This document shows, one piece after another, positions 1 to 64,000 of a stretch of 64,000 nucleotides of DNA. Numbering within the stretch: position 1 is the stretch's first letter; every line of letters begins with the position of its first letter. Made by a program: the position numbers and the translations under genes. The DNA is from Terriglobia bacterium (lineage in GTDB: Bacteria > Acidobacteriota > Terriglobia > Terriglobales > Acidobacteriaceae): positions 62,001-126,000 of the forward strand of contig JAIQFD010000005.1 of NCBI GenBank assembly GCA_020073495.1, read 5' to 3'. The notes beneath the pieces were generated by a model. The model was not told the origin of the DNA, did not search any database, and saw only the letters and a list, made by a program, of their open reading frames with translations.

Positions 1-1572
1 ATCCATCACACCTACCGGGTCGGCCTGAGCTGGATCCTGAATCACCGCGGGATCGGACTGGCGCTGACTCTCCTGATCATCGCGCTGAACGTCGTGCTCT
101 ACATCGTGATGCCGAAAGGGTTCTTCCCGCAGCAGGACACCGGCCGCCTCATGGGCAGCATCCAGGCCGAGCAGGACATCGCCTTCGACACCCTCAATAC
201 CAAGGTGCAACAGTTCGCGGCCATCGTGAGAAGCGACCCGGCGGTCGAAGGTGTTGCCGCTTTCGCCGGCGGAGGATTGAACGCCTCGAACTCGGGCCGG
301 ATGTTCGTCACGTTGAAGCCATTGCAGGAGAGGAAGGTGTCGTCGGACCAGGTCATCAACCGGCTGCGCCCGAAGCTGGCGCGCATCCCGGGCGCGACCT
401 TGTTCCTCCAGACCGCGCAGGAGCTGAACGTGGGCGGGCGATTCGCCGCCGCGCAGTTCCAGTACACGCTTCAGGGAGAGGACCTGGCGCAGTTGAACGA
501 GTGGGCGCCCCGATTGCTGGAGAAGATGCGAGCCATGCCGGTCCTGCGCGACGTCAACACCGACCAGCAGATCAAAGGCCTGCAGCAGGAAGTCGTCATC
601 GACCGGAGCACCGCGTCGCGGCTGGGCATCACCCCGCTGCTGATCGACAACGCGCTCTACGACGCCTTTGGCCAGCGCCAGATCTCGACCATCTACCAGC
701 AGCTGAACCAGTACCACGTGGTGCTGGAGGCCGATCCCGCGTACCGCAACAGTCCCGATTCCCTCAAGAACATCTACGTGCGCTCCAATGCGGGCCAGGC
801 GGTGCCGCTGGCGAGCTTCGTGCGATTCGGTCCGGCCAACGCTCCGCTGGCTGTAAACCACCAGGGACAGTTCCCATCCATCACCATCTCGTTCAATCTG
901 GCGCCGGGGACCTCGCTGGGCCAGGCGACCCAGGCGATCGAGTCTGCCGAGCGCGACATCGCTTTCCCGGGCACCATCCACGGAAGTTTTCAGGGCACTG
1001 CCGCCGCTTTCCAGGAATCCCTGAAAAACGAACCCTACCTGATCCTGGCTGCACTGGTCGCCGTGTACCTCGTCCTGGGCGTGCTCTACGAAAGCTACAT
1101 CCACCCCATCACGATCCTATCGACGCTGCCGTCGGCGGGCCTGGGGGCGCTGCTGGCGCTGCTCATCACGGGGATTGACCTTAACGTCATCGCGCTGATC
1201 GGCATATTCCTGCTCATCGGCATCGTGAAGAAGAACGCCATCATGATGATCGACTTTGCGCTGGAAGCCGAGCGCAAGCACGGCAAGTCGTCGGAGGAGT
1301 CGATCTTCGAAGCGGCGCTGCTGCGCTTCCGCCCCATCACTATGACCACCATGGCGGCGTTGCTGGGTGCCACGCCGCTGGCGTTCGGCGGCGGGACCGG
1401 CTCGGAACTGCGGCGGCCGCTGGGTGTCGCCATCGTCGGCGGACTGATCGTCAGCCAGATGATCACGCTCTTCACCACACCTGTCATCTACCTGTACATG
1501 GATCGCCTGCAGATGTGGTGGCTGCGGCGGAAGACGCACGCACCCGCGGCACGACCGGTACAAGTCCACTAG
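1..1572 (+). CDS. RND (HAE1/AcrB-type) efflux pump inner-membrane subunit, C-terminal part
   Basis: The frame is open from base 1, so the gene begins before the window; about 523 residues remain of a protein normally about 1,030-1,050 long. This is the second half: a transmembrane helix, then a porter/docking region opening with PKGFFPQQDTG, then the C-terminal helix bundle containing VKKNAIMMIDFA and the late PLGVAIVGGL helix, all typical of proton-driven RND drug exporters. It would work with a periplasmic adaptor and an outer-membrane channel, neither of which is in the window. The substrate cannot be told from this half. The next gene starts 42 nt downstream and appears functionally unrelated. 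Confidence 0.93.
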   Translation: MHHTYRVGLSWILNHRGIGLALTLLIIALNVVLYIVMPKGFFPQQDTGRLMGSIQAEQDIAFDTLNTKVQQFAAIVRSDPAVEGVAAFAGGGLNASNSGRMFVTLKPLQERKVSSDQVINRLRPKLARIPGATLFLQTAQELNVGGRFAAAQFQYTLQGEDLAQLNEWAPRLLEKMRAMPVLRDVNTDQQIKGLQQEVVIDRSTASRLGITPLLIDNALYDAFGQRQISTIYQQLNQYHVVLEADPAYRNSPDSLKNIYVRSNAGQAVPLASFVRFGPANAPLAVNHQGQFPSITISFNLAPGTSLGQATQAIESAERDIAFPGTIHGSFQGTAAAFQESLKNEPYLILAALVAVYLVLGVLYESYIHPITILSTLPSAGLGALLALLITGIDLNVIALIGIFLLIGIVKKNAIMMIDFALEAERKHGKSSEESIFEAALLRFRPITMTTMAALLGATPLAFGGGTGSELRRPLGVAIVGGLIVSQMITLFTTPVIYLYMDRLQMWWLRRKTHAPAARPVQVH

Positions 1573-1614
1573 CGCGCAAGACGGCCCGGGCGGGCATCGT
1601 GTAGTCTGTCGCGC

Positions 1615-3567
1615 ATGAGATTCCGCGTCCTCTGCCTCTTTTTGCTGATCGCCGTTTCCGCGGCGGCGCAGCACCTGGTCAAGCAAGACGTCTTTCAGGC
1701 TGTCTCGCGGGAATACTCCGGCGAGAACGCGCAAGAGAACATCCGCGCCATCATCGAATACCACCGCATCCAAGGCAGCCCCATGATGGCGGACGTGGCC
1801 GGGAAGGTGGTGCTCGCGAAACTGCACAGCTACGGGATCGAAGCCATGATCGAGCAGCTTCCATCCGACGGCGCCAGGAAGTACGCCACTTTCCTATCGC
1901 CCATGGGATGGGACATGCGCGGCGGCGAGCTCTGGGTGGAAGCGGCGCCTGGCGCTGACTTCAAGCCCTACCGCCTTTGCCGTTACTCCGACGCGCCCAT
2001 GTGCGTCGCCACGTATTCCAAGGGGGGCGAGTGGTCGGGAGAGTTGGTGGATGTCGGCGCCGGTACCCGCGACAGCGACTACCAGGGCAATGATCTGAGC
2101 GGCAAGGTCGCGCTCGCTTCCGGCTACGCGGGCGACGTGGTGCGGGAGGCGGTGGTCAAGCGTGGTGCTGTCGGTGTTGTCATCTACCCGCGCGCCGACG
2201 ATCGGCCGGAGCATCCCTTCATGGTCCGCTACAACGGCGTATGGCCGCGCGCCGGAGAAGAGGACAGGACGCGCGGCGGGTTCATGATCTCGGCGGCGCA
2301 GTACGGCGAGCTTCAAAAGTTAATGAAGAAGGGGCCGGTGCGCGTGCGCGGGAAGATCGACGCCAGCTACGTCCCCGGCCAGCTCACGCTGGTGCATTCC
2401 TGGATCCGCGGCAGCGAGAAGCCGGATGAAGAAGTCCTGATCACCGGGCACCTCGACCATCCCAAGTGGAGCGCCAACGACAATGCCAGTGGCTCGGCGG
2501 CCATGATCGAGATGGCGCGCACGCTGAGCGTACTGATCAAGGGAGGGAGAATCCCGGCGCCGCGCCGGACCATCCACTTCATTTGGGTTCCCGAATACTA
2601 CGGAACCATCGCGTACCTGGCTTCCCATCCCGAAGTGCGCCGCTGCGGCCCGTGGGACGACCCGCGCCCTGCGCCTGCGAAGGTGACGTGCGCCATCGCC
2701 GACATCAACATGGACATGGTCGGTGAAGACACGGTCAAGACCAATGGCCGCTTCTATTTCACGCGCACTCCGGATTCGGTGCCGTCATTCCTGGACGCGC
2801 TCATGGAAGATGTTCTCCAGCAGACACGCGAGGCCAACCTGTTTGCGCCCACCGGCACGCACAACTACTGGCCGACCGAAGTCGTTCCCTACGTCCAGGG
2901 CAGTGACCACGACATGTTCCTCGGCCTCGGCATTCCCTCGACCATGCTCGGGCACGATCCCGACTGGACGCACCATACCAGCGAAGACACGGTGGACAAG
3001 ACCGACGCCAGCGAGCTGCTGCGCGTGGGCACGATGGCAAGCGCGGCGGCGGAATTTATGGCGAGCGCCGGCTCGGATGAGTGGCTGCGCATGAATAAAC
3101 GCGCGATCGACGAAGCCTCAGCGAGATGGCAAGTACAGGAGAGAAGGCTGACTGAGTTGAATGTACGGCACGATTACCGAGTCACTGCCTTCCGCAACAA
3201 GGATGCGCAAGCGCCACTCACCGCCCCGCTCGATTGGGCCTCGATTGTGGAGCCGATCCATGGCACAGGGCCCCGCCGCCTCACGCTCCCGCCCATCGCG
3301 CCGATCGCGCTGGAAGACCTCACCGGCGACGACAAGAACTGGTGGGAGGAGCAGGACGCGAGATTCGCCTCCTTCTTGGAAAGCTTACCGACGAAACCGA
3401 CCTTTGATCTGCTCGTCTATGAAACGGTGAATTTCATGGACGGCCACCGCTCGACCGCCGACATCGCGGGAATGCTCTCCGCCGAGTACCTGATGCCCTT
3501 CGATCAGGCGTGGGTGGATCGGTTGGTGAAGATCCTCGCCGACCGCAAGCTGGTCGCGCTCAAATAA
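1615..3567 (+). CDS. Secreted M28-family zinc aminopeptidase with PA-type insert
   Basis: The 650-residue protein opens with a signal peptide ending near AAAQ. A PA-like region (about residues 130-250) precedes the M28 catalytic domain. Expected zinc ligands are visible: HLDH near residue 281, the Asp of ANDNASGS near 289, the Glu of VPEYYG near 325, NMDMVGED near 364 and HHTSEDT near 456. The family removes N-terminal amino acids from peptides outside the cytoplasm. The last ~150 residues form an additional C-terminal region I cannot assign. A perfect hairpin directly after the stop separates it from the convergent skp gene. Confidence 0.88.
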   Translation: MRFRVLCLFLLIAVSAAAQHLVKQDVFQAVSREYSGENAQENIRAIIEYHRIQGSPMMADVAGKVVLAKLHSYGIEAMIEQLPSDGARKYATFLSPMGWDMRGGELWVEAAPGADFKPYRLCRYSDAPMCVATYSKGGEWSGELVDVGAGTRDSDYQGNDLSGKVALASGYAGDVVREAVVKRGAVGVVIYPRADDRPEHPFMVRYNGVWPRAGEEDRTRGGFMISAAQYGELQKLMKKGPVRVRGKIDASYVPGQLTLVHSWIRGSEKPDEEVLITGHLDHPKWSANDNASGSAAMIEMARTLSVLIKGGRIPAPRRTIHFIWVPEYYGTIAYLASHPEVRRCGPWDDPRPAPAKVTCAIADINMDMVGEDTVKTNGRFYFTRTPDSVPSFLDALMEDVLQQTREANLFAPTGTHNYWPTEVVPYVQGSDHDMFLGLGIPSTMLGHDPDWTHHTSEDTVDKTDASELLRVGTMASAAAEFMASAGSDEWLRMNKRAIDEASARWQVQERRLTELNVRHDYRVTAFRNKDAQAPLTAPLDWASIVEPIHGTGPRRLTLPPIAPIALEDLTGDDKNWWEEQDARFASFLESLPTKPTFDLLVYETVNFMDGHRSTADIAGMLSAEYLMPFDQAWVDRLVKILADRKLVALK

Positions 3568-3568
3568 G

Positions 3569-3594
3569 AAAGGCCGCCGTTCCCGGCGGCCTTT
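3569..3594. terminator. Bidirectional terminator between M28 peptidase and skp
   Basis: An 11-bp perfect stem (3569-3579 with 3584-3594) and a 4-nt loop, with A-rich and T-rich flanks so it can act on both strands. It begins two bases after the M28 stop codon and ends 15 nt before the skp stop. Confidence 0.85.
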
Positions 3595-3609
3595 CGGGTC
3601 GGAGAACGG

Positions 3610-4284
3610 TTACTTCTTCGGCGGAGTGGTCGTAGCCGCAGGTGCCTTGGGTGCGGTCGGGCGCGACGTCGAGGTCGGAGCTTTGGGGCTAGCAGGCGGC
3701 GCGACGCCGGAGTCGCGGTTGTAGGCGTCCACCACTTCCTTGGTCACGTCCACCTGGGGCACTGCCCACAGCAGGGGGCTCTGCGGATCGCCCGCCGTGT
3801 AGTTCAGGATCACGGTGAAGGCGTTGGCCTGCGCGTACTTCTCCAGGGTCTTATAGACCTTGGCGCCGACCTTGCCGAAGAGCTCGTTCTGCTCGCGCTG
3901 CGCCTCGGCCTGCGCATCTTCCAGATTGCGTTGCAGGGTCTTTTGCTTGGTATCGATGGACCGGGTCAGACTGGCGCGGGCGTCGTCATTCAGCTTGTCG
4001 CCCTGGGTCTGGAGCTGTTTCTTGAGGTTCTCCACCTCGTCGCTCTGGTTCTTCAGCTCCTGCTGCTTGGGGTCGAACTTCTTCTGCAGGGCTTCGAATT
4101 CGCGCTGCCCTTCATTGGTCGCGACCACGGCGCGCTGAAAATCGATGATCCCCACCTTGGTCGAGACTGCAGCGGGAGTGGTGGTTGGAGCGGGATTGGC
4201 AGCGGCGCTGCCCGTCTGCGCAAAGGCGGCCAGCGAGAGAATGACGGCCGTCACTAGGACTGCGGGAGTGAGCTTGCGTGTCAT
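3610..4284 (-). CDS. skp: OmpH/Skp-family periplasmic chaperone
   Basis: 224 residues: a signal peptide (MTRKLTPAVLVTAVILSLAA...), a conserved segment beginning VGIIDFQRAV, a long charged coiled coil (about residues 60-140) and a Pro/Thr/Ala-rich tail. Skp trimers hold unfolded outer-membrane proteins in the periplasm for delivery to the BAM machine; the upstream gene on the same strand is bamA. A longer frame starts at 4422, but that start lies on the -10 box of a good promoter (4422-4451), so the ATG at 4282-4284 is preferred. An AAGGAG lies upstream at rather long spacing. Confidence 0.88.
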   Translation of the reverse strand: MTRKLTPAVLVTAVILSLAAFAQTGSAAANPAPTTTPAAVSTKVGIIDFQRAVVATNEGQREFEALQKKFDPKQQELKNQSDEVENLKKQLQTQGDKLNDDARASLTRSIDTKQKTLQRNLEDAQAEAQREQNELFGKVGAKVYKTLEKYAQANAFTVILNYTAGDPQSPLLWAVPQVDVTKEVVDAYNRDSGVAPPASPKAPTSTSRPTAPKAPAATTTPPKK

Positions 4285-4421
4285 CGGATGTGCTTTGAGC
4301 TCCTTAGGAGAATCTTCGGGAAACCTCGGAAACCTTTCGGGACTACAGCGGCATGGGCTAGCTGCGCGGCCGGATGAGCCGGGGACCCGAAAAAATCTCG
4401 CAGATGCTGCGAGTGCACACA

Positions 4422-4451
4422 ATTATAGAGCTACTGCGGAGCCAGCGTCAA
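4422..4451 (-). promoter_or_regulatory. Sigma-70-type promoter of skp
   Basis: On the minus strand TTGACG (4446-4451) and TATAAT (4422-4427) are separated by 18 nt. It lies between bamA and skp, giving skp its own promoter and a leader of about 130 nt. Confidence 0.7.
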
Positions 4452-4465
4452 ACCAGCAAGGCCCC

Positions 4466-7291
4466 TTAGAACGTCGTGGCTACGCTGAAGCGGAAGGTGT
4501 GGCGCGGCTCCACCAATTTGAATCCGGAGGCCTGCTGCTGCAACTGCTGGAAGGTAAAATCCCCGGCTCCGCCCGGCGGAAACATGGCCCGGGTGATGAG
4601 GAACGGCGGCGTCGCGATCGAGTTCAGGATGAGCGGGTTCCACGCGTAGTAAACGCGCATCGGTGCATTGACCACCGGCATCAAGACCTGGAATTCCAGG
4701 CCCGTGGACATCCGCGGGACGTAATTCGAGCCGCTGACGATCTTGAGGTCAGGTGCGAATGGGCCCAATAGCGTGCCCCCAGCGCAACTGAAGGTGACGT
4801 CCAGAGAGGGGCAGCCGAACGCCGTCGTGTTCAGGGCTGTCAGCGTCTGGTCGGAGACGCGCAACTGCGAGTTACGCAGGATCATGTTCATTCCGAAGTC
4901 CATGAAGGCGGCGAGCGTCACCGGGCCGGCGATGGGCATACGGTATTCGACGTTCGAGATGACGCTGGTGTCGCCGCCAGGAATCACGATGCTGTAGATG
5001 GGTACGGGCACCGTGACCGCACCCAGGCGCGGGTTGCTGGGGTCCCGCAGAACGGCGGTGCCGTCTGGGTTCGTCAGGTTCACGTTGAAATTCTGGACGA
5101 TGAAGCCGTACGGGCCGACCGTGCGGATGTCGAAACCGCGGAGGTCGTTGTCGCCCCCCAGATACATGCGCTGGAATGGCGGGGCCACAAGGCCGCCGAA
5201 CCCCGTGATAAACGAGCCTTGGACGCGGAAGCCCAAGGTCTGGTGTCCGTCGGAATTCGGCTTGATCCCCTTCATGGGGGTCCAACGCTTGAATTCGACG
5301 ACCGGGCGGATGTCGCGCACGTTGCCACCCAGTCCGGCGATCTCGGTCGCCAGGTACACGCTCCGACCCCGGGTGGGGTGCATCGGGCTGTCAATGGTGC
5401 TGAAGGAGAACGACGGGATCACCTTGCTGGTGATCACGCCTTCCAGGGCGTTCGGTCCGGAAAAGCCGCGGAAGGCGAGGTTCTCGAACAACTGCTGCGA
5501 CGCGGTGCTGAACGTGGTCACCGACGTGCGGTCGATCGAGTATGTGATACCTATGCGCTTGAACGACCGCCGGAGCGCGTAGCTGGCGCTGGCGGTGAAG
5601 CCGGTGCTGGACTGGCTGTAGTCCTGGAGAGTGTCGAGCACATTCTGGGGCAGGTTGACCTGCTGGCCAGACGCCAGGCTCACCTGCTGTGCCTGGTTGT
5701 ATTCGTACTTGGTGCTGAACACCGTGAATCCCAGTTGGAGCGGGCGATCGAAGGCGTACGGCTCGGTGAAGCCGAAGGTGAGGTTCCGCTGATAGCTACC
5801 AATATTGAAGTCCACGGTCAACGTCTCACCCAGTCCCAGGAAGTTGTTCGTCTGGTAGTTGAGGCCGACGAACGACCCGGCCAGACCGCTGACGCCACCG
5901 GTGAGACCGATCGAGTTCTTGCCCTTTTCCTTGACCTTGAGCGTGATATCGACCGTGCTTTCCTGGTTGTTCTGCTTGATGTCGGAATCCTGGTCGGGTT
6001 TGAGCGGCTCGAAGTAATTGAGCTGATTGAGGCGGAGGAGGCTCAGCTCCCAGTACTTGCTGTTGTAAACGTTGCCTTCCTCCAGGGCCAATTCGCGGCG
6101 GATGACCTTGTCGCGCGTCGTGGTATTGCCCTGGAACTCGATGCGGCGCACGTAGAAAGGCTTGCCCTCATCGACGTCGATGTCCAGCGTGATCAGGTGC
6201 TTTTCGTCGTCGATCTTGGTGTCGGGAACAGCCGTGAAGTTGATGTAGCCAAGTTCACCGTAGGCATCGCGCAGGTTTTTCAGGCCCTTGCGCACCATGG
6301 TGGTGTTGAATAGTTCTCCGTCCTTCATGGGGAAGAGGCGGCGAAGCAAGGCAACGCTGGTCACCGCCTTGTTGTTCTTGAAGGTGATGGCCGCCAGGCG
6401 GAAGCGCGCCCCTTCCTCGACCGGAATCGTGATGTCCACGGCCTTGCCGCCACCTTTGCGAAAAAGCCAGGGGAAGCCGGGAGCGGTGTCGCGGATCTGA
6501 GTCTTGGGGTCCTGCACCAGGGCCTTGAAAAAGCCCTTCTGCTGGTAGGCGTCGCGGACACGTTCGGTGTCCTCCTGGAGCTTGGTCGCGTCGTAGGTGC
6601 GGGAAAAGACGTTTTCCAGGATGATCGAGTGCGGGATCCCGATCGGCTTCAGGTTCTTCATCGCGTCCCGCAAGTAACGGCCGCTCACCGTGTTGTTGCC
6701 TTCGAAGCTGATCTTCCCGACCTTCACCTTGGGGCCTTCGTTGACGATGAAGGTCACGGCCACGGCCGCGGGCGGGATGGGTCTCACTTCCGGTCGGATG
6801 GTCGCGAACTGGCGGCCGTGCTCGGACAGGAGCTCTTTGAGCACGACCTCGGCCCTTTTGATCTTGGTGGGATCGTACTGGTTCTCGACCGTCAGCCCGA
6901 CCTTGCGCTCCTTGAAGCGATCGAGCACGTCGCTCTGCGAGACCGAGTTCAGACCCTGGTAATTGATTTCGCGGATGGTGGGCTTCTCTTTGACGTAGAA
7001 GTGGATGATGTAGCCCTTGGCGCTGTCCTCGCGCTCGATCCGCAGGTCCTCGAAGTACCCGGTATTCCACAGGGAGGCGAAATCGCGCTGCAGAGCGGCT
7101 TCGTCATAGACGTCGCCTTCGCGGGTGAAAATGCGGGCGCGCATGGTCTCGGCCGGGATGCGCCGGTTGCCGTGGATGCGGATTCCCTCGATGAGCTGTT
7201 GCTGGGATACGGAAGTCCCCGTCAGCAGAAACAGGAGGCCGAGCACTGCCAGAAGCAGGGATTTGGTGGCGCCCGTGGGAATCACAGGCAC
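4466..7291 (-). CDS. bamA: Outer-membrane protein assembly factor BamA
   Basis: 941 residues: signal peptide, five POTRA-type repeats (roughly residues 30-430, including IRIHGNRRIPAETMRARI and VRRIEFQGNTTTRDKVIRREL), then a 16-strand Omp85 barrel. The barrel carries the conserved FQRMYLGGDNDLRGF motif (VRGF-like loop) and ends in Phe, as outer-membrane barrels do. BamA inserts beta-barrel proteins into the outer membrane. It is longer than the E. coli protein (about 810) mainly through barrel loops. skp follows on the same strand after about 180 nt but has its own promoter. Confidence 0.96.
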   Translation of the reverse strand: MPVIPTGATKSLLLAVLGLLFLLTGTSVSQQQLIEGIRIHGNRRIPAETMRARIFTREGDVYDEAALQRDFASLWNTGYFEDLRIEREDSAKGYIIHFYVKEKPTIREINYQGLNSVSQSDVLDRFKERKVGLTVENQYDPTKIKRAEVVLKELLSEHGRQFATIRPEVRPIPPAAVAVTFIVNEGPKVKVGKISFEGNNTVSGRYLRDAMKNLKPIGIPHSIILENVFSRTYDATKLQEDTERVRDAYQQKGFFKALVQDPKTQIRDTAPGFPWLFRKGGGKAVDITIPVEEGARFRLAAITFKNNKAVTSVALLRRLFPMKDGELFNTTMVRKGLKNLRDAYGELGYINFTAVPDTKIDDEKHLITLDIDVDEGKPFYVRRIEFQGNTTTRDKVIRRELALEEGNVYNSKYWELSLLRLNQLNYFEPLKPDQDSDIKQNNQESTVDITLKVKEKGKNSIGLTGGVSGLAGSFVGLNYQTNNFLGLGETLTVDFNIGSYQRNLTFGFTEPYAFDRPLQLGFTVFSTKYEYNQAQQVSLASGQQVNLPQNVLDTLQDYSQSSTGFTASASYALRRSFKRIGITYSIDRTSVTTFSTASQQLFENLAFRGFSGPNALEGVITSKVIPSFSFSTIDSPMHPTRGRSVYLATEIAGLGGNVRDIRPVVEFKRWTPMKGIKPNSDGHQTLGFRVQGSFITGFGGLVAPPFQRMYLGGDNDLRGFDIRTVGPYGFIVQNFNVNLTNPDGTAVLRDPSNPRLGAVTVPVPIYSIVIPGGDTSVISNVEYRMPIAGPVTLAAFMDFGMNMILRNSQLRVSDQTLTALNTTAFGCPSLDVTFSCAGGTLLGPFAPDLKIVSGSNYVPRMSTGLEFQVLMPVVNAPMRVYYAWNPLILNSIATPPFLITRAMFPPGGAGDFTFQQLQQQASGFKLVEPRHTFRFSVATTF

Positions 7292-7372
7292 TTCCTGATG
7301 AGAACCGAAAATAGGACACCCTCAGTCTGGGATCGAAGAAACGGTGATTATAGAAGAGTCACAGTCGATTGA

Positions 7373-9466
7373 CTAGCGACGCGCTGCCGGGGTTACGCGC
7401 TCCACCTCGACCAGCGCAGAGTAAAACACCGGGCCGCCGCCCATGTCGGCCACGCGGTCCGAGGTGAGCACGTTGATGTTCTTCCCCTGGGCCGAGAGTT
7501 TGGCCCAGTTCAGCCGGGCGGCAACCACTCCCGCACGCACCGCTCCGTTCACGCGAGCGGTCAGGCGCACCTCGCCGCGGCGGTTGAAAACGCGGACGGG
7601 ATCGCCGTCGCGGATGCCGCGCACCCCGGCGTCGGCCTGGCTCATCTCCAGGAGTTCGCGTTCCTCCATCGGTTGCAGGGAAGGAAGGTTGCAGAAGGTG
7701 GAATTTAGAAAGTTGTCGGCCTTGCGGCCCAGCAGTTCGAGAGGGAAACGCGCGGCTTCGGGCACGTGGCGCGATTCTGGGGACGGTTTGAATGCCGCCA
7801 CCGGATCCAGGCCGTGCGCGGCAAGGCGCTCGTTGTAGAGTTCGGCTTTCCCGCTCGGTGTGGCGAAGTTGCCGAGGGCAAAGGGGAGGAACGGCCCATC
7901 GCCGAGATGCAGGCGCACGTGGCCCTCGCGCTCCAATCGTTGGCGATCGATCCCCTTCACCCAAGCGTGCCCGCTCGAGAGTGTGGCGTCGATGGCCGCG
8001 TCCACGCTTTCGCGGAAGCAGTCTTCGGCGAACCCCATGCGCTGCCCAAGTTCGCGGAACAAGTCGAAGTTCGAGCGGCACTCGCCGATCGGGTCTATGG
8101 CCGCGTTCGAGATCTGCACGAAGTAATGCCCGTACCCGGTCTGCAGCTCCTTATGTTCGAAGAACGTGGTTGCGGGCAGGACGATGTCGGCGTAATCCGC
8201 TGTATCGGTGAAGAACTGCTCGTGCACGACGGTGAACAGGTCTGGGCGCGCGAAACCGCGCACCACCTCGTGGTGGTTGGGCGCGACCGCCACCGGGTTC
8301 GAGTTGTAAACGACGACGGCCTTCACCGGCGGATCGGCGACCGTGTTCAGTACCTTGCCGATCTCGATCATGTTGATGACGCGCGCGGGGCGTCCCAGCG
8401 CCACATTCATCAGGTCAGGGCGCTCGAGGTGCGCGCGATCGAGGGCGTACGCGCCCCCGGTCGAGAGCTGGAGGCCGCCGCCGACTTCTTTCCACGATCC
8501 GGTGATGCAAGGCAGCATAGTGACAGTGCGCACGGCCGTGCCGCCGCTGTCGCACCGCTGAATGCCGTAGTTGAGGCGGATCGCCGCCGGACGTACGGTG
8601 GCATACTCGCGCGCCAGCTTTACCACGTCGTCGGCCGCGATGCCCGTCCACTGGGCGACGCGCTGCGGGCTGTACTCCTTCACTCGCTCGCGAAGCTGTT
8701 CGAAGCCGACGGTGTATCTGGCCACGTAATCGGCGTCGTACAGGTCCTCGCCGATGATGACGTGCATGAGGCCGAGCGCCAGCGCCACATCCGTCCCGGG
8801 ATTGATCGGCAGATACCAGTCGGCGCAGGCGGCGGTGCGCGTCTTGTAGGGGTCGATGACCACCAGCTTCGCGCCCTTGCGCCGCGCCTCCTCGATGAAC
8901 GGCCAGAGGTGGACGTTGTTACCGTGGATGTTCGCGCCCCACGCGATGATGTACTGCGAATGGCGAAATTGCTCTGGCTCGGTGCCCAGCTTCACTCCGA
9001 GGACGGACACGATGCCTTCGGTCCCCGCCGAAGAGCAGATGGTGCGGTCCAGTTGCGACGCGCCCAGGCGATGGAAGAAGCGCCGGTCCATGGAGGCGTT
9101 GTTGAGCACGCCCACCGTGCCGCCGTAAGAGTAGGGAAGGATGGCCTCGGGTCCGAACTCTGTGGTGATGGCGCGGAAGCGGGTGCAGATCTCGTCGAGC
9201 GCGGCGTCCCAGGTGATGCGCTCAAAGTCGGCGGCGCTTTTCGTCCCGCCGCCTTTCTTCCCCTTGCGCCGCATGGGGTAAAGCACGCGATCGGGCGAAT
9301 AGACGCGGTCCAGGTACTTCGCCACCTTGGCGCAGAGGAAACCGCGCGTGACCGGATGCGCCGGATCGCCCTTGATCTTCGTCGCCCGGCCGTCCTCGAC
9401 GGTGATGAGCACACCGCAGGCGTCCGGGCAATCGTGCGGGCACGCGCCATGGACGATCCGCTTCAT
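7373..9466 (-). CDS. Molybdopterin-dependent oxidoreductase (DMSO-reductase family) with N-terminal 4Fe-4S site
   Basis: 697 residues. Cys9, Cys13, Cys17 and Cys45 (CPHDCPDAC and GFLC) form the N-terminal 4Fe-4S site of the formate dehydrogenase/DMSO reductase family. The molybdopterin-binding halves follow, including IIAWGANIHGNNVHLWPFI, and a C-terminal dinucleotide-binding beta-barrel domain near residues 570-690. There is no Tat signal, so it is probably cytoplasmic. No electron-transfer subunit or cofactor gene is adjacent, and the substrate cannot be assigned. A Cys lies in DRTICSSAG, but I do not claim it as the Mo ligand. Confidence 0.9.
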   Translation of the reverse strand: MKRIVHGACPHDCPDACGVLITVEDGRATKIKGDPAHPVTRGFLCAKVAKYLDRVYSPDRVLYPMRRKGKKGGGTKSAADFERITWDAALDEICTRFRAITTEFGPEAILPYSYGGTVGVLNNASMDRRFFHRLGASQLDRTICSSAGTEGIVSVLGVKLGTEPEQFRHSQYIIAWGANIHGNNVHLWPFIEEARRKGAKLVVIDPYKTRTAACADWYLPINPGTDVALALGLMHVIIGEDLYDADYVARYTVGFEQLRERVKEYSPQRVAQWTGIAADDVVKLAREYATVRPAAIRLNYGIQRCDSGGTAVRTVTMLPCITGSWKEVGGGLQLSTGGAYALDRAHLERPDLMNVALGRPARVINMIEIGKVLNTVADPPVKAVVVYNSNPVAVAPNHHEVVRGFARPDLFTVVHEQFFTDTADYADIVLPATTFFEHKELQTGYGHYFVQISNAAIDPIGECRSNFDLFRELGQRMGFAEDCFRESVDAAIDATLSSGHAWVKGIDRQRLEREGHVRLHLGDGPFLPFALGNFATPSGKAELYNERLAAHGLDPVAAFKPSPESRHVPEAARFPLELLGRKADNFLNSTFCNLPSLQPMEERELLEMSQADAGVRGIRDGDPVRVFNRRGEVRLTARVNGAVRAGVVAARLNWAKLSAQGKNINVLTSDRVADMGGGPVFYSALVEVERVTPAARR

Positions 9467-9520
9467 CCTCTCCCCCGAGGGATGATTATACGGATTTCCG
9501 CGCCGTTATCGCCCCTCACT

Positions 9521-9549
9521 GCTCGCACATCGCTGCGTTTAGCTATAAT
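9521..9549 (+). promoter_or_regulatory. Possible promoter of frr
   Basis: A perfect TATAAT (9544-9549) lies 36 nt before the frr start. The matching -35 position (9521-9526, TGCTCG) is poor, so the call rests on the -10 box and its place between divergent genes. Confidence 0.4.
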
Positions 9550-9585
9550 CCAGGGTTTTGAATCTCAGTCGAGGCGGCTACTGAA

Positions 9586-10173
9586 ATGGCCCAGGCAACC
9601 ATGGCGTCGATCCCCGCTCTCAAAGAAGCGTTCCTCCAACTTCGCACCCGCATGGACAAGGCGGTGGAAGACTTCCGTAAGGAGCTGGCGGCGACCCGCA
9701 CCGGCCGCGCGTCGGTGCACATGCTGGACGGCGTCCGCGTGGAGTACTACGGCTCGGAGTTGCCGCTGAACCAGGTGTCGCAGGTACACGCTCCCGAAGC
9801 GCAGTTACTCACCGTGACTCCGTTCGACCCTTCCGCCCTGGTGGCCATCGAGAAGGCCATCCGCACCGCCGACCTCGGACTCAACCCGATGAACGACGGC
9901 AAGATCATCCGCGTGCCCGTGCCCGCGCTCACCGAGGAACGCCGCAAGGAGATGGTCAAGCACCTGCACAAGGCCCTGGAAGAACACCGCACCGCAGTGC
10001 GCAACATCCGCCGTGACGGCAACGAGAGCATCAAAAAGGCGCTCAAGGACAAGAAGATCACCGAGGACGAGGACCGCCGCTCCCACGATGAGCTCCAGAA
10101 GCTCACCGACGACGAGATCAAGAAGATGGAAGAGCTAAGCAAGGCGAAAGAGAAGGAAGTGATGCAGGTGTGA
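9586..10173 (+). CDS. frr: Ribosome recycling factor
   Basis: 195 residues spanning the whole RRF fold. The three-helix bundle is recognisable from RTGRASVHMLDGVRVEYYGS, then PLNQVSQV, and the late LTDDEIKKMEELSKAKEKEVMQ helix. With EF-G it splits post-termination ribosomes. The first five residues may be excess, since an in-frame ATG follows at 9601; the lengths are otherwise normal. In many bacteria frr follows pyrH in one operon; here the two are convergent and share a hairpin terminator. Confidence 0.96.
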   Translation: MAQATMASIPALKEAFLQLRTRMDKAVEDFRKELAATRTGRASVHMLDGVRVEYYGSELPLNQVSQVHAPEAQLLTVTPFDPSALVAIEKAIRTADLGLNPMNDGKIIRVPVPALTEERRKEMVKHLHKALEEHRTAVRNIRRDGNESIKKALKDKKITEDEDRRSHDELQKLTDDEIKKMEELSKAKEKEVMQV

Positions 10174-10199
10174 CCTGCATTCTCTCTGCAGGACAGAAA

Positions 10200-10217
10200 G
10201 CTCGCCCTCGGGCGAGC
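10200..10217. terminator. Bidirectional terminator between frr and pyrH
   Basis: An 8-bp stem (10200-10207 with 10210-10217) with a 2-nt gap at the tip (in practice a 4-nt loop), flanked by AAA and CTTCTT. It lies 26 nt after the frr stop and 21 nt before the pyrH stop. Confidence 0.7.
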
Positions 10218-10238
10218 CTTCTTCCTGGCAGGTGGAAC

Positions 10239-10952
10239 CTAAGCGTTGATCAGCGACCCGACCTTCTCGCCTGTCACGACGCGCTTGATGTTGCCGCGCT
10301 TGTTGAGGTTGAAGATGACGATGGGGATATTGTTTTCCTGGCACATGGTGATGGCGGTCAGGTCCATCACCTTCAAACCCTTCTTCACTACGTCCATGTA
10401 GCTGATGTGGTCGAACATTTTGGCGTCTTTCACGCGGACGGGGTCGGCGTCGTAGATGCCTTCGACCTTCGTGGCCTTCATGATCACGTCGGCCTTGATC
10501 TCGTTGGCGCGCAGGGCGGCGGCGGAGTCGGTGGAGAAGTAAGGGTTGCCGGTGCCGGCGGCAAAGATCACGATGCGTCCTTTCTCCAGGTGGCGGAGGG
10601 CGCGGCGGCGGATGAAGGGCTCGCAGATCTCGTTCATCTCGATGGCCGACTGCACGCGGGTGAAGGCGCCGACTTTTTCCAGCGCGTCCTGAAGCGCGAG
10701 TGCGTTGATGACAGTGGCCAACATACCCATCTGGTCGGCGGAGACGCGGTCCATGTCTTTGGCTTGCTCGGCCACGCCGCGGAAGAAGTTGCCGCCGCCG
10801 ACGACGATCGCGATCTCCACCCCCAGGTCGCGCACTTCTCTTAGCTCGGCCGCGATCTCGGCAATTCGCTGGGAGTCGATGCCGAACCCCTTCTCGGCGG
10901 CCAGCGCCTCGCCAGAGAGCTTCAGCAGGATGCGTTTGAATGCCAGTGCCAT
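10239..10952 (-). CDS. pyrH: UMP kinase
   Basis: 237 residues from the ATG at 10950-10952, giving the normal N-terminus [17 protein letters not shown]. Amino-acid-kinase motifs are present: [11 protein letters not shown], and [18 protein letters not shown] which binds UMP. The enzyme phosphorylates UMP to UDP for pyrimidine nucleotide synthesis. The frame runs open to 11036, but that extension overlaps the upstream terminator and has no family similarity. The gene follows tsf, separated by a hairpin that should reduce read-through. Confidence 0.95.
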
Positions 10953-11004
10953 CGCGTTAAGTATAAACCCCGAAGGAAGGGGCTGGAGCGCGCACAAAGA
11001 GAAA

Positions 11005-11026
11005 GGCCGTGCCCTGCGGCACGGCC
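11005..11026 (-). terminator. Terminator after tsf
   Basis: A 9-bp GC-rich stem (11005-11013 with 11018-11026) and a 4-nt loop, followed on the minus strand by TTTCTCTTTG. It lies between tsf and pyrH, which are co-directional, and may set the ratio of the two. Confidence 0.7.
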
Positions 11027-11053
11027 CTGATTCCATGGCCCAGTCTACTTCTA

Positions 11054-11710
11054 CTAGGGCTTTTGCTCGCCAGCGGGCTTGCTGAAGGCGATCGTGGCGG
11101 CGGGCTCGCCCACCTTGAAGCGGGCGAAGCGCCGGACCGAGATATTCTCGCCCAGCTTGCCGATCTTGCTGGCGATGAGCTGCGACACCGAGATGGTCTG
11201 CTCCTTGATGAAGGGCTGGTCGTACAGGCAGACTTCCTCATAGAACTTGCTCATCTTGCCCTCGACGATCTTTTCCACCACGTTGGCCGGCTTTCCGGTG
11301 GAGGCCGCCTGGGAGCGGTAGATGTCCTTCTCGCGCTCATAATCCTCGGGCGTGACATCCTCCTTGCGGACGTACTTCGGGTCGCTGGCGGCGATGTGCA
11401 TGGCCAGGTCGTGCAGCAGCGCCTGGAAGTCGTCGGTGCGGGCGACGAAGTCGCTCTCGCAGTTGACCTCGACCAGCACGCCGATCTTGCCTCCGGCGTG
11501 GATGTAGCTGGCGACCGAGCCCTCGCTGGTGGCGCGCGAGGACTTCTTGGCAGCGGTCGCTACGCCCTTCTTGCGCAGCACGACGATAGCCTGCTCGATG
11601 TCGCCCTTGGCTTCGGTCAGGGCGTGCTTGCAGTCCATCATGGGAGCGCCGGTCTTGTCGCGGAGCTCCTTTACCTGTGCGGCGGAGATGTTCATAGCTG
11701 TCGTACCCAT
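11054..11710 (-). CDS. tsf: Translation elongation factor Ts
   Basis: 218 residues with the N-terminal UBA-like domain ([22 protein letters not shown]), the conserved [13 protein letters not shown] and the core domain. At about 220 residues it is the short form lacking part of the second core subdomain of E. coli EF-Ts (283). It recycles EF-Tu by nucleotide exchange. Two in-frame ATGs are close, 11708-11710 and 11693-11695; the second gives [12 protein letters not shown], nearer the usual family start. It follows rpsB in the standard order. Confidence 0.95.
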
Positions 11711-11844
11711 GATTGCCTAACAACCTTTCGCTTCAGATTAGATTCGTGGGCGCGGCGTCACGACGCACACGCCCCGACATGAATTGACCCGCGTCGGCTT
11801 GCCAGGCGCGGGTCGGAACATCTGGAAAACCGATACAGCGCCGA

Positions 11845-12735
11845 TCAGTGCGTTTCCGCGTGGCGGGCTTCCGGTTCCTCGGACTCGGCGGCCGTCGCGG
11901 GGCTCTTGCGGACCGAGCCTCCCAGCACTTCCGCCATGTCCACATTCTCTCCCACGGCAGCCACGGCGCCTTCCGCCGGAGCCTCGCCTTCGCTGGCGGC
12001 GGGCGCCTCCGAGGGGGCGACCTCGGCGCCGGGAACGCCCTGTTTGTCCGTCGCGGCCTGCGAGCCCTCGATGATGGACTCAGCAACCTTGCTGGCGAAC
12101 AGCCGGATGGCGCGCAGCGCGTCGTCGTTGCCGGGGATCACGTAATCCACTTCGCTGGGGTCGCAGTTGGTGTCCACCACGGCCACCACCGGGATGCCCA
12201 GCTTGCGCGCCTCGCGCACCGCGATCTGCTCCTTGTTGGAGTCGATGACGAAGATCGCGTCGGGCAGCTTGTTCATGTTCTTGATGCCAGCCAAGTTGGC
12301 CTGCAGATGCTTGCGCTCGCGCTCCAGCTTGATGACTTCTTTCTTGGGCAGCAGCTCGTAGCGGCCGTCGGTGGCCATGTCATCTAGCTCCTTGAGCCGC
12401 TTGACCGATTTCTGGACCGTGACCCAGTTGGTCAGCAGCCCGCCCAGCCAGCGCTGATTGATGAAGAACATGCCGCAGCGCGTCGCCTCTTCGGCGATCG
12501 CGTCCTGCGCCTGCCGCTTGGTGCCCACGAACAGGACCACTTTGCCTTCGGCGGCCAGGTCCTGGACGTACTTGCTGGCGTCCTTGAACATCTTCAGGGT
12601 CTTCTGAAGATCGATGATGTAGATCCCGTTGCGCTCGCCGAAGATGAAATCCTTCATCTTGGGGTTCCAGCGCTTGGTCTGGTGCCCGAAGTGGACGCCC
12701 GCTTCGAGCAGCTCCTTCATGGTGATGTTCGCCAA
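11845..12735 (-). CDS. rpsB: 30S ribosomal protein S2, with acidic Ala/Glu-rich tail
   Basis: 296 residues. The N-terminus [18 protein letters not shown] and the core motifs [21 protein letters not shown] and [13 protein letters not shown] are standard S2. The last ~60 residues form an acidic, Ala/Glu/Pro-rich tail seen in some lineages only. The start is TTG (12733-12735): a perfect AAGGAGG stands 4 nt before it, and it gives the conserved N-terminus, whereas the ATG at 12718-12720 would cut off five conserved residues. Confidence 0.95.
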
Positions 12736-12739
12736 TCAA

Positions 12740-12746
12740 CCTCCTT
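12740..12746 (-). promoter_or_regulatory. Shine-Dalgarno that fixes the TTG start of rpsB
   Basis: AAGGAGG on the minus strand, four bases before the TTG at 12733-12735. The ATG five codons later is 19 nt away, too far for this site. Confidence 0.7.
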
Positions 12747-12891
12747 ATTCGGATTGCATCCTTCGCGGCGGCACGGCCCGCTCGGGATTCATTCCCGTCG
12801 CCCGCACGCCCTGTGGGCGGCAGGAAAATTTGGTCCCAGGTTGAACCGCAACTACCATCGCCTCCGGGACCAGCGGCGAGGGCAGCAAACT

Positions 12892-13287
12892 TTAGCGCTT
12901 GCTGAACTGGAAGCGCTTGCGGGCGCCCTTCTGCCCGTACTTCTTGCGCTCCTTGCCGCGCGAGTCGCGGGACAATAAGCCCTCGGCCTTGAGCTTCTTG
13001 CGCAGCTCGCCGTTGAATACCAGCAAGGCCCGCGCCACGCCCAGCTTAACCGCTCCGGCCTGCCCGTTCACGCCGCCGCCGGAAACATTGGCGACCACGT
13101 TGAACGTGCCCGCGGTCTCGCTCAGGACCAGCGGCTGCTTGGCTTCGTTGCGCTGCGCATCGGTGACAAAGTATTCGTTAAAGGCACGGCCATTCACCGT
13201 GACTTGGCCGTCGCCGGGTCGCAGATACACGCGAGCCACGCTCGACTTCCGACGTCCCGTTCCGTAGTACTGAACCTGATCTGCCAT
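12892..13287 (-). CDS. rpsI: 30S ribosomal protein S9
   Basis: 131 residues, family length. It contains [21 protein letters not shown] near the start and ends in the basic tail KRFQFSKR that reaches the ribosomal P site. It follows rplM, the usual rplM-rpsI pair. The gap between them (13288-13354) holds a heptanucleotide-repeat element. Confidence 0.96.
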
Positions 13288-13290
13288 TTG

Positions 13291-13325
13291 GCTTCTAGCT
13301 GCTAGCGACTGGCTGCTAGCTAAGA
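13291..13325. repeat. Heptanucleotide-word repeat in the rplM-rpsI gap
   Basis: Five consecutive 7-nt words all beginning GC: GCTTCTA, GCTGCTA, GCGACTG, GCTGCTA, GCTAAGA. It sits in the leader of rpsI on the minus strand and is the shortest clear member of the period-7 group described in the findings. Confidence 0.6.
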
Positions 13326-13354
13326 CCTTTCCATAAGATCGAACTTCAAGAACC

Positions 13355-13798
13355 CTATGCCCGCTTGCGATCCAGCGCCAGAGCCTCGGGCTTCTGCGCC
13401 GCGTGCGGATGCTGGTCGCCGCGATAGACTTTCAACTTCTTGGCCATCGCGCGGCCGAGCTTGGTGTGCGGCAGCATGCCGACGATGGCATCCTGCACGA
13501 CGCCCTCGGGCTTGCGCGCAAAGCGCTTCTTGTACTCCTCGGTGCGCAGGCCGCCCGGGAAGCCGGTGTAGTGGTGATAGACCTTGTTCTCGGCCTTCAT
13601 GCCGGTGAGGCGAACCTTGTCCGCGTTGATCACGACCACGTGATCGCCGGCGTCGATGAAAGGCGTGTACTTGGTGCTTTCTTTACCAGCGAGGATGCTT
13701 GCGACACGCGTCGCCAGGCGGCCGAGCGTCTGCCCGGTGCCATCTACGACGTACCACTTGCGCGCAATTTCCCCCTCTTTGGGGAAATAGGTTGACAT
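13355..13798 (-). CDS. rplM: 50S ribosomal protein L13
   Basis: 147 residues from the ATG at 13796-13798 ([20 protein letters not shown]), preceded by GGGAGAG. Conserved L13 blocks include [29 protein letters not shown] and [20 protein letters not shown] longer frame to 13882 lacks family similarity and is not used. It is the first gene of the minus-strand run rplM-rpsI-rpsB-tsf-pyrH. Confidence 0.95.
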
Positions 13799-14082
13799 GC
13801 GAAAGACTCTCCCAGAAATAACGCTTAAGAAGACCGCTGGGGACGACCTCTCACGGTGCGCGAGAGGGCCCAAGGCGGGCAACTAGCGGGGCAACAAGGT
13901 CTTAAGGATACCGGACGCCACCGCGGACTGTCAACGCGCGGACCCGGTTTGCGTACTCGCAATGACAAGTTCGCGGGTCCTCAAATCGTTTCCAAAGCGG
14001 TTCCCGGAACGGGGGCCCGGCCCCGAGGTAGCGCCCGTCGAAGATGTGACCGCCGAGACCGCCCAGAAAATCTCAAGGGAAC
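13799..14082. other. Gene-free gap upstream of rplM
   Basis: About 280 nt between the permease gene (ending at 14083) and rplM. It must contain the rplM leader and promoter, but I could not pick out a convincing -35/-10 pair. There is no open frame with codon-like structure and no terminator with a T-tract. Confidence 0.4.
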
Positions 14083-15186
14083 CTATTCATAAGCGAGAGC
14101 GTCGATCGGGTCTTTTTGCGCCGCTTTAAAGGCCGGATAGATGGCGCCCAGCACCGCGCCAACGATGGCGATCAGGGTCGCGCGCAGGATCCAGTGTCTG
14201 GGCACGGCCATCCGCAAAGTGGGGAAGTGCTCCACGATCGCGGCCCGGGCGGTGTAGCTGACTAGGATGCCGAGGATGATCCCAAAGATCGCCAGCAGCA
14301 CCGTCTCCCGCAACACCACGTTGACGATGTAGAACTTCGAAGCGCCCAGCGATTTCAGGATACCGATCTCGCGCGTGCGCTCCATCACCGCGGTGTACAT
14401 CGCCTGGAAGATAACGATGAATCCGATGATCACGGCCACGCCGATGACCACGTCAATGAAAATGGAGAGCCCGGGAATATGCCCCATGGTCATGAGCGAG
14501 AGATACTCGCGCAGCGAGCGGATGACGTATTTCTCCATGCCGGGGATCTGTTTGATCTGGGCGGCGACGGCGTCCGCGTTATTGGGATCGTCGAGCTTGA
14601 CGTAGAAGATCGAGGCCTTTCCCTGCGCTCCGACCAGGTCCTGGAGGGCGCCGATGGGCAGGAACTTGCGCGCGCCCTTGCCGTGTTCGACGATTCCGGT
14701 AACAGTGAACTCGTGGTTGAGCACCTCGATCCGGTCGCCCACCTTCACGTGTTTCGATTGGGCGAAAAAGTCGTCCACGATGATCGAGTCGGGACCGGTG
14801 AATGGCCCGCCGGCGAGATAGCGGAAGGATCCCCCCAGCGACTGGAAGGAATCGAGATCGATGCCATAGATGACCTCGACGGTGCCCGCAGTGCTGAGCT
14901 GGGTGATGACCGGTGAAACCACCTCCACGTGCGGCACCTTGTGCAGGACCTTGGCCACCTTGGTCGAGACGGGCGCGCCGGTGATGCCGCTCAGAAACGA
15001 GGACCCGGGCGGCTGAACCATCACGTCGGCGCCGATGCCCTTCTGCCGCTCCTTGGCGTCGTCCAGCAGGCCGAGCGCCAACCCCACCATCAGCAGGATG
15101 AGAGTGACCTCGACCGCGACCGCGACGATCGAGATCACCGAGCGGAGGGGCCGGTGCACAAGATTGGCCACTACCATCTTATTCAT
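14083..15186 (-). CDS. ABC transporter permease (MacB/FtsX type)
   Basis: 367 residues with the MacB/LolC/E topology: one N-terminal helix (about 15-40), a large periplasmic domain (about 45-250) and three C-terminal helices, with the FtsX signature RTREIGILKSLGASKFYIVNVVL. Such permeases use an ATPase to move lipoproteins, peptides or drugs across the envelope, or to drive mechanotransmission. No ATP-binding subunit is adjacent. The preceding gene on this strand encodes a lipoprotein, so an envelope role is likely; the substrate is unknown. Confidence 0.88.
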   Translation of the reverse strand: MNKMVVANLVHRPLRSVISIVAVAVEVTLILLMVGLALGLLDDAKERQKGIGADVMVQPPGSSFLSGITGAPVSTKVAKVLHKVPHVEVVSPVITQLSTAGTVEVIYGIDLDSFQSLGGSFRYLAGGPFTGPDSIIVDDFFAQSKHVKVGDRIEVLNHEFTVTGIVEHGKGARKFLPIGALQDLVGAQGKASIFYVKLDDPNNADAVAAQIKQIPGMEKYVIRSLREYLSLMTMGHIPGLSIFIDVVIGVAVIIGFIVIFQAMYTAVMERTREIGILKSLGASKFYIVNVVLRETVLLAIFGIILGILVSYTARAAIVEHFPTLRMAVPRHWILRATLIAIVGAVLGAIYPAFKAAQKDPIDALAYE

Positions 15187-15297
15187 GGTCTTTCAGGATA
15201 CAGGGAGGACGAAATAGGCGGTAGCGGGTAGGCGGCCGGAGCGTGTCGTTCATCCTGTACCGGCCACTGCCGCCTGCCACACCTCGCTTCCGAGCAA

Positions 15298-16260
15298 TCA
15301 TTTCGGTGGCTGTAGCGGTGGAGGTTTCTTCATCCCATTGCCATCGGAGGCCCGGTCGGAGGCCGGCACATCCAGCCGCACGACCTGCGCTCCCGCCGGT
15401 TGCGGCAGGTCGAACTGGTCGTCAGTGAGCGGTTCGTTGAGCTTCAGCTTGACCACCGACAGGGTGATCGAGTACTCCTCCTGCGGCCGGTTGATGATGA
15501 TCTGCGCCGGGAAGTAGGAGCCGTCAAATTCCCGGTAGTCCTCGTAGCGCGCGTCGGTGGCGACGTTTCCCAGCTTGTCATACACGATCTGCCGGTTGGG
15601 CTGGAGATCGACACGGCGGAGCACGATCTTGCGCGACAGGAACCACCCGGCTTCGTCGCGGGCCACGACCACCACGGTGTAGTTGGGTTGGTCCACCAGT
15701 TTCCGCGTCTTAGGATCGCGTAGCGTTTCCGTGGTCGATTCCACGACCGCCACCTCGTTCCGGGGGTCGATGGCCTGCACCAGCAAGGCGTCCATGATGT
15801 GCTGCGGACGCAGGTTCTCGAGCGGCTGCTTCGAAGGATGGACCACGTCGTTGCGCCCCACGTAAAACTTGTTCTTGGCAGGAATGGAGAGGCGGAAGGT
15901 CTGGCCGTCGCTCACCATGTCGAACGCGCGGTTGCGCACGATGGGGAATAGCCCGATCATGCGCAGCATTGCCGGCTTGCGTACCAGCACGAAGCCGCGG
16001 ATTTCCTGGTATTCGGTGACCTTGCCCTTCCTTGCGCCGCCCACGTCGGTGTCGATGTCCACCGTAGCGTTCAATGTCTTGATGCGTTCTGCCGAGCGGT
16101 TGATCTTGTCAATCAGGTCGGCCTGTGTGGCCTCCTGGACGATCGCGGTCGAAACCTGGTGCTCCACTCGGCGGGTGCGGAACAAGCACCCGGTCAGCGG
16201 CAGCACACCCGCCAGCACCACCACGAGCCGAAAACCTGAGAGGTTGGATTGCCTGACCAT
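15298..16260 (-). CDS. Outer-membrane-type lipoprotein, LolA/LppX-like fold suspected
   Basis: 320 residues from the ATG at 16258-16260; a TTG three codons upstream is possible. A lipobox, PLTGC, places the lipidated cysteine at about residue 25. The remainder is rich in beta-strand-like segments (PAMLRMIGLFPIVRNRAFDM, GWFLSRKIVLRRVDLQPNRQ), resembling lipoprotein-sorting LolA/LolB or DUF4292-type proteins; this is fold-level resemblance only. Its neighbours are mltG upstream and an FtsX-type permease downstream. Confidence 0.7.
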   Translation of the reverse strand: MVRQSNLSGFRLVVVLAGVLPLTGCLFRTRRVEHQVSTAIVQEATQADLIDKINRSAERIKTLNATVDIDTDVGGARKGKVTEYQEIRGFVLVRKPAMLRMIGLFPIVRNRAFDMVSDGQTFRLSIPAKNKFYVGRNDVVHPSKQPLENLRPQHIMDALLVQAIDPRNEVAVVESTTETLRDPKTRKLVDQPNYTVVVVARDEAGWFLSRKIVLRRVDLQPNRQIVYDKLGNVATDARYEDYREFDGSYFPAQIIINRPQEEYSITLSVVKLKLNEPLTDDQFDLPQPAGAQVVRLDVPASDRASDGNGMKKPPPLQPPK

Positions 16261-16302
16261 TGGAAGCAAAACAGAGAGTATACAGACGCCAGTCGGCAGA
16301 CG

Positions 16303-16377
16303 TCAGTCTGCAGCGCACGATTCCAGGAACTCGAGCCGGTTCCCGAAGTGGTCGTTGACGGGGATGGTGTGTTCCAT
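16303..16377 (-). pseudogene. C-terminal scrap of a VOC/glyoxalase-like gene, overlapping the mltG stop
   Basis: A 24-codon frame starts with an ATG that overlaps the mltG stop codon (TGATG) and ends at 16303. It reads MEHTIPVNDHFGNRLEFLES..., and NDHFGNRLEFLE closely resembles the closing strand (DPxGNRLEF) of glyoxalase/vicinal-oxygen-chelate proteins. The rest of such a domain is absent. It is either a gene remnant or a coupled micro-ORF. Confidence 0.4.
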
Positions 16378-17351
16378 CAGCGCGCTCCCTGGCCCCGCCG
16401 GTACGAGGCCACGTTGCGAGAGTGCTCATCCAGCGTCCTGGCGAAGCGGTGGCGCCCCTGGTTGTCGCTGACGAAGTACAGGTAGTCGGTGTCGGCGGGA
16501 TGCAAGGCCGCAAGCAGGGCCGTGCGGCCGGGATTCGCAATCGGGCCCGGCGGCAGGCCGGCGTACTTGTAGGTGTTGTACTGCGAGTCGAGCTGGAGAT
16601 CGGAGGCGTGAATCACCCCCGTGTAGCGGCCGGCGAGCAGCGAGGCATAGGCCACGCTGGGATCGGCGTCGAGGCCCATGCGGCGCGCGATGCGGTTGAA
16701 GTACACGCCGGCAACCAGAGGCCGCTCCTCCGGCGCCGCCGTTTCCTTTTCCACGATCGAGGCCATGGTCACCACGCGGTGGAGGTCACCGGTCAGGTCG
16801 ATGGACTTGGCCTCCTGGCGGAAGCGCCGAGTCATGGCGGTCGCGATGTCGCGCAGCGACTGAGTGCGCGTGAATTCGTAGGTGTCGGGGAAGAGGAACC
16901 CCTCGAGCGAAGGCGCCAGCGGGTCGAGGTCGCGGATCATGGTTGGATCAAGCGCGATCTTCAGGAAGTCCTGCTTCGAGCCCAAGCCCGCCAGTTCGAT
17001 GGCGTTGGCGATATCGAAGATGTTGTAGCCCTCGGGAACGACCACCGTGCGCACGTGGATGTCGCCCCGAGCCAGGCGATCGTAGGTCTCGAGCGCCGTG
17101 GCGGGATGATCGAAGCGGTACTCCCCCGCCTTGAGCGAGCGGCGCCGGACTGCGTGCAGGAGCAAGAACGCCGGGGCGTTGCGGATGACCCCCTCGTCTA
17201 CGAGCTTGTGCGCGATGGAGCGCCCGCTCGCGCCCGGGCGCAGCATCACAAACTTCTCCGCCGAAGGACCGGTAGGGAGCAGGAGGCCGTAGGCGAGCCA
17301 CGCCCCAATCAGGAGCACGATCAGGAGAAAGAGTTTGAAAAGGACGCGCAC
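16377..17351 (-). CDS. mltG: Endolytic murein transglycosylase MltG
   Basis: 324 residues: one N-terminal membrane helix (about 5-25), a LysM-like subdomain, and the YceG catalytic domain. The catalytic Glu201 lies in ASIVEKET, and FPDTYEF and YNTYKYAGLPPGPIANPG are hallmark motifs. MltG cleaves newly made glycan strands and ends their elongation. It is followed by a tiny VOC-like frame overlapping its stop and then a lipoprotein gene. Confidence 0.94.
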   Translation of the reverse strand: MRVLFKLFLLIVLLIGAWLAYGLLLPTGPSAEKFVMLRPGASGRSIAHKLVDEGVIRNAPAFLLLHAVRRRSLKAGEYRFDHPATALETYDRLARGDIHVRTVVVPEGYNIFDIANAIELAGLGSKQDFLKIALDPTMIRDLDPLAPSLEGFLFPDTYEFTRTQSLRDIATAMTRRFRQEAKSIDLTGDLHRVVTMASIVEKETAAPEERPLVAGVYFNRIARRMGLDADPSVAYASLLAGRYTGVIHASDLQLDSQYNTYKYAGLPPGPIANPGRTALLAALHPADTDYLYFVSDNQGRHRFARTLDEHSRNVASYRRGQGAR

Positions 17352-17371
17352 CAGGGGACCAGTTTACCGGA

Positions 17372-18499
17372 CTACTCGCCCAGCCACGTGCCGTACGGAC
17401 GCATACTCTCCACGTGGTCGAAGATGATCTTCATGGCTGCGGTGATGGGAACGGCGAGGATGAGCCCCATCGCTCCCCAGATCCATCCCCAGATGAGCAG
17501 CGACATCGTGACCACCAGAGGATTGAGCTGGAGGCGGCGCCCGATCAGCTTGGGATACAGCACATTGATGGCGAACAGGTGCAGCGCGAGCACGGTCAGC
17601 ACGATGGCCACGATGCCGGCGCCGCTCAGTTGTCCCAGCCCCGCGACGATGGGTGGCACGATCGCGAGCGGCACCCCAAGGTACGGGACCAGGCTCAGGA
17701 AGCCGCTGATCACGCCCAAAAAGTAAAAGTACGGCAGCCCCACGACGGCGAAGACGAAGAGGCTCAAGACCGACATGAACAGGCCGATCACCAGATTGCC
17801 CACGATAAAGGCGCGGATCATCTTGGAGATGCGCCCCAGCGTCACATAGGCGGTGTTACGGTTCTCCATCTTAAAAAGCATGACGGTGGCGGCGCGCGCA
17901 TGCTCCTGCCAGGTCAGCATGAAATAGGTGAGGAAGGGGATGAAGGAGACGGTCAGGAGGGCTTCCCAGACCGCGCCAGCGCCGCGGGTCAAGGTGTCGG
18001 TCCAGTTGGTCTGCTGCGTCACCCTGACCGTGGCCTTCTCCTCCGGGGTCTCGGGCAGTACCTCCTCGGTGGTTTTCTGGATCTCGTGCGCCTGCTGCTG
18101 GAACTTCATCACGTGTCCCCGGATCTTGGCCGAGTACCGGGGCAACTCGCGCAGGAAATCGACGGCCTTGGCGTAGGACAAGTAGGTCAGGCCGTACACC
18201 ACCGCCAGAACGAGAATTACGGCGAGCAACGCACCCACCGCATGCGGGACACGGAAGCGCTCGAAGAACTCCACGACGGGGACGAGCACGAATGCCAGCA
18301 GGAGAGACAGGAATATGGTGATCAGCACCAACTTCGCGATGTAGCAGATGGTGAGCACCACGGCGATGGCGATGATGACCAGGGCGGCGGTCTGGGCCTG
18401 GACAGGCTCCGGAGGTGGCGCAGGCCCCTCCACCATGGGAGTCCGCCGTACGGGCGCTCCCATCAACTGCTGTCCGGCGTGTTCAACGGGATCGGGCAT
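17372..18499 (-). CDS. AI-2E family transporter (PerM/TqsA type)
   Basis: 375 residues with a Pro-rich cytoplasmic N-terminus, about eight membrane helices and the characteristic hydrophilic segment after the third helix (about residues 115-190). The late segment FLSLVPYLGVPLAIVPPIVAGL and the ILYPKLIGRRLQLNPLVVTMS-like helix are typical of the family. Members export small molecules such as AI-2 or act as Na+/H+ antiporters; the substrate here is unknown. mltG follows 20 nt downstream. Confidence 0.88.
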   Translation of the reverse strand: MPDPVEHAGQQLMGAPVRRTPMVEGPAPPPEPVQAQTAALVIIAIAVVLTICYIAKLVLITIFLSLLLAFVLVPVVEFFERFRVPHAVGALLAVILVLAVVYGLTYLSYAKAVDFLRELPRYSAKIRGHVMKFQQQAHEIQKTTEEVLPETPEEKATVRVTQQTNWTDTLTRGAGAVWEALLTVSFIPFLTYFMLTWQEHARAATVMLFKMENRNTAYVTLGRISKMIRAFIVGNLVIGLFMSVLSLFVFAVVGLPYFYFLGVISGFLSLVPYLGVPLAIVPPIVAGLGQLSGAGIVAIVLTVLALHLFAINVLYPKLIGRRLQLNPLVVTMSLLIWGWIWGAMGLILAVPITAAMKIIFDHVESMRPYGTWLGE

Positions 18500-18527
18500 C
18501 AGGCGTCTAATCCTACAATGAAGTGAG

Positions 18528-18992
18528 ATGTCCCCGGACTATACTTTCCAGGTGCCATCGGAGCTTTCCAGCCGCATCCTGGCGCTGGACGTCGGAACCC
18601 GGAGGATCGGGCTCGCGGTTTCCGACCCCCTGGGCATCACCGCCCAAGGTCTGGAGACTCTCCAGCGCAAGAACAAGCGCACCGACCTGGAGAGGCTGGA
18701 AAGGATCATCCGCCAGTATGACGTCCGCGAGCTGGTGGTGGGGCTGCCCCTGCGGATGAGCGGGGCTGAAGGGGTCCAATCGGAGAAGATGTCCGCTTTC
18801 GCCGATGAACTCCGCCGCCGGTTCGGCCTACCCGTCCACCTCTGGGACGAGCGGCTGACCTCGGCGGAAGCCAACCGGGTCCTGCGTGAGGCAGAACTCA
18901 GCATCCAGAAGCGTGCCCAGGCGGTGGACCGAATGGCCGCCGTGCTGATCCTGCAGAACTTCCTCGAATCCCGCGCTTCGCGAAAAAGATAG
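18528..18992 (+). CDS. ruvX: Putative pre-16S rRNA nuclease / Holliday junction resolvase-like YqgF
   Basis: 154 residues of RNase-H fold. The N-terminal LALDVGTRRIGLAVSDPLG carries the first catalytic Asp (about 21); LVVGLPLRMSG, WDERLTSAEAN and the terminal VDRMAAVLILQNFLE carry the others. YqgF matures the 5' end of 16S rRNA and has been proposed as a Holliday-junction resolvase. It is divergent from the AI-2E transporter, with a 28-nt gap. Confidence 0.93.
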   Translation: MSPDYTFQVPSELSSRILALDVGTRRIGLAVSDPLGITAQGLETLQRKNKRTDLERLERIIRQYDVRELVVGLPLRMSGAEGVQSEKMSAFADELRRRFGLPVHLWDERLTSAEANRVLREAELSIQKRAQAVDRMAAVLILQNFLESRASRKR

Positions 18993-19035
18993 GGCCGGAC
19001 CTCTCGGCCCGGCCTGAGAATTCGGGAAAACCGGC

Positions 19036-19566
19036 TTATGCCTCCGCGGTGACTTCGGGGAACTTCAGCTTGCACTTGGCCAGAGTCTTGGACAGCAGGT
19101 CTTCCACGTCCGGCTCGACTACGTTTCTGGCCAGGGCCAGCTCGCTCACCAGCAAATAGCGGGCCCGTTCCAGCATCTTCTTTTCACGGAACGAGAGCGG
19201 CTTGGTCTGGTTCAGCAGGAGCAGGCTCTTCAGGACTTCCGCGACATCCATCAGCGACCCGGTGCGCATCTTCTCGGAGTTCTCCTTGAAGCGGTACTTC
19301 CAGTCGCTGTGGTTGTCGCATTTGCCGGTGATGAGGTACTCAAGGATCTTCTGCACGTCGCCGTTCTTGACCACGCGGCGCAGGCCGACGCTGGCTACAT
19401 TCTGGAACGGCACCATGACTTTCAGGCTGCTGGACTTGATGTTAAGGAGGTAGTACTTCTCGACCGTGGCTCCGAACGTCCTGCTGCTGATCTGCTCAAT
19501 CACCCCTACGCCGTGATTGGGGTAAACGACTTTGTCACCTACGCGGAAACTTAAATCACCATTCAT
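19036..19566 (-). CDS. CarD family transcriptional regulator
   Basis: 176 residues from the ATG at 19564-19566. The N-terminal CarD/TRCF RNA-polymerase-interaction domain (FRVGDKVVYPNHGVGVIEQI) is followed by a helical DNA-binding domain containing the RYLLVSELA helix. CarD stabilises the open complex at promoters, often of rRNA genes. The frame extends to 19632, but that start lies on the -10 box of a near-consensus promoter (19621-19649), which excludes it. Confidence 0.92.
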   Translation of the reverse strand: MNGDLSFRVGDKVVYPNHGVGVIEQISSRTFGATVEKYYLLNIKSSSLKVMVPFQNVASVGLRRVVKNGDVQKILEYLITGKCDNHSDWKYRFKENSEKMRTGSLMDVAEVLKSLLLLNQTKPLSFREKKMLERARYLLVSELALARNVVEPDVEDLLSKTLAKCKLKFPEVTAEA

Positions 19567-19620
19567 GCGGGGCACCCGTAATGAGGGAAAACACGGGAGA
19601 ACGTCTGAATACCGATTTTG

Positions 19621-19649
19621 ATTATAGGACACTCAGACCCATCCGTCAA
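19621..19649 (-). promoter_or_regulatory. Sigma-70-type promoter of carD
   Basis: On the minus strand TTGACG (19644-19649) and a perfect TATAAT (19621-19626) with a 17-nt spacer. The start codon lies about 55 nt downstream of the -10 box. Confidence 0.75.
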
Positions 19650-19745
19650 ATGAGGTGCCACGAACAAGTTACTGAAATTCATAGAGTTAGCTGATTTTTG
19701 CACAGCAGGAAAGGCACCCTGGGCCCGGCCAGCGGCGACGGGCGC

Positions 19746-19751
19746 TATAAT
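19746..19751 (+). promoter_or_regulatory. Possible -10 box for the greA transcript
   Basis: A perfect TATAAT about 108 nt before greA, in the divergent region shared with carD. The -35 position (around 19723) is GC-rich and does not match, so confidence is low. Confidence 0.3.
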
Positions 19752-19858
19752 CCTAGGATGCTGTCAGGGGGGCGGGTGCCCCCGTACATTCTTGGTCACC
19801 GCCTTCCGGGGTCTGCGAACCCAGTTTTTCAGCACCCGAACCGGGCGGACAGGGTTGT

Positions 19859-20329
19859 ATGCCGGAACATATCAAGAAGAAACTGGAAGAAGAGATCCAG
19901 ACGCTCGAGTACGAACTGAACCACGAGCTTCCCAAGGAATTGAAGAAGGCTGTCGCCATGGGCGACTTGAGCGAGAACGCCGAGTACCACATGGCCAAGC
20001 AGAGGCAGGAGTACGTCCGCGCCCGCCTGGGCCAGCTCAAGAAGCGGATGGCCGAGCTGTCCCTGGTCAACCTGTCCAACATCCCCAGGGACAAGGTGGC
20101 CTTCGGTTCGACCGTTGTGGTCTACGATTCCTCCAAGGAGGAGAAGATCGAGTACAAGCTGGTTACCAGCGAGGAATCCGACGTGACCAAGGGCCTCATC
20201 TCGACCACGTCCCCCATCGGGCGGGCCCTGATGGGAAAGAAAGAAGGCGACACCGCTGTCGTGGTCACCCCCAACGGAAAACGCGAACTCGAGGTTTTGA
20301 AGTTGAGCACCATCCACGACGAGGCCTGA
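19859..20329 (+). CDS. greA: Transcription elongation factor GreA
   Basis: 156 residues. The N-terminal coiled coil has the tip motif MGDLSENAEYHMAK; the acidic Asp/Glu there let Gre factors stimulate transcript cleavage in backtracked polymerase. The C-terminal FKBP-like domain contains TSPIGRALMGKKEGD. Its stop codon overlaps the start of the next gene (TGATGA). Confidence 0.94.
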   Translation: MPEHIKKKLEEEIQTLEYELNHELPKELKKAVAMGDLSENAEYHMAKQRQEYVRARLGQLKKRMAELSLVNLSNIPRDKVAFGSTVVVYDSSKEEKIEYKLVTSEESDVTKGLISTTSPIGRALMGKKEGDTAVVVTPNGKRELEVLKLSTIHDEA

Positions 20330-20991
20330 TGAGCTGGACGGGAGCATTCGGACGGGCATGCCGCGTATTGCTGTACAAGATCGTGCACGGGCTTGCCCTC
20401 ACCCGCATCAATCCGAACATCCTGACCTTCCTGGGGCTGGTCATCAACATCATCGCCGCGGTGTTGTTCGGCTACGCCACCGGCGAGAACACGCAGCGCT
20501 TGTTCCTCTACGCCGGGCTGGTGATCATCGGCGCCGGCATCTTCGACATGGTGGACGGGCGGGTCGCCCGCGCCACCGGGCAAGTGACCGCCTTTGGCGG
20601 CTTCTTCGACTCGATCATCGACCGCTACAGTGACGTGGCGCTGTTCTTCGGCCTGCTGGTTTACTACGCCCGCGCCAACCGTTTCTTCTACGTGGTGCTG
20701 GTGGCGTTCGTGATGACCAGTTCGGTGATGGTGAGCTACGCGCGCGCCCGCGCCGAGTCGCTGATCGGGAGCTGCAAGGTCGGGTTCATGGAGCGGCCGG
20801 AGCGCATCGTGCTGGTGCTCATCGGCGCGCTCTTCAACCGCATGGCCCCAGTGCTGTGGGTGATCGCCGTGCTCTCGACCTTCACCGTGATCCACCGCAT
20901 CAGCTACACCTACAAGCAGAGCCAGTTGCTAAAGCAGGCGCAGACCACGCTGCCCACGCCGGAACCCAACCCGGCGCTCACCGAGCAATAA
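20329..20991 (+). CDS. CDP-alcohol phosphatidyltransferase family enzyme
   Basis: 220 residues, about five or six membrane helices. The signature D-G-x2-A-R-x8-G-x3-D-x3-D is complete in the stretch from VDGRVARATG to SIIDRYSD. The family transfers a phosphatidyl group from CDP-diacylglycerol to an alcohol, as in phosphatidylglycerophosphate or phosphatidylinositol-phosphate synthesis. The alcohol cannot be told from sequence. The ATG overlaps the greA stop by one base, so the two are probably translationally coupled; the longer open frame upstream only shadows greA. Confidence 0.88.
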   Translation: MSWTGAFGRACRVLLYKIVHGLALTRINPNILTFLGLVINIIAAVLFGYATGENTQRLFLYAGLVIIGAGIFDMVDGRVARATGQVTAFGGFFDSIIDRYSDVALFFGLLVYYARANRFFYVVLVAFVMTSSVMVSYARARAESLIGSCKVGFMERPERIVLVLIGALFNRMAPVLWVIAVLSTFTVIHRISYTYKQSQLLKQAQTTLPTPEPNPALTEQ

Positions 20992-20995
20992 AGAA

Positions 20996-21014
20996 GGCCG
21001 CGCGACGCGCGGCC
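20996..21014. terminator. Bidirectional hairpin terminator between the phosphatidyltransferase and asnA
   Basis: An 8-bp all-GC stem (20996-21003 with 21007-21014) and a 3-nt loop, 5 nt after the upstream stop and 19 nt before the asnA stop. It has an AAGAA flank but no long T-tract. Confidence 0.65.
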
Positions 21015-21032
21015 CGTATCCCACAAACCAAG

Positions 21033-22169
21033 CTACTCCAGCACGAAGATGTTCTTCTTCGCGCACATGTCTTTGAGGATCCTCGGCCACACCGTGACCG
21101 TGACCTCGCCGAGATGTGCTTTGCGGAGCAGGAGCATCAGGGTGCGCGCCTGACCGATGCCGCCGCCGATGGAGAGCGGGATCTCCATCTTCGTGATCGC
21201 CTGGTGGTAGGGAAACTTCAGCATGTCGAGCTGCTTGGTCAGCTCGAGCTGCCGGCGCAGGGTCTCCGGGTTGACCCGGATGCCCATCGAGGTCAGCTCG
21301 TGGCGCCGCTTGGTCACGGGGTTCCACACCAGGATGTCGCCGTTCAAGCCGTGCATGGGCCTGCCGTCTTCCGTACGGGTCTCGGTGACCCAGTCGTCGT
21401 AGTCGGCGGCGCGCATTTCGTGCGGGTAGCCGTCCTTCAGCGTCCATCCGATCCCGATGATGAAGATCGCGGGGTACTTCTGTAGCACCGCGGTCTCGCG
21501 CTGCTTGCGCGGCAGGTCGGGGTACATGTCAAGGATCTCCTCGGCGTGAAGGAACTTCAGCTCGCCCGGCAGGTCGGGGTACTTGCTGGTCTTGAGTTGG
21601 GGAAAGAGTTCCTGCGCGAAGGTCTCGGCGCCCTTGAGCACCTTCCAGATCTTGCGCACGATGTCCTTCAGGAAGGCGAGATTGCGCTGCTCCGGCGCGA
21701 TGACTCGCTCCCAATCCCACTGGTCCACGTAGCAGGAGTGGTCGTGATCGAGGAAATAGTCCTTGCGCACGGCGCGCATGTCGGTGCACAGGCCTTCGCC
21801 CACCTGCATGCCGAACTGCTTCAGCGCGACGCGCTTCCACTTGGTCGCCGCCTGCACCACCTGGGCGTCGATGGGGTGCTTGTTGTAATCGTTGGAGATG
21901 TGGAACTGGATGGGGGTGCGCGAGCCGTCGCGGTCCAGCAGGTCGTTGACCCCGCTCTCGGTGTCCACGATCAGCGGCACCGTGACCATCATGAGGTTCA
22001 GTTCCTTGCAGAGGTTCTCTTCTATGTAGTTCTTGACGGCGAAGATGGCCTTCTGCGTCTCTTTGGGGGTGAGGAGCGAGCGGTAATCGGTAGGAAGAAT
22101 GCGTTCGACTTCTTCATAAGTGCCGATACCCGGGCCAGCCAGGTCGGCGACCTTCGTTGCGGTAGCCAT
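21033..22169 (-). CDS. asnA: Aspartate-ammonia ligase (ammonia-dependent asparagine synthetase)
   Basis: 378 residues, longer than the E. coli enzyme (330). Class II aaRS-like motifs are present: VPLIVDTESGVNDLLDRDG, the conserved YVDQWDWE, and the C-terminal LSIGGGIGQARTLMLLL. It makes asparagine from aspartate, ammonia and ATP. The extra length is an N-terminal extension plus small insertions. The neighbouring divergent gene encodes an asparaginase-type hydrolase, an opposing activity. Confidence 0.92.
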   Translation of the reverse strand: MATATKVADLAGPGIGTYEEVERILPTDYRSLLTPKETQKAIFAVKNYIEENLCKELNLMMVTVPLIVDTESGVNDLLDRDGSRTPIQFHISNDYNKHPIDAQVVQAATKWKRVALKQFGMQVGEGLCTDMRAVRKDYFLDHDHSCYVDQWDWERVIAPEQRNLAFLKDIVRKIWKVLKGAETFAQELFPQLKTSKYPDLPGELKFLHAEEILDMYPDLPRKQRETAVLQKYPAIFIIGIGWTLKDGYPHEMRAADYDDWVTETRTEDGRPMHGLNGDILVWNPVTKRRHELTSMGIRVNPETLRRQLELTKQLDMLKFPYHQAITKMEIPLSIGGGIGQARTLMLLLRKAHLGEVTVTVWPRILKDMCAKKNIFVLE

Positions 22170-22194
22170 AAGGACCTTTCCTCCGGTTGAGCGT

Positions 22195-22350
22195 TGATCT
22201 CGCAGCCCCCCAACGCGGGCTTCCGCCCGCGATGCGGTGCCAGGTACCGGCCGGTCGGCCGGCGAGGAAACTCGGGGGTCTGTAACAGACTAGTGGACGC
22301 CGCGGCCGGTCGGCCCGCAGTGACGGGAGTCACCGCGGTATGTAACAGCG
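22195..22350. repeat. Structured, partly duplicated region between asnA and the asparaginase gene
   Basis: The divergent gap holds a perfect hairpin (CGCGGGC/GCCCGCG around 22212-22229), then two units of 50-60 nt. Each unit begins with GGCCGGTCGGCC and ends with a stem-loop displaying TGTAACA: GTC/GAC arms near 22280, and ACCGC/GCGGT arms near 22340. The function is unknown; it could be a leader or a repeat element. Confidence 0.4.
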
Positions 22351-22426
22351 GTGCCCGTTTGTGGTTCCCCTCCCTTCGCGCCGTGGCTTATCATCCAAGG
22401 TTGCGAGTCACGCCAAGGAAACACGA

Positions 22427-23335
22427 TTGACCACGGATCCGGTTCTTCTTGTCCACGGTGGGGCATGGGCTATCCCCGACAACATGGTAGAGGCGCACCT
22501 GAAGGGGGTGCGTCACGCACTGGCTACGGGATGGTCGGTGCTGGCGCGTGGGGGCTCGGCGCTGGACGCCGTCGAGACGGCCATCGTCGTCATGGAAGAC
22601 GACGAGACCTTTGACGCAGGGCGCGGATCGTTCCTCACCAGCGAAGGCCATGTCCAACTCGACGCCATGATCATGGACGGATTTACCCTGCGTGCCGGGG
22701 GCGTGGGCTGTGTGGAGCGGATCCGCAATCCCATCCACGCCGCGCGCAAGGTGCTGGACGAAAGCCCGCACGTGTACCTGGTCGGCGCCGGAGCGGAGAA
22801 GTTCGCCGCGCAGCACGGCATCCCGCTGGTGGACAACCGCGAGCTCATCATCCCGCGCGAGGTCGAGCGGCTGAAAGCGGCACAGATCATGGCCTCGGCG
22901 GGCAAGCCGCCGGAGTTCTTTGCCGAGCACGACACTGTGGGCGCCGTTGCGCTGGACCGCGACGGGCGCATCGCCGCCGCCACTTCTACCGGCGGCACCA
23001 TGAACAAGACGCCCGGACGGGTGGGCGATTCTTCACTGATCGGCTGCGGTTGCTACGCGGACAACGAGAGCGCTGCGGTCTCCACTACCGGCTGGGGCGA
23101 GCCCATGATGAAACTCGTTCTCGGCAAGTGGGCCTGCGACTGCGTCGCCGAGGGCAAGTCGCCGCAGGTCGCGGCCGGTATGTCCATCGATGTCCTCGTG
23201 CGCCGTCTCAACGGCCACGGTGGGCTCATCCTGCTGGATCCCCAGGGCCGCTACGGCATCGCACACAACACACCGCGCATGGCCTGGGCGGTGAAGAGCG
23301 TGCAAGAGGAGCAGGCGGGGATCACCCGCGGATAG
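22427..23335 (+). CDS. Isoaspartyl peptidase / plant-type L-asparaginase (Ntn hydrolase)
   Basis: 302 residues from a TTG start preceded by AAGGA at 7-8 nt. Typical family features are PVLLVHGGAWAIPD near the N-terminus, the RGSFLT-like segment, and HDTVGAVALDRDG, where Thr170 becomes the nucleophile after autocleavage, followed by ATSTGGTMNKTPGRVGDS. It hydrolyses isoaspartyl dipeptides or asparagine. The frame is open to 22361, but that start has no ribosome-binding site and the extra residues are not family-like. Confidence 0.88.
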   Translation: MTTDPVLLVHGGAWAIPDNMVEAHLKGVRHALATGWSVLARGGSALDAVETAIVVMEDDETFDAGRGSFLTSEGHVQLDAMIMDGFTLRAGGVGCVERIRNPIHAARKVLDESPHVYLVGAGAEKFAAQHGIPLVDNRELIIPREVERLKAAQIMASAGKPPEFFAEHDTVGAVALDRDGRIAAATSTGGTMNKTPGRVGDSSLIGCGCYADNESAAVSTTGWGEPMMKLVLGKWACDCVAEGKSPQVAAGMSIDVLVRRLNGHGGLILLDPQGRYGIAHNTPRMAWAVKSVQEEQAGITRG

Positions 23336-23403
23336 CCTTCGCGCCCCTGCTATCTGGATGCGGGTCGCTTTCCGGGGTGCTGGGAAAAACACCCTCCATT
23401 TAC

Positions 23404-23431
23404 TTGCGTCGCGAGTAACTCCTGTTATACA
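23404..23431 (+). promoter_or_regulatory. Probable promoter of the TonB-type receptor gene
   Basis: TTGCGT (23404-23409) and TATACA (23426-23431) with a 16-nt spacer, 65 nt before the ATG. No operator-like palindrome is evident. Confidence 0.45.
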
Positions 23432-23495
23432 ACCGTGCGGCATTTCCACTGCTGCATGAGGCCGTACTTCGTCAGGAGCCGGGAAAGGTGGAGCC

Positions 23496-26400
23496 ATGAA
23501 GCGATTCATCGTTATCGCGTGCCTGTGCACGCTGATGTTGTTCGCAATCCATACGCTGGCACAGTCCACGGCAGATCTGCACGTATCCGTGAAGGACCCC
23601 AAGGGCGCAGCCGTCACCAACGCCACCGTGACCGTACGCGATCCCGGACGCAACATCGAAAGGACAAGCAAGCAGGGCGACAACGGAGAATATCCCTTCG
23701 TCCTTCTGCCTCCCGGCACCTATACGGTGACCGTAGAAGCGCAGGGCTTCGCCAAGACAGTTGCCACGGACGTAAACGTCACCATCGGCCAGGTCGCGCA
23801 GCTGTCGGTTGCGCTGAGGATCGCGGAACGAATGGAGGCGGTCGAGGTCAGCGCACAGACGGAGCAGGTGGAGACGCAGCGCACCTCGGTGGCCACCACG
23901 ATCACCGAGCAGCGCATCGACAACCTGCCTATCAACGGCCGCAATTACATCAATTTCACGCTCACGAACTCGCAGACGGCACGCGACACCGCGCCCAGCA
24001 TCGGCGCCGCGCCGACTTCCGGGCTCAATATCGGCGGGCAGCGCGCGCGCGCCGATCTGGTCAATGTCGACGGCATGGATTACGTGGACAATTCGACCAA
24101 CGGCATCCGCTCCACCGTTTCGCAGGACGCCGTGCAAGAGTTCCAGATCATCACCAACGGCTACGCGGCCGAATATGGGCGCGCCTCCGGAGGTGTCGTG
24201 AACATCATCACCCGCTCCGGGACCAACGACACCCATGGCTCTCTGTTCGGCTACTTGCGCAACCGCAACATCCAGGCCCCCAATCCGTTCAGCGTGCCCC
24301 CAGGCAGTGACCCCGCCTACACGCGCGTGCAGGCAGGCGCCACGTTGGGCGGCGCGCTGAAGAAAGACAAGACTTTTTATTTCCTCTCGTATGAGATTAC
24401 GAGACGGCAGGAAACGGGTTTCTCCACCATCGGGCAGGACAACTACGGCTTGCAGCCCTTTGACGCCAGCGGCATCTTCGGCGCACCTGCGGGAACCTTC
24501 AACATCCAGGCGACGCCGCAGCAGGCTGCGTTCCTGACGGCTTTCCTGCCGGGGCCGGCGCCGCTCGGTGTGCAGGCATATACGTTCCTCGCCGGCGCAT
24601 CGTCGGGCATCGCGATCAACGGTGCATATCCGGCTTCGTTCGCACTGCTTCCGTTCGCTCCGCCGGTGCCGAACCAGCTCAAGCAATTCCCCACCAGCTG
24701 CAACCCGATCTCACCTAATCTTCTCTGCAACGGCCTGCCGGCGTCGTTCTCGCCGCTGTCAAACGAGGCGGGCAACTATCCGGTGCACGAGGGCACCACC
24801 GTGGTGAGCGCCCGTCTGGACCACAAGTTCACGAACAACAATTCGTTCATGTTGCGCAGCAACGTGAGCCCCAGCACGGTGAGCGGCATCAACGTCCAGG
24901 GTCAGAACCAGAATTTCGGGCAGAACGGCTTCTCCCGCACCTCGCTCCAGCAGTTCCGCGACATGGCCATCACCGCGCAGGATACGGCGACGCTGGGAAG
25001 CAACATGATCAACGAATTCCGTTTTCAGTACTCGCGCCGCGGCCTGCTGTTCGATTTCAATGAGGCCTCGCCCACCGGCCCGGGTGTCGCCTCCAACATC
25101 GCCGGGTTCGCCTTCGTCGGGCGCGAACCTTACTCCTTCATCCGCCGCACCGAGGAGCGCTTCCAGTCCATGGACAACTTCTCCTGGATCAAGGGGAAGC
25201 ACACCTTCAAGTTCGGCGCCGACTTCAACCACCTGCCGGTAGTGGCCGATTTCACCGTCAATTTCGGCGGCGAGTACTTCTTCTCCGGACAGACCCTGCC
25301 TATCTTCCCGGCCGGGTTCCCGGAATTCAACGCCGTTCAGTCCTACGGTTTGGGTCTGCCCAACGAATTCATCCAGGGCTTGGGCAATCCCCACGCGGAG
25401 TTCTCCAATAACACGATCGGGGCGTTCGTGCAGGATTCCTGGCGCATCAAGCCGAACCTGACCCTGAACTATGGGGTCCGGTACGACGTCGAGATGCTGC
25501 CGCCGCCGCCGCCTCTCTCGGCCCTCGGGCAAGCTACGTACAACGTCCTCGGGATGACCAACGGCATCCCGCGGGACAGTAATAACATCGCTCCCCGCGT
25601 CGGCCTCGCGTGGGATCCTTGGGGAGATGGGAAAACAGTTGTCCGTGCCTCGTACGGCATGTTTTACGATCACCCGCTGCTGGGCCTGCAATTCCTGGCG
25701 CAAGCGACCGACGGTTCCGGGACGCCGCAGGTGCTGATCGGACCCGGTGCACCGTGTTCCACGATTCCGCCGCCACCTGGCTCTCTTCCGCCGCTCAATG
25801 CGACCAATATGTTCCAGGGCATTCTGCAACTCCCGAGTTGCGTTGGCGCCGTGGACGCAGCCGGCCTTACGTACTTGCCGTCGCAGCAGCGCTTCAACCC
25901 AACACCGAACACGCCTTCGCTGTTCATCAACCAGGCCTTCCTGGGGGCGGGGTTCCCGCTGCCATTTCTGCCCTTCGGATATCCGAACAGCGCCGACTTC
26001 CAGTACGCGTACAGCCAGCAAGCGAACCTCACGATCGAGCATGACCTGGGCCACAACTTTTCTTTCAGCATCGCCTATAACTTCGTGGGCGGACGTCACA
26101 TCAATCGCCCCATCAATGCCAATACGCCGCGCGGTGATTTCCTGGTCGCGAATTGGGAGCGCGCCGTGGCTGCGGGTGACCCGGGTTCCCCGCTGAACAA
26201 CGACCCGAACGGACCATTAGCTGTTTCCGGCTGCGGTGTCGGTCCCCTAGGACCGTACGTGCCCGCCGCACTCGTCAATTTCTTCCGTCCGACAGGGCTG
26301 AACCCGTCGCTGGCTTCGATCCCGGCGCTGGCGCCATGCGTGGCGGGTGTCGCGATTCCGCTGCTGGAAAACCTGTTCCCGAACCTGGTGAACGGGGTCC

Positions 26401-27245
26401 CAGCGGGGGCGCCGAACGGAGTCCCCATGGCCGATGCCGACGTGCAGTACGCTAACGGCAGCTCTGTCTATCACGGCCTGACGGTGAACCTGCGCAAACG
26501 CTTCAGCCAGAAGTACGAGTTCCTGGCGTCTTACACCTGGTCGCACGCCATCGACGACTCCACCGACCTGCAGGCGCCGCTCACCCCGCAGGACAGCTAC
26601 AACCCTTCAGCCGATCGCGCGAACTCCACCTTCGACCAGCGCCACCGCTTCGTTTTCAGCGGCATCTACCAGTCAGGACGGCTGAGCGGCAGCGGCTTCT
26701 GGAGCAAGTTCTTCAGCGACTGGACCGTCGCCCCGATCATCGAGGTGGCGTCCGGCCGGCCCTTCAATATTCTGTCTGGCTCGGGGACCAACTACCAGTT
26801 CGAGTTCTTCACCGGGCGACCGAACGCGGTGCCCTCGGGCACTCCGACCGACGCTTGCGGCGACCCTGTGGTGGCATCGAGCTTCTCCCCGACCGGGTTC
26901 TTCCAGTTGCCGTGCTTCCTCGACGCCGATGCGCAGGCCGCCCTGGCGGCCAGCAATCCTGCGCTGCTCAATGGTACGGGCCCTTCCATTGCGGCGATGG
27001 AAGGAAACATCAGGCGCAATCTGGGGTACAGACCCTATAACCTGTTCAGCGATCTGCGGATCGCGCGGCGGCTCCGTTTCAGCGAGCGCGTGGGGCTTGA
27101 CGCCATGGTGGACATCTTCAACCTGGTCAACAAGTTCAACGTGTCCGACGTGAATCCGCTCTTCAACGCACCGGCCGGCGTGGGCTCGCCCACCGCCGCC
27201 TTTGATCCGCGGCAGTTCCAGTTCGGATTACGGCTGACCTTCTAG
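23496..27245 (+). CDS. Outer-membrane TonB-dependent receptor with N-terminal carboxypeptidase-regulatory domain
   Basis: 1,249 residues. A signal peptide (cleavage near TLAQ) is followed by a carboxypeptidase-regulatory-like (Ig-type) domain (about 25-115), a plug domain (NGRNYINFTL to YGRASGGVVNIITRSGTN, about 140-250), and a very long beta-barrel to the end. The last residue is Phe, as in outer-membrane barrels. This Oar-like architecture is expanded in Acidobacteriota, where it is thought to import polymers or siderophores; the ligand is unknown. The gene stands alone, with a probable promoter before it and a strong terminator after it. Confidence 0.92.
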   Translation: MKRFIVIACLCTLMLFAIHTLAQSTADLHVSVKDPKGAAVTNATVTVRDPGRNIERTSKQGDNGEYPFVLLPPGTYTVTVEAQGFAKTVATDVNVTIGQVAQLSVALRIAERMEAVEVSAQTEQVETQRTSVATTITEQRIDNLPINGRNYINFTLTNSQTARDTAPSIGAAPTSGLNIGGQRARADLVNVDGMDYVDNSTNGIRSTVSQDAVQEFQIITNGYAAEYGRASGGVVNIITRSGTNDTHGSLFGYLRNRNIQAPNPFSVPPGSDPAYTRVQAGATLGGALKKDKTFYFLSYEITRRQETGFSTIGQDNYGLQPFDASGIFGAPAGTFNIQATPQQAAFLTAFLPGPAPLGVQAYTFLAGASSGIAINGAYPASFALLPFAPPVPNQLKQFPTSCNPISPNLLCNGLPASFSPLSNEAGNYPVHEGTTVVSARLDHKFTNNNSFMLRSNVSPSTVSGINVQGQNQNFGQNGFSRTSLQQFRDMAITAQDTATLGSNMINEFRFQYSRRGLLFDFNEASPTGPGVASNIAGFAFVGREPYSFIRRTEERFQSMDNFSWIKGKHTFKFGADFNHLPVVADFTVNFGGEYFFSGQTLPIFPAGFPEFNAVQSYGLGLPNEFIQGLGNPHAEFSNNTIGAFVQDSWRIKPNLTLNYGVRYDVEMLPPPPPLSALGQATYNVLGMTNGIPRDSNNIAPRVGLAWDPWGDGKTVVRASYGMFYDHPLLGLQFLAQATDGSGTPQVLIGPGAPCSTIPPPPGSLPPLNATNMFQGILQLPSCVGAVDAAGLTYLPSQQRFNPTPNTPSLFINQAFLGAGFPLPFLPFGYPNSADFQYAYSQQANLTIEHDLGHNFSFSIAYNFVGGRHINRPINANTPRGDFLVANWERAVAAGDPGSPLNNDPNGPLAVSGCGVGPLGPYVPAALVNFFRPTGLNPSLASIPALAPCVAGVAIPLLENLFPNLVNGVPAGAPNGVPMADADVQYANGSSVYHGLTVNLRKRFSQKYEFLASYTWSHAIDDSTDLQAPLTPQDSYNPSADRANSTFDQRHRFVFSGIYQSGRLSGSGFWSKFFSDWTVAPIIEVASGRPFNILSGSGTNYQFEFFTGRPNAVPSGTPTDACGDPVVASSFSPTGFFQLPCFLDADAQAALAASNPALLNGTGPSIAAMEGNIRRNLGYRPYNLFSDLRIARRLRFSERVGLDAMVDIFNLVNKFNVSDVNPLFNAPAGVGSPTAAFDPRQFQFGLRLTF

Positions 27246-27264
27246 CGATGGACGGAACACCTTC

Positions 27265-27295
27265 AGCCCTGGCGAAACCCAGGGCTTTTTCTTTT
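27265..27295 (+). terminator. Intrinsic terminator after the TonB-type receptor
   Basis: An 8-bp stem (27265-27272 with 27279-27286) followed by TTTTCTTTT. The next start codon is only 32 nt away, leaving little room for a separate promoter. Confidence 0.88.
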
Positions 27296-27326
27296 GCGCA
27301 GGAGTGCGCGTGTAAACTACGAGACC

Positions 27327-28532
27327 ATGAAAGAGAGCAAGATCACTGGCGCGCGAAAGCCCGGGCGCGCGGATGCCACCCACTGTGTCCACGCCGGCGA
27401 GGAGCGCCACGGACGGCGTGCTTCCCTCACCACCGACATCGCCCAGACCTCGGTCTTCACCTTTCCCAAGCTCGACGACCTGCGCCAGTACTCCATGGGC
27501 AAGGTCAAGGGCTTCATGTACACACGCTACGGGAACCCGACGGTCGCTGCGGCAGAGAAGAAGATCGCTGCCCTGGAAGGCGCCGAGAGTTGTGTGGTGA
27601 CGGCCAGCGGCATGGCCGCCCAAATGATCGTCATGCTGACCCTTCTGCGCGCCGGAGACGAGCTGGTATCCATGCTCGACGTCTATGGCGGCACCATCAA
27701 GCTGTTCGAGAACATCCTCGCCCGCTTTAACGTCAAGAGCACCTTCGTGCCCTACCACGATCTCGGTCGCATCGAGCGTTACTTCAGCCGCCGCACCAAG
27801 GCCCTGTTCCTGGAGACCCCGACGAACCCAACGCTGCGCTGCGTCGACATCGCCGAACTCGCGCGCAAGGCGCACAAGCGCGGCATCACCGTGGTGGCCG
27901 ACAACACCTTCGCCACCCCCATCCTGCAGAAACCACTGGAGCTGGGCGCCGACATCGTTCTGCACTCCGCCACCAAGTATCTGGGCGGGCACAGTGACCT
28001 GACGGCGGGGGCCATCGCCGGGCCGGCGAAGCTGGTCGAGCCGGCGCGGACCGCCATGCTCCAGTCGGGGGGCAATCTCGACCCGGGCGCTTCTTACCTG
28101 CTCATCCGAGGACTGAAGACCTTGCAGATCCGGGTGGAGCGCGCCTGCGCCAACGCCGCACAGGTCGCCGCGGCGCTCTGCGCCCATCCCAAAGTCCTGC
28201 GCGTGATGTATCCGGGGCTTCCCGGCAACGAAGGCCACGAGGTCGCCCGCCGCCAGATGTCGGACTACGGCATGATGGTCTCGTTCAACATCAAGGGCGG
28301 GGAGCGCGCCGCCGAGCGCTTCATCGACGCCCTCCAGCTCTGGTATCTGGCGCCCAGCCTGGGGGGCGTGGAATCCACGGTTTCGTACCCCGTCCTGTCC
28401 TCCCACTACAACATCCCCGCGGCCCGCCTTAAGTTGCTGGATGTGTCGCCGGCGACTATCCGCCTCAGCGTCGGAATCGAAGACCCGGAAGACCTGATTT
28501 CCGACCTAAGTCAATCTCTGGCAAGGGCTTAG
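27327..28532 (+). CDS. Cys/Met metabolism PLP-dependent enzyme (cystathionine gamma-synthase / methionine gamma-lyase type)
   Basis: 401 residues from the ATG at 27327; a TTG at 27294 lies in the terminator T-tract and is rejected. Fold-type I motifs are present: YTRYGNPT, VVTASGMAAQMIVML, ETPTNPTLRCVDI, and SATKYLGGHSD, with Lys217 as the PLP lysine. The family interconverts or degrades sulfur amino acids; I cannot choose between gamma-synthase, gamma-lyase and O-acetylhomoserine sulfhydrylase from sequence alone. No methionine pathway genes adjoin it. Confidence 0.88.
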   Translation: MKESKITGARKPGRADATHCVHAGEERHGRRASLTTDIAQTSVFTFPKLDDLRQYSMGKVKGFMYTRYGNPTVAAAEKKIAALEGAESCVVTASGMAAQMIVMLTLLRAGDELVSMLDVYGGTIKLFENILARFNVKSTFVPYHDLGRIERYFSRRTKALFLETPTNPTLRCVDIAELARKAHKRGITVVADNTFATPILQKPLELGADIVLHSATKYLGGHSDLTAGAIAGPAKLVEPARTAMLQSGGNLDPGASYLLIRGLKTLQIRVERACANAAQVAAALCAHPKVLRVMYPGLPGNEGHEVARRQMSDYGMMVSFNIKGGERAAERFIDALQLWYLAPSLGGVESTVSYPVLSSHYNIPAARLKLLDVSPATIRLSVGIEDPEDLISDLSQSLARA

Positions 28533-28667
28533 GAGACGGTAATCAAGATAACTAATTAGTGAACAGACGTTCGTAATGATTGACCCGTCGAATACGAGCG
28601 TAGTAGCATGCAGCGACTTTTTCGGATAACGGAGTCGGCTTCGTTTTCTTCGTTGTTGCATCGCCAT

Positions 28668-30572
28668 ATGGGATTTCGCAAAGCGCATTTGTGGCTGCCG
28701 ATTCTGACCGCCCTTTTCCTCTCCACCATCGCCTGTGACGAGGCGGGGAAGAAGCGCGCCACGGTAGCGCCTCCCATGGCGGCCACCGCCCCGACAGTAA
28801 CCCCAGCGCCGCCTCCGCCGCCACTCAAGATCGTAGACAAGCCGGTCCCCACGGTCGATCCCGTCCAGGACATGCTCGACCGCGCCGAGCGCGAGTACCA
28901 GGCGGGGCAGGCGAATTACTCCGCCGGACATCTGGAAGCCGCCAAGGAAAATTTCGATCGCGCCGTGACCGTGCTCCTGCAGGGGCCGGTGGACGTCAAG
29001 GCCGACGAGCGTCTGCAACGTGAATTCGACAAGATCATCGAGGGGGTCAACACCCTCGAGATGCGGGCCCTCAAGGAAGGGGACGGCTTCACCGAGCAGA
29101 AGGCCGAACCGGCGCCCATCGACGAAGCCAACGAGGTCACCTTCCCGGTCGATCCGAACCTCAAGGCCAAGGCCGAGGAAGAACTCAAGCAGACCCACTC
29201 CGACCTGCCGCTGGTGCTGAACGACGCCGTCGCGGGCTACATCAACTTCTATTCCAGCCGCGGCCGCGGCACCCTGGAGCGCGCGCTGGTCCGCTCCGGA
29301 CGCTACCGCGACATGATCTCCCGCATCCTCAAGGAAGAAGGCGTGCCGCAGGATCTGATCTACCTGGCGCAGGCCGAATCGGGTTTCCACCCCCTAGCGC
29401 TGTCGCGCGCCGGAGCCCGCGGTATGTGGCAATTCATGTCCAGCCGCGCCACCGGCTACGGACTGACTCGCAACTGGTGGGTGGATGACCGCCAGGAGCC
29501 CGAGAAGGCCACACGTGCCGCTGCCCGCCACTTGAAGGACCTCTACAACCAGTTTGGCGACTGGTATCTGGCTATGGCTGCCTACAACTCGGGCCCCGGC
29601 ACGGTGCAGGCGGCGGTGCAACGCACCGGGTACGCCGACTTCTGGGAGCTGTACCGGCGTGGCGTGTTGCCCAAGGAAACCAAGAACTACGTCCCCATCA
29701 TCGTGGCCGTGACCATCATGGCCAAGAACCCAGCGCAGTACGGGCTGGAGGCGCTCAGCCCCGATCCTCCGCTCAGGCCTGACGTGGTCCTCGTGGATTA
29801 CCCGGTGGACCTGCGGCTGGTGGCCGAGTGCGTGGATGCCGGCGTAGACACGCTTCAGGACCTCAATCCCAGCCTGCTGCGCATGACCACGCCAAAGGAC
29901 GCGAGCTTTGAGCTTCGTCTGCCCGCCGGCACCAGGGAGAAGTATCAGCAATCCATCGCCGCCATCCCGGTGGACAAGCGGGTCTGGTGGCGCTACCACA
30001 AAGTGACGTCGGGTGAGACCTTGGCCGCGGTGGCGAAGAAATACCACACCACCTCGACCGCCATCGCCGAGGTCAACAACCTTCCTGATGGCGAACTGCC
30101 CGCCGACAGCAAGCTCATCATTCCGGTGACGGGACGGAAGGCCGATCCCGCCGCAGTCACGTACTCCAAGCGTGCCACGCACTATCGCGTGCGCAAGCGT
30201 GACACCGTGCTCTCCGTCGCCGACGATTTCGGCGTGCCGCCGGAAAAACTGCGCAAGTGGAACCGCCTGAAGGGCAACACGCTGCGCCCGGGGCAGGTGC
30301 TGGCCATCTACAAACCGCTCTCTGGGGACACTGTCGAGCACGCCCCCGGCGCCTCCAAGGGCACGTCGCGGACCGCTTCCAAGTCCAGCAAATCAAAGCA
30401 GTTGCAGGCGTCGGCGAAAGGAGGCCGGGTGCACACCGTCAAGCCCGGCGAGACCCTGTCCAGCATCGCCAGCCGATACAACACCACGGTCGCGGCGCTC
30501 AAGCGCGATAACCCGCGCCTCTCCGCCACGCTGCATCCCGGCGACACTGTCGTCATCGCCGCCAGCCGCTGA
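28668..30572 (+). CDS. Membrane-bound lytic murein transglycosylase (MltD-like) with three LysM domains
   Basis: 634 residues from the ATG at 28668. The N-terminus is lipoprotein-like (FLSTIAC), and the in-frame ATG at 28608 would add 20 residues before it. After a Pro-rich linker come a helical region, then an SLT domain with catalytic Glu237 in AQAESGFHPLALS and GARGMWQFMSSRATGYGL. Three LysM peptidoglycan-binding repeats follow, starting near YHKVTSGETL, YRVRKRDTVL and VHTVKPGETL. It cleaves glycan strands from the outer-membrane or periplasmic side. Confidence 0.9.
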   Translation: MGFRKAHLWLPILTALFLSTIACDEAGKKRATVAPPMAATAPTVTPAPPPPPLKIVDKPVPTVDPVQDMLDRAEREYQAGQANYSAGHLEAAKENFDRAVTVLLQGPVDVKADERLQREFDKIIEGVNTLEMRALKEGDGFTEQKAEPAPIDEANEVTFPVDPNLKAKAEEELKQTHSDLPLVLNDAVAGYINFYSSRGRGTLERALVRSGRYRDMISRILKEEGVPQDLIYLAQAESGFHPLALSRAGARGMWQFMSSRATGYGLTRNWWVDDRQEPEKATRAAARHLKDLYNQFGDWYLAMAAYNSGPGTVQAAVQRTGYADFWELYRRGVLPKETKNYVPIIVAVTIMAKNPAQYGLEALSPDPPLRPDVVLVDYPVDLRLVAECVDAGVDTLQDLNPSLLRMTTPKDASFELRLPAGTREKYQQSIAAIPVDKRVWWRYHKVTSGETLAAVAKKYHTTSTAIAEVNNLPDGELPADSKLIIPVTGRKADPAAVTYSKRATHYRVRKRDTVLSVADDFGVPPEKLRKWNRLKGNTLRPGQVLAIYKPLSGDTVEHAPGASKGTSRTASKSSKSKQLQASAKGGRVHTVKPGETLSSIASRYNTTVAALKRDNPRLSATLHPGDTVVIAASR

Positions 30573-30624
30573 AACGCTCGTCCCTCGCGGCACGGCGCGC
30601 GCGCTGCGGCACGTCCCTGTACTG

Positions 30625-30652
30625 TTGACAGCCCCCGACTCACTGCTATAAT
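30625..30652 (+). promoter_or_regulatory. Consensus sigma-70 promoter of the histone-like gene
   Basis: A perfect TTGACA (30625-30630) and perfect TATAAT (30647-30652) with a 16-nt spacer, about 60 nt before the start codon. This is the closest match to consensus I found in the window and predicts high constitutive expression. Confidence 0.85.
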
Positions 30653-30712
30653 CCGCGCCGGTCTTAACTCAGTCATCATGGACGCGGAGTTCGGCCAAAG
30701 ACAGGAGGAGAC

Positions 30713-31174
30713 ATGACGCTCGACGACAAAACCCTCTACGGTCGTAACGATGATGATGCCGACGAGTTTGGCGACACCGGCGCCTACGGCGATCTGGAAG
30801 AGGATTACGAGGAAGAGGAAGAAGAGGAAGCCGAAGAGCCCATGACGGTTGGCGAGCCCGGCGGCACCATGGGCGGCGGTGTTGGCATGCCCGCGGCCGA
30901 ACCGGTTCCCGCTCCTGCGCCCCGCCCCGCCGGTAGTGGTGGAGGCGGACGTCGTGGCGGCGCCAAGAAGAAGGCCGCCAAGAAGGCCGGCAAGAAAAAG
31001 AAAAAGGCTGCCAAGAAGGCCGACAAGAAGAGAGCCCGGAAACCCGCCAGGAAGAAGGCGAGGAAGGGCGGCAAGAAAAAGGGCGGCAAGAAGAAAGCAA
31101 GGAAGGGCGGAAAGAAGAAGCGCGGAAAGAAGAAGGGCGGAAAGAAGAAATCCGCGCGTCGCCGTCGCCGCTAA
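30713..31174 (+). CDS. Charge-segregated, histone H1-like Lys-rich protein
   Basis: 153 residues in three parts: an acidic N-terminal third (about 1-45) with an eight-residue run of Glu broken only by Tyr upstream; a Gly/Pro/Ala linker (about 45-78); and a C-terminal half that is mostly Lys/Arg with GGKKK and AKKA repeats, ending in RRRRR. The basic part resembles bacterial H1-like nucleoid proteins. The acidic head is unusual and could self-shield the basic tail (inference). Expression signals are strong: a consensus promoter, AGGAGG before the ATG, and a strong terminator. Confidence 0.8.
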   Translation: MTLDDKTLYGRNDDDADEFGDTGAYGDLEEDYEEEEEEEAEEPMTVGEPGGTMGGGVGMPAAEPVPAPAPRPAGSGGGGRRGGAKKKAAKKAGKKKKKAAKKADKKRARKPARKKARKGGKKKGGKKKARKGGKKKRGKKKGGKKKSARRRRR

Positions 31175-31191
31175 ACGTTTTGATTCCCAGG

Positions 31192-31224
31192 GCCGCAGTC
31201 ATCCGACTGCGGCTTTTCTTTTTT
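31192..31224 (+). terminator. Intrinsic terminator after the histone-like gene
   Basis: A perfect 9-bp stem (31192-31200 with 31205-31213) and 4-nt loop followed by TTTTCTTTTTT. The candidate folD starts lie 23-53 nt downstream. Confidence 0.93.
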
Positions 31225-31276
31225 GATGTTGTACACTCGAATCCTCGTGACCACCCAGACCCAATCGGCCGTCGTG

Positions 31277-32185
31277 ATGTACGGCAAGCCCGTTGCCGCG
31301 GAGATTGAGTCGCGCGTACAGGCGGGGGCGACGGAGTTCGTCTCCCAGCACAAGATCGTGCCCGCGCTGGCCATCGTGCAGGTGGGCGCGAACGCGGCGT
31401 CCGAGCGTTACATCAAGAAGAAGATCGAGGCTTGCGCGCGCTTGGGCATGAAGGCCGAGCTGCGCACCTTCGCGGCGGACATCGCGGCCGACGCCCTACG
31501 CGAAGAAGTCGACCGCCTGAGCCGCTCCTCGGTTTTCCACGGCATCCTGGTGCAGCTCCCGCTGCCGCGCCACATCGAGGAGCCGTCCTCGGGCGCCAAT
31601 AAGTTCGACGTCTTCGATGCGGTCGCGCCGGAGAAGGACGTGGACGGCACCGCGCGCGGATCCATCGCCGAGCTCTATCGCGCGCAGCAGTCGCGCCTGC
31701 GCTTCCTGCCCTGCACTGCGCTGGCCGTGCGCCGCATGCTGAGCTATTACCGGGTGCCGACGGAAGGGAAGCAGGCGGTCGTGGTCGGGCGCAACGACAT
31801 CACCGCCAAGCCGCTCGTCCTGGTGCTGGGCGGGCGCATGTGCAATGCTGCCGCCGTCTGGATCCACCGCTACGTCCCCAAACAGGACCAGGAGCGGCTC
31901 CTGCGCGAGGCCGACATCATCGTGACCTCGGTGGGCGCCGCGCACTTCCGCATCACTGCCGGGATGCTCAAGCCCGGCGTCGCCGTCTTCGACATCGCCA
32001 CCCGCGTCGACGAGCACGGCAAGATGCACGGCGACGTGGACTTCGAAACCGCGCGCCAGGTCGCTTCCTGCATCACGCCCGTTCCCGGAGGCGTGGGGCC
32101 GGTCACCGTCGCCGCGTTGACAGAGAATTTGCTGCGCGCCGCCCAGTTCTCCCTCGGCCTCGACGCCTTCGGCTACACCTTCTAA
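31277..32185 (+). CDS. folD: FolD-like methylenetetrahydrofolate dehydrogenase/cyclohydrolase, divergent
   Basis: About 302 residues from the ATG at 31277 (MYGKPVAAEIES); a GTG at 31247 is an alternative, while the TTG at 31223 lies in the terminator. The catalytic domain is recognisable from SERYIKKKIEACARLGM, GILVQLPLP and KDVDG, and the C-terminal TPVPGGVGPVTVAALTENLL is intact. The NADP-binding half is divergent: VVGRNDITAKP replaces the usual VVGRSxIVGKP and the NATVT segment is altered. It should supply formyl- and methylene-tetrahydrofolate, but coenzyme use may differ. Confidence 0.82.
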   Translation: MYGKPVAAEIESRVQAGATEFVSQHKIVPALAIVQVGANAASERYIKKKIEACARLGMKAELRTFAADIAADALREEVDRLSRSSVFHGILVQLPLPRHIEEPSSGANKFDVFDAVAPEKDVDGTARGSIAELYRAQQSRLRFLPCTALAVRRMLSYYRVPTEGKQAVVVGRNDITAKPLVLVLGGRMCNAAAVWIHRYVPKQDQERLLREADIIVTSVGAAHFRITAGMLKPGVAVFDIATRVDEHGKMHGDVDFETARQVASCITPVPGGVGPVTVAALTENLLRAAQFSLGLDAFGYTF

Positions 32186-32195
32186 AGAACTTCTC

Positions 32196-32227
32196 ACCGC
32201 AGAGACACAAAGAACACTGAGAAGAAC
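32196..32227. repeat. Short CCGCAGAGA-type intergenic repeat
   Basis: Near-period-8 words ACCGCAGA, GACACAAA, GAACACTG, AGAAGAAC directly after folD. The word style matches the palindromic elements at 45521-45585 and 47818-47945. Confidence 0.45.
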
Positions 32228-32235
32228 ATCCACGG

Positions 32236-32286
32236 GTGTCATCCTGAGCGGAGCGAGGCGCAGCCGAGCGCAGTCGAAGGACCCCT
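32236..32286. repeat. Possible dispersed repeat (CATCCTGAGCGGAGCG type)
   Basis: A GC-rich block with internally repeated GAGCG/GAGGCG/GCCGAGCG words and the ending GTCGAAGGACCCCT. It resembles dispersed intergenic sequence that I recall from several bacterial phyla; a single copy here cannot prove it. Confidence 0.3.
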
Positions 32287-32312
32287 ACAATCGTCGAGCT
32301 CTCACCTGTGTA

Positions 32313-32465
32313 TCAGAGGTCCACATCGCCGCCGATGATCCCGGCGATGATCATCTCTTCGGGAGTCAGATCGTCGGATTGGCGCCCGGGATGCTGGGCG
32401 CGCACGTGCTCGCACAGACTCTCGCCGGAGTCGAACTCCTCGCCGCACACGGGACACTCGTTCAT
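32313..32465 (-). CDS. 50-residue single C2H2 zinc-finger microprotein
   Basis: Reads MNECPVCGEEFDSGESLCEH... with Cys4-x2-Cys7-x12-His20-x4-His25, a complete C2H2 finger, and then an acidic helical tail (LTPEEMIIAGIIGG). C2H2 fingers are rare in bacteria outside the Ros/MucR family, and this protein is far shorter than Ros. It lies downstream of the small 32502-32717 gene and the S24-type repressor on the same strand, so it may be in their transcript. It could bind DNA or a protein partner; the function is unknown. Confidence 0.65.
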   Translation of the reverse strand: MNECPVCGEEFDSGESLCEHVRAQHPGRQSDDLTPEEMIIAGIIGGDVDL

Positions 32466-32501
32466 CGCGTCCTCTTCTGGCTGACGACTGCCGACCGACG
32501 A

Positions 32502-32717
32502 CTATTTCTTCCCCTGCACCGCATTCAGACATCGGCCGTAGAGCTCGAGCAGGTGCCCGGCGTAGTCCTCGGCCTTATTCATCTGGCCGCCCTGGAAGCC
32601 GGTAGCAGCCGTGCCGGCGCGGCCGTAGCCGGTGGTCAGGGCGATGAACTTCATCATGTCCAGCGCAATGTCTTCATTGCGCCGCGGGCCGAACGTCATG
32701 GCGGGGACCTCGTCCAT
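32502..32717 (-). CDS. 71-residue hypothetical protein
   Basis: Begins MDEVPAMTFGPRRNEDIALD and is preceded by a clear GGAGGG Shine-Dalgarno 5 nt before the ATG, which supports a real gene. It is mostly helical with a Gly-rich centre (TTGYGRAGTAATGFQGG) and has no membrane segment or known motif. It lies 42 nt after the repressor gene and upstream of the zinc-finger microprotein, suggesting a three-gene minus-strand unit at the left edge of the island. Confidence 0.65.
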   Translation of the reverse strand: MDEVPAMTFGPRRNEDIALDMMKFIALTTGYGRAGTAATGFQGGQMNKAEDYAGHLLELYGRCLNAVQGKK

Positions 32718-32759
32718 CAGAGCCCTCCGAGGCGATCCATCAAAGCTGACAGTATATCG

Positions 32760-33476
32760 CTAGGTCTCGATGGCCACGTGGCAGACCCGCCCCACGATGT
32801 AGTCGGCGTAGGTCTTGCCGTGCTCCACGGTGATCACGTCCACCGGGTAGTTCTGGTTATGCGGGCGCAGCACCAGGTTCTTGCCGGCGCGCTCCACGTA
32901 CTTGATGGTGCACGTCCCGTCTTTCTTCACCGCGTACATGTTCTGCTCGTGCCTGCGATAGGGCTTGAGCGAGTTGTAATGGCGGTCGATGAGTACGGTG
33001 GCCCCGGGCAGCAGGCGCGGGTACATGCTCATGCCGTCGCGCCCGTCCACCTTGATGAGCACAAAGCGCCGCCATTGTTCGCGGGCCGCCGTCGTGTCCG
33101 ATTTTAGCCGTTTGAGGAAATTCTTCTTGAACTTGAGGATGTCCTTGACGTCCTGCGCCTCCACCAGCGGCTCCTTGGCGGCGACGTCGCCGTCCACCAG
33201 CAGGACGTTCTCGAACTCATCCTCCGAGGGAGCGACGATGGAGGCCCGCTTGTTCACCTCATCCGGGTCCAGCAGGTCGAGCACCGAAAGCTTCTGCACC
33301 GACAGCACCTTGTCCATCCCCTCGAGGCTCAAAGACCTCTTGCGATTCAAGAAGTTAGAGATATGTGCCTGTTTGAATCCGGTCTGCTTGGCTAGCTTCA
33401 GGCCGGTCAGCTTGCGCTCATCGATCCGCTTCCACATCGCCTTGCGAAGGTTTTCCTGCAATGCCTTGAATTTCAT
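32760..33476 (-). CDS. Phage-type repressor: N-terminal HTH plus S24 (LexA/CI-like) domain
   Basis: 238 residues. The N-terminal HTH (about 24-60, LKLAKQTGFKQAHISNFLN) is followed by a linker and an S24-like domain with DGRDGMSMYPRLLPGATVLI. The predicted catalytic Ser150 and Lys192 (CTIKYVE) are in place. I see no Ala-Gly cleavage site in the linker, so induction by RecA-stimulated self-cleavage is uncertain. It is transcribed away from the virion genes and has its own promoter (33513-33541), as an immunity repressor would. Confidence 0.82.
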   Translation of the reverse strand: MKFKALQENLRKAMWKRIDERKLTGLKLAKQTGFKQAHISNFLNRKRSLSLEGMDKVLSVQKLSVLDLLDPDEVNKRASIVAPSEDEFENVLLVDGDVAAKEPLVEAQDVKDILKFKKNFLKRLKSDTTAAREQWRRFVLIKVDGRDGMSMYPRLLPGATVLIDRHYNSLKPYRRHEQNMYAVKKDGTCTIKYVERAGKNLVLRPHNQNYPVDVITVEHGKTYADYIVGRVCHVAIET

Positions 33477-33512
33477 AAAGTGCGCTCCGTATGTTCATCT
33501 CCAAGTGCTGAA

Positions 33513-33541
33513 AGTATAGCAATGAGAAATAGAGTCTGCAA
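33513..33541 (-). promoter_or_regulatory. Sigma-70-type promoter of the repressor, with flanking CAAGTG repeats
   Basis: On the minus strand TTGCAG (33536-33541) and TATACT (33513-33518) with a 17-nt spacer, 37 nt upstream of the repressor ATG. Two direct CAAGTG words flank it (33502-33507 and 33539-33544); they may be operator half-sites, which is a guess. Confidence 0.65.
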
Positions 33542-33654
33542 GTGACATAACGAAAAGGAGTTAAAATGCTTGACCCGGCGTGTGCAGCGATTGTACGGTG
33601 GCAGCGAGCAGAAAAAGATGAGTCCCCCGGCTCCTCACTGTTGAGGTTTTCAAC

Positions 33655-33867
33655 ATGCCTGATATCCCCCAGAGTGAAACTTCCTTCCTCGAGTTCCGCC
33701 GCAAGGTGCGCGAAGCCGAGGTCCTTTCCGCGGCTATGGAGCGCCTGCTGGTATCGCTGCGTTTCACCGGCCGCCTCAGCGTCATCGTACAGAACGGAAG
33801 GGTGCTGAAGTCGGGCTACGAAGAAGGCTACTTCTGCCACCGCCATGAGGCGCACTCTCCCGGATAG
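33655..33867 (+). CDS. Small DUF2292-like protein
   Basis: 70 residues. The region LLVSLRFTGRLSVIVQNGRVLKSGYEEG fits the DUF2292 pattern (a helix, then a beta-hairpin with I-x-V-Q-x-G-x-V). A weak TGAGG precedes the ATG. It is the first gene of the plus-strand run of the island, opposite the repressor, a position often taken by early or control genes. A second frame with a better Shine-Dalgarno overlaps it from 33566. Confidence 0.55.
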   Translation: MPDIPQSETSFLEFRRKVREAEVLSAAMERLLVSLRFTGRLSVIVQNGRVLKSGYEEGYFCHRHEAHSPG

Positions 33868-33929
33868 CGTCCCCAGGCGCTTTCCGCTTCGCAACTAAAT
33901 AGAACCAGCAGGTCGTCGTAACAGAAACG

Positions 33930-33978
33930 AGCCCTGTTCCGGACAGCCAGCCTGTCCGGGCGGGGCTTTTTGTTTTTT
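33930..33978 (+). terminator. Long two-part hairpin with T-tract just before the zinc-ribbon gene
   Basis: Inner stem CCGGACA (33939-33945) with TGTCCGG (33953-33959) and outer stem AGCCC (33930-33934) with GGGCT (33963-33967), followed by TTTTGTTTTTT. The T-tract ends 14 nt before the ATG at 33992. Confidence 0.8.
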
Positions 33979-33991
33979 GCCGAGGAGCCTC

Positions 33992-34162
33992 ATGGAAAAC
34001 GAAGTCAACATCACCGTTCTAGAGCCCAAATATTGCGGACTGTGCGGCGGGCTGTGGCTGCGGCGCGCCGGCGCCGGCTCCGACTGCTGCCCCAACTGCC
34101 GTGCTCTCGACTCCGAACTTGCCCTCGCCCGCCGTGCGCGGGAGGAAGCGAGGCCCGCATGA
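33992..34162 (+). CDS. Small zinc-ribbon protein
   Basis: 56 residues starting MENEVNITVLEPKYCGLCGG, preceded by GAGGAG. Two Cys pairs (CGLC and CPNC), about 15 residues apart, form a zinc ribbon, followed by a charged helix. Its stop overlaps the start of the next gene (ATGA), so translation is probably coupled. Small zinc ribbons in phage control regions often bind nucleic acid or polymerase, but no function can be assigned. Confidence 0.65.
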   Translation: MENEVNITVLEPKYCGLCGGLWLRRAGAGSDCCPNCRALDSELALARRAREEARPA

Positions 34163-34629
34163 TCCCCACCCGCCCGCTTCCCCCGCGCGAGGAACTGCGC
34201 GCCTACCGCGACCGCACTACCGCGCTCCTTCGCCGTTACTTCATGCTGTCCATCGAGACCGGGCGGCTTCCGTCCATCCTCGGCCGGGAGTTCTTCCGGG
34301 CCAAGTGCAGCTCCTACCGGCTGGTCACGTTCGAGGACGCGGTCATCTTCGTCCACGACATCGAGCACTGCCTTGACCGCCTGGATTACTTTGAACGCCA
34401 GATCCTGGCGCGCATCGTTCTGCAAGGCCATGACGAAGGGCAGACTGCCTGGTTCCTGCATACGGATCGCCGCACCATCGAGCGCCGTTACCCGGAAGCC
34501 CTCGACAACCTAAGTGAAGTCTTCCTGAGGGTCGGAATGATGTCGCTGCTTCCGATGCACGAGCCAGACTGGAAATCTCCCAGCGCTTGTCAAGGGGGTC
34601 AAAATCTGGATTTCTCCGCAAGTGCTTAA
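34159..34629 (+). CDS. Sigma-region-4-like helix-turn-helix protein of the island
   Basis: 156 residues from the ATG overlapping the zinc-ribbon stop. The central part (FERQILARIVLQGHDEGQTA, then FLHTDRRTIERRYPEALDNL) resembles the helix-turn-helix of sigma-70 region 4 and of phage late-gene activators. No region 2 is present, so it is not a complete sigma factor. Next to the zinc-ribbon gene and before the virion genes, it is a plausible activator of late transcription. The longer open frame upstream is only a shadow. Confidence 0.55.
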   Translation: MIPTRPLPPREELRAYRDRTTALLRRYFMLSIETGRLPSILGREFFRAKCSSYRLVTFEDAVIFVHDIEHCLDRLDYFERQILARIVLQGHDEGQTAWFLHTDRRTIERRYPEALDNLSEVFLRVGMMSLLPMHEPDWKSPSACQGGQNLDFSASA

Positions 34630-34712
34630 TATCACGGCAAATATAAAATTGTGGAAAATGTCGGATTCACCCCCTCCGATTTGCTATTCTGGAATTAGAG
34701 AGTGAGAAAAAC

Positions 34713-34745
34713 ACCGGCGCGAGCAGATCGCGCCGGTTTTCTTTT
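34713..34745 (+). terminator. Terminator hairpin whose T-tract abuts the next start codon
   Basis: A 10-bp stem (34713-34722 with 34728-34737) and 5-nt loop followed by TTTTCTTTT. The ATG of the next gene begins at 34746, the very next base, and no Shine-Dalgarno fits. Confidence 0.85.
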
Positions 34746-35063
34746 ATGCCAGTTGCCAAGAAGGGGAAATCGAAGTCTTCGCGCGCGGCGGCCATCCCCG
34801 CAAAGAAGCCGGCGACAGCGCGCGACCTGGGCGCGGAGTTGGGGGATGCCATCCGCAGCGCCGCGCCCGACATCGTCAACGCACTCATCGACCAGGCCAA
34901 GCACGGCAACTGCACCCCCGCCAAGTTTCTGTTCGACTTCGCCGGGCTCGGCTCGGCGAGCGCCGCCGATGCGGCCGTCGAGGAGAGCCTGGCGGCCTTG
35001 TTGCTGAAGGAACTCGCGCGCCACCAGGACTCCGGGGACGAAGCGCGAGGTACGGTACAATGA
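34746..35063 (+). CDS. Small island protein, possibly a small-terminase-like DUF5681-type protein
   Basis: 105 residues: a basic N-terminus (PVAKKGKSKSSRAAAIPAKK), then a helical part with DIVNALIDQAKHGNCTPAKF, FDFAGLG. The pattern 'A-x-x-G-n-x-x-A-x-k-F-L-F-d' is reminiscent of DUF5681-like proteins found beside terminase genes, a weak resemblance. The start codon sits immediately after a terminator T-tract without a ribosome-binding site, so translation initiation is odd. Confidence 0.5.
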   Translation: MPVAKKGKSKSSRAAAIPAKKPATARDLGAELGDAIRSAAPDIVNALIDQAKHGNCTPAKFLFDFAGLGSASAADAAVEESLAALLLKELARHQDSGDEARGTVQ

Positions 35064-35082
35064 ATTTCCTTCGGCAGACTGC

Positions 35083-35547
35083 GTGGACCTGACCTGGCTC
35101 ACACCCCGGATCGCGGTTGGCGGCGGCATCTGGAACGATGCCAACATGATCGAGGTCGTCCGCGCGGGCGTGACCCACATCATCGACATGCAGATCGAGT
35201 TCGATGACACGTCCCTGGCGGACCCCTACGGGATCGACGTCCTGTGGAACCCGACGGACGACGATTTCCAGTCCAAGCCCGCCAAGGTCTTCGAGGTCGG
35301 CGTGGAGTTCGCGCTTGCGGCGCTGGACCAGCCGGAGACCAAGCTGTTCGTCCACTGCGCCGCGGGCGTGCACCGCGCGCCCATGATGTCGCTGGCGCTG
35401 CTGCGCGTGCTCGGCTGGAGCCTGGACGACGCCCGCCGTCTCATCGAGGAGCGGCGCCCGGTCGTGGATTTCGCCGACGTGTACCTCAAAAGTGTCGAAA
35501 ATTTCGTTCGCAACTACAAAGCCCCTACCAAGCCCTTGCGGCGGTAG
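35083..35547 (+). CDS. Dual-specificity / protein-tyrosine phosphatase
   Basis: 154 residues from a GTG start. The P-loop HCAAGVHRAP has the complete Cys-x5-Arg signature (Cys92, Arg98), and acidic residues at 59-61 (TDDDF) are suitably placed for the general acid. This is the cysteine-phosphatase fold that removes phosphate from Tyr or Ser/Thr. It lies between a small-terminase-like gene and two exported beta-helix genes, and 7 kb before a HipA-like kinase gene. It is not a standard virion component. Confidence 0.82.
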   Translation: MDLTWLTPRIAVGGGIWNDANMIEVVRAGVTHIIDMQIEFDDTSLADPYGIDVLWNPTDDDFQSKPAKVFEVGVEFALAALDQPETKLFVHCAAGVHRAPMMSLALLRVLGWSLDDARRLIEERRPVVDFADVYLKSVENFVRNYKAPTKPLRR

Positions 35548-35595
35548 GGCAAAAAATCCTCGCCACGGAATCTGAGTCACCATACGATACGCCCT

Positions 35596-38535
35596 ATGAA
35601 TCGCATACTGGACGCACGCCGCCCGCTGGGGCGGTTTTTTTGTTGCCTGATCTCGCTGCTAGTGGCCCTCGTGGCCGCGGACGCGAGCGGTCCCGCCACC
35701 ACCTCCGTCACAGACACGGTGTACCGCGCCGACGGCACCCCCGCCGGGGGCACGCTGGTGATCGCATGGCAGGCCTTCACGAGTTCAGAGGGAAAGGCAG
35801 TGGCTGCCGGCGTCAAGACGGTGAAGATCGGCCCTGCCGGCGCGGTCACGATTCCACTCGTGCCCAACTTCGGAGCTACACCCGCCGGCGGGTACTACAA
35901 GGTGACCTACAAGCTCGACGATGGCTCGACCAGTGAGGAATTCTGGTCCGTGCCGGCGGCTCCGGCGGCCACTATCTCCGCCATCCGCTCCAAGCTGGTG
36001 CCCGCCAACGTGGCCGTGCAATATGCCACGCGGCAATACGTGGACAGCATGCTGGCCAACATGGGGGGCGGCGGCTCCGGCAACGCGGTGAAGATCCAGG
36101 GCAAAGACGTGGAAGCGGTGGAGCCGGCGCGCGGGCAATCGCTGACGTTCGACGGGACCAAGTACAAGCCGCAGAGCCATGCGGTCGTCGATGTCGTGCG
36201 TGACTGCGGCGCGGTCGGCGATGGTGTCACCAACGACGCTCCCGCCATCCAGGCCTGCATCAACGCCAACCCGGGCAAGACCATCCACTTTCCCAAGACC
36301 CGTTCCTGGGGGCAGGCCGACTATTACCTCGCGGCCACCCTGGTGGTCCCCATTCACAACACCGTCCTTGAAGGCGAGGGAGGAGGCCTGAACGACGGCA
36401 CCGTGCTCCAGTTCGCGAGCAACACTTCAGGTCTCCGCCTGAATGGCCAGGGCGACGTGGTGCGCGACCTCTCCGTGCGCGGCGGAGATCCCTGGAACAC
36501 CTGGGACTTTGCCACCTATACCTTCAGCGGCACCGCCGACGGCATCCAACTGGCCAGCGGCCAGGCCGTGCTCGACCACGTGTACGTGTACGGCTTCAAC
36601 CGCCACGGAGTGAACGCGGACTCGGCCGCCTTCGCCGGCAACTCCAACCTGTGGAAGCTGACCAACGTCACCTCGGAGAGCAACCGCGGCGACGGCTTCC
36701 ACTTCCACGGCATGGACGCCAACGCCGGCCGCTGCGACATGTGTAACGCCCGTCTGAACCAGGGCTGGGGCTTTTTCGACGACGCGTTGCTGCCCAACAC
36801 CTACATCGCGCCGCATACCGAAGCCAATCACGACGACGTGCAGAATCCGGCCAGCACCGTCGCGCTCACGTCGCTGGTGCGCGCCAACCACGTCGTGACC
36901 GCAACCACGGCGTCGGCGCACAACCTCATGAACGGCGACACGCTGGTCGTCGCCGGGGCCACCAACGCCACCTTCAATGGCAAGCGGGTCAACGGCGTCA
37001 CCGTGACCGATCCGACCCATTTCACCTTCGTCGATCCGCAGTCCGACGCGAGCTGCTCGGGCGCATGCGCGGCCGCGGCTACCGTCGGCTATCAGGCGGG
37101 GAACCGCATCTGGGTGCAGAATGCGAAGAGTGGCGGCCCCTACTACATGCCCAAGAACAACACGCTGATCGGCGCCTACGCCGAAGGGAACCAGCCCTGG
37201 TCGTCGTTCTACAGCAACACCCTGATCCTGGGGTTCAACGATGGAGCCGGCCAGGACTGGACCAAAATCCCCAACCTGCAATGGAACGGCCACTCGACCC
37301 CGCTGACCTTCTCCCGCATCCTGCGCGGCGGCGGGTACGCGCGCACTCGCTTCACCGCGGGCGTGAAGCTGACCTCGCAGGCCGATCCTTACACCGACGC
37401 AGCGGAGGGAGCGTTCGGCGTGAGCAACGAAGACGCCGACAACGGCGCCATCTACAGCCGCCTCTCCTTCCAACGCACGGCGCTGGGCAATACTCCGGGC
37501 TGGTGGTGCTTCACCGCCGATTTTGCCGGCACCGAAGGCACGAGCCGCAACGCCTCGCCACTCTGCATGGCCGACCTGCTGACCAACTCGCCCGCCGGCC
37601 TCGTTACCCTGTTTCCCACCGGCTTCGGGTATGGCGATCCCGCAGCCCCGCGCTTCCAGATGGTGGGTGCATTGTCCGCACCCGCCGACGCGTCCGGAGG
37701 TGTGGGCGACGTCAGCCTCACCTCCCAGCCGCTCTGGTACGGCCGCAGCTTCTGGGGTTGGCTCAAGGGGCAGGACGCCAAGTATTACCCCTTCGCTCCG
37801 ATGAGCGGCTGCCAGGGGTCATGGTTCTGCTTCTTCGCGCCCTACAAAAACTCCGACGGCCTGCCTGCGTTCACGCTCAACACCAGCGGCACGCATTATG
37901 GCGCGCTCTACGATCCGGGAGATGCAGGAGGCGGCGCGGTGGCGCTCGGATTCGCCACCAGCATGACCTCGCTGCCGGCATCTCCGACCTGGAAGTGCGC
38001 CCAGACCGGCGTTTGCACTTTTGCCGGACAGATCGTCTCCACAGTGGCCACGGGCTCGGCGCCGCTCAGCGTCACCAGCACCACGCCGGTGGCGAACCTT
38101 ACCCTGGCGTCCGATGCGCAACTGCCTACCATCACCGCCGCGGGCAAAGTGGCAGCGACCGCCTTGCCGGACGCACAGCGAAAGCGCATTTGCGAGGTCC
38201 ACATCGGGAGCGCCGGCGGTTCGGCGCTGACCGACGGCGATGACGAACCGGCCTCCTGCTTGAACGACTACGGCGCATCGCTGACCATCAGCGGCGTGCG
38301 CTGCTACGCCGACGCGGGCTCACCCACGGTGCAGCTCGCGCGCAACGACTCGACCAACATCCTCAGCGGTAACCTGGCGTGCGGAACGGCGTCTTGGGCG
38401 CCGGCCGACGGGCAGTCGGGCAGGCCCTCGATCTCCGCGAACAGTCTGGCCAACGGACAGTGGCTCGACGTCAACATCGTCAGCGCTGGTGGCACGGCGA
38501 AGTTCCTCCGCGTCGTCGTCACCATGGTGCAGTGA
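35596..38535 (+). CDS. Large exported pectate-lyase-fold (beta-helix) protein, possible tail spike or surface protein
   Basis: 979 residues. A hydrophobic N-terminus (FFCCLISLLVALVAADA) resembles a signal peptide. A beta-sandwich-like module (about 30-130, VTDTVYRADGTPAGGTLVI) precedes a Pectate_lyase_3-type right-handed beta-helix that opens with DCGAVGDGVTNDAPAIQACI (about residue 203). Such folds cut or bind polysaccharides and are common in phage tail spikes. The rest is repetitive and Gly/Ser/Thr-rich. A terminator-like hairpin lies inside the first 16 codons. Confidence 0.75.
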   Translation: MNRILDARRPLGRFFCCLISLLVALVAADASGPATTSVTDTVYRADGTPAGGTLVIAWQAFTSSEGKAVAAGVKTVKIGPAGAVTIPLVPNFGATPAGGYYKVTYKLDDGSTSEEFWSVPAAPAATISAIRSKLVPANVAVQYATRQYVDSMLANMGGGGSGNAVKIQGKDVEAVEPARGQSLTFDGTKYKPQSHAVVDVVRDCGAVGDGVTNDAPAIQACINANPGKTIHFPKTRSWGQADYYLAATLVVPIHNTVLEGEGGGLNDGTVLQFASNTSGLRLNGQGDVVRDLSVRGGDPWNTWDFATYTFSGTADGIQLASGQAVLDHVYVYGFNRHGVNADSAAFAGNSNLWKLTNVTSESNRGDGFHFHGMDANAGRCDMCNARLNQGWGFFDDALLPNTYIAPHTEANHDDVQNPASTVALTSLVRANHVVTATTASAHNLMNGDTLVVAGATNATFNGKRVNGVTVTDPTHFTFVDPQSDASCSGACAAAATVGYQAGNRIWVQNAKSGGPYYMPKNNTLIGAYAEGNQPWSSFYSNTLILGFNDGAGQDWTKIPNLQWNGHSTPLTFSRILRGGGYARTRFTAGVKLTSQADPYTDAAEGAFGVSNEDADNGAIYSRLSFQRTALGNTPGWWCFTADFAGTEGTSRNASPLCMADLLTNSPAGLVTLFPTGFGYGDPAAPRFQMVGALSAPADASGGVGDVSLTSQPLWYGRSFWGWLKGQDAKYYPFAPMSGCQGSWFCFFAPYKNSDGLPAFTLNTSGTHYGALYDPGDAGGGAVALGFATSMTSLPASPTWKCAQTGVCTFAGQIVSTVATGSAPLSVTSTTPVANLTLASDAQLPTITAAGKVAATALPDAQRKRICEVHIGSAGGSALTDGDDEPASCLNDYGASLTISGVRCYADAGSPTVQLARNDSTNILSGNLACGTASWAPADGQSGRPSISANSLANGQWLDVNIVSAGGTAKFLRVVVTMVQ
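35619..35641 (+). terminator. Terminator hairpin inside the signal-peptide codons of the beta-helix gene
   Basis: A 6-bp stem CCGCCC/GGGCGG (35619-35624 with 35629-35634) with 4-nt loop and seven Ts (35635-35641). It could end transcription from the phosphatase gene and would have to be read through to express the beta-helix protein. Confidence 0.75.
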
Positions 38536-38542
38536 GGGCAAC

Positions 38543-40702
38543 ATGACCCAAAGAATTCAGGCGCTTGTCCTCGTGCTCCTGGTGTCGTGTGTGGCGGCGT
38601 TTCCGGCAAGCTATACCAGCTCGCAGAGCGGCAACTGGAACCAGGCGTCCACCTGGGGGGGCGCGGGCGTGCCCGGCGCCGGCGACACCTGCACCATCTC
38701 CAACGTGACAGTGACGCTCAGCGATTCGCGCACGGTCGGCACGGACGTAGGCGGCTCCACCGCTTGCAGCGTCACCGGCACGGGCGCGCTCACCATCGCC
38801 AGCGGAGGCAACCTGTCGCTTCACGGCGACTTGAGCCTGGACCGCGCCACCACGTTTGCCATCCAGGCAGGCGGGTCACTGACCTTCGACCCGGCTGCTG
38901 GAAACATCCACAAGGTCGTGTGGACGAATACCGGGTCGGCGGTGATGCCTGTCTTCAACATCAGCGGCAACGGCTGGGGCGCGGGGCAGTTTGCCGCCAT
39001 CACCACCAGCGCGCGCGGCGGCGCGAACGGCTGGTTCGACGGCAACACCAGTTGCCGCACGCCTTCGCTGAACTGGGCGTTTGCTAAGTTCACCAACGTC
39101 GGCGGACCGACGCAGATCGCGGGCAATTTCGGCTGCCTCTCCAACGTGGACGTGCAAATCTCAAACGTCATCTGGGTCGGCGACCATCTCTACCTGAACT
39201 GGACGGCGGACGATGGCACTCACTTGCTGGCCGTTGACAGGCTGGACCTGCGCACGCCCGCGACCACCACAACCGCCACCATGCTGACCATCCAGAACGA
39301 CCGGGCGCTCGGCAGTGGGACGCGGACCCTCAGGAACGCCACGCTCTACAACCGGGCGGCGTCCGTCAAGAGCATCGTGGTGGGCGTGCGGGCGCTTACG
39401 GTCGGGGTGCTGACCTCCGGCTCGTGCACCACGGCGGGCATCTACAGCTACAACGTCAACTGGTCGGAGTCCGCGGCCAACAATCACAACGTCCGCTGCG
39501 TGTTTATGACCGGCGATGTTGCCTTATCGCAGTTCGTCACTCCGAGCGCGAACGCGGCGGCGACGTGGGAACAGTTCGCCTTCTATTCTCACTTCGACAA
39601 TCCGCATTATCTGGCCGAAGCGGGCAACAAGTCGCTGACCGCGAACGTCTACAAGAACGGGGTCTGCGACGGCGACAACTTCTTTGCCACCGACGGGGGA
39701 GATTTCGTGATCCCCACACAGGCCGCAACGGTCACGAACAACATTCTCATCAATGCCTGCGGCACGCTGGCCACGATGCTCGGCAGCAACGGCGTCCTGA
39801 CCGCCCGGAACAACACGATCCATGGATACCGATCCCAGGCGCGCTACGGCGCAGCGCTCGGAGAGACGACGGGCGCGGCTACGCAACTCAGCGTTCTTCG
39901 CAACAACCTGATCGTCAACACATGGGACGGCCTCCACGAAGATGCCGGAACGAATTTCGTGCGCCAGAGCGGCGCGAGCGTGGACTACAACGGCTTCTGG
40001 CAGATGCCAGGCTCGAGCGACCCGGGGGCGCCGGCCGGCATCGCTCCGCTGAACCTGCGGCACCCCCTGCTGAACGCGATCAGCTACGTCTCCCCGCCGC
40101 TGTCCGGCGTCAGTGGGTTGACGAACAAGAGTGCGACCGCGGGCTCCGATGCGACCCATGTCGCCTGCACCTCGTGCGATTTTGTGACCGGGTCGCCGGT
40201 GATCGTCGGCGACTTCGTACAAGCGGGAACCAGCCAGGCCGTGGTCGGCGCGATCACCGATGCCACCCACCTTGTTCTCTCCTCGCCGGGCATCAGCGGG
40301 TTCACCAGTGGCAGCATGTTCAGCGTGAAGAAGTGGCTGTGGAATTCGACCTCCGCCTATGGCGACGACGACAAAGGCCAGCACGATCTTCACGCCGATC
40401 CCATGTTCCAGGCTGCTACGCGCACGCTGGCGTCGTGGGACTCGGCCAATGGCGGAAATGGCACGGTCGCCAGCGTTGGCGCCGAGATCGTGAAGCTCAA
40501 CGGCTTCGACAAGGACGGGAACGTCGCAACCTTTAACACCAACTACACGGTCGCGAGCGCGCTGGACTTCATCCGCACAGGATTCACGCCGACGAACCCG
40601 GCGTTCAAGAACGCGGGCGATCCGCGAGACGGCAACCCCGACATCGGCGCGGTCCCGGTGTCGGCGGGATCGCGCCGGCGCGCCTCCGTGCTCTGGCGGT
40701 AG
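38543..40702 (+). CDS. Exported beta-helix repeat protein
   Basis: 719 residues from the ATG at 38543, preceded by GAGGG; the frame is open to 38489 inside the previous gene. A clear signal peptide (IQALVLVLLVSCVAAFPA) is followed by SQSGNWNQASTWGG and GVPGAGDTCTISN, the opening of many bacterial surface beta-helix proteins, then long Thr/Ser/Asn-rich repeats. It follows the previous beta-helix gene by 7 nt. Both may be exported to the cell surface or form spikes; which one is uncertain. Confidence 0.7.
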   Translation: MTQRIQALVLVLLVSCVAAFPASYTSSQSGNWNQASTWGGAGVPGAGDTCTISNVTVTLSDSRTVGTDVGGSTACSVTGTGALTIASGGNLSLHGDLSLDRATTFAIQAGGSLTFDPAAGNIHKVVWTNTGSAVMPVFNISGNGWGAGQFAAITTSARGGANGWFDGNTSCRTPSLNWAFAKFTNVGGPTQIAGNFGCLSNVDVQISNVIWVGDHLYLNWTADDGTHLLAVDRLDLRTPATTTTATMLTIQNDRALGSGTRTLRNATLYNRAASVKSIVVGVRALTVGVLTSGSCTTAGIYSYNVNWSESAANNHNVRCVFMTGDVALSQFVTPSANAAATWEQFAFYSHFDNPHYLAEAGNKSLTANVYKNGVCDGDNFFATDGGDFVIPTQAATVTNNILINACGTLATMLGSNGVLTARNNTIHGYRSQARYGAALGETTGAATQLSVLRNNLIVNTWDGLHEDAGTNFVRQSGASVDYNGFWQMPGSSDPGAPAGIAPLNLRHPLLNAISYVSPPLSGVSGLTNKSATAGSDATHVACTSCDFVTGSPVIVGDFVQAGTSQAVVGAITDATHLVLSSPGISGFTSGSMFSVKKWLWNSTSAYGDDDKGQHDLHADPMFQAATRTLASWDSANGGNGTVASVGAEIVKLNGFDKDGNVATFNTNYTVASALDFIRTGFTPTNPAFKNAGDPRDGNPDIGAVPVSAGSRRRASVLWR

Positions 40703-40714
40703 CATCACTTTCCC

Positions 40715-42220
40715 ATGAATGACCTGGACTTACTGATCGCGCTGGGCGCGCGGCTGGACGACCCTGCGCCGGGTGGCCGTATCCGCGACTTTTTGACGCG
40801 CTCGCTGCTGAAGATCCGCGATCGCGAAGGCAATCTGGTGCGGCTCGCGCCGAACCGGGCGCAGCGCCGATTCGCCGAGTGCTGCGGGCGGCGCAATATC
40901 GTGCTCAAGGCGCGCCAACTGGGTGTCACGACTTGGGTCGCGGCCCGATTCTTCGTCTCGACCATCACCCGGCCGGGGACGCTGAGCGTGCAGGTGGCGC
41001 ACGACCGGGAGTCGGCTGAAGAGATATTTCGCATCGTGCACCGCTTCCTGGAGAACCTGCCGGAGCGGATGCGAACGGGGGCGCTGGCGACGTCGCGCGA
41101 CAACGTGGGGCAGATCGTGTTTCCGCACCTCGATAGCGAGTACCGCGTCGAGTCGGCCGCCGACGGGAATGCTGGGCGGGGCCTGACCATCCACAACCTG
41201 CATTGCTCGGAGGTGGCGCGCTGGCCGCGCGACGCCGCCGCGACCCTGGCCTCGCTGCGCGCCGCCGTGCCGCGCGAGGGCGAGATCGTGCTCGAATCCA
41301 CGCCTGCCGGCGCGGGCGGGGTTTTTTATGACGAGTGGCAACGCGCTGCGGAGTCTGGATACGTAAAGCACTTCTTCCCCTGGTGGTTCGAGGAGTCGTA
41401 TCGAAAAGAGAAGATACAGGCTGAAGACCTGACCGCCGAAGAGCGCGAGCTGATGCTCCGGGAAGGAATTGACCTCGCGCAGATCTCGTACCGCCGCTGG
41501 CTGACATCCGAGTTCCGCGGCTTGGCGCCGCAGGAGTATGCCGAAGACGACACTCACTGCTTCCTGGCCAGCGGCGACTGTGTCTTCGATTTGGAGAAGA
41601 TCGAGCAGCGCCTGGCGGAGTGTGGCGAGCCGCCCGAGACGCGCGACAACGCCCGGCTGAGGATCTGGCTGCCGTCCAGCCCACGGCGCGAGTACATCGT
41701 GGGCGTGGACCCGGCGGGCGGCGGCAGCGAAGGCGACTACGCCTGTGCCGAGGTCATGGAAAAAGAAACCGCCATGCAGTGCGCCGAGCTGCGCGGGCAC
41801 TTTTCGCCGCAGGAGCTGGCCGCTCGCGTGGCCGCGCTGGCGCGCGAGTACAACCAGGCGCTGGTGGCGGTGGAACGCAACAATCACGGCCATGCCGTGC
41901 TGGCGCACCTCGCCCGTGGCGACAAGTACGAGCGGCTCTACGAGCACGGCGGACAACTGGGATGGCTGACCTCGGCGGTCACCCGTCCTTCCATGCTGGC
42001 AAACTTTGCCGCCGTGCTGGCGAACGCACCCCAGCTCTTCTCCAGCCGTACCCTGCTGGAGGAGTGCCGCACGTTCGTGCGATATCCCGACGGAGCTTCG
42101 GCGGCGGCCGCCGGAGCCCACGACGATTGCGTGATCGCCACCGCCATCGCGCTGGCCGTCCGGCAGGAGATGGTGGACGACCGCCCGGCCCTGGAGCTGG
42201 CCACCCTGTCTTTGCGATGA
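40715..42220 (+). CDS. Phage terminase large subunit (TerL)
   Basis: 501 residues. The N-terminal ATPase has a degenerate Walker A (KARQLGVTTW, residues 65-74) and Walker B/coupling residues in HCSEVARW (Glu166). The C-terminal RNase-H-like nuclease has Asp332 (VGVDPAGG), Asp341, Glu387 (VERNNHG) and the late Asp470/471 (AHDDCVIATA). TerL powers DNA packaging into procapsids and cuts the DNA. All catalytic residues appear intact. It begins 12 nt after the beta-helix gene. Confidence 0.92.
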   Translation: MNDLDLLIALGARLDDPAPGGRIRDFLTRSLLKIRDREGNLVRLAPNRAQRRFAECCGRRNIVLKARQLGVTTWVAARFFVSTITRPGTLSVQVAHDRESAEEIFRIVHRFLENLPERMRTGALATSRDNVGQIVFPHLDSEYRVESAADGNAGRGLTIHNLHCSEVARWPRDAAATLASLRAAVPREGEIVLESTPAGAGGVFYDEWQRAAESGYVKHFFPWWFEESYRKEKIQAEDLTAEERELMLREGIDLAQISYRRWLTSEFRGLAPQEYAEDDTHCFLASGDCVFDLEKIEQRLAECGEPPETRDNARLRIWLPSSPRREYIVGVDPAGGGSEGDYACAEVMEKETAMQCAELRGHFSPQELAARVAALAREYNQALVAVERNNHGHAVLAHLARGDKYERLYEHGGQLGWLTSAVTRPSMLANFAAVLANAPQLFSSRTLLEECRTFVRYPDGASAAAAGAHDDCVIATAIALAVRQEMVDDRPALELATLSLR

Positions 42221-42270
42221 ACAACGCAGCTGTGATTGCGGACACAGACGTGCGTATCGACGAGTTTTAG
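42217..42270 (+). CDS. 17-codon micro-ORF coupled to terL
   Basis: The frame MNNAAVIADTDVRIDEF begins at an ATG overlapping the terL stop (ATGA) and ends with TAG. It is in the same frame as the kinase gene that starts 10 nt later (TTG, 42280), so only the TAG and three codons separate them. It could be a re-initiation leader for the kinase or the upstream end of a longer kinase frame interrupted by the amber codon. Confidence 0.3.
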   Translation: MNNAAVIADTDVRIDEF

Positions 42271-42279
42271 CATCTTCGC

Positions 42280-43134
42280 TTGGTCCACGCGGTCCAGCAC
42301 GTCCGCCGCATGCGGGGCGGTGCGCAAGGCCACCTGATGCGCTCCGACGACGGGAATTATTACGTCGTCAAGTTTCAGAACAACCCGCAGCACGTGCGAG
42401 TTCTGGCCAACGAGTTGCTTGCTACACGGTTGGCGGAGCGCGTCGGGCTACCGGTCCCGGTTCCGGAAGTCGTCGATGTCGCTGCGTGGCTGATCGACAA
42501 CACATCGGAGCTGCGGATCGAACTGGCCGGCCAGTCGGTCAAGTGCACGCCGGGATTGCAGTTCGGGTCGCGCTATTTGGTGGATCCGCTCGAGGGGCAG
42601 GTCTTCGACTACATCCCGGACCCACTGCTCGAGCGAGTGAAGAACCTGGGCGCCTTCGCCGGCGTCCTGGCGCTCGACAAGTGGACGTGCAACGCCAACG
42701 GGCGCCAGGCGGCGTTCTGGCGCAAGTCGCGCGAGCGCCGGTATTCCGCGGCCTTCATCGACCAGGGATACTGCTTCAACGCCGGCGAGTGGACGTTCCC
42801 GGACTCTCCGCTACGCGGCGTGTACATGCGCAATGCAGTGTACGCCGGGGTGACTGGATGGTCGTTGTTCGAGCCCTGGCTGGAGCGCATCGAGAGCTTT
42901 GACGAGAGCGTGCTGTGGCAGTGCGCGGAGGCGGTGCCGCCAGGATGGTACGGTTCAGACTGGGACGAACTGGAGCGCCTGTGCGAGATTCTGCTCAAGC
43001 GGCGCTCGCGCGTGCGCGAATTGATTGAATCATTCCGGGATAGTTCCCGCGCGCCCTTCCCAAACTGGGGAGGGAGCCGTCAGCCGGTAGCTGTTGAACC
43101 GGAGGCGAAACGGAACAAGGCGTACGTGAACTGA
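42280..43134 (+). CDS. HipA-like protein kinase
   Basis: 284 residues, from a TTG start (position uncertain; an ATG follows at 42310). It has a HipA-type kinase core: Lys31 in YYVVKF, Glu45 in LANELLAT, Asp133 in ALDKW with Asn138/140 after it, and Asp161-Gln-Gly, the equivalent of DFG. There is no HipA N-terminal subdomain and no antitoxin-like HipB neighbour. It is the first gene of a trio with TGATG overlaps lying between terL and portal. HipA kinases phosphorylate tRNA synthetases or other targets; the target here is unknown. Confidence 0.72.
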   Translation: MVHAVQHVRRMRGGAQGHLMRSDDGNYYVVKFQNNPQHVRVLANELLATRLAERVGLPVPVPEVVDVAAWLIDNTSELRIELAGQSVKCTPGLQFGSRYLVDPLEGQVFDYIPDPLLERVKNLGAFAGVLALDKWTCNANGRQAAFWRKSRERRYSAAFIDQGYCFNAGEWTFPDSPLRGVYMRNAVYAGVTGWSLFEPWLERIESFDESVLWQCAEAVPPGWYGSDWDELERLCEILLKRRSRVRELIESFRDSSRAPFPNWGGSRQPVAVEPEAKRNKAYVN

Positions 43135-43928
43135 TGACCGAGCGCAAACAGTGCGAGTTCTTCCTCATCCGGTACGTGCCGGATGCGGTGAAAGACGAGT
43201 TCGTGAATATCGGCGCTGTGCTGCTCAACGGCAGCGGCGCCCAGGTGCGCTTTACTCACGATTGGCGGCGGGTGCGCTGCCTCGATCCCGCGGCCGACGT
43301 CGAGATGCTCGAAGCGCTCGAAGGAGATTTGCGCTCGTTACTAGGAGATCCTGACCGCGAACGGTTGCTGAAAAAGCTCCAGGACTCGTTTTCCAACGCC
43401 ATCCAGCTCTCGCCCACCAAGGCCTTGCTGGCCGAAGACCCGGCGGCGGAAATCGAGCGGCTGGTGCAGATGTACCTGGAGGTGAAGCGTCCGGCAGGGA
43501 AGGGCAAGCTCTCGGCGCGGCAAGCGATCTTCGCCCGCATGCGCGACACCTTCGTGCAGGCGGGCGTGTGGAAGCTCATGCGCCATCGCATCGCCGTCGC
43601 GCAGTACACGCACAAGGGAGACCCGCTGAAGATCGACTGCGGCTACCGTCCCAACGGCGAGGTCAAGATGTTCCACGCCGTCTCGCTCGCGACCGAACCC
43701 GAAACGGCCAAGATCCTGGCCTTCTCCTTCCCCCAGATCGAGGCCGGGATTCTGAAGCACGAGCAGGCCAAGGCCTCGCTCACCGCCATCGTCGAAGACG
43801 ACCTCGACCGCGGCGACGACGCGGTGGCGTTCGCTCTGGAGACACTGGATAATGCGCAAATCGCAGTCACCAATGCGGGTGAGCTTGCGGCAATAGCGAA
43901 CCGGGTGCGTGGCGACCTGAAGGTCTGA
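43134..43928 (+). CDS. DUF3037 family protein
   Basis: 264 residues. The N-terminus CEFFLIRYVPDAVKDEFVNIGAVLL is the diagnostic DUF3037 opening, followed by RVRCLDP. The family has no established biochemical function but, from memory, is recurrently encoded beside HipA-like kinases. Its ATG overlaps the kinase stop and its own stop overlaps the next start, which strongly suggests co-translation. It may be the partner, substrate or antidote of the kinase (inference). Confidence 0.75.
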   Translation: MTERKQCEFFLIRYVPDAVKDEFVNIGAVLLNGSGAQVRFTHDWRRVRCLDPAADVEMLEALEGDLRSLLGDPDRERLLKKLQDSFSNAIQLSPTKALLAEDPAAEIERLVQMYLEVKRPAGKGKLSARQAIFARMRDTFVQAGVWKLMRHRIAVAQYTHKGDPLKIDCGYRPNGEVKMFHAVSLATEPETAKILAFSFPQIEAGILKHEQAKASLTAIVEDDLDRGDDAVAFALETLDNAQIAVTNAGELAAIANRVRGDLKV

Positions 43929-44275
43929 TGGACTCTCTGTTGTGGTTGATTCCAGTGCTTGGAATCGGTGGATTCGTCCACACGATCGCGTACGTCGTGC
44001 AATCTAAGCCTGATGAGCGACGCCGAATGCCGACAATCGTCGCGGCGTATCTCATCATTGCAAGCGCACTGTGGTGGCTAGTGACGATGGGCGTCGCCGT
44101 CCACTGGAACTTGGGTACGAGCAGTCGCCCTGTGCATATGCTCGTTCGCGTCGGAGTCTTTACAGCGCTTGCGGCAGGGCTTGTGGGAACCTTCGGAAAG
44201 CTCCGGTACATTGCGTCGATCTGGTTGGCTGTTGTAACCACCTGGTGGTTCTGGTGGGGTACGACACTGCCCTAA
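43928..44275 (+). CDS. Small four-helix membrane protein, third gene of the kinase cassette
   Basis: 115 residues with about four hydrophobic helices (near 3-23, 37-57, 74-92 and 95-112) and a short basic loop (SKPDERRR). It is visibly less GC-rich at third codon positions than its neighbours, a sign of separate origin. Its ATG overlaps the DUF3037 stop. There is no known family. Its place suggests a membrane effector or anchor for the cassette; a chance late addition is also possible. Confidence 0.6.
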   Translation: MDSLLWLIPVLGIGGFVHTIAYVVQSKPDERRRMPTIVAAYLIIASALWWLVTMGVAVHWNLGTSSRPVHMLVRVGVFTALAAGLVGTFGKLRYIASIWLAVVTTWWFWWGTTLP

Positions 44276-44317
44276 CGAATTCGTTGTTCGCGGCGAAGCC
44301 GCGGTTCTAGAAAAATC

Positions 44318-45520
44318 ATGACAATCAAAGAGACGTTCCTCAGCGCCCTTCGGCGCCTGGGCGGGAGTGTGTCCGACAAGCGGCGCACGCTCGCGCTGCC
44401 CAGCATCCTGAACACCTACGCGCCGCGCGGGACCAACGGCGCACTGCCCAAGTGCACGCCGTATAACCTACGCCGGTTCGCGGAGACACCCATTGCGCGC
44501 AAGGCGATCAACACCATCAAGGACCGCGTCGCTGGGATGCGCTGGCGGGTGCAGCCAAAGAACGGCCGCGCGCTCGAGGAGCTTTCCGAGGGCGTGGAGC
44601 GCATCCGCGTGCTTACCGACAACCTCGACGCGCCCAATTCCGACGACAGCTTCCGCTCGCTCGCCGAGCAGGTCTTGGAGGACGTGATCGTCGGCGGCTT
44701 CGGCGCCATCGAGGTGCAGCGAACGGAGGAGCCTACGCGCCCGCTGGTGCTGTGGCCGGTGGACGGCTCCACCATCCGCATGCGCGCGGATTGGGACGGC
44801 CGTCCCGACTCGCCGCGCTACGTGCAGGACACCGGCCGCTTCGGGCCCGAGTCGCGCATCGCACTCAACGACAACGAACTCATCTACATCCGCCTGAACC
44901 CGCGCACCCACACGCCCTTCGGCCTGGGGCGACTGGAGGTGGCGTTCGAGACCATCAACGCCTTCCTGGGCGCGCACCGCTACGCCGCGCGGCTGGCGTC
45001 GAACTCGGTGGTGCAGTACGCGCTCTGGCTCCAGGACCTGACGCCGGCGCACCACGAGCGGCTCATCCGCTGGTGGCAGGACGAGATCGAGGGTACGGGC
45101 CGCGTGCCCATCCTCTCCGTCGAGCACAAGCCGGAGGTGCTGCGCTTCGGCGGCGGCACTGACGCCGACCTGCGCCTCTCCTGGCAGGAGTTCCTGCTGC
45201 GCGTGGTGGCCGACGCCTTCGACCTGCCGCCGCTCTTCCTCGGCCTGGAGCACGACGTCAACCGCTCCACCGCCGGCGAGCTCAGCGACCTGGCCTTCCG
45301 CCAGGCCATCGTGCCCACGGCGCGCCTGCTGGCCGAGCACCTGACGCGCGACGCCATCGGTAAGAAGCTCGGCTGGCACGATCTGGAATTCGTCTTCACC
45401 GACACCGATGTGCGCAACGAGCGCGAAGAGGCGGAGATCCAAGAGATCCTGCTGCGCAGCGGGGTGATGACCGTCAATGAAGTCCGCAGGCTTCGCGGAT
45501 TGCCCGAGCTCTCAATTTAA
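44318..45520 (+). CDS. Phage portal protein (HK97-like)
   Basis: 400 residues. The N-terminal part has NTIKDRVAGMRWRVQPKNG; the core has RSLAEQVLEDVIVGGFGAIEV, and a long stem/helix region ends with HDVNRSTAGELSDLAFRQAIVP. The last residues, VMTVNEVRRLRGLPEL, are standard for HK97/SPP1-type portals. Portals form the twelve-fold vertex through which DNA is packaged. The gene should follow terL directly; instead about 2.1 kb with the kinase cassette intervenes. Confidence 0.88.
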   Translation: MTIKETFLSALRRLGGSVSDKRRTLALPSILNTYAPRGTNGALPKCTPYNLRRFAETPIARKAINTIKDRVAGMRWRVQPKNGRALEELSEGVERIRVLTDNLDAPNSDDSFRSLAEQVLEDVIVGGFGAIEVQRTEEPTRPLVLWPVDGSTIRMRADWDGRPDSPRYVQDTGRFGPESRIALNDNELIYIRLNPRTHTPFGLGRLEVAFETINAFLGAHRYAARLASNSVVQYALWLQDLTPAHHERLIRWWQDEIEGTGRVPILSVEHKPEVLRFGGGTDADLRLSWQEFLLRVVADAFDLPPLFLGLEHDVNRSTAGELSDLAFRQAIVPTARLLAEHLTRDAIGKKLGWHDLEFVFTDTDVRNEREEAEIQEILLRSGVMTVNEVRRLRGLPELSI

Positions 45521-45585
45521 CCGCCGAGATCGCAGAGAACGCCGAGGCAACAGATTCCTCTCTGCGGTCTCGGCGTTCTCGGCGG
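45521..45585. repeat. CCGCCGAGA palindromic intergenic element
   Basis: It starts on the base after the portal stop. Left arm CCGCCGAG (45521-45528) pairs with CTCGGCGG (45578-45585), and the interior reuses the words GCAGAGAACGC and CTCTGCGGTCTCGGCG. It fills most of the gap before the protease gene. Confidence 0.6.
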
Positions 45586-45603
45586 TGAAATCCAAGAAAA
45601 CTT

Positions 45604-46248
45604 ATGACCCTTGAACTCGAATCCATGGCGATCGAGATGCCGCCGGTGTCTCGACACCCCAATCGTCTGCCCTTCCGCGGCGTGCTGACGCTGGTGGACA
45701 CGCCCAGCGACCGCCCGCCGTCGGGCGCGCGTGACCATCGTGTGCTGCTCACCCGACAGGCCGCCGAACGCGCCCTGGCATCGCTGCTGGGCATGGCCCT
45801 CGACTACACCCCGGCACTCGACGCGCATGACGCGAAGCGAAAAGTAGGCATCATCACTTCGGCGGAGGTCATTGAGTTGTCAGTTGCCAGTTGCCAGTTG
45901 GCAGGCAGGCGATCTGACAACCGACAACTGACAACCGGCAACTGCATTGCCGTCTCCGGCTACATCTTCGCCAAAGATTTTCCCGAAGTGGTCCGCGAGC
46001 TGCGCTGGAACCCGGCGCGGCTGGGAATGTCGTATGAACTCTCCGACGCCACCGTGCAGGACGTGAACGCCCGCATCTGGACGCTCACCGACGTCACCTT
46101 CACCGGGGCGGCGATCCTCCGCCGCGACAAAGCCGCGTACTCGCAGACCTGGATCGAACTCGAATCCAGCGTGGGCGCGGGTCTTCGATCCGCGCACAGC
46201 GACCCTGCACGTCGCCTGGACTGGTCAGGGACCCGTCCTCATGTTTAA
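45604..46248 (+). CDS. Capsid maturation protease-like protein with an in-frame repeat insertion
   Basis: 214 residues. The segments ALDYTPALDAHDAKRKVGIIT, IAVSGYIFAKDFPE, LGMSYEL and LTDVTFTGAAIL are arranged as in prohead proteases encoded between portal and major capsid. Residues about 92-114 (beginning LSVASCQLAGRR) are encoded by a period-7 repeat (45877-45944) like those in nearby gaps, so they look inserted between two conserved strands. The frame is kept; activity may not be. No Shine-Dalgarno is obvious. Confidence 0.65.
   Translation: MTLELESMAIEMPPVSRHPNRLPFRGVLTLVDTPSDRPPSGARDHRVLLTRQAAERALASLLGMALDYTPALDAHDAKRKVGIITSAEVIELSVASCQLAGRRSDNRQLTTGNCIAVSGYIFAKDFPEVVRELRWNPARLGMSYELSDATVQDVNARIWTLTDVTFTGAAILRRDKAAYSQTWIELESSVGAGLRSAHSDPARRLDWSGTRPHV
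45877..45944. repeat. Heptanucleotide inverted element inside the protease gene
   Basis: Four words TTGTCAG, TTGCCAG, TTGCCAG, TTGGCAG, a 9-nt turn, then CTGACAA, CCGACAA, CTGACAA, CCGGCAA. The two halves are complementary, so the element can fold into a long imperfect hairpin. It lies wholly inside an open frame. Confidence 0.75.
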
Positions 46249-46278
46249 CAGCAAAACCTAGCAGCTAGGAGCTAATGC

Positions 46279-46680
46279 ATGAACGAACACCAACTCACCG
46301 AACTCATCGACCGCCTGGCGGTGGCCGCGGAGGCGATGGAACGCACCTTCGCCGCCGTCCACGCCCAGCATGACGAGTTGTCGGTCAAGATCGACCGCAT
46401 CGTCGCCTGCGTGGACGAGGCCGCCGAGCGCACCCAACTCGAGGCTCGCATCGCCGACCTGGAGCGCGCCAACACCGAATTGAAGGCGCAGCTCGAACGC
46501 AAGCCGGTCGAGCGCAAGACCCTGCCGCCTCTGGTCACCGCGCTGCTCTCCAAGAACGGCATCGAGGACGTGCACGCCAGGATCGACAGCGCGCTGCTCG
46601 ACAAGGCGCTGGCCTCGCTTGCCGTGGATCAGCGCATCGCCGTCAAGGCGCAGATGGCGGAGGCAGGGCTGATCGAGTAG
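46279..46680 (+). CDS. Coiled-coil protein, possible capsid scaffold
   Basis: 133 residues. A helical N-terminal two-thirds has heptad-like spacing (ELIDRLAVAAEAMERTFAAV, then AERTQLEARIADLERANTEL), a KxxVERK linker, and a C-terminal helical domain. The gene lies between protease and major capsid, where scaffold genes normally sit. GGAG stands 6-7 nt before the ATG. It has no sequence similarity that I recognise; the scaffold assignment rests on position and predicted structure. Confidence 0.55.
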   Translation: MNEHQLTELIDRLAVAAEAMERTFAAVHAQHDELSVKIDRIVACVDEAAERTQLEARIADLERANTELKAQLERKPVERKTLPPLVTALLSKNGIEDVHARIDSALLDKALASLAVDQRIAVKAQMAEAGLIE

Positions 46681-46711
46681 CCGTCCGTCGCCTCTCGGCA
46701 GTCGTCAGCGA

Positions 46712-46797
46712 GCGATTAGCGATTAGCGATTGGCGTTTAGCACCTGAACTGGACGGCTAAACGCTAACGGCTAATCGCTAATTGCTTTTGGCTAGCG
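46712..46797. repeat. Heptanucleotide inverted element (GCGATTA type) before the capsid gene
   Basis: GCGATTA, GCGATTA, GCGATTG, GCGTTTA, GCACCTG, a short turn, then GCTAAAC, GCTAACG, GCTAATC, GCTAATT. The two halves are inverse complements of the same word family, so the gap can fold. It ends about 40 nt before the capsid ATG. Confidence 0.78.
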
Positions 46798-46837
46798 CGC
46801 AGCAGTTCACACCCAACACATCTCTGAAAGGACACAC

Positions 46838-47809
46838 ATGACCGCACAATTCCTCGACATCCACGCGGCCGCGGACTATCTCGGCCCCGGCGCGGTGGAG
46901 ATCAATCGGTACCAATCCGAGATCACCGACATCGTGAAGCGGCGCGGCGTATTCGGGCAGCGCATCCGGCAGGTGCCGGCGACCGGACATCCGTCGCGCT
47001 TCTTCGAACAGACCGCGATCACCTCGCCGACGGCGGCGCAAGCCTTCACCGACCCGCGCAACATCGTGGCCGTGGTCGGCTCGCCGACACGCGTCGAGCG
47101 CAGCGTGCCGCTCAAGGCGCTGGTCTCGCAGCTCAACTACAACCTCTTCGACACCGAGGTGGGCGCGCAGCAATCGCAGTTCGCCTTCCTCCAGGCCAAG
47201 GACCTGGCCGACGCGGTCGAGGGCCTGCTGCGCACCCACGACGTCGCGCTGTGGAACGGCAACGACACGTCGCTGGCCACGCCGACCACGCCGCAATACT
47301 TCGGCGTGACCGGGCAGATCGCGGCCGGCGGCAACACCGACACCATCGGCGTCGCCGAGTCGATCGTGGATGGGCTGAAGGAGATCGTCGCACTGATGGT
47401 CGCCAATAGCTCCTACGAGGTGCGCCCCACCGCCATCTACTCCAACCCCGTGCTGCTCGATCTGATCGACCGCGAGATGAAGGACCAGTTCAACGTGGTG
47501 CTGTCTTCCACCGAGGTCGCGGGCGGGCTGCGCGTGAAGACGCTCTCCACGCAGGCGGGCGAGCTGCCGCTGATCCCCGAGTGGGCGCTGAGTTACACCG
47601 GCACGCCCGGCTCCGGCTCGGCGCAACTGCCCTGCTACATCGTGAGCGAGCCCATGATCGAGTACCACTGGCTCACCGACCCCAACCCGCGCGTCTTCAA
47701 GCTGGGCACGACCGCAGCTCTGGGACAGCAGATGGTGATCGTGAAGTTTGGCGCCGTGGTGGTCAAGGGCGCCGGCTACGCGCACTACAAGGTGACCGTC
47801 ACCCGGTAA
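46838..47809 (+). CDS. Major capsid protein (HK97-fold inferred)
   Basis: 323 residues, with AAAGGA before the ATG. The long N-terminal helix region, VPLKALVSQLNYNLFDTEVG, the central AVEGLLRTHDVALWNGND and a C-terminal beta-rich part (NPRVFKLGTTAALGQQMVIVKFGAV split by turns) fit major capsid proteins of tailed phages. Length and position, after protease and scaffold and before connectors, match. The shell of the particle would be made of this protein. Confidence 0.72.
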   Translation: MTAQFLDIHAAADYLGPGAVEINRYQSEITDIVKRRGVFGQRIRQVPATGHPSRFFEQTAITSPTAAQAFTDPRNIVAVVGSPTRVERSVPLKALVSQLNYNLFDTEVGAQQSQFAFLQAKDLADAVEGLLRTHDVALWNGNDTSLATPTTPQYFGVTGQIAAGGNTDTIGVAESIVDGLKEIVALMVANSSYEVRPTAIYSNPVLLDLIDREMKDQFNVVLSSTEVAGGLRVKTLSTQAGELPLIPEWALSYTGTPGSGSAQLPCYIVSEPMIEYHWLTDPNPRVFKLGTTAALGQQMVIVKFGAVVVKGAGYAHYKVTVTR

Positions 47810-47817
47810 AGACAAAT

Positions 47818-47945
47818 CCACCACGGAGGCACGGAGACACGGAGAACGCGGAAGTAAGAACAAAGAATGCAGAAGTGAGATCCGCGTTACTTCTGCATTC
47901 TGACTTCTGCGTTCTGACCTTCTCTGTGCCTCCGTGTCTCCGTGG
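47818..47945. repeat. Long CACGGAG palindromic intergenic element
   Basis: A near-palindrome of about 128 nt between capsid and connector genes. The left half carries CCACGGAG, GCACGGAG, ACACGGAG, AACGCGGA, then AGAATGCAGAAGT; the right half carries ACTTCTGCATTCTGACTTCTG and TGCCTCCGTGTCTCCGTGG as inverse copies. It could form a very long hairpin on the late transcript. Confidence 0.78.
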
Positions 47946-47956
47946 TAGGTGCTCGC

Positions 47957-48565
47957 ATGAATTACCTGGATCCATCCGAATACGAGACTTACGGCCTGGA
48001 AAAGACCGTTCCAGCGGCGTATGTGGCCGCGGCGTCTTCACTCATCGACGCGCACTGCCGTCGGGAGACGCTGGCGGTGGCGCAGTACGTGGAACGACTG
48101 CGCCTGGGCGGGCGCGGCACGGTTCGCCTCAGCTTCCTCCCTCTGGCGACCGTCGCGCCCGCCACGAGCCCGTTGGTTTCCGCCCGCGCGCGTTACGGCC
48201 TGCCGCGCGATCACGACGAACTCGCGGTGGAAGCGGCGCAGGTCTTCGGTCTGCCGGGTTCGTGGACGTCGCTCGACCCGCCGCAGATCGACTTCTGCGC
48301 TGCAACGGGCGAACTCACCTTCCCGCAGAACGCGCTGGGCCTGGCCTACAACGAGGTCGAGGTCACGTACACCGCGGGCCTCGATCCGATCTCCGAACCG
48401 GTGAAGCACGCCTGCGCGCAGATCGTTCGCAATGCGCTGGCCACGCCCGCGCTCAACGTGCGCGGCGGGTCCATCGACCGCATGCGCCTCGATTACTTCG
48501 CCGACACGCTGCTCGACGATACGGTACGCGCAGCCCTGGCGCCGTACGTCGCGCAGAAACTCTGA
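47957..48565 (+). CDS. Head-tail connector protein
   Basis: 202 residues from the ATG at 47957. The N-terminus YLDPSEYETYGLEKTVPAAYVAAASSLID and the all-helical C-terminus with NALATPALNVRGG resemble gp6-type connectors of HK97-like phages, although this one has a longer beta-rich middle (about 50-135). Connectors extend the portal ring and join head to tail. The gene follows the capsid gene in the normal order. Confidence 0.6.
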   Translation: MNYLDPSEYETYGLEKTVPAAYVAAASSLIDAHCRRETLAVAQYVERLRLGGRGTVRLSFLPLATVAPATSPLVSARARYGLPRDHDELAVEAAQVFGLPGSWTSLDPPQIDFCAATGELTFPQNALGLAYNEVEVTYTAGLDPISEPVKHACAQIVRNALATPALNVRGGSIDRMRLDYFADTLLDDTVRAALAPYVAQKL

Positions 48566-48570
48566 ATCGG

Positions 48571-48633
48571 GCCCTGAGCACTGGGCCTTGAGCGTTCTGC
48601 TCAGGGCTCACGGCCCAAGGCCCAAGGCCGAGG
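48571..48633. repeat. Nine-heptad element (GCCCTGA/GCCCAAG type)
   Basis: Exactly nine 7-nt words, each beginning GC: GCCCTGA, GCACTGG, GCCTTGA, GCGTTCT, GCTCAGG, GCTCACG, GCCCAAG, GCCCAAG, GCCGAGG. The early words are inverse to the late ones (CCTTGAGC versus GCTCAGGG). The last word runs into the Shine-Dalgarno of the next gene. Confidence 0.75.
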
Positions 48634-48640
48634 AGGTCGC

Positions 48641-49021
48641 ATGACTTATGAATCCCCAGCCGCTGCGCGCGGCCTGGCCATCGCCCGCGCCACCGACGCC
48701 ATGCTGCGCTCGCTGGGCGGCGGCGAGATCACGCTGCTGCTGCCCCTCAAGCTCGATGCAGGCGATGCCAGCGGCTCGCTGGAAGAGGTCCCTGTCTCGC
48801 CCGCCGTCCTGAGGCCCGCGGGCGAGCGCCGCTTCGACTTGCTGCTGGGCGCCAAGACCGCCGCATACATCGCAGAGGCGCGCGGCTTCGACTCCGCCGA
48901 GGCGTTTTTCGAAGCCATCGTCGGCTTCGAGCGCGGCCAGTCGCTTCTGCGCATCGCAAGTGTCAGCGTGGACACCTTCGCGGGCGAGCCCTACCTTTAC
49001 CGCCTCAATCTGGTCGAGTGA
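48641..49021 (+). CDS. Small virion-module protein, possible head-closure or tail-terminator
   Basis: 126 residues with GGAGG before the ATG. It has alternating helical and strand segments (ATDAMLRSLGGGEITLLLPLK, DLLLGAKTAAYIAEARGF) and no recognised motif. Its order, after the connector and before the tail protein, and its size fit head-closure, neck or tail-terminator proteins. It ends one base before the next start codon. Confidence 0.5.
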   Translation: MTYESPAAARGLAIARATDAMLRSLGGGEITLLLPLKLDAGDASGSLEEVPVSPAVLRPAGERRFDLLLGAKTAAYIAEARGFDSAEAFFEAIVGFERGQSLLRIASVSVDTFAGEPYLYRLNLVE

Positions 49022-49022
49022 C

Positions 49023-49985
49023 ATGACAACGAGAGTGAGAAAAGAGATGGCGCCGGTGGCGCGGCGCGTGCGCGCGTACTTCGCACCCGTGGACCGCGCC
49101 AGCGGCACGCCCACGGTGTTCGATCCCGCGCGCCCGTTCGATCTCGGCGCTCCGCCCGCGCCCTGGATCGAGCTGGGGGCGATCGAGAACTTCCGCCGCA
49201 CGCCGGCGACGCGCGTCGAGCCAGTGCGCGTGGGAACAAAGGGAGTAACGACGGCGCAGTTCCGCGGCCGGCTCGAGGCGCGCGTCGAGTTCGACTTCCG
49301 CGAATGGGGCAAGCTGCAGATGGCGCTGGCCGCGGGCTCACAGCACATGAACGTCCTGGCGGAGGATCCCGCCGCCAGCGCGCGCGCATCGGGCGGCACA
49401 CCTGTCGCCGCCGTCGCGCTGGCATCGGGATCGACCGCGAGCGAGTTGTCGTTTGCCTCCGCCCCGCCCTTCGAGACCGGTGACTTGCTGGCTGTGGATG
49501 TCGATTACGCCGGCGAGATCGGCTATATCGGCACCGGAGTCGCTGCCGCCTACGTTCGCGATCCCGCCGACGTCCAGCACTATGCGGACTCCGTCCGCCG
49601 GGTCACATTTAACGTCGCGCGAATCGGCACCATCTCCGGTACGACCGTCACGCTGGAGCAGCCGCTCATCGGCGGCGCGCCGTCCGCGGGTGCGGCAGCG
49701 CAGAAAGTGGTCGCGTTCGTGGACCGCGAGGGCGGAAGTTTTTTTCAGGAATGGTCGGCGCTGTTCGTCCTGCCGGAAGAAGCCGGCGGACGCGTCTGTT
49801 TCCACTACCCGCGATTGCAGTCGGCCGCGCCGGCGCAGGAAACCGCTATCGAGCTCGCGGACCAGCTGCGCGCCTACGCGCTGCACGCCGCCTGGATCGC
49901 GCTGCCGGTCACCGACGCCAATGACGGCGAGCAGGTCGTCTGTTTCCGCAGCTATTTTCCGGCGCGCGTGGCGGGACTGATTTAG
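49023..49985 (+). CDS. Putative major tail protein
   Basis: 320 residues from the ATG at 49023; the frame is open further upstream only as a shadow of the preceding gene. N-terminal segments (FAPVDRASGTPTVFDP, GAPPAPWIELGAIENFRRTP) followed by beta-rich sequence and GRLEARVEFDFREWGKLQMAL resemble tail-tube-like proteins. The central part (about 160-245) looks like an added Ig-like domain. The identification rests on order and composition. The gene is followed by a 159-nt gap. Confidence 0.5.
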   Translation: MTTRVRKEMAPVARRVRAYFAPVDRASGTPTVFDPARPFDLGAPPAPWIELGAIENFRRTPATRVEPVRVGTKGVTTAQFRGRLEARVEFDFREWGKLQMALAAGSQHMNVLAEDPAASARASGGTPVAAVALASGSTASELSFASAPPFETGDLLAVDVDYAGEIGYIGTGVAAAYVRDPADVQHYADSVRRVTFNVARIGTISGTTVTLEQPLIGGAPSAGAAAQKVVAFVDREGGSFFQEWSALFVLPEEAGGRVCFHYPRLQSAAPAQETAIELADQLRAYALHAAWIALPVTDANDGEQVVCFRSYFPARVAGLI

Positions 49986-50144
49986 GCCAAATCCTCCAGA
50001 ATCCCATCGTTTACGGACGATCTAACGGAAAGCCCCGTCCTGAGCGGCTTTCGGAACGCGGAAAGCGAGCGCAGTGTAGCACCGCCCGCGCCCCTGGACG
50101 CCTAGGGTGGTGGCTCCGCACCTGCTGTTCTCGGTTCAACCTTT

Positions 50145-52469
50145 ATGAAGCTTCTCATCGACAATCTCGACGGCGAAGGCGCACTGGACTTCGCAGCCAA
50201 CATCGATGTCGAGAAACCGCCCCGAATCCTGCGCCGGCTGAACACTTCCGCGGAGATGGATCTGGCGGTCGTCGGCGACAGTTGCGCATTCCTCGTGCCG
50301 GTCGCCGGAGCCCGCGTGGTGCTCGCGCGACGCGACGGCAAGGCGCTCTTTACGGGTTATCTCGAGGCCGCTCCGGACCCGGAGTACCTGGGCTGGGCGG
50401 AAAGCTGCCCGGTCTTCCGCTACCACCTGCATGCCGTCGGCGATGATTTTCTGCTCGATCGCAAACAGCTCCCGGCTCGTGCCCCACTCGTCAACCGCAC
50501 TGCGGGTGCGACGCTGAAGGAGTTGGCGAATGACTTGGTCGCCGGCGAGTTTGACCTCTCCGGCGTGCAGGACCTGGACCTGCTGACTTCGGTCAACGGC
50601 GATGCGCAGCAGGCGTGGTCGAAGCACGCCGCCGAGATCGCGCTGCGGGCGCGCGGCTGCTATCGCGTCCACGACGGCCGCATCGTGCTGGAGCCGGCCG
50701 GGTCGCGCAGCCACATGCTCTCGGAGACCTCAGCGAGCTTCGACCCCGCGGGCCTGAAACTGCGCTCGACCGGAGTGCGCCTGAACGACATCACGGTCAC
50801 CGGGCGGATGGAGCCGAGGTGCTACGTCCACGACTACTTTTTGGCCGACGGCCTGACGCTGTATTTCAGCCTCTCGCACGCGCCATTCACCACCTACGGC
50901 GCCATCCTGCTGGACGAGGAGTACGAGGCCGCGCTGTCGCCGGCGGCCTGGGCCGTGGCCGATTCGACGAGCGTGGTCAGCGTCAGCGGCGGCAAGCTCA
51001 ATGTGAACGGCGGCCGCGGCGACGGGCTGACCACGGTCAGCTTCGTCGAGAAGATCGAGCTGGGCGGGGGGACCGTGCTGCAGCACGGCGATGCTACTTT
51101 CAGCGCCGCGTCGGACGGCGTGATCGGCGGGCTCTATGCCGGCGCGATCAGCGTTTCCGGATGTCTCGCCGGTTTCCGCATCTCGCCTTCAGGCTCGCAG
51201 TCCGCGATCCGTGCGCTGGTGAGTGGAGCGGCGACCGGTCCGACCATCACCACCGCTGCCGGGCATCGCTACGCGCTGACTACGCGTCTCTACTCTGCCG
51301 AGATCTTCCGCAGCCGCGAGATCTTCCACTCGTCATTGCATCCCGCAGGCAGCGGACGCGGCGGCGGCGCGGTCGCTGCGGACGTGCGCATCGTGCTCGA
51401 GGTGCACCACGTCGACCCCTCGGACCCGGCGACGTTGGCCGCGCCGTCCACGGTCCTGTACGACGGCGTGATCACGAACGCCCCGGCGTGGTGCACGTAT
51501 GCCCCGGTGAATTCGATCGACCTGCGGTGCGCGCTGTCGTTCACGCGGGTGCGGCACATCAGCGACGCGGAGATCCGCAGCATGCCGCCGGCCGGCAGCT
51601 ATCGCACGCGCTTGGTAGGCGACTTCGCCGACGGAGCCGAATGCACGATCAGCAGTAGCCCCGCGATCGGCTTCTATCCTGAGTATCTGCCCGTGCCTAA
51701 CGAGAAGATCGTGGTTCGGTATCGCTCGCGCGGGCGGGCCATGGTGCGCATCCAGGACGCAGCCAGCATCGCGGCGCTGGCGCGCGGCAACGACGATGGC
51801 GTGCGCGCCTCTATGCGGGCGGTCGCGCAGCCCGGGCCGCGCACCGCCGTCGACTGCGGGAACGCCGCCCTGGCGATGCTGGATGACGGCGCCGAAGCGT
51901 GGTCGGGCGAGTATGCCTGCTGGAGCGATGTGCTGCCCGGCGTCGAAGACGACATCTTTCCTGGCGATGCGCTGGCGGTCAGCCTTCCCTCGCGGTCGGC
52001 GAGCTTCAGCGCCGTCGTCCGGGAGGTCGAGATCGAAGCGGCGGACCTTGAGGGCGACCGCAGCCGCTACCGGCTGGCCTTCGCCAACGATGCCGCCGAG
52101 CCCCTGGCAGTCGCGTCCGATGCGGCACACCTCTCCCAGCCGCCGGACGTCACTGCAACGACGGTGACAGCGGGAAATACCTTCATCGCCGACCTGTCCG
52201 CGGCCGAGGTGACCGCCATCACCTCCACTTCCGTCACCATCGACGCGGGCGCGAACCCTCCCGCGGGCGGCGGCTTCGAGGTCCGGCGCAGCGACAGCGG
52301 CTGGGGCGATACCTGCGACCGCAACTTGGTAGGACGCTTTGCCACGCGAACCTTTGCGGTCACCCGCATCACGCGCGTGGTGGACTTCTACGTGCGCCAG
52401 TACGACGCTTCGTCGCCCCGTAAATACTCGCGCTACTCCACCGCGCTGCATGTGGACTACCCGCTATGA
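50145..52469 (+). CDS. Large tail protein, possible baseplate hub / tail-tip protein
   Basis: 774 residues. The N-terminus (MKLLIDNLDGEGALDFAANI) and ARRDGKALFTGYLEA resemble tail-tip/hub proteins that start with a beta-barrel and end in a host-binding part. The C-terminus (FEVRRSDSGWG, RQYDASSPRKYSRYS) looks like a fibronectin-like module. No tape-measure-like gene precedes it, so it directly follows the presumed tail tube. No Shine-Dalgarno is visible before the ATG. It overlaps the next gene by ATGA. Confidence 0.55.
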   Translation: MKLLIDNLDGEGALDFAANIDVEKPPRILRRLNTSAEMDLAVVGDSCAFLVPVAGARVVLARRDGKALFTGYLEAAPDPEYLGWAESCPVFRYHLHAVGDDFLLDRKQLPARAPLVNRTAGATLKELANDLVAGEFDLSGVQDLDLLTSVNGDAQQAWSKHAAEIALRARGCYRVHDGRIVLEPAGSRSHMLSETSASFDPAGLKLRSTGVRLNDITVTGRMEPRCYVHDYFLADGLTLYFSLSHAPFTTYGAILLDEEYEAALSPAAWAVADSTSVVSVSGGKLNVNGGRGDGLTTVSFVEKIELGGGTVLQHGDATFSAASDGVIGGLYAGAISVSGCLAGFRISPSGSQSAIRALVSGAATGPTITTAAGHRYALTTRLYSAEIFRSREIFHSSLHPAGSGRGGGAVAADVRIVLEVHHVDPSDPATLAAPSTVLYDGVITNAPAWCTYAPVNSIDLRCALSFTRVRHISDAEIRSMPPAGSYRTRLVGDFADGAECTISSSPAIGFYPEYLPVPNEKIVVRYRSRGRAMVRIQDAASIAALARGNDDGVRASMRAVAQPGPRTAVDCGNAALAMLDDGAEAWSGEYACWSDVLPGVEDDIFPGDALAVSLPSRSASFSAVVREVEIEAADLEGDRSRYRLAFANDAAEPLAVASDAAHLSQPPDVTATTVTAGNTFIADLSAAEVTAITSTSVTIDAGANPPAGGGFEVRRSDSGWGDTCDRNLVGRFATRTFAVTRITRVVDFYVRQYDASSPRKYSRYSTALHVDYPL

Positions 52470-52699
52470 CGAACATCAACGAATTCGAGCAGAAGGTTCT
52501 AGCCGACCTTTCGGAACTCAAGGCACACATGCGCTGGCTGGTCGGCAACGGCACACCGGGACTCATTCAGCAACTGGAGCGCCGCGTCGAGGAGCACGAG
52601 AAATTCGTCCAGCGCGCCGGAGGGATCGGCGCCGCCGTGGGCGTGATCCTCACGCTGATCCACCTCACCATCGACTACCTGCGCGCCACGCACCGCTGA
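52466..52699 (+). CDS. Holin-like small membrane protein
   Basis: 77 residues: a charged, mostly helical N-terminal part (about 1-46) and one membrane helix (GGIGAAVGVILTLIHLTI, about 50-70), ending in a short basic tail (RATHR). Its place just before the glucosaminidase is that of holins and XhlA-like lysis proteins. Its ATG overlaps the stop of the tail gene. Confidence 0.6.
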   Translation: MTNINEFEQKVLADLSELKAHMRWLVGNGTPGLIQQLERRVEEHEKFVQRAGGIGAAVGVILTLIHLTIDYLRATHR

Positions 52700-52708
52700 T
52701 TATCTTCC

Positions 52709-53161
52709 ATGACGAAGGATGAATTCATTCGCCTCGCCACCGAGGCGGCGCGGGAATGCTTGCGCCAGAGCGGGTTCCCGCCGGGGATCACCGTCGCGCA
52801 GGCGGCGCTGGAGAGCGATTGGGGCGATTCGCTGCTCTCACGCGAGGCGCACAACTATTTCGGCATCAAGGCACACGGCGGCGGGCCGTTCGTCGAGCTA
52901 TCCACGACCGAGGTCCGTGATGGCCAGGCGGTGCGCTGCACGGCTCGCTTCGTCCGCTACGGATCCATGCAGGCGTGCTTCGCCGATCGCGACCGCATCA
53001 TCACGGACCTTGCCTGCTACGAGGAAGCCCGTGCCTGTACTGCGGATCCCGAGGCATTCATCCGGGCTCTCGCGAAACACTGGGCGACCGACCCGTGCTA
53101 CGCCGAGAAGGTCCTCGCGCTCTATCGCCGGCACCACTTCGCTCAGCTTGATAACGAATAG
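52709..53161 (+). CDS. Endolysin: mannosyl-glycoprotein endo-beta-N-acetylglucosaminidase-like (FlgJ type)
   Basis: 150 residues covering a complete glucosaminidase domain. GITVAQAALESDWGDSLLSR carries the catalytic Glu, followed by NYFGIKAHG, RFVRYGSMQACFADRDR and KHWATDPCYAEKVLALYR, a typical layout for phage and cell-wall hydrolases of this family. It cuts peptidoglycan glycans; with the preceding holin-like gene it forms a lysis pair. No signal peptide is present, consistent with release through a holin. Confidence 0.85.
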   Translation: MTKDEFIRLATEAARECLRQSGFPPGITVAQAALESDWGDSLLSREAHNYFGIKAHGGGPFVELSTTEVRDGQAVRCTARFVRYGSMQACFADRDRIITDLACYEEARACTADPEAFIRALAKHWATDPCYAEKVLALYRRHHFAQLDNE

Positions 53162-53165
53162 CGCT

Positions 53166-53228
53166 CAGCCTTCAGCAGCCAGTACTCAGCGGTTTCACTG
53201 AGTACTGAGTGCCGAGTACTGAGTACTC
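53166..53228. repeat. Nine-heptad element (CAGNNNN/AGTACTG type)
   Basis: Nine 7-nt words: CAGCCTT, CAGCAGC, CAGTACT, CAGCGGT, TTCACTG, AGTACTG, AGTGCCG, AGTACTG, AGTACTC. The first half uses words starting CAG, the second their inverse. Its 63-nt length equals that of the element at 48571-48633. It ends right before a Shine-Dalgarno. Confidence 0.75.
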
Positions 53229-53240
53229 GAAGGAGCGACT

Positions 53241-53498
53241 ATGAACTTTCTCGCAAAGTTGTTACGTGGCATCGCCTTCATCCCCGCCGTAGTGACCGGA
53301 ATCGAGGGGCTGTTCGGATCGAAGAGCGGCGCCGAGAAGAAGGAATCGGTGCTGTCGTTCGTCAGCGCCGCTATCTCGATGGCGGAATCGATCTCCAATC
53401 GAGAGATCCTCGATGAGGGCAAGTTTCGCGATGGGCTCAGCAAGGTCATCGACGGCACGGTGCAGTGCCTGAACGCCTCCACCTGGGCGAAGCAATAA
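53241..53498 (+). CDS. Small protein at the right end of the island
   Basis: 85 residues with GAAGGAG before the ATG. An amphipathic or hydrophobic N-terminus (FLAKLLRGIAFIPAVVTGIEGLF) is followed by a charged helical part. It is unlike anything I recognise; it might act in lysis or as a small tail-associated protein. It is the last plus-strand gene before the convergent PDH operon. Confidence 0.6.
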   Translation: MNFLAKLLRGIAFIPAVVTGIEGLFGSKSGAEKKESVLSFVSAAISMAESISNREILDEGKFRDGLSKVIDGTVQCLNASTWAKQ

Positions 53499-53503
53499 AG
53501 GAA

Positions 53504-53527
53504 ACGGCAGGCCGGTCGGCCTGCCGT
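53504..53527. terminator. Hairpin between island and PDH operon
   Basis: A perfect 10-bp stem (53504-53513 with 53518-53527) and 4-nt loop GGTC. No T-tract follows on either strand, so it may act as a bidirectional barrier or weak terminator between convergent genes. Confidence 0.55.
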
Positions 53528-53550
53528 CGCAATTCCACGTGGAACGTTCG

Positions 53551-54930
53551 CTAGTAGATCGACTCGCTCCAGCCTTCCAGGTTCTTCTTCAGCGTGGCCA
53601 GGAACCTGTCGGCGTCGGCGCCGTCCACCACCCGGTGATCGTAGCCGAGCGAGACATGGATGATGTGGCGGATCACGATGTTGTCGCTGCCATCCTCGTC
53701 AGTGCGCACCACGGGCGTCTTGAAGATGCCGCCCATTCCCATGATCGCTACCTGCGGCTGGTTGATGATGGGCATGCCGAACAGCGGGCCGAACACCCCG
53801 GGATTGGTGATGGTGAAGGTGCCGCCCTGGACTTCGTCGGGCCGCAGCTTCTTCGAGCGCGCGCGCTCGGCGATGTCGGTGATGGCGCGCTGCAGCCCCA
53901 CGAAGCTCAGCTCCTCGGCGTTCTTGATGACGGGCACGATCAGCCCCCACTCCAGCGCCACCGCGATCCCGAGGTTGATGTTCTTGTGGTAGCGGATGTT
54001 GTCGCCTTCGACCGAGCTGTTCACGATCGGGTGCTGGCGGATAGCGTTGATCACGGCTCGCGCGAAGAACGGCATCACCGTCAGCTTCACGCCATTCGCC
54101 TCCTCGAACTTCGCCTTTTCCCGCTCGCGGAGGCGCATGATGCGCGTGACGTCGACCTCGAAGACCGAGTACACGTGCGCGCTGGTGTGCTTGGACTCGA
54201 CCATGCGCTGCGCGATGATCTTCCGCATCTGCGACATGGCTACCAACTCGCCGGGCACTGCGATCGGACCGCGCTCGGGCGGGGGAGCTGCGGGCTGGGC
54301 CGCTGCCCGTGCCGGCATCTCCATCGGACGCGCTGCGGGAGCGGCCGCCCCACGAGACGGCGCAGCCGCCGCGACGCCCGGGTGTTGCTCCACGAAGCCC
54401 AGGATGTCGTCTTTGGTGATGCGTCCGCCCAGGCCGGTCCCGGCTACTTGCGTCAGGTTCACCCCGTATTCCTTTGCGATGCGGCGCACCAGCGGGCTGG
54501 AGCGTACGTGTTCTGCTTCCTGGTCGCGATCGGTCGCGGGGAACTCGATCACCGACTCCTTGTGCGGGGCGGCCGCCGGCTGCTCTTTGGCACGCGCGGC
54601 GGGTTGCGGCTTCGCAGCTTCCATCTTGGGCTGAGGAGCGGCCTTGGCCGGGGCCGCCGGCTTAGCGGCTGGCGCCGCGGCCACCGACTCGCCTTCGGCG
54701 GCGATCGTGCCCACCACCGTATTCACCTGTACGGTCGTGCCTTCCTTCACCTTGATCTCGGTCAGCACTCCCGAGGCGGGCGCAGGGATCTCGGCGTCCA
54801 CCTTGTCGGTCGAGATCTCGAACAGCGGCTCGTCGCGCTGCACCTTCTCCCCGGGCTTCTTCAGCCACTTGGTCAGCGTGCCTTCAAAGATCGATTCGCC
54901 CATCTGGGGCATGATCACGTCAGTCGGCAT
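53551..54930 (-). CDS. pdhC: Pyruvate dehydrogenase complex E2 (dihydrolipoamide acyltransferase)
   Basis: 459 residues from the ATG at 54928-54930; the frame is open further but the extension is not family-like. One lipoyl domain with Lys43 in STDKVDAEI, an Ala/Pro-rich linker, the E1/E3-binding domain (SSPLVRRIAKEYGVNLTQV, about 185-220) and the catalytic domain ending in GYDHRVVDGADADRF with the active-site His and Asp. It transfers acetyl groups to CoA. It is the last gene of the operon; a 2-oxoacid complex other than pyruvate remains possible. Confidence 0.92.
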   Translation of the reverse strand: MPTDVIMPQMGESIFEGTLTKWLKKPGEKVQRDEPLFEISTDKVDAEIPAPASGVLTEIKVKEGTTVQVNTVVGTIAAEGESVAAAPAAKPAAPAKAAPQPKMEAAKPQPAARAKEQPAAAPHKESVIEFPATDRDQEAEHVRSSPLVRRIAKEYGVNLTQVAGTGLGGRITKDDILGFVEQHPGVAAAAPSRGAAAPAARPMEMPARAAAQPAAPPPERGPIAVPGELVAMSQMRKIIAQRMVESKHTSAHVYSVFEVDVTRIMRLREREKAKFEEANGVKLTVMPFFARAVINAIRQHPIVNSSVEGDNIRYHKNINLGIAVALEWGLIVPVIKNAEELSFVGLQRAITDIAERARSKKLRPDEVQGGTFTITNPGVFGPLFGMPIINQPQVAIMGMGGIFKTPVVRTDEDGSDNIVIRHIIHVSLGYDHRVVDGADADRFLATLKKNLEGWSESIY

Positions 54931-55025
54931 GGTTCTTTTTCCCCACAGGCTGCTGGTTGGCCCGGCAGCGGGATTGCGATCCGTCATTATAAATAATGTT
55001 AGCGCGAGACGCCGCCCGCCCGTAT

Positions 55026-55994
55026 TTACGACTTCGGCGGCGGCCATGCATCGCCCCACTTCGCGCGCCGGGCCGCACGAAAAGCGTTTGGATCTGACTT
55101 CGTCACCGTGATCTCCCGCAGGTTTGGCGCCTCGCAGAGCGTCATCTTTATGTGTCCTTTGCCGTGGACCGGATGGCGCAGGATCCGCGCAGGAACCGTT
55201 GGAGCCGGTTTGCCGCGGACAAAGGCAAGGTAGGAGAACTTCTCGTCCTCGTAGCCCAGTTCGCCGGATTTCAGTCGCCGATGCAGGGAAGTCCGCTCTA
55301 GGCGCGCTGCAAAGTGACACCAGTCGCCGGGCCGCTTCGCCATCGGGCACTCAGCGTTGCCCGGGCAGGGCGCCAGAATGTGCTGTCCGTGCGCGAGCAG
55401 GGCCTCGCGCAAGGACAGCAGGGAAGCAAACCCGCGCGGCGTCCCCGGCTCGATGACGACGAGCGCCTTGCCCGACGCCTCCCACGCCCGCTTCAAAAGA
55501 TCCATTCGCCCCTTCTCTTGGATCTCGCCGAGCGCATACGCTGCAATGACCAGATCATGTTGCGCGAGCGCGGCAGAGCGCAGGTCGCTTGTAACCCACT
55601 TTGCGCGGCCGAGGCCTTGATGCGCCGCCGCGAGCTGCTTGCCCACCGCGACCATCTCCGCGTCGCGCTCAATGAGCGTGACTCGCTCGAGGTTTGGGAA
55701 TAGTTCGGCAGCGGTCCACGCGGCGGTGCCCGGTCCTGCGCCTAGGTCGAGCACACTGCGGATTTCGCCTACGCGTCCGCGCACTTCCTTCAACACGCCG
55801 GAGATCGCCGCGTAGGTCGCGGGCAGGCGCACCAGCAGATAAGCAAGGCGATGCTCCGAAGTGCTCAGCGCGATCTGCGGCAGGTCCGAGCGATAGCGCG
55901 CGCTGAGTTCTTCGCCGGCTCGGCGAATGGCCTTGAAATCGCGATTCTCGATGAGCGATTCGATGCTTTCGGCAAGCGCGTGCGGGAGCTGCAT
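55026..55994 (-). CDS. Rsm22-like small-ribosomal-subunit methyltransferase
   Basis: 322 residues. The SAM-binding motif VLDLGAGPGTAAW is near residue 80, and the C-terminal part carries the Cys-rich APCPGNAECPMA and DWCHFAARLERT of the Rsm22 family, known in mitochondria as a ribosome-assembly factor with iron-sulfur-type cysteines. Bacterial members are poorly studied. It begins 6 nt after pdhB within the PDH operon, between E1-beta and E2 genes. Confidence 0.82.
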   Translation of the reverse strand: MQLPHALAESIESLIENRDFKAIRRAGEELSARYRSDLPQIALSTSEHRLAYLLVRLPATYAAISGVLKEVRGRVGEIRSVLDLGAGPGTAAWTAAELFPNLERVTLIERDAEMVAVGKQLAAAHQGLGRAKWVTSDLRSAALAQHDLVIAAYALGEIQEKGRMDLLKRAWEASGKALVVIEPGTPRGFASLLSLREALLAHGQHILAPCPGNAECPMAKRPGDWCHFAARLERTSLHRRLKSGELGYEDEKFSYLAFVRGKPAPTVPARILRHPVHGKGHIKMTLCEAPNLREITVTKSDPNAFRAARRAKWGDAWPPPKS

Positions 55995-55999
55995 CCAGG

Positions 56000-56974
56000 T
56001 CAGTACTTCCGCAGCCAGCGCGCCTTTTCCACCACGTCCTTGGCGCTGGGCAGGAAGCGCTCCTCGAGCGGCGGGGAAAAGGGCACGGGAGTGTCCTGCG
56101 ACGTGATGCGCACGATGGGCGCGTCCAGCCAGTCGAACGCCTCTTCGTTGATGATGGCCTCGATCTCGCCCGCGATGCCGCCGGTCTTCGTGTCCTCGTG
56201 CAGGATGATGACCTTGTTCGTCTTCTTCACCGTTTCAGCGATGGCCTCGCTGTCCAGCGGCAGCAGTGTGCGCAGGTCCACGACTTCCAACTCGATGCCT
56301 TCCTTGGCCAGCGTCTCGGCGGCCCCGAGCGCGGTGTAGAGCATGGCCGCGTAGGTGATCACGCTGACGTGCTTGCCCTCGCGCGCCACGCGCGCCTTGC
56401 CGATCGGCACCGTGTAGTCGTCCTCCGGCAGCTCTTCTTTAATGCGCCGATAGAGGAACTTATGCTCGAGGTACAGCACGGGATTGGGGTCGCGAATGGC
56501 GGACTTGATCAGTCCCTTGGCGTCGTACGCCGTCGCGGGCGCGATCACTTTCATCCCCGGCGTGTGCACAAAGTACATCTCGGGGTTCTGCGAGTGGAAG
56601 GGCCCGCCGTGGACGCCGCCGCCGCACGGCCCGCGCATCACGATGGGCGCGGGCGCGCCCCAGCGGTAGTGCGACTTGGCCAGCATGTTGGTGATCTGGT
56701 TGAAGGCGCAGCCGATGAAATCGATGAACTGAAACTCCGCCACCGGCCGCAGCCCGGTGAGCGCCGCACCGAACGCCGCGCCCACAATGGCCGATTCCGC
56801 AATGGGCGTGTCCACCACCCGCTCCGGGCCGAAGTGGTGGATGAAGCCGTCGGTGACCTTGAACGCCCCGCCGTAGATACCGATGTCCTCGCCGATGCAG
56901 AACACGCTCGGGTCGCGCTCCATCTCCTCCCAGAGTCCCTGGCGGATGGCTTCGAGATAGGTGACGTGTGCCAT
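56000..56974 (-). CDS. pdhB: Pyruvate dehydrogenase E1 beta subunit
   Basis: 324 residues, the family length. Typical segments are IGEDIGIYGGAFKVTDG near the N-terminus, RVVDTPIAESAIVGAAFGAAL, VMRGPCGGGVHGGPFHSQ and, in the transketolase C-terminal domain, EVVDLRTLLPLDSEAI. It forms the E1 heterotetramer with PdhA and uses thiamine diphosphate to decarboxylate pyruvate. It starts 4 nt after pdhA, so the two are tightly coupled. Confidence 0.94.
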   Translation of the reverse strand: MAHVTYLEAIRQGLWEEMERDPSVFCIGEDIGIYGGAFKVTDGFIHHFGPERVVDTPIAESAIVGAAFGAALTGLRPVAEFQFIDFIGCAFNQITNMLAKSHYRWGAPAPIVMRGPCGGGVHGGPFHSQNPEMYFVHTPGMKVIAPATAYDAKGLIKSAIRDPNPVLYLEHKFLYRRIKEELPEDDYTVPIGKARVAREGKHVSVITYAAMLYTALGAAETLAKEGIELEVVDLRTLLPLDSEAIAETVKKTNKVIILHEDTKTGGIAGEIEAIINEEAFDWLDAPIVRITSQDTPVPFSPPLEERFLPSAKDVVEKARWLRKY

Positions 56975-56978
56975 AGCG

Positions 56979-58379
56979 CTATTTCAGATGCCCCGCCGCT
57001 TCCGTCGCTTTTAGCTTCGCCCCGGCCTTTGCGCCTTGCTTCAACCCATACTTAGGCTTGATCGCGTGGCACTTGCCGTCGCAGTAGACGCCCTGGTGCT
57101 CGGCGTCGGTCGCCGGATCCGGCATCGGTGACGCGACCGCGGCATCGCGGTCGGCCTCAAGCTGCTTCTCGACGTCCTCGATCACTTTCTTGTTCTCCTC
57201 CGCCGACAGCCACTTCTTCACCTTGACCAGGTAATTCTCGAAGCGCGCGATGGGGTCGCGCCGCTGCCAGTACTCGAACAGCGGACGCGGGACGTACTGG
57301 GCCGCGTCGTGGATGGCGTGGCCCTTCATGCGCATCATTTTGGCTTCGATGAGCGTCGGGCCTTCGCCGCGGCGGGCGCGCTCGCATGCCTCGTGCGCCG
57401 CGTCGTACACCTGGCAAGCGTCGGTGCCGTCGATGATCAGGCTGGGCACGCCGTAAGCTAGCGCGCGCTCCGCCAGATCTTTGATCGCGAATTGCCGCTC
57501 GTTGGGCGTCGAGTATCCCCAAAGATTGTTTTCCACGATCAGCACCAGCCCCAGCTTCTGCACCGCAGCGAAGTTCAGCCCCTCGTGGAAGACTCCCGTG
57601 GACTGGCCGCCATCGCCGATATAGGTCATGACGGCGATGCTGCGTCCCTGGTAGCGTGCGCCCAGCGCCACGCCGGCCATCACCGGGATCAAGTCGCCGA
57701 GCATGGAGATTGGCGCGACAACGTTACGCTCGTAGATGTCGCCGAAGTGCGAGCTGGCGTCGCGCCCCCATGTCGGCGAGTCGGCCTTGGCCATGTACTG
57801 CCGCATGATGTCGCGGGCCGCGAAGCCCTTCACCAGCATCGAGCCCTGGTTGCGGATCATCGGCGCCAGCCACTCGTCCTTCTTCAACGCGAACGCCGAG
57901 GCGCACGAGCACGCCTCCTGCCCCAGGCCGAAGTACACCCCGCCGACCACCTTGCCCTGCTTGTACAGGTTCTCGAGCGCCGTCTCCATGCGGCGATTCA
58001 AGTGCATCCAGCGGTAGATCTCGATGGATTGTTCACGCGTCAGATACTTCGACTCGCGGATGGGCGGCGCGGGCGAGTCGAGCTTGCCCTCGACTTCCCA
58101 TTTCACCTCGCCGTCCTTCTCGACTTGCAGGAGCCGGAAATCAGGGACTTCAAGTCGCCAGTCGGGGATGCCGTAGCGGTTGGTGCGCGGCGTCCCGTCT
58201 CCCTGACTTCCAGGAGAGACCCTGCCGGCAACGTCTCTACTCGGAGGCGCTCCGAAATTGTGCGCGCGCACCGGGACAGTCGCGGCCCGGTACGCGGTCA
58301 GATTGAGGTCCTTCAGGTCTTGCGCTTTGGCGGCGGGCTTCTGTGGCCGGTGACCGTTCTTTTTATTCTTCTTCGCCAT
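56979..58379 (-). CDS. pdhA: Pyruvate dehydrogenase E1 alpha subunit with N-terminal extension
   Basis: 466 residues from the ATG at 58377-58379, about 100 longer than the usual subunit. The thiamine-diphosphate motif starts with GDGGQSTGVFHEGLNFAA and ends in ENN. Extra sequence is a basic, low-complexity N-terminus (about 1-75) and a C-terminal tail with YCDGKC that could bind metal. The N-terminal extension includes RDVAGRVSPG, encoded by a palindrome (58215-58238). It follows lipB by 8 nt. A longer frame to 58493 overlaps lipB only as a shadow. Confidence 0.92.
   Translation of the reverse strand: MAKKNKKNGHRPQKPAAKAQDLKDLNLTAYRAATVPVRAHNFGAPPSRDVAGRVSPGSQGDGTPRTNRYGIPDWRLEVPDFRLLQVEKDGEVKWEVEGKLDSPAPPIRESKYLTREQSIEIYRWMHLNRRMETALENLYKQGKVVGGVYFGLGQEACSCASAFALKKDEWLAPMIRNQGSMLVKGFAARDIMRQYMAKADSPTWGRDASSHFGDIYERNVVAPISMLGDLIPVMAGVALGARYQGRSIAVMTYIGDGGQSTGVFHEGLNFAAVQKLGLVLIVENNLWGYSTPNERQFAIKDLAERALAYGVPSLIIDGTDACQVYDAAHEACERARRGEGPTLIEAKMMRMKGHAIHDAAQYVPRPLFEYWQRRDPIARFENYLVKVKKWLSAEENKKVIEDVEKQLEADRDAAVASPMPDPATDAEHQGVYCDGKCHAIKPKYGLKQGAKAGAKLKATEAAGHLK
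58215..58238. repeat. Palindrome inside the N-terminal coding region of pdhA
   Basis: AGAGAC and GTCTCT (58215-58220 with 58233-58238) enclose TGCCGGCA (58223-58230), itself palindromic, with only two unpaired positions per arm. On the minus strand this reads as a GTAGAGACGTTGCC-type repeat end. It is in frame. Confidence 0.45.
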
Positions 58380-58387
58380 CCGTATGC

Positions 58388-59161
58388 CTAGGCCCAGGGA
58401 GTGTCGTCGCCGTGCATGGCGCGCAGCCCGGCCGGCTCTTTCAGCGGTACGCCCACGGCGCGGCCGACCAACGCATCGAGAGTATCCACCCACAGTATCT
58501 GCGATTCAAACACCTTGCCGAAATTACGGACCACGACTTCCGCGACCTGGTCGAGCGCCGGCGTCGCGCGGCCGGGGTCGAGTGCTGCGATCGCCGTGTG
58601 AAGCGACATGACCGGCCTGTCGGAGATGCCGCAGGGCACGATGAGCTTGAACTGGTCGAGGTCGGTGGAGACATTCAGTGCGAAGCCGTGCGAGGTCACG
58701 CCGCGCGAGATGTGCACCCCGATGGCCGCCAACTTGGCCTCGGGGTCGAAGGTCCACACGCCGGTGCGGCCGGCGATGCGCTTGGCGGCCACGCCGAAGT
58801 CGGCGCAGGTGCGGATGAGCACCTCTTCTATATGGCGGACGTAATCCACCGCGCCCATACGCTTCGCCCGGTCGCGCAGATCGAAGATGGGATACCCGAC
58901 GAGCTGTCCCGGACCGTGGTAGGTCACGTCGCCGCCGCGATCGCACTCGAAGATCTCTATACTCGCGCGCCGCATCTGCTCGTCGGAGGCGACCACGTTC
59001 TTCCGCGTGGCATTCCGCCCCAGCGTGATCACCGGGGGATGCTCAAGAAGAAGAAGGGTGTCGGCGATGCGGCCCTGTTTGCGCAGATCCACGAGCGTCT
59101 GCTGCAGGCGTGTGGCGGTCGCATAATCGACCATGCCGAGTTGGACGACGTTGATGACCAC
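58388..59161 (-). CDS. lipB: Octanoyl-[acyl-carrier-protein]:protein transferase
   Basis: 257 residues from a GTG start. The family signature RGGDVTYHGPGQLVGYPIFDL is near residue 75, and the catalytic Cys177 (IVPCGISD) and Lys143 (AKLAAIGVHISRG) are in place. LipB attaches octanoate to the lipoyl domain, the first step in lipoylation of E2, so its location among the PDH genes makes sense. It lies 12 nt after lpdA and 8 nt before pdhA. Confidence 0.93.
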   Translation of the reverse strand: MVINVVQLGMVDYATATRLQQTLVDLRKQGRIADTLLLLEHPPVITLGRNATRKNVVASDEQMRRASIEIFECDRGGDVTYHGPGQLVGYPIFDLRDRAKRMGAVDYVRHIEEVLIRTCADFGVAAKRIAGRTGVWTFDPEAKLAAIGVHISRGVTSHGFALNVSTDLDQFKLIVPCGISDRPVMSLHTAIAALDPGRATPALDQVAEVVVRNFGKVFESQILWVDTLDALVGRAVGVPLKEPAGLRAMHGDDTPWA

Positions 59162-59173
59162 GCCGAGTTGCCC

Positions 59174-60598
59174 CTATGCGTTGATCGCCATCCCGTACAC
59201 CGAGCTGAAGGCGTCGCCCATGGCCTCGTACAGCGTCGGGTGGGCGTGGGTGGTGAACATCAGGTCCTCGACCGTGGCCTCTGACTCCATCGCGGCGACC
59301 GCTTCGGAGATCATCTCGGTTGCGCCCGGGCCTATGATATGCACGCCCAGGATCTCGCCGTACTTTGCGCCCGCGACCACCTTGATGAATCCGTCATGCG
59401 AGCCCACGATTGACGCCTTTGAATTCCCGGCGAAGGGGAACTTGCCGACCTTGATGTCGAGCTTCCTCTCTCGCGCTGCCGCCTCGGTCAGGCCGACTGA
59501 CCCGATCTGCGGCTCGCAATAGGTGCAGCCGGGGATGCGCTCGCGCTTCACCGGCCTGCCTTCTTTGCCGGCGATCTTGGCCACCGCCACCAGGCCTTCC
59601 ATCGCTCCCGCGTGCGCCAGTTGCGGCATGCCGGCGACGATATCGCCGACGGCATATATGCCCGGTTCGCCCGTCTGCATCCATTCATTGGTGTGGACGA
59701 ACCCGCGCTCCACCTTGATGTTCTTCACCTTCTCCAGCCCGACGTTCTCCGTGTTGGGCTTGCGGCCGACGGCGATCAGGATCTTCTCCGCATCGATCTT
59801 CTGCGATTTGCCGTCAGCGGTGATGGAGACCGCCACCCCGTCTTTCGATCTCTCGACCTTGTCCACCTTGGCCCCGACGTAGAAATTGATGCCGCGCTTC
59901 TTGAACACCCGCGCCAGTTCTTTCGAGATCTCTTCGTCCTCGACCGGCACCAGCCGCGGCAGCATCTCGAGGATGGTCACCTCGCTGCCGAACGACTTGT
60001 AGATCGACGCGAACTCCACGCCCACAGCCCCCGCGCCGACAACGATCAGCGACTTGGGGATCGAATCCAGGCTCAGGATCTCGACGTTGGTCAGGATGCG
60101 CGCGTCCGGCTCCAGGCCGGGGAGCATACGCGCCTCCGAGCCGGTAGCGAGCAGCACGTTTTTCGCTTTGGTAATGGTGCGCTCACCGCCCGCGCCGGCG
60201 GTGACCTCGATCTCGAAGACACCGTTCTTCGCCGGCCCGGTCAGGCGGCCATAGCCCGCGATGGTCGTCACCTTATTCTTGCGCATCAAAAACTCGAGTC
60301 CCTTGGCGTGCTTGAGGACGATCTTGTTCTTGCGTTGCATGATGACCGCCCAGTCGATTTTCACGTTCTCGGCGCCCACCAGGCCGAACTCCTTGCCTTC
60401 TTTCACGTGGTCGTAGATCTCAGCATTAAAGAGGAGGGCTTTGGTGGGAATGCAGCCCACGTGCAGGCAGGTTCCGCCCAGCTTCGCGTCCTTCTCGATG
60501 AGCGCAGTCTTCAGCCCGTATTGGCCGGCGCGGATGGCGGCGGTGTATCCGGCCGGGCCGCTCCCGATGATGGCAACATCGTAGATCGTCTCTGCCAA
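59174..60598 (-). CDS. lpdA: Dihydrolipoamide dehydrogenase (E3)
   Basis: 474 residues from a TTG start, with AGGGGAG 8 nt before it. The FAD-binding IIGSGPAGYTAAIRAGQ is followed by the redox pair Cys44 and Cys49 (GGTCLHVGCIPTK), then an NAD-binding domain (VVGAGAVGVEFASIY) and the dimer domain ending in THAHPTLYEA, with the catalytic His-Glu pair. It reoxidises the lipoyl arm of E2 with NAD+. It is the first gene of the operon. Confidence 0.95.
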   Translation of the reverse strand: MAETIYDVAIIGSGPAGYTAAIRAGQYGLKTALIEKDAKLGGTCLHVGCIPTKALLFNAEIYDHVKEGKEFGLVGAENVKIDWAVIMQRKNKIVLKHAKGLEFLMRKNKVTTIAGYGRLTGPAKNGVFEIEVTAGAGGERTITKAKNVLLATGSEARMLPGLEPDARILTNVEILSLDSIPKSLIVVGAGAVGVEFASIYKSFGSEVTILEMLPRLVPVEDEEISKELARVFKKRGINFYVGAKVDKVERSKDGVAVSITADGKSQKIDAEKILIAVGRKPNTENVGLEKVKNIKVERGFVHTNEWMQTGEPGIYAVGDIVAGMPQLAHAGAMEGLVAVAKIAGKEGRPVKRERIPGCTYCEPQIGSVGLTEAAARERKLDIKVGKFPFAGNSKASIVGSHDGFIKVVAGAKYGEILGVHIIGPGATEMISEAVAAMESEATVEDLMFTTHAHPTLYEAMGDAFSSVYGMAINA

Positions 60599-60740
60599 GG
60601 TCTTGCTCCCCTTCTGAATAGGATTCCGTCAGATAGACAGTCAGCCATTGTACGGCAGGCGGCGGACGCAGACGAATCCCGCCGCCTCCTATTCGATTCA
60701 GCAGTCCAGGATTTAGAATCAGCGCCCGGAGGTGTACCGC

Positions 60741-62597
60741 ATGCGCCAGGTGTTCTGGACCGCCGCACTCATCCTATTGTTCCTGATCCCAGCTTCTTCG
60801 CAGACCTTGTCCACGACTCCCGCTGAGAAGCCGAAGGAAAGGGCCGCCGCCGGGAGCGCAGCCCCCACCGTTGCCGAGGCCGAGAAGTTCATCAAGGACG
60901 CCGAGGCCGCGCTCAGCGAAGCCACCATCAACCAGGGCCGCGCCGACTGGGTGAACCAGAATTTCATCACCGACGATACCGAGGCGATCTCCGCCGACTA
61001 CAACAACAAGCTCATCGCCGAGACCACGAAGCTGGCGGAGCAGGCCACGCGTTTCGACAAGCTGAAGCTCCCGCTCGAGGTCGCGCGCAAGTTCAAGTTG
61101 CTGAAGCTTTCGCTTCCCATGCCCGCGCCAAGCAACGCGAAAGAGCGCGAAGAGCTGACCAAGAACCAGGTTTCCATGCAGTCGGACTATGGCAAGGGCA
61201 AGTACTGCCCGCCGAGCACGCCGGACAAGTGCCTTTCGCTGGGGCAGATCGAGAAGATCATGGCTACCAGCGCCGACCCGCAACAATTGAAGGAACTGTG
61301 GGTGGGCTGGCACAAGGTGGGCGCGCCCATGCGCCAGCGGTATGCCCGCTTCGCCGAACTCTCCAACAAGGGCGCGCGCGAGATGGGCTTCCCCGACGTC
61401 GGCGCCATGTGGCGCTCCAACTACGACATGACCCCCGACCAGTTCGAGCAGGAGGTCGAGCGCCTGTGGCAACAGGTGAAACCGCTCTACCTGTCGCTGC
61501 ACGCGTACGTACGGGCGCAGCTGGTCAAGAAGTACGGCCCCCAGGTGGTCCCGCCGGACGGCATGATCCCTGCCCACCTGCTGGGAAACATGTGGGCGCA
61601 GGAGTGGGGCAACATCTATCCGTTGGTCGCGCCCGCCGACGCCGACAAGGGCTACGACCTGACCAAGCTGCTGGAAGAGAAAAAAACCACGCCCATCCAA
61701 CTGGTGAAGTACGGCGAGGGATTCTTCACCTCGCTCGGTTTCGATCCGCTTCCCAGGACGTTCTGGGAACGCTCGCTGCTCGTGAAGCCGCAGGACCGCG
61801 ACGTCGTCTGCCACGCCAGCGCGTGGGACCTTGATCTCCAGGAAGATGTCCGGCTCAAGATGTGCATCCAGGTCCGTGACGAGGACTTCATCACTGTCCA
61901 TCACGAGCTGGGGCACAACTTCTACCAGCGCGCCTATCGCAAGCAGCCCTTCTTCTTTCAGGACAGCGCCAACGACGGCTTCCATGAGGCCATCGGCGAC
62001 ACCATGGCGCTCTCCGCGGTCAGGCCCGAGTACCTGCACCAGGTCGGCCTGCTACCGCAGGTGCCGCAGACTTCGAGCGACATCGGCTTTCTATTGAAAG
62101 AGGCGTTGGATAAGGTCGCGTTCCTGCCCTTCGGGCGACGCGTCGACCTGTGGCGATGGCAGGTCTTCAACGGCAAGATCAAGCCGCAGGATTACGAGAA
62201 GGCCTGGTGGGACATGATCAACAAGTACCAGGGGCTCTCGGCGCCTGTCCCGCGCACCGAAGCCGACTTCGATCCCGGCGCCAAGTACCACATTCCCGCG
62301 AACACACCGTACGCGCGGTACTTCCTGGCGCGGATCTACCAGTTCCAGTTCCAGCGCGCGTTGTGCAAGAAGGCCGCCTACAGCGGGCCGCTGCACCGCT
62401 GCTCTATCTACGGCAACAAGGCAGCGGGCGATCTGCTTAAGAAGGCGCTGGTAATGGGCAAAAGCCGTCCCTGGCAGGAGGTCATGTTCGAATTGACCGG
62501 TGAGAAGGAAGGCGACGCTTCTGCGATGATGGAATACTTCGCTCCGCTCAAGCAGTGGCTCGACGAGCAGAACAAGGGACAGAAGATCAGCTGGTGA
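60741..62597 (+). CDS. M2-family (angiotensin-converting-enzyme-like) zinc peptidase
   Basis: 618 residues from the ATG at 60741, which has GGAGG at 8 nt; a GTG at 60732 overlaps that site and is rejected. A signal peptide ends near SSQ. The zinc-binding His388-Glu389-Leu-Gly-His392 (VHHELGHNF) and the downstream Glu of FHEAIGDTM are intact. The family removes C-terminal dipeptides from peptides in the periplasm or outside. A C-terminal PWQEVMFELTGE helix and the length match the family. It stands alone, divergent from lpdA. Confidence 0.9.
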   Translation: MRQVFWTAALILLFLIPASSQTLSTTPAEKPKERAAAGSAAPTVAEAEKFIKDAEAALSEATINQGRADWVNQNFITDDTEAISADYNNKLIAETTKLAEQATRFDKLKLPLEVARKFKLLKLSLPMPAPSNAKEREELTKNQVSMQSDYGKGKYCPPSTPDKCLSLGQIEKIMATSADPQQLKELWVGWHKVGAPMRQRYARFAELSNKGAREMGFPDVGAMWRSNYDMTPDQFEQEVERLWQQVKPLYLSLHAYVRAQLVKKYGPQVVPPDGMIPAHLLGNMWAQEWGNIYPLVAPADADKGYDLTKLLEEKKTTPIQLVKYGEGFFTSLGFDPLPRTFWERSLLVKPQDRDVVCHASAWDLDLQEDVRLKMCIQVRDEDFITVHHELGHNFYQRAYRKQPFFFQDSANDGFHEAIGDTMALSAVRPEYLHQVGLLPQVPQTSSDIGFLLKEALDKVAFLPFGRRVDLWRWQVFNGKIKPQDYEKAWWDMINKYQGLSAPVPRTEADFDPGAKYHIPANTPYARYFLARIYQFQFQRALCKKAAYSGPLHRCSIYGNKAAGDLLKKALVMGKSRPWQEVMFELTGEKEGDASAMMEYFAPLKQWLDEQNKGQKISW

Positions 62598-62614
62598 TCA
62601 GGTTGGCACAGAAG

Positions 62615-62640
62615 AAGGGCACGGTCGTTGCCGTGCCCTT
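62615..62640. terminator. Bidirectional terminator between M2 peptidase and hemB
   Basis: A 10-bp stem (62615-62624 with 62631-62640) and a 6-nt loop, followed by TGATTTTT on the plus strand and TTCTTCTG on the minus strand. It sits 18 nt after the peptidase stop and 20 nt from the hemB stop. Confidence 0.85.
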
Positions 62641-62659
62641 TGATTTTTCTCTGCAACGG

Positions 62660-63694
62660 TCAGCCCAGTAGTTTTGCGGCGTCCTTCGCGAAATAGGTCA
62701 GGATGATGCTCGCCCCGGCACGCTGGATCGATTGCAGCGACTCCAGCATGATCCGGTTCTTGTCCACCCAGTTGTTCTGTGCGGCGGCCATGATCATGGC
62801 GTACTCGCCGGAGACCTGGTAAGCCGCCAGCGGCACATCAAAACGCTGGCGCGCTGCGTGGATCACGTCCAGGTAGGGCATCGCCGGCTTCACCATGACC
62901 ATGTCGGCGCCCTCGGCCAGGTCGAGCTCGATCTCGTGCAGCGCTTCGCGCAGGTTGGCGCCATCCATCTGGTAAGAGCGGCGGTCGCCGAACTGCGGCG
63001 CCGAGTCCGCTGCCTCGCGGAACGGCCCGTAAAACGCCGAAGCGAACTTGGCCGCATAGGACAGGATGGGGATGTTGGTGAACCCATTCTCGTCGAGCGC
63101 CTTGCGGATGGCAGCCACGCGCCCATCCATCATGTCGGAGGGCGCGATAATGTCCATTCCGGCGCGCGCCTGCGACACCGCGGTCTTGGCCAGGATCTCC
63201 AACGTGGCGTCGTTGACGATCTCATACTCGGCGACGGCGGGGGGCGGAGCTGCGGCTACCGCAGCGCCCAGCGACTGCGCCGTGGTGCTCTTGCGCACGA
63301 TCCCGCAGTGTCCGTGGCTCATGTACTCGCAGAGGCACACATCCCCAACGACGATCAGCCCCGGCACCTCGCGTTTGATGGCCCGCGTCGCCTGTTGTAC
63401 GATTCCGTCGGTCGCCCAGGCGCCGGTTGCCATCTCGTCTTTCGACTCGGGCAGGCCGAAGAGGATGACCGCAGGCACTCCCAGCGACTTGACCTCGCGC
63501 GCCTCCTTGACCGCTTCATCGACCGAAAGGTTGTAAACCCCGGGCATGGAGCGCACTTCTTTGCGCACACCCTCCCCCGGGCAAACGAACATCGGGTACA
63601 CGAAACCTTCAGGAGTAAGACGGGTTTCACGCACCAGCGACCGCATCTGGTCGGTCCGCCGGAGCCTGCGCATACGAGTGATAGGGAAGGACAT
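62660..63694 (-). CDS. hemB: Delta-aminolevulinic acid dehydratase (porphobilinogen synthase)
   Basis: 344 residues. The zinc-binding cysteines Cys120, Cys122 and Cys130 ([13 protein letters not shown]) mark a zinc-dependent enzyme. The two active-site lysines are Lys216 ([14 protein letters not shown]) and Lys269 ([11 protein letters not shown]). It joins two 5-aminolevulinate molecules into porphobilinogen for haem and cobalamin synthesis. No other haem gene is beside it. Confidence 0.95.
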
Positions 63695-63793
63695 GACGGC
63701 TTCATTCTAGCACCCGGGTCGGCACAAGAAATGCGTTCCAAGCCTGTATTTACGCGGTTCCGGGTACCTTTGTAACTATTGAATTCAGGGCAT

Positions 63794-64000
63794 TTGCGGC
63801 TACCATGCTCCAGAAGGGGCCCTACGTCTAAGCGAGCCAAATCGTGGCTCATCCCGCCGATGTTGCTGGTCGGCGTCTATGCTGTGGTGTCCGTCACGGC
63901 CCCGCCGAGCTATGCCCTGACCGTTTTCGGTGACATTGCCCAGGAACTGATGGCCCTGGGTGTGCTCGCCGCCATGGCGGCCAACATCGGCCAGGACCGC
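63794..64000 (+). CDS. Membrane protein, N-terminal part only
   Basis: A frame open to the window edge, with about 69 codons visible. It reads KRAKSWLIPPMLLVGVYAVVS then APPSYALTVFGDIAQELMALG: two hydrophobic helices separated by a short loop, as at the N-terminus of multi-spanning sensor proteins (histidine kinase or GGDEF). The start is uncertain; a TTG at 63794 or an internal ATG is possible. The fragment is too short to name. Confidence 0.4.
   Translation, partial: MRLPCSRRGPTSKRAKSWLIPPMLLVGVYAVVSVTAPPSYALTVFGDIAQELMALGVLAAMAANIGQDR

Follow-up and report, generated by a model that had tools for sequence, protein, structure and literature searches.

The window, that is the whole stretch of 64 000 nt analysed here, contains a putative capsid-assembly protease gene that is preceded by a portal gene recognized by its Pfam domain and followed, further downstream, by a gene in the capsid position for which neither a Pfam nor a PHROG match was found (Table 1). 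The protease-like ORF itself gave no Pfam or PHROG profile match and was identified by fold. Its best counterparts were T4 gp21 (5jbl_B; VIA Z 11.5, rmsd 3.2, 127 residues) and the assemblins, the capsid proteases of herpesviruses (Z mostly 8–10); Foldseek alone placed matches of the T4 gp21/assemblin fold at ranks 1 and 2 (E 0.029, prob 0.93). A search of a viral model library led to 126 matches at E ≤ 0.001, and several of the 50 listed are named prohead protease (E 8e-9 and weaker). On this basis the host protein is predicted to have the capsid-assembly-protease fold (T4 gp21/herpes assemblin). H75 and S143, which we take to be the candidate catalytic His/Ser pair of such a protease, are invariant across 48 aligned rows. 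The gene is present in 221 out of 398 family genomes (E ≤ 1e-20), and no relative was found in the phage record collection; its wide presence hints at a vertically kept locus, possibly a domesticated phage or gene-transfer-agent locus. The gap between the portal and protease genes (45520–45585) holds a palindrome of period ~9 (CTCGGCGGT-like), of which G299, a second genome of the genus, has a partial copy in a longer gap.

Table 1. Features in and around the protease-like gene (window positions)
Feature	Position	Strand	Basis
Phage portal protein gene	44318..45520	+	Pfam PF04860, E 5.5e-45; PHROG portal
Capsid-assembly (prohead) protease-like gene, host of the insert, 214 aa	45604..46248	+	ORF, fold match, viral model library
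Codons of predicted beta strand 80-92, 5' of the insert	45841..45879	+	Structure model
Left arm, ~4 period-7 units AGTTGCC / NCAGTTG	45875..45904	+	Tandem Repeats Finder
Inter-arm spacer, 9 bases	45905..45913	.	Gap between arrays
Right arm, ~4 inverted period-7 units GACAACC / CAACTGN	45914..45944	+	Tandem Repeats Finder; pairing from DNA fold
Codons of predicted beta strand 112-122, 3' of the insert	45937..45969	+	Structure model
Coiled-coil-like protein, usual scaffold position (inferred)	46279..46680	+	Matches weak, none reaching Pfam thresholds
Intergenic hairpin of TTAGCNN heptamers, of one class with the protease element	46706..46787	.	Tandem Repeats Finder; after the scaffold-position gene
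Gene at usual major-capsid position (inferred from place alone)	46838..47809	+	No Pfam or PHROG match

A period-7 quasi-palindrome lies in frame within this capsid protease-like gene of a soil bacterium (45871–45947). Tandem Repeats Finder reported period-7 arrays at 45875–45904 and 45916–45942, and a period-14 array at 45914–45944. Over the 78 bases from 45870 to 45947, the proportion of matches at distance 7 is 0.63, which none of 5000 dinucleotide shuffles reached; the top 75-base window in the rest of the gene attains 0.37. The two arms are inverted, and the segment 45870–45950, folded as single-stranded DNA, gave −19 kcal/mol (z −3.33; 1 of 200 shuffles was equally good). Arms and spacer together span ~70 bp, and the net gain is 63 nt (21 codons), with the reading frame intact. 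The initial annotation, which had described an in-frame period-7 element at 45877–45944, is thereby borne out by the repeat finder, the shuffles and the uninterrupted 214-codon ORF; its coordinates are correct (residue 92 begins at 45877), the element running a few bases beyond them at each side. It had also suggested looking for an exposed loop in a structure prediction, and the structure model (mean pLDDT 86.1 for the whole protein) places the insert in a low-confidence loop between strands 80–92 and 112–122: mean pLDDT is 66 and 62 for residues 91–100 and 101–110, versus 97 and 94 for the flanking strand blocks. The tetranucleotide GTAG is absent from both strands of 45865–45950; CGTC sits six bases past the right arm, within codons of the following strand. 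A candidate target-site duplication, CATTG, present on both sides of the element, was dropped because its size misfits the 63-nt gain and because it is missing in G299.

If the segment is an insertion, homologues should lack it and keep the flanking residues contiguous, as the initial annotation anticipated. The search of the class gave matches in 61 of 299 genomes. For 56 of them two pieces were listed, and the anticipated arrangement was found in 51 of these 56, the flanks adjoining with a gap of −3 to 17 nt; relative to the window, the net number of missing residues is 21 in 50 matches and 21.3 in one. In the remaining five, the second piece starts beyond a second variable loop. At the turn itself the window protein reads SAEVIE...NCIAVS and its nearest insert-free relative, L042, reads SAEIVNGRLEVG. 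Anchors allowed the length of the turn to be measured in 75 of the 78 loci, which come from genomes and viral contigs (three have no second anchor); it is 12 residues in 55 of them, as against 33 in the window gene, and longer (17–46 residues) in the other 20, counts that include near-identical viral and genome loci and that are biased towards the window's own relatives, since the fetched loci are the best matches. These alignments give good support to the view that the segment is a derived insertion and not native. The opposite outcome named in the initial annotation, an unrelated native segment of equal length in homologues, is in part realized: ten loci have loops of 33–46 residues. Repeats, which belong to four unrelated kinds, make up at least part of nine of these loops; the 38-residue loop of L077 has none. 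The turn is therefore permissive and length-variable, which had not been foreseen.

The nine repeat-containing loops suggest that this turn is a recurrent landing site in the family, occupied in relatives by other repeats of several unrelated kinds. Heptamer arrays fill it in the window gene (L001, genome G000), in its G299 counterpart (L054), in two loci of one genus (L002 and L003, both with the unit CAGTGG) and in L076 of genome G357; the period-7 match of each of these five loops was reached by 0 of 2000 shuffles, as opposed to 132 to 1842 of 2000 for the five remaining long loops. The loop of L075 holds an ACGGATC-type palindrome (z −6.0) and that of L004 a GTAGCGCC-type palindrome (z −4.9), the L004 insert being the only one that begins with GTAG. 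In L080 (z −3.8) and L083 (z −2.4) the loop is formed in part by a CCCACCCT palindrome, which is missing from the 22-residue loops of their genus-mates L078 and L081. In L077, neither the period-7 shuffles nor the hairpin analysis (z +0.75) revealed a repeat signature.

Hairpin strength was compared with that of same-length upstream windows from the same genes, eight near-copies being omitted. With fresh shuffles, z ≤ −2 was obtained for 7 of the 10 loops of at least 33 residues versus 4 of 50 control windows, the hairpin being weak or absent in the three others (L003, z −1.45; L076, −1.86; L077, +0.75); when all 22 loops of at least 17 residues are considered, the figures are 7/22 and 10/110 (Fisher p 0.009). 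A scan of 74 genes for ungapped inverted repeats, which left out four near-copies, counted five inside the turn and another five in other parts of the genes (3 in codon-shuffled genes); it was too blunt to tell the turn from the rest, and the same-length fold controls were then used.

Could the segment be simply a native, hypervariable loop whose repeat-like appearance is incidental? The spread of turn lengths (17–46 residues in 20/75 loci), the 38 repeat-free residues of L077 and a second loop nearby, which reaches 102 residues, are what such a loop would lead one to expect. This reading is nevertheless very improbable in the light of the period-7 match of 0.63 (0/5000 shuffles), the recognizable repeats in 9 of the 10 long loops and the recurrence of the same kind of array in intergenic gaps. 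Some of the variation in turn length is ordinary all the same, because L077 contains no recognizable repeat and there are loops of 17–22 residues without palindromes. The second loop, located before LGMSYE, measures 51–102 residues in L007, L023, L039, L053, L017 and L021. A CCCGGGTC/GACCCGGG palindrome was seen by eye in the second loop of L002; L003 is without that palindrome.

The occupants were also placed on a tree of 68 of the 78 rows, built with the loops removed (six near-copies and L032, L090, L092 and L094 were omitted). The five occupant labels need 6 changes on this tree and the heptamer label alone needs 3, only 1 of which is forced by starred branches; with 26 of the 65 inner branches left open and long branches meeting in places, the count of independent heptamer gains is uncertain.

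Some of the palindromes found in the turn are dispersed in genomes of the family. With the ACGGATC query, G352 gave 11 matches, which fall at 10 places (insert counted), and G221, G078 and G357 were matched as well, whereas G468 and G458 were not. The GTAGCGCC query matched G221 21 times, at 20 places (insert counted), and neither G468 nor G458. For the CCCACCCT pattern the number of places is 3 in G468 and 2 in G458 (insert counted), and for its reversed control 0. Occupation of the turn by unrelated dispersed palindromes favours landing of pre-existing elements.

The heptamer architecture, 7-base units arranged head to tail, is likewise over-represented in the window genome. In a 464-kb sample (twenty 20-kb stretches plus the window, out of 3.70 Mb), 20 period-7 arrays were detected with the strict setting and 32 with the relaxed one, compared with 5 in one Markov-simulated set (relaxed). 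Periods 5, 8, 10, 11 and 13 gave 0–5 arrays with either setting. With the relaxed setting, periods 6, 9, 12 and 15 were raised too (29, 34, 27 and 17 arrays, respectively), likely as an effect of codon periodicity because they are multiples of three, as was period 14 (23 arrays), which is twice seven. The period-7 arrays recur in intergenic gaps among other places, in keeping with the statement of the initial annotation that elements of this kind otherwise fill gaps. After merging, 36 arrays were listed in the 464 kb, some of them GC-rich and probably due to chance, and five are in coding-like frames: in the protease gene, in a UvrD/PcrA helicase gene, upstream of a recognized domain in two cases (NfeD and ribosomal S9) and in an EamA transporter gene, this last array being a probable chance hit. 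Among 37 arms that we picked from the relaxed-setting arrays (three GC-rich rows omitted), 32 have at least one open frame out of six, so that stop codons alone do not account for the rarity of intragenic arrays.

The helicase gene (L073:3839–6523, contig C4 of G000) has heptamer arms, CAGCCGTC... and CCAGCGAC..., ~55 bases apart at 5426–5547, and the corresponding linker in G299 (L100) holds arrays with another unit. It was rejected as a clean insertion: the linker is natively variable in relatives, as seen in the 11 of 14 loci for which it could be displayed, which makes it a second tolerated case.

G299 is the only other genome of the genus that was compared with G000. Its insert has the same start point and the same phase as that of the window; throughout the left arm, CAGTCG stands in place of CAGTTG, the right arm has the matching changes, and additional CAGTGG units are mixed with CAGTCG in one array. 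The insertion most likely predates the split between G000 and its sister species G299, a common origin that we infer from the two sequences. At orthologous sites occupied in both genomes (those that could be aligned, and not a random draw), the unit differs in 4 of 6: at the protease site, at L061:11922, at L074:8351 (two copies only in G299) and in the gap at 46706–46787, where G000 has TTAGCNN and a CAGTCG remnant and G299 a CAGTCG arm and a different palindrome. The unit is common to both at L061:19157 and L074:7653. Two inverted CTAGCNN arms at L061:6445 and 6894 (to 6933), bounding ~450 bases, have no counterpart in G299, and the L071 stretch, with its four arrays, found no match there. 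The array at L074:11219 was left out of the site comparison: it is GC-rich, was detected with the relaxed setting only, is missing from G299 and is likely due to chance. The concerted difference in unit at a fixed point favours rewriting of the array in place.

Rewriting could have gone further back, to the origin of the array, if a chance heptamer in the turn had been expanded by slippage and the inverted arm produced by template switching, with no incoming element. The unit difference that extends along both arms and the mixture of CAGTCG and CAGTGG in one G299 array would fit such a birth in situ, and template switching has been reported, in the parts of two papers available here, to create and maintain hairpins and to homogenize the arms of inverted repeats (PMC8794818, PMC8604942). 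We nonetheless consider it improbable: the ACGGATC and GTAGCGCC palindromes match dispersed families, and the recurrence of CAGTTGN and other units at many places in the genome would be left unexplained.

At the other extreme, every occupant, heptamers included, would be an independent landing of a miniature element of the REP or RPE type moved by a transposase, and the G299 unit would represent a second landing. Four unrelated kinds of palindrome in the turn, recurring in their own genomes, could be so explained, and G000 has eight Y1 transposase (RAYT-like) matches over the cut-off, including C5:192486 and C1:358919 (L113 and L114); GTAG-tagged REPs are hypothesized to be moved by Y1-type enzymes in the portion of PMC3733652 at hand. 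The flanks of two of the eight Y1 genes were read, however, and they hold other palindromes, those of the CCCAGGAC/GTCCTGGG type among them, but we saw no heptamer array there; the idea that Y1/RAYT genes end in heptamer arrays is accordingly unsupported in these two flanks. Moreover, the acidobacterial enzymes named in the available part of the same paper group with terminal inverted repeats and not with REPs (PMC3733652), no clear target duplication is present, and the arrays of G000 and G299 begin at one point and in one phase, as those from two landings would not necessarily do. Independent transposase-mediated landing of every occupant is, in our opinion, doubtful.

Landing followed by rewriting is the most likely course of events: we think it probable that a hairpin repeat landed in the protease turn and that its array was rewritten afterwards. 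A repeat of the non-coding type, two inverted runs of ~4 heptamers each, would have entered the beta-hairpin turn just after the conserved histidine strand, a turn that has been filled repeatedly in the family by differing kinds of repeat. After landing, the units would have been homogenized along and between the arms, most likely through slippage during replication combined with switches of template from one inverted arm to the other, or else through conversion in which copies elsewhere served as donors. Entry of an element into the gene and maintenance of that gene under selection are well supported; we infer the insertion agent and the mechanism of rewriting. The insert survives because the turn is exposed and permissive, because the unit leaves frames open in the orientation found and because the net length is a multiple of three. 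Having been filled several times by different repeats, the turn would be a hot spot of tolerance that small palindromic insertions, frequent as background events, keep sampling.

Between G000 and G299, both of which carry inserts, dN/dS is 0.13 before the loop and 0.16 after it; within the loop it is 0.54, a value obtained from a poor alignment. For L002 versus L003 it is 0.14 and 0.18 on the flanks and 0.28 in the loop. Such values indicate that the flanks are under purifying selection between species with inserts, and they lend support to the word 'tolerated' in the initial annotation; the decorated protease presumably works.

The G000/G299 comparison raises a broader, still tentative possibility, namely that the repeat class is defined by its architecture (a 7-base period and a hairpin) and not by its sequence, each copy staying where it is and retaining its shape while both arms change unit together, also when it lies within a gene. 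If so, one protein turn would have been given new peptides repeatedly by self-templating DNA. Whatever the mechanism, the locus offers natural before-and-after alleles of the conversion of non-coding palindromic repeats into protein at one codon-level site: the set comprises several repeat families and the short turn of most measured relatives, in an enzyme of known fold. The locus also allows a test of whether an enzyme moves hairpin repeats or their sequence is rewritten on the spot, between which the cited papers, in their available parts, do not decide for heptamer repeats.

In-frame palindromes in bacterial genes are already known, from the Rickettsia palindromic elements (RPEs), intragenic REPs and TAACTGA heptamers. 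RPEs are palindromic repeats found in frame inside unrelated genes (PMC10969869) and resemble the window element in being in-frame insertions within a coding gene. According to the available text, however, they are ~150 bp long and each of their families encodes a conserved peptide (PMC10969869), whereas the element here spans ~70 bp and units and peptides differ between species at its site. REPs tagged with GTAG or CGTC occur inside genes, that of the UvrD/REP helicase included, and in recB of two Xanthomonas species different REPs occupy nearly the same position, as described in the accessible part of PMC3733652. The L004 insert likewise starts with GTAG; the window element, in contrast, has no GTAG tag and is a heptamer array, and in the protease four kinds of repeat share one codon-level site of one gene.

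Two heptameric systems are closer in form. The TAACTGA repeats of Beggiatoaceae and cyanobacteria are 7-base tandem repeats which on the other strand read TCAGTTA and which in ORFs read LSVISYQ (PMC4679880); the insert described here has the closely similar unit NCAGTTG and reads LSVASCQ. The extracts of that paper at hand report 169 direct sets and one indirect set in the Guaymas genome, mostly just upstream of start codons; in genes these repeats are mainly at protein ends (PMC4679880), whereas the window element is mid-protein and has inverted arms, and several units occur here. The GGGAATC heptamers of Xanthomonas also form arrays capable of making stem-loops (70 convergent pairs in one genome and 75 in another), though they have one G-rich unit and are over-represented in non-coding regions, as far as the available text of PMC4692102 goes. 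The window unit, NCAGTTG / CAACTGN, is neither TAACTGA nor GGGAATC. Among the papers listed by searches of a limited library for such elements in Acidobacteria, for heptamers and for in-frame palindromes, none deals with this case. The protease element brings features of the known systems together. What appears to be new in comparison with these systems is the heptameric form of the hairpin, the capsid protease as a host, the position in the middle of the protein and the turnover of multiple repeat families at one turn.
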